From Spirochaetes bacterium RIFOXYC1_FULL_54_7 (GTDB lineage Bacteria > Spirochaetota > Spirochaetia > Treponematales > UBA12059): a stretch of DNA of 10,678 nt. The notes under the pieces were generated by a model that saw only the letters and a program-made list of their open reading frames with translations, was not told the DNA's origin and did no database searches. Positions 1 to 10,678 of the stretch are shown here, in pieces; the stretch's first letter is position 1; every line of letters begins with the position of its first letter. The stretch covers positions 11,266-21,943 of the forward strand of contig MIBM01000418.1 of NCBI GenBank assembly GCA_001830645.1, in the 5' to 3' direction. The translations under genes were made by a program, and so were the position numbers.

Positions 1-352
1 TCTGGCTATAGTCAAGTTGCTTTATCATGGACTGCAGGGAATGAATCTCCCGCTTCATCTGCAACTGGTAAATATTGACCGTTCTGGAATCTGCTTCCTG
101 TTCTGGAGTAGCATTTGTATCCAGAGAGGACAGGACCTCGTCCCGTATCATCTTCTGCATGTCCGAGAATCCGCTGAAGCCTAATGCGTAGGCAAGACGC
201 ACAACTGTTGTCTCGCTGACTGCGTTGGCCTGACCGATCTGGGCAATAGTCTGGTAGCTGATCTTGTCCAGTGAGTTCAAGGCGTATCTGGCTACTTTTT
301 TTTGTCCCGCAGACAGGGCTTCAAAACGTTCCTTTACAAGCTTGGTAAACAC
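1..352 (-). CDS. RpiR/MurR-family transcriptional regulator, N-terminal part (runs off the left edge)
   Basis: About 117 residues are visible, opening FTKLVKERFEALSAGQKKVA after a GTG start. Residues 1-80 match the N-terminal helix-turn-helix domain of the RpiR/MurR family: a KVARYAL helix, then TIAQIGQANAVSETTVVRLA as the helix-turn-helix, then the LGFSGFSDMQKMIR segment typical of these proteins. Members usually carry a C-terminal SIS domain that senses a phosphosugar; that part lies outside the window. The GTG at 350-352 is chosen because AGAGGG (359-364) lies 6 bases upstream and a TAG stop closes the frame a few codons further back. The gene lies downstream of araA on the same strand but has its own promoter candidate, so it is probably a separate unit. 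A role in sugar or amino-sugar control is inference from the family; the ligand cannot be read from this part. Confidence 0.85.
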   Translation of the reverse strand, partial: MFTKLVKERFEALSAGQKKVARYALNSLDKISYQTIAQIGQANAVSETTVVRLAYALGFSGFSDMQKMIRDEVLSSLDTNATPEQEADSRTVNIYQLQMKREIHSLQSMIKQLDYSQ

Positions 353-378
353 AACAGTCCCTCTTTCACGCTAAAATA

Positions 379-417
379 ATTATAACGAAAGTGAGTTAGG
401 GAGAAATTTATTCACTT
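379..417 (-). promoter_or_regulatory. Candidate promoter and inverted repeat for the RpiR-family gene
   Basis: A perfect -10 hexamer TATAAT is read on the minus strand at 384-379, followed by the SD and GTG of the RpiR-type gene. No good -35 box lies 16-18 bp upstream; the region is A/T-rich. An inverted repeat AAGTGA (389-394) / TCACTT (412-417), with 17 bp between the arms, covers the expected -35 and spacer region. That is where an autoregulator or repressor could bind. The -10 is directly visible; the operator role is inference. Confidence 0.45.
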
Positions 418-434
418 CAGTATAGCATGGAATT

Positions 435-477
435 CCAGAACCAGTGAAGCACTTAAAAAGACTTACTGGAATTCTGG
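435..477. repeat. Imperfect inverted repeat (hairpin) upstream of the RpiR promoter
   Basis: CCAGAACCAGTGAAG (435-449) pairs with CTTACTGGAATTCTGG (462-477), with two small bulges and a 12-base loop (450-461). No T-run follows on either strand, so it is not a standard intrinsic terminator. It sits just upstream of the RpiR-family promoter and downstream of the arabinose operon, so it could be an operator or an RNA 3' end structure; the sequence does not decide. Confidence 0.4.
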
Positions 478-589
478 TTAACCGTGATATGGATAGATCA
501 AGATGCCTTTTCCATGATGGTACTTATACTTTGCGGTGATTGTGCTTCATCCCAGGACGAGACCATAGATATTTAAAAGTTATGAGCAG

Positions 590-612
590 GCCAACCTGGT
601 CTCCCGGACTGT
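590..612. repeat. Copy A of the GCCAACCTGG...GACTGT motif
   Basis: GCCAACCTGG at 590-599 is followed by 7 bases and GACTGT (607-612), downstream of araA on the operon strand and preceded by A/T-rich DNA. The second copy is at 10460-10481 with a 6-base spacer, also downstream of a minus-strand gene. Significance rests on the shared 10-mer, the shared 6-mer and the similar placement. Confidence 0.4.
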
Positions 613-640
613 CAAGCCTGGCTTTGTGACCTTCTGGAGA

Positions 641-680
641 ACAAGACCGCCCCCCTGTCCCTGTAGGAAGGCGGTCTTGT
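641..680 (-). terminator. Hairpin downstream of araA, likely 3' end of the arabinose operon
   Basis: A perfect 11-bp stem, ACAAGACCGCC (641-651) and GGCGGTCTTGT (670-680), with an 18-base loop lies 45 bp past the araA stop. It is strong and GC-rich, but on the minus strand it is followed by TCTCC, not a clear U-tract. It may therefore be a weak or factor-assisted terminator, or an RNA-stabilising 3' hairpin. The pairing is seen directly; the role is inferred from position. Confidence 0.5.
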
Positions 681-725
681 ACTGGACCTTGGTCCTTTTG
701 AGATCAAGACAATTCGGCTCAGTCT

Positions 726-2240
726 CTATCCCCTCCCGCCCCAGTACGCCTCCCCCCAGCCCAGTTCGTCACGCAGCCTGTTCGGGTCGGTACCTTCCTT
801 TATGTGGACAAACTCGACGCCGGCCATCTCGGCCCAGTCACGCAGGCATTCCGCTCCTACTGCACTGCTGTAGGCCGAATGATGGGCCCCGCCGGCCAGT
901 ATCCAGGACTCCGCGGCATCCCGCAGGTTGGGCAGGGGCCTCCACAGCACCCGCGCCACCGGCAGCTTTGGCATGGGCTGCGGGATGGGGATGGACTCCA
1001 CTTCGTTGAGTATCATCCTGAAGCGGTCACCGAGGTCCACCAGGGTTGCACAAATGGCTTTGCCTGGCGCTGCATCGAAGACCATGCGGGCCGGGTCGGC
1101 CTTGCCGCCTATGCCCAGTGGATGCACCTCGATCCGGGGTTTCCCCTTGGCTATGGACGGGCACAGCTCAAGCATATGGGCACCAAGGATGGCCTCCTTG
1201 CCCGATTCAAAGTGGTAGGTGTAGTCCTCCATGAAGGAGGTACCGCCGGGTAGTCCGGTAGCCATGACCTTTACCGCCCGTACCAGCATGGCGGTCTTCC
1301 AGTCCCCTTCGGCACCAAAACCATAACCCTGTTCCATCAGGCGCTGCACTGCCAGGCCGGGCAACTGGGGCAGGCCGTGCAGATCCTGGAAGGTGGTGGT
1401 GAAGGCTCCTGCCTGCCGCTCCTCAAGGAAAGCTTTCATGCCAAGCTCGAAGCAGGCCTGCTCGCGTATGGCCCTGCTTGCTGTTTCGATGGAGGCAGCA
1501 TCGCCCGAGGCTGTATTGGCGGCCAGTTCGTAGCGGTTGGTATATTCGTCAACCAAGGTATCCGCGGCCCGGGGGTCCACCGCATCGATCTTGGCCGCAA
1601 GATCTCCCAGGCCCCAGCCGTTCACCTGCCAACCAAAGCGGATCTGGGCAGAGACCTTGTCCCCTTCGGTGACCGCCACCTCCCTCATATTGTCGCCCCA
1701 GCGCACCACCGTGGAGTTCCGGCCGTCCGCAAAGGCGCAAGCGGCGCGCATCCATAGACCCATGCGCTGCCGTAGGACAGTCTCTTCCCAGTGCCCTACC
1801 ACCACCTTGCGGGGCAGACGCATCCGTGCATGGATGTAGCCGTGTTCGCGGTCGCCATGGGCAGACTGGTTCAGGTTCATGAAGTCCATGTCTATGCTGG
1901 CCCAGGGTATGTCGCGGTTGAACTGGGTGTGCAGGTGCAGCAGGGGCTTGCGGTTGGCCGCCAGCCCGGCTATCCACATCTTGGAGGGCGAGAAGGTATG
2001 CATCCAGGTGATGATGCCCGCACAGCTCGGGTCGGCGTTGGCCTCCTCGAAAATCCTCCGGATACCGACCGGATCCAGCACTGTTGGTTTCAGGATCAGA
2101 GTTCCCGGCAGAGCGGTATCCTTGGAGAAACCGTCAGCCATTATGCGGGCATGCTCGGACACCTGCCTGAGTGTCTCATCGCCATACAGGTCCTGGCTAC
2201 CCACCACGAACCAGAAGTTGAACTGTTTCAGATCTGTCAT
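726..2240 (-). CDS. araA: L-arabinose isomerase
   Basis: Cytoplasmic enzyme (EC 5.3.1.4) that converts L-arabinose to L-ribulose, the first step of arabinose use. The 504-residue product is full length (about 500 in E. coli AraA) and aligns from FWFVVGSQDLYG at the N-terminus to the C-terminal LRWNEVYYG-like end. The four metal/catalytic residues known in E. coli (Glu306, Glu333, His350, His450) correspond to E311 (in GAEGDWK), E338 (in GGTSFMEDYTYHFE), H355 (in LGAHMLELCPS) and the histidine pair H453/H454 (in LAGGAHH). AAGGAG (2248-2253) lies 7 bases before the ATG. The gene follows araB by 48 bp in the same direction and is the last gene of the operon, ahead of a strong hairpin. Base composition is GC-rich like araB. 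Nothing suggests that it is damaged. Confidence 0.97.
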   Translation of the reverse strand: MTDLKQFNFWFVVGSQDLYGDETLRQVSEHARIMADGFSKDTALPGTLILKPTVLDPVGIRRIFEEANADPSCAGIITWMHTFSPSKMWIAGLAANRKPLLHLHTQFNRDIPWASIDMDFMNLNQSAHGDREHGYIHARMRLPRKVVVGHWEETVLRQRMGLWMRAACAFADGRNSTVVRWGDNMREVAVTEGDKVSAQIRFGWQVNGWGLGDLAAKIDAVDPRAADTLVDEYTNRYELAANTASGDAASIETASRAIREQACFELGMKAFLEERQAGAFTTTFQDLHGLPQLPGLAVQRLMEQGYGFGAEGDWKTAMLVRAVKVMATGLPGGTSFMEDYTYHFESGKEAILGAHMLELCPSIAKGKPRIEVHPLGIGGKADPARMVFDAAPGKAICATLVDLGDRFRMILNEVESIPIPQPMPKLPVARVLWRPLPNLRDAAESWILAGGAHHSAYSSAVGAECLRDWAEMAGVEFVHIKEGTDPNRLRDELGWGEAYWGGRG

Positions 2241-2288
2241 TCTTGTACTCCTTGCACGGGATCCTACTGGGTTCCCTTGCGCGATCCT

Positions 2289-3986
2289 TTATTTTGTGCG
2301 GCTTTCCACGAAGGAACCAAGGACCAGGTATTCCTTGTACAGGCGGTCATAGACTTTCGAGCGTCCGGGCTCCGGCTTGTACTCGGTTTCAAGGGGCGCG
2401 GACATGGAGGCCTGGGCAGCCGGAATGTCGGGGTACAGCCCTGCCACCACGGCGGCGAACATGGCAGCCCCCATGGCCACCGCCTGGTCGCTGGCGGGAA
2501 CGGCTATGGGCATGCCCAGCACATCGGCGACTATCTGCATGACCATAGGCGACTTCCTGGCCACTCCGCCTATCGCTATGATGCCCTTCACCGGTACGCC
2601 TTCTTCCCTGAAGCGCTCGATGATGGCCCGGGAGCCGTAGGCGGTGGCCTCCACCAGGGCGCGGTAGATCCTTGGGGCGTCACTGCCCAGGGACAGACCC
2701 ATGATGGCGCCTTTGAGCCGCTGGTCCGCATCGGGGGTCCGCCTGCCGTTCAGCCAGTCCAGGGCCAGGATGCCTGTCTGTCCGGGCACAAGGTCCTTGG
2801 CCGCTGCTTCAAGGGCAGGGATGAGCCTGTCCGACAGTGTCTCGAAGATTAGGGATCGCGTTTCAGGGCTTAGACCTTCGATGCCAGGCAGGAGGGCTTC
2901 CAGAGGCCAGGAAAGGAGTTGCTTGAACCAGGCATACACGTCACCGAAGGCGCTCTGGCCGGCCTCGTAGCCCAGCATGTCCGGGACTATGGATCCGTTG
3001 ACCTGGCCGCAGATGCCTTTTACCGCTGTCTCGGTGGCCGGCCGGGGGCCTACTATCATGTCGCAGGTGCTGGTGCCCATCACCTTGACCATCCAGCCCG
3101 GCCTGGCCCCGCCGCCAACAGCACCCATGTGGGCGTCGTAGGCACCTACTGCCACAGGTATGCCCGCAGGCAGACCCAGCCTGGCGGCCCATTCGGCCGA
3201 CAGGAGTCCTGCGGCCTGGTCGCTGGTCCAGGTCTGGGTTCCCAGGCTGGCCTTGATGGCCGGCAGGCCAGGATGCAGGCCTGCCAGGAACCCGTCCGCC
3301 GGGTAGCCTCCGAAGCCGGCATGCCACATGGCCTTGTGACCCATGGCGCAGCGGCTGCGCCTGACCGCCGCCAGACCCGGCTTGCCTGGTCCGATGAGTC
3401 CGGTAAGCAGGGCCGGCATCCAGTCGCAGTGCTCAAGGAAGGAATGGGCCACCGCCGCCACTGTGGCGTCCTCGGAGAGGGCGCGCATCACCTTGGCCCA
3501 GAACCATTCGGAAGAGTAGATCCCGCCCTCGTAAACGGTGAAATCAATCCCGCCCCAGGAGCGGGCATGTTCGTTGATGTGCTGGGCCTCGGCCAGGGCG
3601 GTGTGGTCCTTCCAGAGGAAGAACATGGCCGCCGGCTTTTCGGTAAATTCAGGCTTCAGGGCCAGAGGTACTCCGTCCCTGTCCACCGCGCAGGGGGTTG
3701 AGCCCGTGGTGTCCATGGCTATGCCCTTTATCCGTGCCGCCGCCTCGGGGCCGGCCTGCTTAAGGGCACCACGCACGCAGCCTTCAAGGGTATCCAGGTA
3801 ATCCTGGGGATGCTGGCGGAAGCGGTTGGCGGCGCTGTCGCAGTACAGACCCTTGGCCCAGCGGGGGTAGGCCATGACGGCGCTGCCTGCCTCGCTGCCA
3901 TCAGCAGCATCCATTATCACCGCCCGGCATGAATCGGTGCCGTAATCCAGCCCCAGTACCCATGCCTGGCCTTTTTCCGGTTTCAT
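2289..3986 (-). CDS. araB: Ribulokinase (FGGY family)
   Basis: Phosphorylates L-ribulose with ATP to L-ribulose 5-phosphate (EC 2.7.1.16), the step after AraA. The product is 565 residues; E. coli AraB is 566. Visible signatures are the N-terminal phosphate-binding motif GLDYGTDSCRAV (12-23), the DTTGSTP segment (92-98), GAYDAHMGAVGGG (281-293) with D284 as the expected catalytic base, the MGTSTCDM adenosine-side loop (303-310), and GGVARKSP (473-480) of the second FGGY signature. AGGAGG (3994-3999) lies 7 bases before the ATG. The start overlaps the stop of the upstream LacI-type regulator as ATGA, so the two are probably translationally coupled. The alternative of a related FGGY pentulose kinase is unlikely given the araA neighbour and whole-length match. 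Confidence 0.96.
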   Translation of the reverse strand: MKPEKGQAWVLGLDYGTDSCRAVIMDAADGSEAGSAVMAYPRWAKGLYCDSAANRFRQHPQDYLDTLEGCVRGALKQAGPEAAARIKGIAMDTTGSTPCAVDRDGVPLALKPEFTEKPAAMFFLWKDHTALAEAQHINEHARSWGGIDFTVYEGGIYSSEWFWAKVMRALSEDATVAAVAHSFLEHCDWMPALLTGLIGPGKPGLAAVRRSRCAMGHKAMWHAGFGGYPADGFLAGLHPGLPAIKASLGTQTWTSDQAAGLLSAEWAARLGLPAGIPVAVGAYDAHMGAVGGGARPGWMVKVMGTSTCDMIVGPRPATETAVKGICGQVNGSIVPDMLGYEAGQSAFGDVYAWFKQLLSWPLEALLPGIEGLSPETRSLIFETLSDRLIPALEAAAKDLVPGQTGILALDWLNGRRTPDADQRLKGAIMGLSLGSDAPRIYRALVEATAYGSRAIIERFREEGVPVKGIIAIGGVARKSPMVMQIVADVLGMPIAVPASDQAVAMGAAMFAAVVAGLYPDIPAAQASMSAPLETEYKPEPGRSKVYDRLYKEYLVLGSFVESRTK

Positions 3987-5170
3987 TTTTGAACCTCCTG
4001 TGTGGTTTTTGTCGGTATTTCTTTGATGACGTATGCGCCGCGGGGGTCTCCGAGGCGTTCTCCAAGGGGTGCCCCGAAAGGTTCCCTGCCGGGTTCCTCC
4101 AGCGGGGGCACATTTTCCTTAAGGTAGATATCCAGAGGCATTTCAATCCGGGGCGCTACTGGCCTGCCAAGCACTATGGCGCGGTACAGGTTCAAAAGGC
4201 CCTGCCGACCTTGTTCCTGGGGTCTTTGCGAAATGATGGCATCGATGCCGCCGTCACTGAGCATCCGCTGGTTGGCCGGTACCAGATCAAAGCCGACAAC
4301 CACAAAAGGTCTGCCCGATCGCAGTTGCCCTCTGGCCTTGGCCAGGCGGTGGGCTGAGGCACTGGTCACAAACACACCCCGCAGTTCCGCATGGTCGCCA
4401 AGAAGGGTTGACAAACTAGTGGCCGCGGTCTCGTCCTGCTCCAGATCCACACCATCCCGGAGCACTCCCCGGGCATGCACTCCTGCCAGGTAAGCCAGGA
4501 AACCGTCCTGCCTTCGGCGTATGTGGTAGTCCTCGCTGTGGGCACTCAGGACTGCGAAGCTGGCCGGTCCACCGCTGGTTTCAGCTGTTTTGACGCTATT
4601 GCCCGCTGCAGGCAGGCAGCCTCCGGCCAGGAGATACGCCAGCCTGCCAGCCAGAAAGCCTGCCCTGTACGGATCCTGCCCTATGGTGCAGATTGGCTGG
4701 CAGCCGGGAAGGTCGGCATCGAAGAAGACATAGGGGATTTCTCCTTCTATCGATGCTATGAAAACCCGGGATTCAGAAGGCAGAACCGGGGGGAGCAGAA
4801 GGCCGTCGGGGTTTTCCTTACGCGCCTTGGCCAGGGTGTTGCGGAAGGAAAGCGGGTCATAGCGGTCGAACTCCAGGATGCTGGTCTGCACCCCGAAGTG
4901 TACCAGCTCATCCGATGCCTCGCGGATGCCCTGACTGGCCAGGTTCCAGTAGCCTGAGTCTTCGTCCTTCCGGGGCAGTATGGCGCAGAAGCTGTAGGGC
5001 TTGTTGCGTCTGAGACTTCTGGCTATGGGATTTGGTGTGAAGCCCGAACTTTCAATGATGGCTTGAATTCTTGTTCTGGTCTCGGTCGATACCCGACCCC
5101 GGCTGTGCAGGACCCTGTCCACGGTGCCTATGGATACCCCGGCGAGTTCTGCTATTTCCTTGACCGTCAT
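3983..5170 (-). CDS. LacI-family transcriptional regulator of the arabinose operon
   Basis: The 395-residue product begins MTVKEIAELAGVSIGTVDRV, a textbook LacI helix-turn-helix, followed by the hinge region (FTPNPIARSLRRN, about residues 41-53). The rest is a periplasmic-binding-protein-like effector domain ending with VVVGFDLVPANQRMLSDGG and ISQRPQEQGRQG. It is longer than usual (about 340), with an insertion after LAYLLAGG and a charged, proline-rich tail. The frame stays open to 5221, but the ATG at 5170 is preferred: AAGGA (5178-5182) lies 7 bases upstream, it fits the family N-terminus, and the longer start lies between the -35 and -10 boxes of the operon promoter. It is the first gene of the operon and its stop overlaps the araB start (ATGA). 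It probably represses its own operon, with L-arabinose or a derivative as inducer; the ligand is inferred from neighbours, not from residues. Confidence 0.93.
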   Translation of the reverse strand: MTVKEIAELAGVSIGTVDRVLHSRGRVSTETRTRIQAIIESSGFTPNPIARSLRRNKPYSFCAILPRKDEDSGYWNLASQGIREASDELVHFGVQTSILEFDRYDPLSFRNTLAKARKENPDGLLLPPVLPSESRVFIASIEGEIPYVFFDADLPGCQPICTIGQDPYRAGFLAGRLAYLLAGGCLPAAGNSVKTAETSGGPASFAVLSAHSEDYHIRRRQDGFLAYLAGVHARGVLRDGVDLEQDETAATSLSTLLGDHAELRGVFVTSASAHRLAKARGQLRSGRPFVVVGFDLVPANQRMLSDGGIDAIISQRPQEQGRQGLLNLYRAIVLGRPVAPRIEMPLDIYLKENVPPLEEPGREPFGAPLGERLGDPRGAYVIKEIPTKTTQEVQK

Positions 5171-5194
5171 GAGCGCATCCTTGGGATACCGGGT

Positions 5195-5212
5195 TGCGTT
5201 ATCGTACACGCA
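5195..5212. promoter_or_regulatory. Predicted LacI-family operator over the operon start site
   Basis: TGCGTTATCGTACACGCA is an 18-bp palindrome with perfect 5-bp arms (TGCGT/ACGCA) and a central CG, the usual architecture of LacI-family operators. It overlaps the last base of the -10 box and the predicted transcription start, so a bound repressor would block initiation. It lies directly ahead of the regulator's own gene, so autoregulation is expected. The palindrome is seen directly; identity of the binding protein is inferred from position. No second copy was noticed by eye. Confidence 0.6.
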
Positions 5213-5240
5213 GAATAGCATCCAAATGCGGAGCTGTCAA
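5212..5240 (-). promoter_or_regulatory. Promoter of the lacI-araB-araA operon
   Basis: On the minus strand, a perfect -35 TTGACA (5240-5235) is followed by a 17-bp spacer and the -10 TATTCT (5217-5212). Transcription should start near 5205, giving a leader of about 35 bases before the ATG at 5170. No other comparable sigma-70-type promoter is seen for this operon. Confidence 0.75.
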
Positions 5241-5356
5241 AACAAAATTTCAGCCAGGGGTGGGGGTGACGGGAACATACGGGTGCTGTGCACGCCAGGA
5301 AAAGAAGGGTTGAAATGCATCCATTATTAACCCCTTATATTTTAACCATGGTATGT

Positions 5357-5385
5357 TTGACAAATAGATATACATTGAATATACT
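5357..5385 (+). promoter_or_regulatory. Promoter of mazEF
   Basis: A perfect -35 TTGACA (5357-5362), a 17-bp spacer and -10 TATACT (5380-5385) make a near-consensus promoter. The predicted start near 5392 leaves a leader of only about 12 bases, with AGAGGG (5393-5398) 5 bases before the mazE ATG. The 6-mer ATATAC occurs twice, 11 bp apart (5368-5373 and 5379-5384), on the same face of the helix across the spacer and -10. These repeats could be contacted by the MazE/MazF complex, which represses its own promoter in known systems; that role here is inference. Confidence 0.75.
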
Positions 5386-5403
5386 TATGACAAGAGGGTC
5401 ACT

Positions 5404-5637
5404 ATGCAAACAGTGGTGCAAAAATGGGGGAATAGCCTGGGCATCAGGATTCCATCGGTATATGCAAAAGAATTTGAACTTAAAAACGGGAGTTTTGTTG
5501 ACATCAGTGTAGAAGAAGGGAAACAGATCATTGTACCCAAAAGAAACAGCCTGGAGGATCTAATGGCAAAAGTTTCCATGGAAAACATCCATGAACCAGT
5601 GGAAACAGGAAGTTCTGTAGGGAAGGAAGAATGGTAG
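5404..5637 (+). CDS. mazE: MazE-type antitoxin (AbrB/SpoVT fold)
   Basis: A 77-residue protein with an N-terminal AbrB-like DNA-binding domain (residues about 3-48; VVQKWGNSLGIRIPS is the hallmark start, followed by LKNGSFVDISVEEGKQIIV). A short acidic C-terminal tail (EDLMAKVSMENIHEPVE) is the kind of segment that in the family wraps around and neutralises MazF. It is expected to dimerise, bind the shared promoter and be degraded by proteases when the toxin is freed. The start has AGAGGG 5 bases upstream. The 3' end overlaps the mazF start by 7 bp, so the two are co-translated. It is divergent from the arabinose operon, with 233 bp between the two start codons. Confidence 0.93.
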   Translation: MQTVVQKWGNSLGIRIPSVYAKEFELKNGSFVDISVEEGKQIIVPKRNSLEDLMAKVSMENIHEPVETGSSVGKEEW

Positions 5638-5969
5638 AATCACGCTACGTTCCCGATAGAGGTGACATAGTCTGGCTTGATTTCAATCCACAAGCGGGGC
5701 ATGAACAAAGAGGACGAAGACCGGCACTGGTACTGTCTTATAAATCTTATAACCAGAAAATTGGTTTAGGTATTTTTTGTCCAATAACGAGTAAAGAAAA
5801 GGGCTATCCTTTTGAAGTAAGAGTTGTTGGAAAGAAGATTCATGGATGCATTTTGAGTGATCAGATCAAGAGCCTGGATTGGGAAAAAAGAAACACGGAA
5901 TATATTGAAAGAGTGAATGAAGACTTGTTGAAAGATGTTCTTGATAAGATCAAAGTAATAATTGACTAA
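5631..5969 (+). CDS. mazF: MazF-type mRNA-cleaving toxin (endoribonuclease)
   Basis: The 112-residue product is close to E. coli MazF (111) throughout, beginning MVESRYVPDRGDIVWLDFNP and ending in the DKIKVIID helix/strand. MazF proteins are ribosome-independent, sequence-specific endoribonucleases held inactive by MazE. Residues equivalent to the E. coli functional positions are present: E25 (GHEQRG), R30 (RRPALVLS) and T53 (PITSKEKGYPFEV), so the toxin looks intact. It overlaps mazE by 7 bp, the normal antitoxin-toxin order. The stop is 39 bp from the convergent stop of the caspase-WD40 gene. The RNA cleavage motif cannot be read from the sequence. Confidence 0.95.
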   Translation: MVESRYVPDRGDIVWLDFNPQAGHEQRGRRPALVLSYKSYNQKIGLGIFCPITSKEKGYPFEVRVVGKKIHGCILSDQIKSLDWEKRNTEYIERVNEDLLKDVLDKIKVIID

Positions 5970-5973
5970 ACGA

Positions 5974-5997
5974 AGCCTGCGAGCATCCGCAGTGGCT
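5974..5997. terminator. Short hairpin between the converging mazF and caspase-WD40 genes
   Basis: AGCCTGCG (5974-5981) pairs with CGCA...GGCT (5988-5997) around the loop AGCATC, with a 2-base bulge (GT). It occupies most of the 39-bp convergent gap, so it is the only candidate terminator for both genes. There is no T-run on the plus side; on the minus side TCGTTT follows. Called as a weak bidirectional terminator, mainly on position. Confidence 0.35.
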
Positions 5998-6008
5998 GTG
6001 TCAAAACG

Positions 6009-9000
6009 TTACCTCCTATTCCGAGTAAAAGGAAAGCCGAAGCTTGCGAAGATGTTATCCCTATCGACGGTCGGGTGCTGCTGGGCTGAAGGATCGATGG
6101 AGCTGACAAGCCTTGGGACCAGATCTTCGACGTAAGTACGTAATTCGTTTGTCGATATTCGACCATCCTTATCTTGGTCGGTACTCCGATCCCCGAAAGC
6201 CGTGATAATAGCATAGGTGAATGCTCCTTGTTTCCAGGCATCAGCTTCTAGTGAAGCTTCGTTTCCGCGGCTTGAGGAAAAAACAATGGCTCCGCTCCTT
6301 CGCAAGAGATCATTGGAGATCCAACGATCCTTCATTATCGCGTAGTTGGTTCCCAGCGAAGCCTGTAATTTTAGGCCTTTCATGCTGTCCTTGCTGATGG
6401 TTCTAGCATAGATGCCCTTGGCTCCAGTGCTGCTGATATCGAGGCCGCTACCATCTGATTCCCCCGACTCGCATGTGTCCATTAAAAAAAGTTTCTGTCT
6501 TGGCTGGATACCCTGCAACAAGTTATCGACTTCATCAAAGGACAAAGCGGTATCGGCAATGTTATCGAGTTGAGCATCGGCGGTTAGATAGAAGTAAACG
6601 AGTTCAGTTTTAAACACATCCGAGACTGTGGTTAACGGGAGCACAATCTCTCCGGGGATGATAGCTTCGGATTGCGTCAAATCACCGCCACTATTGTTCA
6701 TAATAGAACTGACTCCACTTTCGACCTTTTTGCGCGACGTGTCGATATAGACACCATGGCCGGAAATAAAGAGGACGAAGATATCGCAAGGTCTTGCCTC
6801 CGCGAGAAAGGATTTGGCCGTGGTTACGGATTCCTTGGTGACCATTCCGTCCTCATATGTTTTCGTGTAGACTTTTCCGAACCCCTGGCCCTCCATGCCC
6901 TTAAAGAGTGCTGAGAGGTCGCGAGCATCCTTTGCCGCGTATTTAAGATCACGGATGGTTGGATCGATGTAATCAGAGACTCCGAATCCTATGTAGTATA
7001 AATTTGGAATAGTATCGTCTTTCCAATTTACTACGAGGTTGGCACGGTAGCTCTCTACACCAGCTAAATCGCGGCATGAAATCTCGATTTTATTGGCTCC
7101 ATTCACGAGTTCGATGCGTTCGGTCGCGGTGGCGAACATTCCCGCAAGTGGTTTTCCAGCTACTCCAAAAAGCGGCACATCATTTGAATAGATCTGATAG
7201 GCACTCAGCGGTTTGCCATTCGCTACAAACCTAAGATCCAGGCTCAGCCACTGCTGAGCGGTAATGACCCGGGTGGCGGAAACTATTGTCGTTGTCGGCG
7301 CTCGATATTCACTTTTGATATCTGTTTCTCTGAGACCCATGCGATGGAGACGCTTCTCGAAAGCTCTCTTTAGGTCAGCGATAAGTTCCGGTGTAGCGTC
7401 CAGGCGTGAGGCAATGATATCGGGTCGGTTGTTCCATGTTGCGAACTGATCGATGCTCCAACTGTTCAAACCGATGACCATGGCAACAAGCGAGCTGCAA
7501 TCTGCACTCCCGTCCCAGTACCCATCCGAAGTGAAAATTATCCATTTGTTACCGACTGCCGAGAGGGCTAACCAGCTTGATGTAGCGAGATCCCAGATTC
7601 GTACGGTGCCGTCTCTAGATGCGGACATGATTGATTTGCCTTCGGGAGAAAAGGCAATGGAAATGATTCGATCACTGTGTCCCGTAAAAATTTTTACACG
7701 GTCCTTTGTCGCAATATCCCAAAGCCATATGCTCTTGTCGGAATAACTAGCGGCGAAGGATTTGCCATCAGGGGAGAAAACGGCTCGAGTTTCATCGAAA
7801 ACTCCACCCTCATTGTCATAGCCGCCGAAAACGCCTAGACATCTACCGGTGGCAAGATCCCATAGCCGAACATTCATATCTTCCGATCCAGTGAGTGCGT
7901 ATTTCCCATCCACTGATGTGTCAATCGAGAGAATGTTCCTGGTATGGCCGACGCAACTTCTGAGAACCTTGCCACTCTGTATATTCCAGATGTTCATGCG
8001 ATCTTCGACCCCGACTAGAATATTCGTGCTATCACGTGTAAATGCCAGGGAGTGGACATGAGAAAAGTTTACCTGTAATCCATCCCTTGGACCCTTGTGA
8101 AAGTCATAGCTTGCAAGACAGGAGCCGCTAGACAGATCCCAGAGTTTGATTGTTTCGTCAGTCGATCCGGATGCCGCGTAGCGACCATCGGGAGAAATGG
8201 CGACGGCGTCGACACTGAGTCTATGACTGCCGAGAGTCCTAATGAGGTTCCCATGCTCCAGTCCCCAGAGTTTGACCTCATTGTCTGTGGAACCGGTTAC
8301 AGAAAAAAGGCCGTTCGGAGCGATGGCTACTGAGTTGATTAATCCGGCAGGATTTGGGTAACGAAATGCGAGCTTGGCATTATCTAATCGCCAATACCTG
8401 AGGCTTCCATCGCCTGAACCGGCGACAAGCCCTTTCCAGTCGGGCGTCATGGCGACTGAGAATACCCCGGCTGAACCAGTCGTCTCCCCTACGAAGCGTC
8501 GTAACTCAGTGCCTGTTGCCATGTCCCATTGTGAGATTGACTTGCCATCGGAGATGAGGGAAAAGTGTAGGTCAGGGCATAGGGCTATTCGGTTGATTTT
8601 TGGCAGGCTCTCGAATGTCGATCGTTGGATCTCCTTGCCACTCTCCACATCCCAACTGATGGTTGTGCCTGTTTCGAAGATGGTCATGACTTGACTTCCA
8701 TCTTCTGAAAAACGCATTGCCACGATTCGCTTGTAGCGGTTGGCTTCATCAGGCTCTAGTTTTTTCGACATCTTTCCTGTCGCAAGATCCCAGAGTGCAA
8801 TAGGGTAGCTAGGAAGAACGTAACGGCCGTCCGGCGAGAAGGCGAGGTACTTGGGTTCAGGCGGTTTGTCGCCGAAAGTCTTGATCGGGATTAGCGTTGA
8901 AGAGTCCCATGTTTTGACCCGATTATCTGTACACGAGAAGACCTTTTTATTATCCGGTGAAAAACTCACCCAGGATATACCACTCTGGCAATCCTCCCCC

Positions 9001-9539
9001 GCCCAGGCTTTTACGGACAATTGCACTGCAGGATTGTCGCGATCATATATTTTAATACTACCTTCACCGGTCAAGGCAAGGATGCGTCTACCATCGGAGG
9101 AGAAGTTGGATGACACTACCAAGCCAACCTTATAATGAATTATTTGCTTTCCAGTAGCAAGGTCCCAGAGACGAAGCCCATCATAGCTCCCGGAAAGCGC
9201 ATATTTGTCATCGGGGGAGAATTCCACGCAATAGACAAAGCTTAAAAGGGGCTCGGTTAGACGTCTCATTTCTCTGCCTGTGGCAATGTCCCAAAGTATG
9301 ATTGCCTTGTCGTTTGAGCCGGAAAGAGCATGTAAGCCATCGTGGGACACGGTTAGGGTATTGATGTAGTTGGTATGGCCAAGTTGAGTGCGTATTTCGA
9401 GTGGGAATGGTGTAAACGGGGTTGCGAGTGCTGTGATCTCTGGTTGGATCGTTGGTGGCGAATTTACGCAGGAGAGTCCGGAAATTAGAATGATGGCTGC
9501 GGCTGCTAATAGGCGGATCGTCGGACAACCTAGCAACAT
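6009..9539 (-). CDS. Exported lipoprotein with 14 WD40 repeats and a C-terminal caspase-like (C14) domain
   Basis: With the ATG at 9539 the product has 1176 residues. The frame is open to a GTG at 9617, but the ATG has GGAGG 5 bases upstream and starts a signal peptide (MLLGCPTIRLLAAAAIILIS) ending GLSC, a loose spirochaete-style lipobox with the modified cysteine at C24. Fourteen WD40 units, recognised by their closing LWD/IWD-type ends, span about 54-650: two seven-bladed propellers, normally protein-binding. Next come the SDGYWDG-IDQF linker common in bacterial caspase-WD40 proteins and an Ig-like stretch (about 745-840). The caspase-like domain (about 847-1170) has the expected catalytic H928 in ISGHGVY and C1023 in LMDTCESGE. 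DQDKDGRISTNE (1121-1132) is a canonical EF-hand loop. A membrane-anchored, possibly calcium-dependent protease is inferred; the substrate is unknown. The 5' neighbour is a decayed TSP3 lipoprotein gene on the same strand. Composition is more AT-rich than araBA. Confidence 0.9.
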   Translation of the reverse strand: MLLGCPTIRLLAAAAIILISGLSCVNSPPTIQPEITALATPFTPFPLEIRTQLGHTNYINTLTVSHDGLHALSGSNDKAIILWDIATGREMRRLTEPLLSFVYCVEFSPDDKYALSGSYDGLRLWDLATGKQIIHYKVGLVVSSNFSSDGRRILALTGEGSIKIYDRDNPAVQLSVKAWAGEDCQSGISWVSFSPDNKKVFSCTDNRVKTWDSSTLIPIKTFGDKPPEPKYLAFSPDGRYVLPSYPIALWDLATGKMSKKLEPDEANRYKRIVAMRFSEDGSQVMTIFETGTTISWDVESGKEIQRSTFESLPKINRIALCPDLHFSLISDGKSISQWDMATGTELRRFVGETTGSAGVFSVAMTPDWKGLVAGSGDGSLRYWRLDNAKLAFRYPNPAGLINSVAIAPNGLFSVTGSTDNEVKLWGLEHGNLIRTLGSHRLSVDAVAISPDGRYAASGSTDETIKLWDLSSGSCLASYDFHKGPRDGLQVNFSHVHSLAFTRDSTNILVGVEDRMNIWNIQSGKVLRSCVGHTRNILSIDTSVDGKYALTGSEDMNVRLWDLATGRCLGVFGGYDNEGGVFDETRAVFSPDGKSFAASYSDKSIWLWDIATKDRVKIFTGHSDRIISIAFSPEGKSIMSASRDGTVRIWDLATSSWLALSAVGNKWIIFTSDGYWDGSADCSSLVAMVIGLNSWSIDQFATWNNRPDIIASRLDATPELIADLKRAFEKRLHRMGLRETDIKSEYRAPTTTIVSATRVITAQQWLSLDLRFVANGKPLSAYQIYSNDVPLFGVAGKPLAGMFATATERIELVNGANKIEISCRDLAGVESYRANLVVNWKDDTIPNLYYIGFGVSDYIDPTIRDLKYAAKDARDLSALFKGMEGQGFGKVYTKTYEDGMVTKESVTTAKSFLAEARPCDIFVLFISGHGVYIDTSRKKVESGVSSIMNNSGGDLTQSEAIIPGEIVLPLTTVSDVFKTELVYFYLTADAQLDNIADTALSFDEVDNLLQGIQPRQKLFLMDTCESGESDGSGLDISSTGAKGIYARTISKDSMKGLKLQASLGTNYAIMKDRWISNDLLRRSGAIVFSSSRGNEASLEADAWKQGAFTYAIITAFGDRSTDQDKDGRISTNELRTYVEDLVPRLVSSIDPSAQQHPTVDRDNIFASFGFPFTRNRR

Positions 9540-9638
9540 ACTGACCTCCACAAATGTACTACTTGCTATACAAATTGAATTTTGGATCGGGTTTTCTGGA
9601 TAAGGAACGACTTGCACCGATTGTGTTATTTTCCGATC

Positions 9639-9657
9639 ATTGACCTATATAGTCAAT
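9639..9657. promoter_or_regulatory. Inverted repeat upstream of the caspase-WD40 gene, possible operator/promoter
   Basis: ATTGAC (9639-9644) and GTCAAT (9652-9657) are perfect 6-bp arms around the AT-only-plus-C centre CTATATA. The minus-strand arm reads TTGACT, a 5/6 match to a -35 box, but the hexamer 17 bp on (GAAAAT) is a poor -10. It lies about 100 bp ahead of the ATG and partly inside the end of the broken TSP3 frame. The palindrome is seen; its function is a guess. Confidence 0.35.
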
Positions 9658-10284
9658 AGTGGACACGATAATTCAGGACACCTCTTAAGGTTTGACAAAT
9701 ATGCTTCTGCAGATCGTGCTGGAACAATATTCCCGAGTACTGAATGCCGATGGATCCGGATGTAAAAATTTCGATACATTCCTGAATTGAAGCCATCGCT
9801 TCCACCCGAGTGGCAAATCTGCAATATAAACTGTTGGAATCGGTTTTGGTATATTCAGTACCGGTGGTTTCGCTGGTGGCGTAGGATAGTTCATTTCCAG
9901 CGCTGGTTGTATATGCAAGCTCTATGATTGGATCACTGGCCAGGCGAACCTTGAGCCGGGGCAGGTCGGCAAGCAGCGGATTGAATCTATTTGTGGATTC
10001 CACGAAATTCGTCACTTCATCGTAATCTGAAAAGCCATCACCATGGTATCGGCAATGTATGGCGAAGTTCCAAAGGATTCCTCGGAAGTATTATCAAGCC
10101 CATCACCGTCGATATCCGTGTCATCCTGATTTATTATTCCATCGTCGTCCAGGTCGGAATCGGGCATGAAGATGGTGATTCCATCATTGAAGTCAGGTGG
10201 TGGATTGTTCGAGATGCCCGGACAGGAAGAAAGCAGGATTGCGAATAGAATGATGCCCACTGTGGTTGCTTCTTTGTGTTTCAT
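9653..10284 (-). pseudogene. TSP3-repeat lipoprotein gene, frameshifted by a one-base deletion and probably 3'-truncated
   Basis: The ATG at 10284 (AGGAG 5 bases upstream) opens a lipoprotein signal ending LLSSC (modified Cys21). It continues into a thrombospondin type 3 calcium-binding array: DSDLDDDGIINQDD, then DIDGDGLDNTSEE, then FGTSPYIADT. The frame then reads MVMAFQITMK and stops at 10012. In the next frame the sequence continues exactly as the family should: GDGFSDYDE-VTNF-ESTNRFNPLLADLPRLKVR and on to a stop at 9653. Restoring one G between 10044 and 10045 would give DTDGDGFSDYDE and a single protein of about 210 residues. Relatives I recall are larger, and the last 40 or so residues look unlike the rest, so a 3' deletion is also likely. 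The function of the family is not known to me. A sequencing error is the alternative explanation for the frameshift. Confidence 0.8.
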
Positions 10285-10508
10285 GGATACTCCTCTGGAA
10301 TCAGATACAATGGGTCAGGAATCAGCTGTCAGGACAGAGTTGAAAAAAGAAAGGTACACAGGTAGGAGCAGAACGCTTTGGTGGAGCAAATGCTTCATTC
10401 GGCATCAGTATGGCATTGATTCGGGGGTCTGAGTTATTTTTTATATAAATCATTGATGCGCCAACCTGGACTTGAGACTGTGACCAACCATCATCATGTT
10501 ATTACGTT
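10285..10508. other. Intergenic region upstream of the TSP3 pseudogene
   Basis: No gene is seen. It contains the direct repeat GGAATCAG at 10297-10304 and 10318-10325, spaced 21 bp (two helical turns) just ahead of the lipoprotein SD; an A/T-rich block near 10431-10450 that could supply a -10 on the minus strand; and the GCCAACCTGG...GACTGT motif (10460-10481) shared with the region downstream of araA. No clean terminator for the ROK-type gene was found. Confidence 0.5.
10460..10481. repeat. Copy B of the GCCAACCTGG...GACTGT motif
   Basis: GCCAACCTGG at 10460-10469, 6 bases, then GACTGT (10476-10481). It lies 28 bases past the stop of the ROK-type gene and is also preceded on the plus strand by an A/T-rich block, as in copy A. 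Possibly a dispersed intergenic repeat of this genome. Confidence 0.4.
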
Positions 10509-10678
10509 TTAATCCGCACTTGCCCATCTCATCAGCCTGCCCACATTCTTGTGGGAGAACACCTCATCCAGCACCAGTATGGCCGCTCCCAAGGTGGCTC
10601 CCTGCTCGAGCAACGCCGATTTCTTGATGACCAGGTCAGCGGTGGCCAGGGGAGTGGACCGGCGGCAGAAGCAGGCCG
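10509..10678 (-). CDS. Probable ROK-family protein (NagC/XylR type), C-terminal end only
   Basis: Fifty-five C-terminal residues are visible, ending LMRWASAD and TAA (10509-10511). The stretch VIKKSALLEQGATLGAAILV followed by LDEVFS resembles the C-terminal end of ROK proteins, where a strand carrying S-x-L-x-x-x-A-x-x-x-GAA leads into the last helix. ROK proteins are sugar kinases or DNA-binding sugar-responsive repressors. Without the N-terminus (helix-turn-helix or ATP site) these cannot be told apart. Composition is GC-rich again, like araBA. Identification rests on a short, weakly conserved segment. Confidence 0.6.
   Translation of the reverse strand, partial: ACFCRRSTPLATADLVIKKSALLEQGATLGAAILVLDEVFSHKNVGRLMRWASAD

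What the first reader, a model, noticed from the sequence alone, without database searches (positions are those of the whole stretch)
9653..10284. One-base deletion splits a TSP3-repeat lipoprotein gene
The first frame reads a clean TSP3 array up to SPYIADT, then loses it; the next frame picks up at exactly that point with GDGFSDYDE, the expected next repeat. A single missing base between 10044 and 10045 explains both. Automatic annotation would report two unrelated hypothetical proteins. It may be a true decaying gene, a phase-variable switch or an assembly error.
Basis: seen in the sequence. Interest (0 to 1): 0.7.

Follow-up and report, generated by a model that had tools for sequence, protein, structure and literature searches.

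The report
Decayed lipoprotein gene with IS3 remnant
What looks like one calcium-repeat surface-protein gene split by a small frame error is a dead stub: it has lost most of its length, ends in a scrap of a transposable element, and is therefore an ordinary piece of genome decay.

Summary
The frame break is real against the family. The first frame (to 10045) and the second frame (from 10042) match one homologue with a single homologue residue between them, and 22 of 22 aligned relatives run through this point without a stop. Likeness to the family stops near 9838. The rest of the second frame, and then a third frame, encode the C-terminus of an IS3-type transposase, followed by a terminal-repeat-like end at 9641-9666. 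The best homologue is about 935 aa, and the window matches only its first 165 or so. The remaining 770 residues find no match in the incomplete host assembly. The transposase scrap has its own frame change near 9767. So this is a truncated, multiply broken pseudogene, not a nearly intact gene or a likely phase switch (no tandem repeat found). An assembly error at the first break cannot be excluded without reads, but would not alter the verdict. Relatives carry TSP3-like repeats plus a Ser/Thr-rich region with weak, partly compositional and unproven profile likeness to beta-pore-forming proteins. Interest is low.

The parts
10045..10284 (-). Surviving 5' end of the TSP3 lipoprotein gene: start codon, signal-peptide-like stretch with lipobox-like LLSSC, TSP3-like repeats, in the first frame (this frame runs on to a stop at 10012, outside the family)
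   Evidence: matches homologue residues 7-95 (tblastn 10287-10045, 46.7% identity), score 179 against 500 shuffles, maximum 59
10042..10045 (-). Frame break between the two family pieces
   Evidence: one homologue residue lies between the two aligned ranges; 22 of 22 aligned relatives continuous here; no tandem repeat
9838..10042 (-). Continuation of the same family in the second frame: last TSP3-like repeat, FNPLxADxP motif, start of a Ser/Thr-rich region
   Evidence: 57% identity over 70 aa to L020, E 1.5e-21; score 220 against 500 shuffles, maximum 61
9820..9838 (-). Junction of the TSP3 gene with the transposase remnant (position uncertain by about 20 bases)
   Evidence: family likeness fades and IS3 likeness begins here
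9764..9820 (-). IS3-type transposase C-terminal stretch, in the same frame as the TSP3 continuation
   Evidence: 19 residues aligned with residues 255-273 of the L047 transposase, score 66; 84% identity over 19 residues to a frame in Massilia L004; four weak plasmid hits (E 0.02-0.2), two of the four annotated as IS3 transposases
9684..9767 (-). Rest of the transposase C-terminus, in the third frame (second, independent frame change near 9767)
   Evidence: 28 residues aligned with residues 273-300 of the L047 transposase, score 69; DNA alignment 42 against 300 shuffles, maximum 27
9641..9666 (+). Terminal-inverted-repeat-like right end of the IS3 remnant
   Evidence: 20 of 26 positions shared with the right end of the L047 element and 19 of 26 with its left end

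Best explanation
A pseudogene made of two broken parts. An ancestral gene for a large surface lipoprotein (signal peptide, TSP3-like calcium-binding repeats, then a long Ser/Thr-rich region, as in relatives) lost everything after about homologue residue 165. In its place lies the last 200 bp or so of an IS3-type insertion sequence: the transposase C-terminus and the right terminal repeat. The likely order is insertion of the element in or next to the gene, then a deletion that removed the left part of the element and the 3' part of the gene, then small frame changes in both leftovers. The two leftovers and their two frame changes are shown. The order of events and the deletion mechanism are inferred. 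If transcribed, the locus would give only a short lipopeptide of about 90 residues, with no expected function (inference).
For: Matches at 23 other places in 17 of the 389 other genomes of the order that were searched. The surrounding open frames are 1038-1506 aa at 21 places, 435 aa at L032 (next to a masked stretch) and 88 aa at L041. The best homologue is about 935 aa from near its signal peptide. Both window pieces match it in order, and the tail does not. Its last 770 residues find nothing at E up to 1 in the host assembly. The IS3 tail is supported in two adjacent frames at protein level and also at DNA level, against shuffles, and by a Massilia frame. The end motif resembles both ends of the L047 element.
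Against: Pfam scans of the two short IS3 pieces alone gave no family at E up to 1. The third-frame piece found nothing among plasmids, and the plasmid hits of the other piece are weak (E 0.02-0.2). DNA 9600-9850 matched no plasmid. No other copy of this IS DNA or of its end lies in the host assembly, although that is only 72.6% complete in 444 contigs; the same limit applies, whose answer itself warns that an empty result without a positive control shows nothing. No target-site duplication and no left IS end can be shown. No close relative carries the gene at this place, so the events cannot be timed. Short weak matches of the homologue elsewhere on the contig exist (best E 0.008, in L046 9879-9989, inside another gene's frame).
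Confidence: 0.88

Rival explanations
1. Sequencing or assembly error at the break near 10042-10045 in an otherwise working gene.
For: The window lies in a fragmented assembly of 444 contigs, 72.6% complete, and reaches the end of its contig; single-base errors occur in such assemblies.
Against: Even without that break the gene would run into an IS3 tail and lack about 770 residues, and the IS3 part has its own frame change.
Confidence: 0.08
2. Phase-variable switch: the frame break is reversible and turns the lipoprotein on and off.
For: Surface lipoproteins are a common class of phase-variable proteins (recalled).
Against: No tandem repeat found by TRF in 9600-10300, no homopolymer longer than two at 10040-10050, and the gene is truncated anyway.
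Confidence: 0.02
3. The two frames are two real small proteins, and the second is a distinct gene of its own.
For: An ORF list gives 90-aa and 120-aa frames.
Against: The 22 aligned relatives have them as one continuous frame. The listed start of the second ORF at 10015 lies inside a stretch conserved within those long frames, and its tail is IS3.
Confidence: 0.02

Closest known systems
Bacterial TSP3-repeat proteins (Pfam PF18884 TSP3_bac)
   Same: Acidic D-x-D-G-D-G type repeats; PF18884 matches the second-frame piece at E 0.015, and 19 of 22 relatives at E up to 0.1
   Different: Below the curated cut-off in the window (15.6 against 25 bits) and no match to the first piece; the gene is a broken stub
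IS3-family insertion sequences (DDE transposase; full-length relative in L047)
   Same: Transposase C-terminus and the TGACC...GTGGACAC-type end
   Different: Only about 200 bp kept; catalytic core, OrfA and left end absent; its own frame change
Myxobacterial TSP3-containing cohesion and motility proteins (MtsC, MtsD, CglD; NCBIfam)
   Same: One relative (L043) matches these models through its repeats (E 3.8e-7 to 1.1e-5), which would point to adhesion as a role of the intact family
   Different: Scores far below the curated cut-offs (23.8-29.3 against 350-800 bits); the other relative scanned (L045) does not match them
Binary-toxin-B / protective-antigen calcium-binding domain (PF03495) and ETX/MTX2-type beta-pore formers
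   Same: Relatives, not the window, show weak profile likeness: PF03495 in 8 of 22 members, best E 0.0008, and ETX_MTX2 in 1 of 22; profile hits to C2 component II, protective antigen and epsilon toxin at E 1e-4 to 4e-2
   Different: In the three relatives the PF03495 match (1 of 3) and the ETX_MTX2 match (1 of 3) lie below the cut-offs. Without the calcium repeats protective antigen drops out. A reversed control still draws an aerolysin-like lectin at E 0.077, so composition plays a part

Membership tests
TSP3 lipoprotein family of this order (relatives L020-L042) | Sequence homology beyond the acidic repeats (FNPLIADxP and following stretch) | tested here: met
   57% identity over 70 aa, E 1.5e-21 to L020
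TSP3 lipoprotein family of this order (relatives L020-L042) | One continuous long open frame | tested here: not met
   Frame break and loss of about 770 residues; so a remnant of the family, not a working member
TSP3 lipoprotein family of this order (relatives L020-L042) | Signal peptide with lipobox | tested here: met
   LLSSC in piece 1 aligned with LLSGC of the homologue; by inspection, no predictor run
IS3 family | Transposase sequence homology | tested here: met
   Two adjacent frames against L047, scores 66 and 69, 500 shuffles maximum 40; 2 of 4 weak plasmid hits annotated as IS3 transposases; Pfam scan of the short pieces empty
IS3 family | Terminal inverted repeats at both ends | tested here: inconclusive
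   Right end present, left end not found
IS3 family | DDE catalytic core | tested here: not met
   Only about the last 48 residues of the 302-aa transposase are represented; a remnant, not an element
Binary toxin B / protective antigen family | Match to the family's calcium-binding domain model above cut-off | tested here: not met
   Window pieces: no PF03495 match at E up to 1. Of three relatives, one matches at E 0.008, 16.8 against 25 bits
Binary toxin B / protective antigen family | Oligomeric pore formation | not testable with these tools
   No experiment possible; relatives fetched by the genome search are not among the inputs that the structure tool lists

The most novel reading that the evidence does not exclude
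The remnant marks an undescribed family of very large surface lipoproteins, two or three per genome in some members of this order, in which TSP3 calcium repeats precede a region distantly related to beta-pore-forming proteins. The window's lineage lost its only detected copy through an IS3-linked deletion.
Probability: 0.3. Interest if true: 0.5.

Novelty: new member of a known kind. Interest (0 to 1): 0.2.

Why it matters
It corrects the reading of the locus. In fact it is a stub of a large gene joined to a scrap of a transposable element. The long relatives are the more interesting objects: a large, apparently little-described lipoprotein family whose possible role (adhesion or pore-like) could be tested in harmless relatives.

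Tried and rejected
Paralogues in the host genome: none for either piece beyond itself (the other two hits have E above 0.4). Relatives in the same family f1: nothing useful. One search (58 genomes, 7 with a match at E up to 0.1, one being the host) gave weak matches; four that I looked at (L006, L007, L008, L010) lie in frames without any D-x-D-x-DG repeat that look like penicillin-binding proteins (by eye), so they are chance. One search (23 genomes) gave three weak matches besides the host (E 0.15-0.66). So the search had to go to the order. The genome-contig scan with the second-frame protein found only the Massilia fragment; this was the clue that the tail is not TSP3. Solved-structure searches with the window pieces gave nothing meaningful (best E 0.3 and 0.54), nor with one relative alone. 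DNA search of plasmids with 9600-9850: nothing. Plasmid search with the 70-aa piece: one Deinococcus record, 42.9% over 42 residues, E 0.004, not followed. Rfam: nothing in the window at gathering scores. Papers: six searches; I saw listings and abstract starts only, and read no paper. None of the listed titles or abstract starts describes this lipoprotein family; one search listed 8 of 12 papers. The library lacks most subscription journals, so this is weak evidence that it is undescribed. A structure prediction was not run: the window holds only a stub, and relatives from the genome search are not among the inputs that the tool lists. L041 (partial, 2 stops) was dropped before alignments A1 and A2. 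In the script the motif search missed L027 and L041 and landed on a later repeat in L025 and L026; the alignment covers L025-L027. In the first script the loci on the - strand were read on the wrong strand; one search corrected that.

Full report
Observation. The - strand reads an ATG at 10284, a signal-peptide-like stretch with a lipobox-like LLSSC and TSP3-like repeats up to SPYIADT (10065-10045), after which the frame leaves the pattern and stops at 10012. The frame that stops at 9653 carries GDGFSDYDE from 10042 on and then FNPLLADLP. Pfam gives TSP3_bac for the second-frame piece at E 0.015, below its cut-off, and nothing for the first piece, so the repeats alone would not settle the matter.

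Relatives settle the frame break. With the 70-aa second-frame piece as query, 18 of 390 genomes of the order matched at E up to 0.01, one being the host itself. There were 23 other places in 17 genomes, and 22 of the 23 had no stop inside the match. Open frames round the matches are 1038-1506 aa at 21 of the 23 places, 435 aa at L032 (next to a masked stretch, so not shown to be intact) and 88 aa at L041. The best, L020, is 57% identical over all 70 residues (E 1.5e-21). Its protein, read from L043, is about 935 aa from near its signal peptide. Against it the first window piece scores 179 (500 shuffles, maximum 59) and the second 220 (500 shuffles, maximum 61), with one homologue residue between their aligned ranges. 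In the alignment of 22 relatives (L041 left out) every row is continuous here and none has a stop.

Beyond about 9838 the second frame has no likeness to the homologue: 482 of 500 shuffles score as well. The first clue was that a scan of the genome-contig collection with the second-frame protein returned only a Massilia locus, through residues 77-95 alone. The Massilia frame there contains HHSDRGS...NAPMESF...RYATRAEAKASIQECIEIF, the typical IS3-family transposase pattern (recognised from recall; that record was seen without annotation). The same stretch matched four plasmid records weakly (E 0.02-0.2, 54-57% of the query); two are annotated as IS3 transposases and two carry no annotation there. 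A 302-aa transposase from the same order (L047) aligns with the window in two adjacent frames: residues 255-273 (score 66; window 9820-9764) and residues 273-300 (score 69; window 9767-9684). The remaining frame scored 28, and 500 shuffles reached at most 40. DNA alignment gives 42 against at most 27 in 300 shuffles. The two frames meet near 9767, so the transposase piece has its own frame change. Against this, Pfam found nothing in the two short pieces and the third-frame piece found no plasmid.

The IS end. The window has TGACCTATATAGTCAATAGTGGACAC at 9641-9666. The L047 element ends in a similar sequence on the right (that pattern was made from the two sequences, so the match itself is circular) and begins with one on the left at about 595-620. 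The window shares 20 of 26 positions with the right end and 19 of 26 with the left. So about 200 bp of an element of some 1250 bp remain. No second copy lies in the host assembly, which is 72.6% complete.

What happened. The TSP3 gene has lost about 770 of 935 residues, with an IS3 right end in their place. Those 770 residues found nothing at E up to 1 in the host assembly (an empty answer in an incomplete assembly is weak evidence), and on the contig only short weak matches (best E 0.008 in L046, inside another gene's frame). The simplest history is an IS3 insertion, a deletion reaching from the IS into the gene, and then small frame changes in both leftovers. The leftovers are shown; the order and mechanism are inferred. 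A phase switch is unlikely (no tandem repeat). An assembly error at the first break cannot be excluded without reads, but it would leave the truncation and the IS3 frame change.

What the long relatives may be. They share TSP3-like repeats, FNPLIADxP, a Ser/Thr-rich stretch and a later motif around an invariant N and Y. Member scans give TSP3_bac in 19 of 22, Binary_toxB (PF03495) in 8 of 22 (best E 0.0008) and ETX_MTX2 in 1 of 22. One of two relatives scanned with NCBIfam matches the myxobacterial TSP3 proteins MtsC, CglD and MtsD, far below the cut-offs, which would fit an adhesive role. L043 also has a Cadherin-like domain above cut-off. A profile of the 22 finds a biofilm-associated surface protein (E 4.8e-8, mostly the repeat part), an aerolysin-like lectin and C2 component II (E 1.4e-4 each), protective antigen (0.0017-0.036) and epsilon toxin (0.0065-0.011). 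Without the repeats, the lectin (2.4e-4), C2 component II (0.0043) and epsilon toxin (0.046-0.056) remain, and protective antigen does not. With five members, forward gives epsilon toxin at 0.0074-0.018 but neither the lectin, C2 component II nor protective antigen, and a reversed control gives the lectin at 0.077. So a distant tie to beta-pore formers is possible, with composition contributing. It is not shown, and the window stub ends before most of that region. Because of this likeness the broken gene was not read through.

Verdict. Real frame break, wrong gene model: a decayed gene stub fused to an IS3 remnant. This is an ordinary kind of thing, with a mildly interesting family behind it.

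Noticed in passing
window 6009-9617 (-): Lipoprotein-like WD40-repeat protein (1202 aa from a GTG; an in-frame ATG 26 codons in gives a signal-peptide-like stretch ending LISGLSC, by eye) with a C-terminal caspase domain (Peptidase_C14 E 3.8e-10). One of 57 relatives other than the host has matches at E up to 1e-20, on three contigs with large open frames.
   Followed up: partly
window 5404-5969 (+): MazE-like antitoxin and PemK/MazF-like toxin genes overlapping by 7 bases.
   Followed up: partly
window 5250-10500: G+C of about 0.40-0.53 against about 0.56-0.69 over 500-5250: the toxin-antitoxin pair, WD40-caspase gene, TSP3 stub and IS3 scrap may form an acquired island.
   Followed up: no
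L041 (G264:C24:14476-14652): A second partial TSP3-family match with two TAA stops, possibly another decayed copy in a genome that also has a long open one (L021).
   Followed up: no
window 10520-10678 (-): Possibly the 3' end of another gene (a sugar kinase by eye, not searched), cut by the contig end.
   Followed up: no
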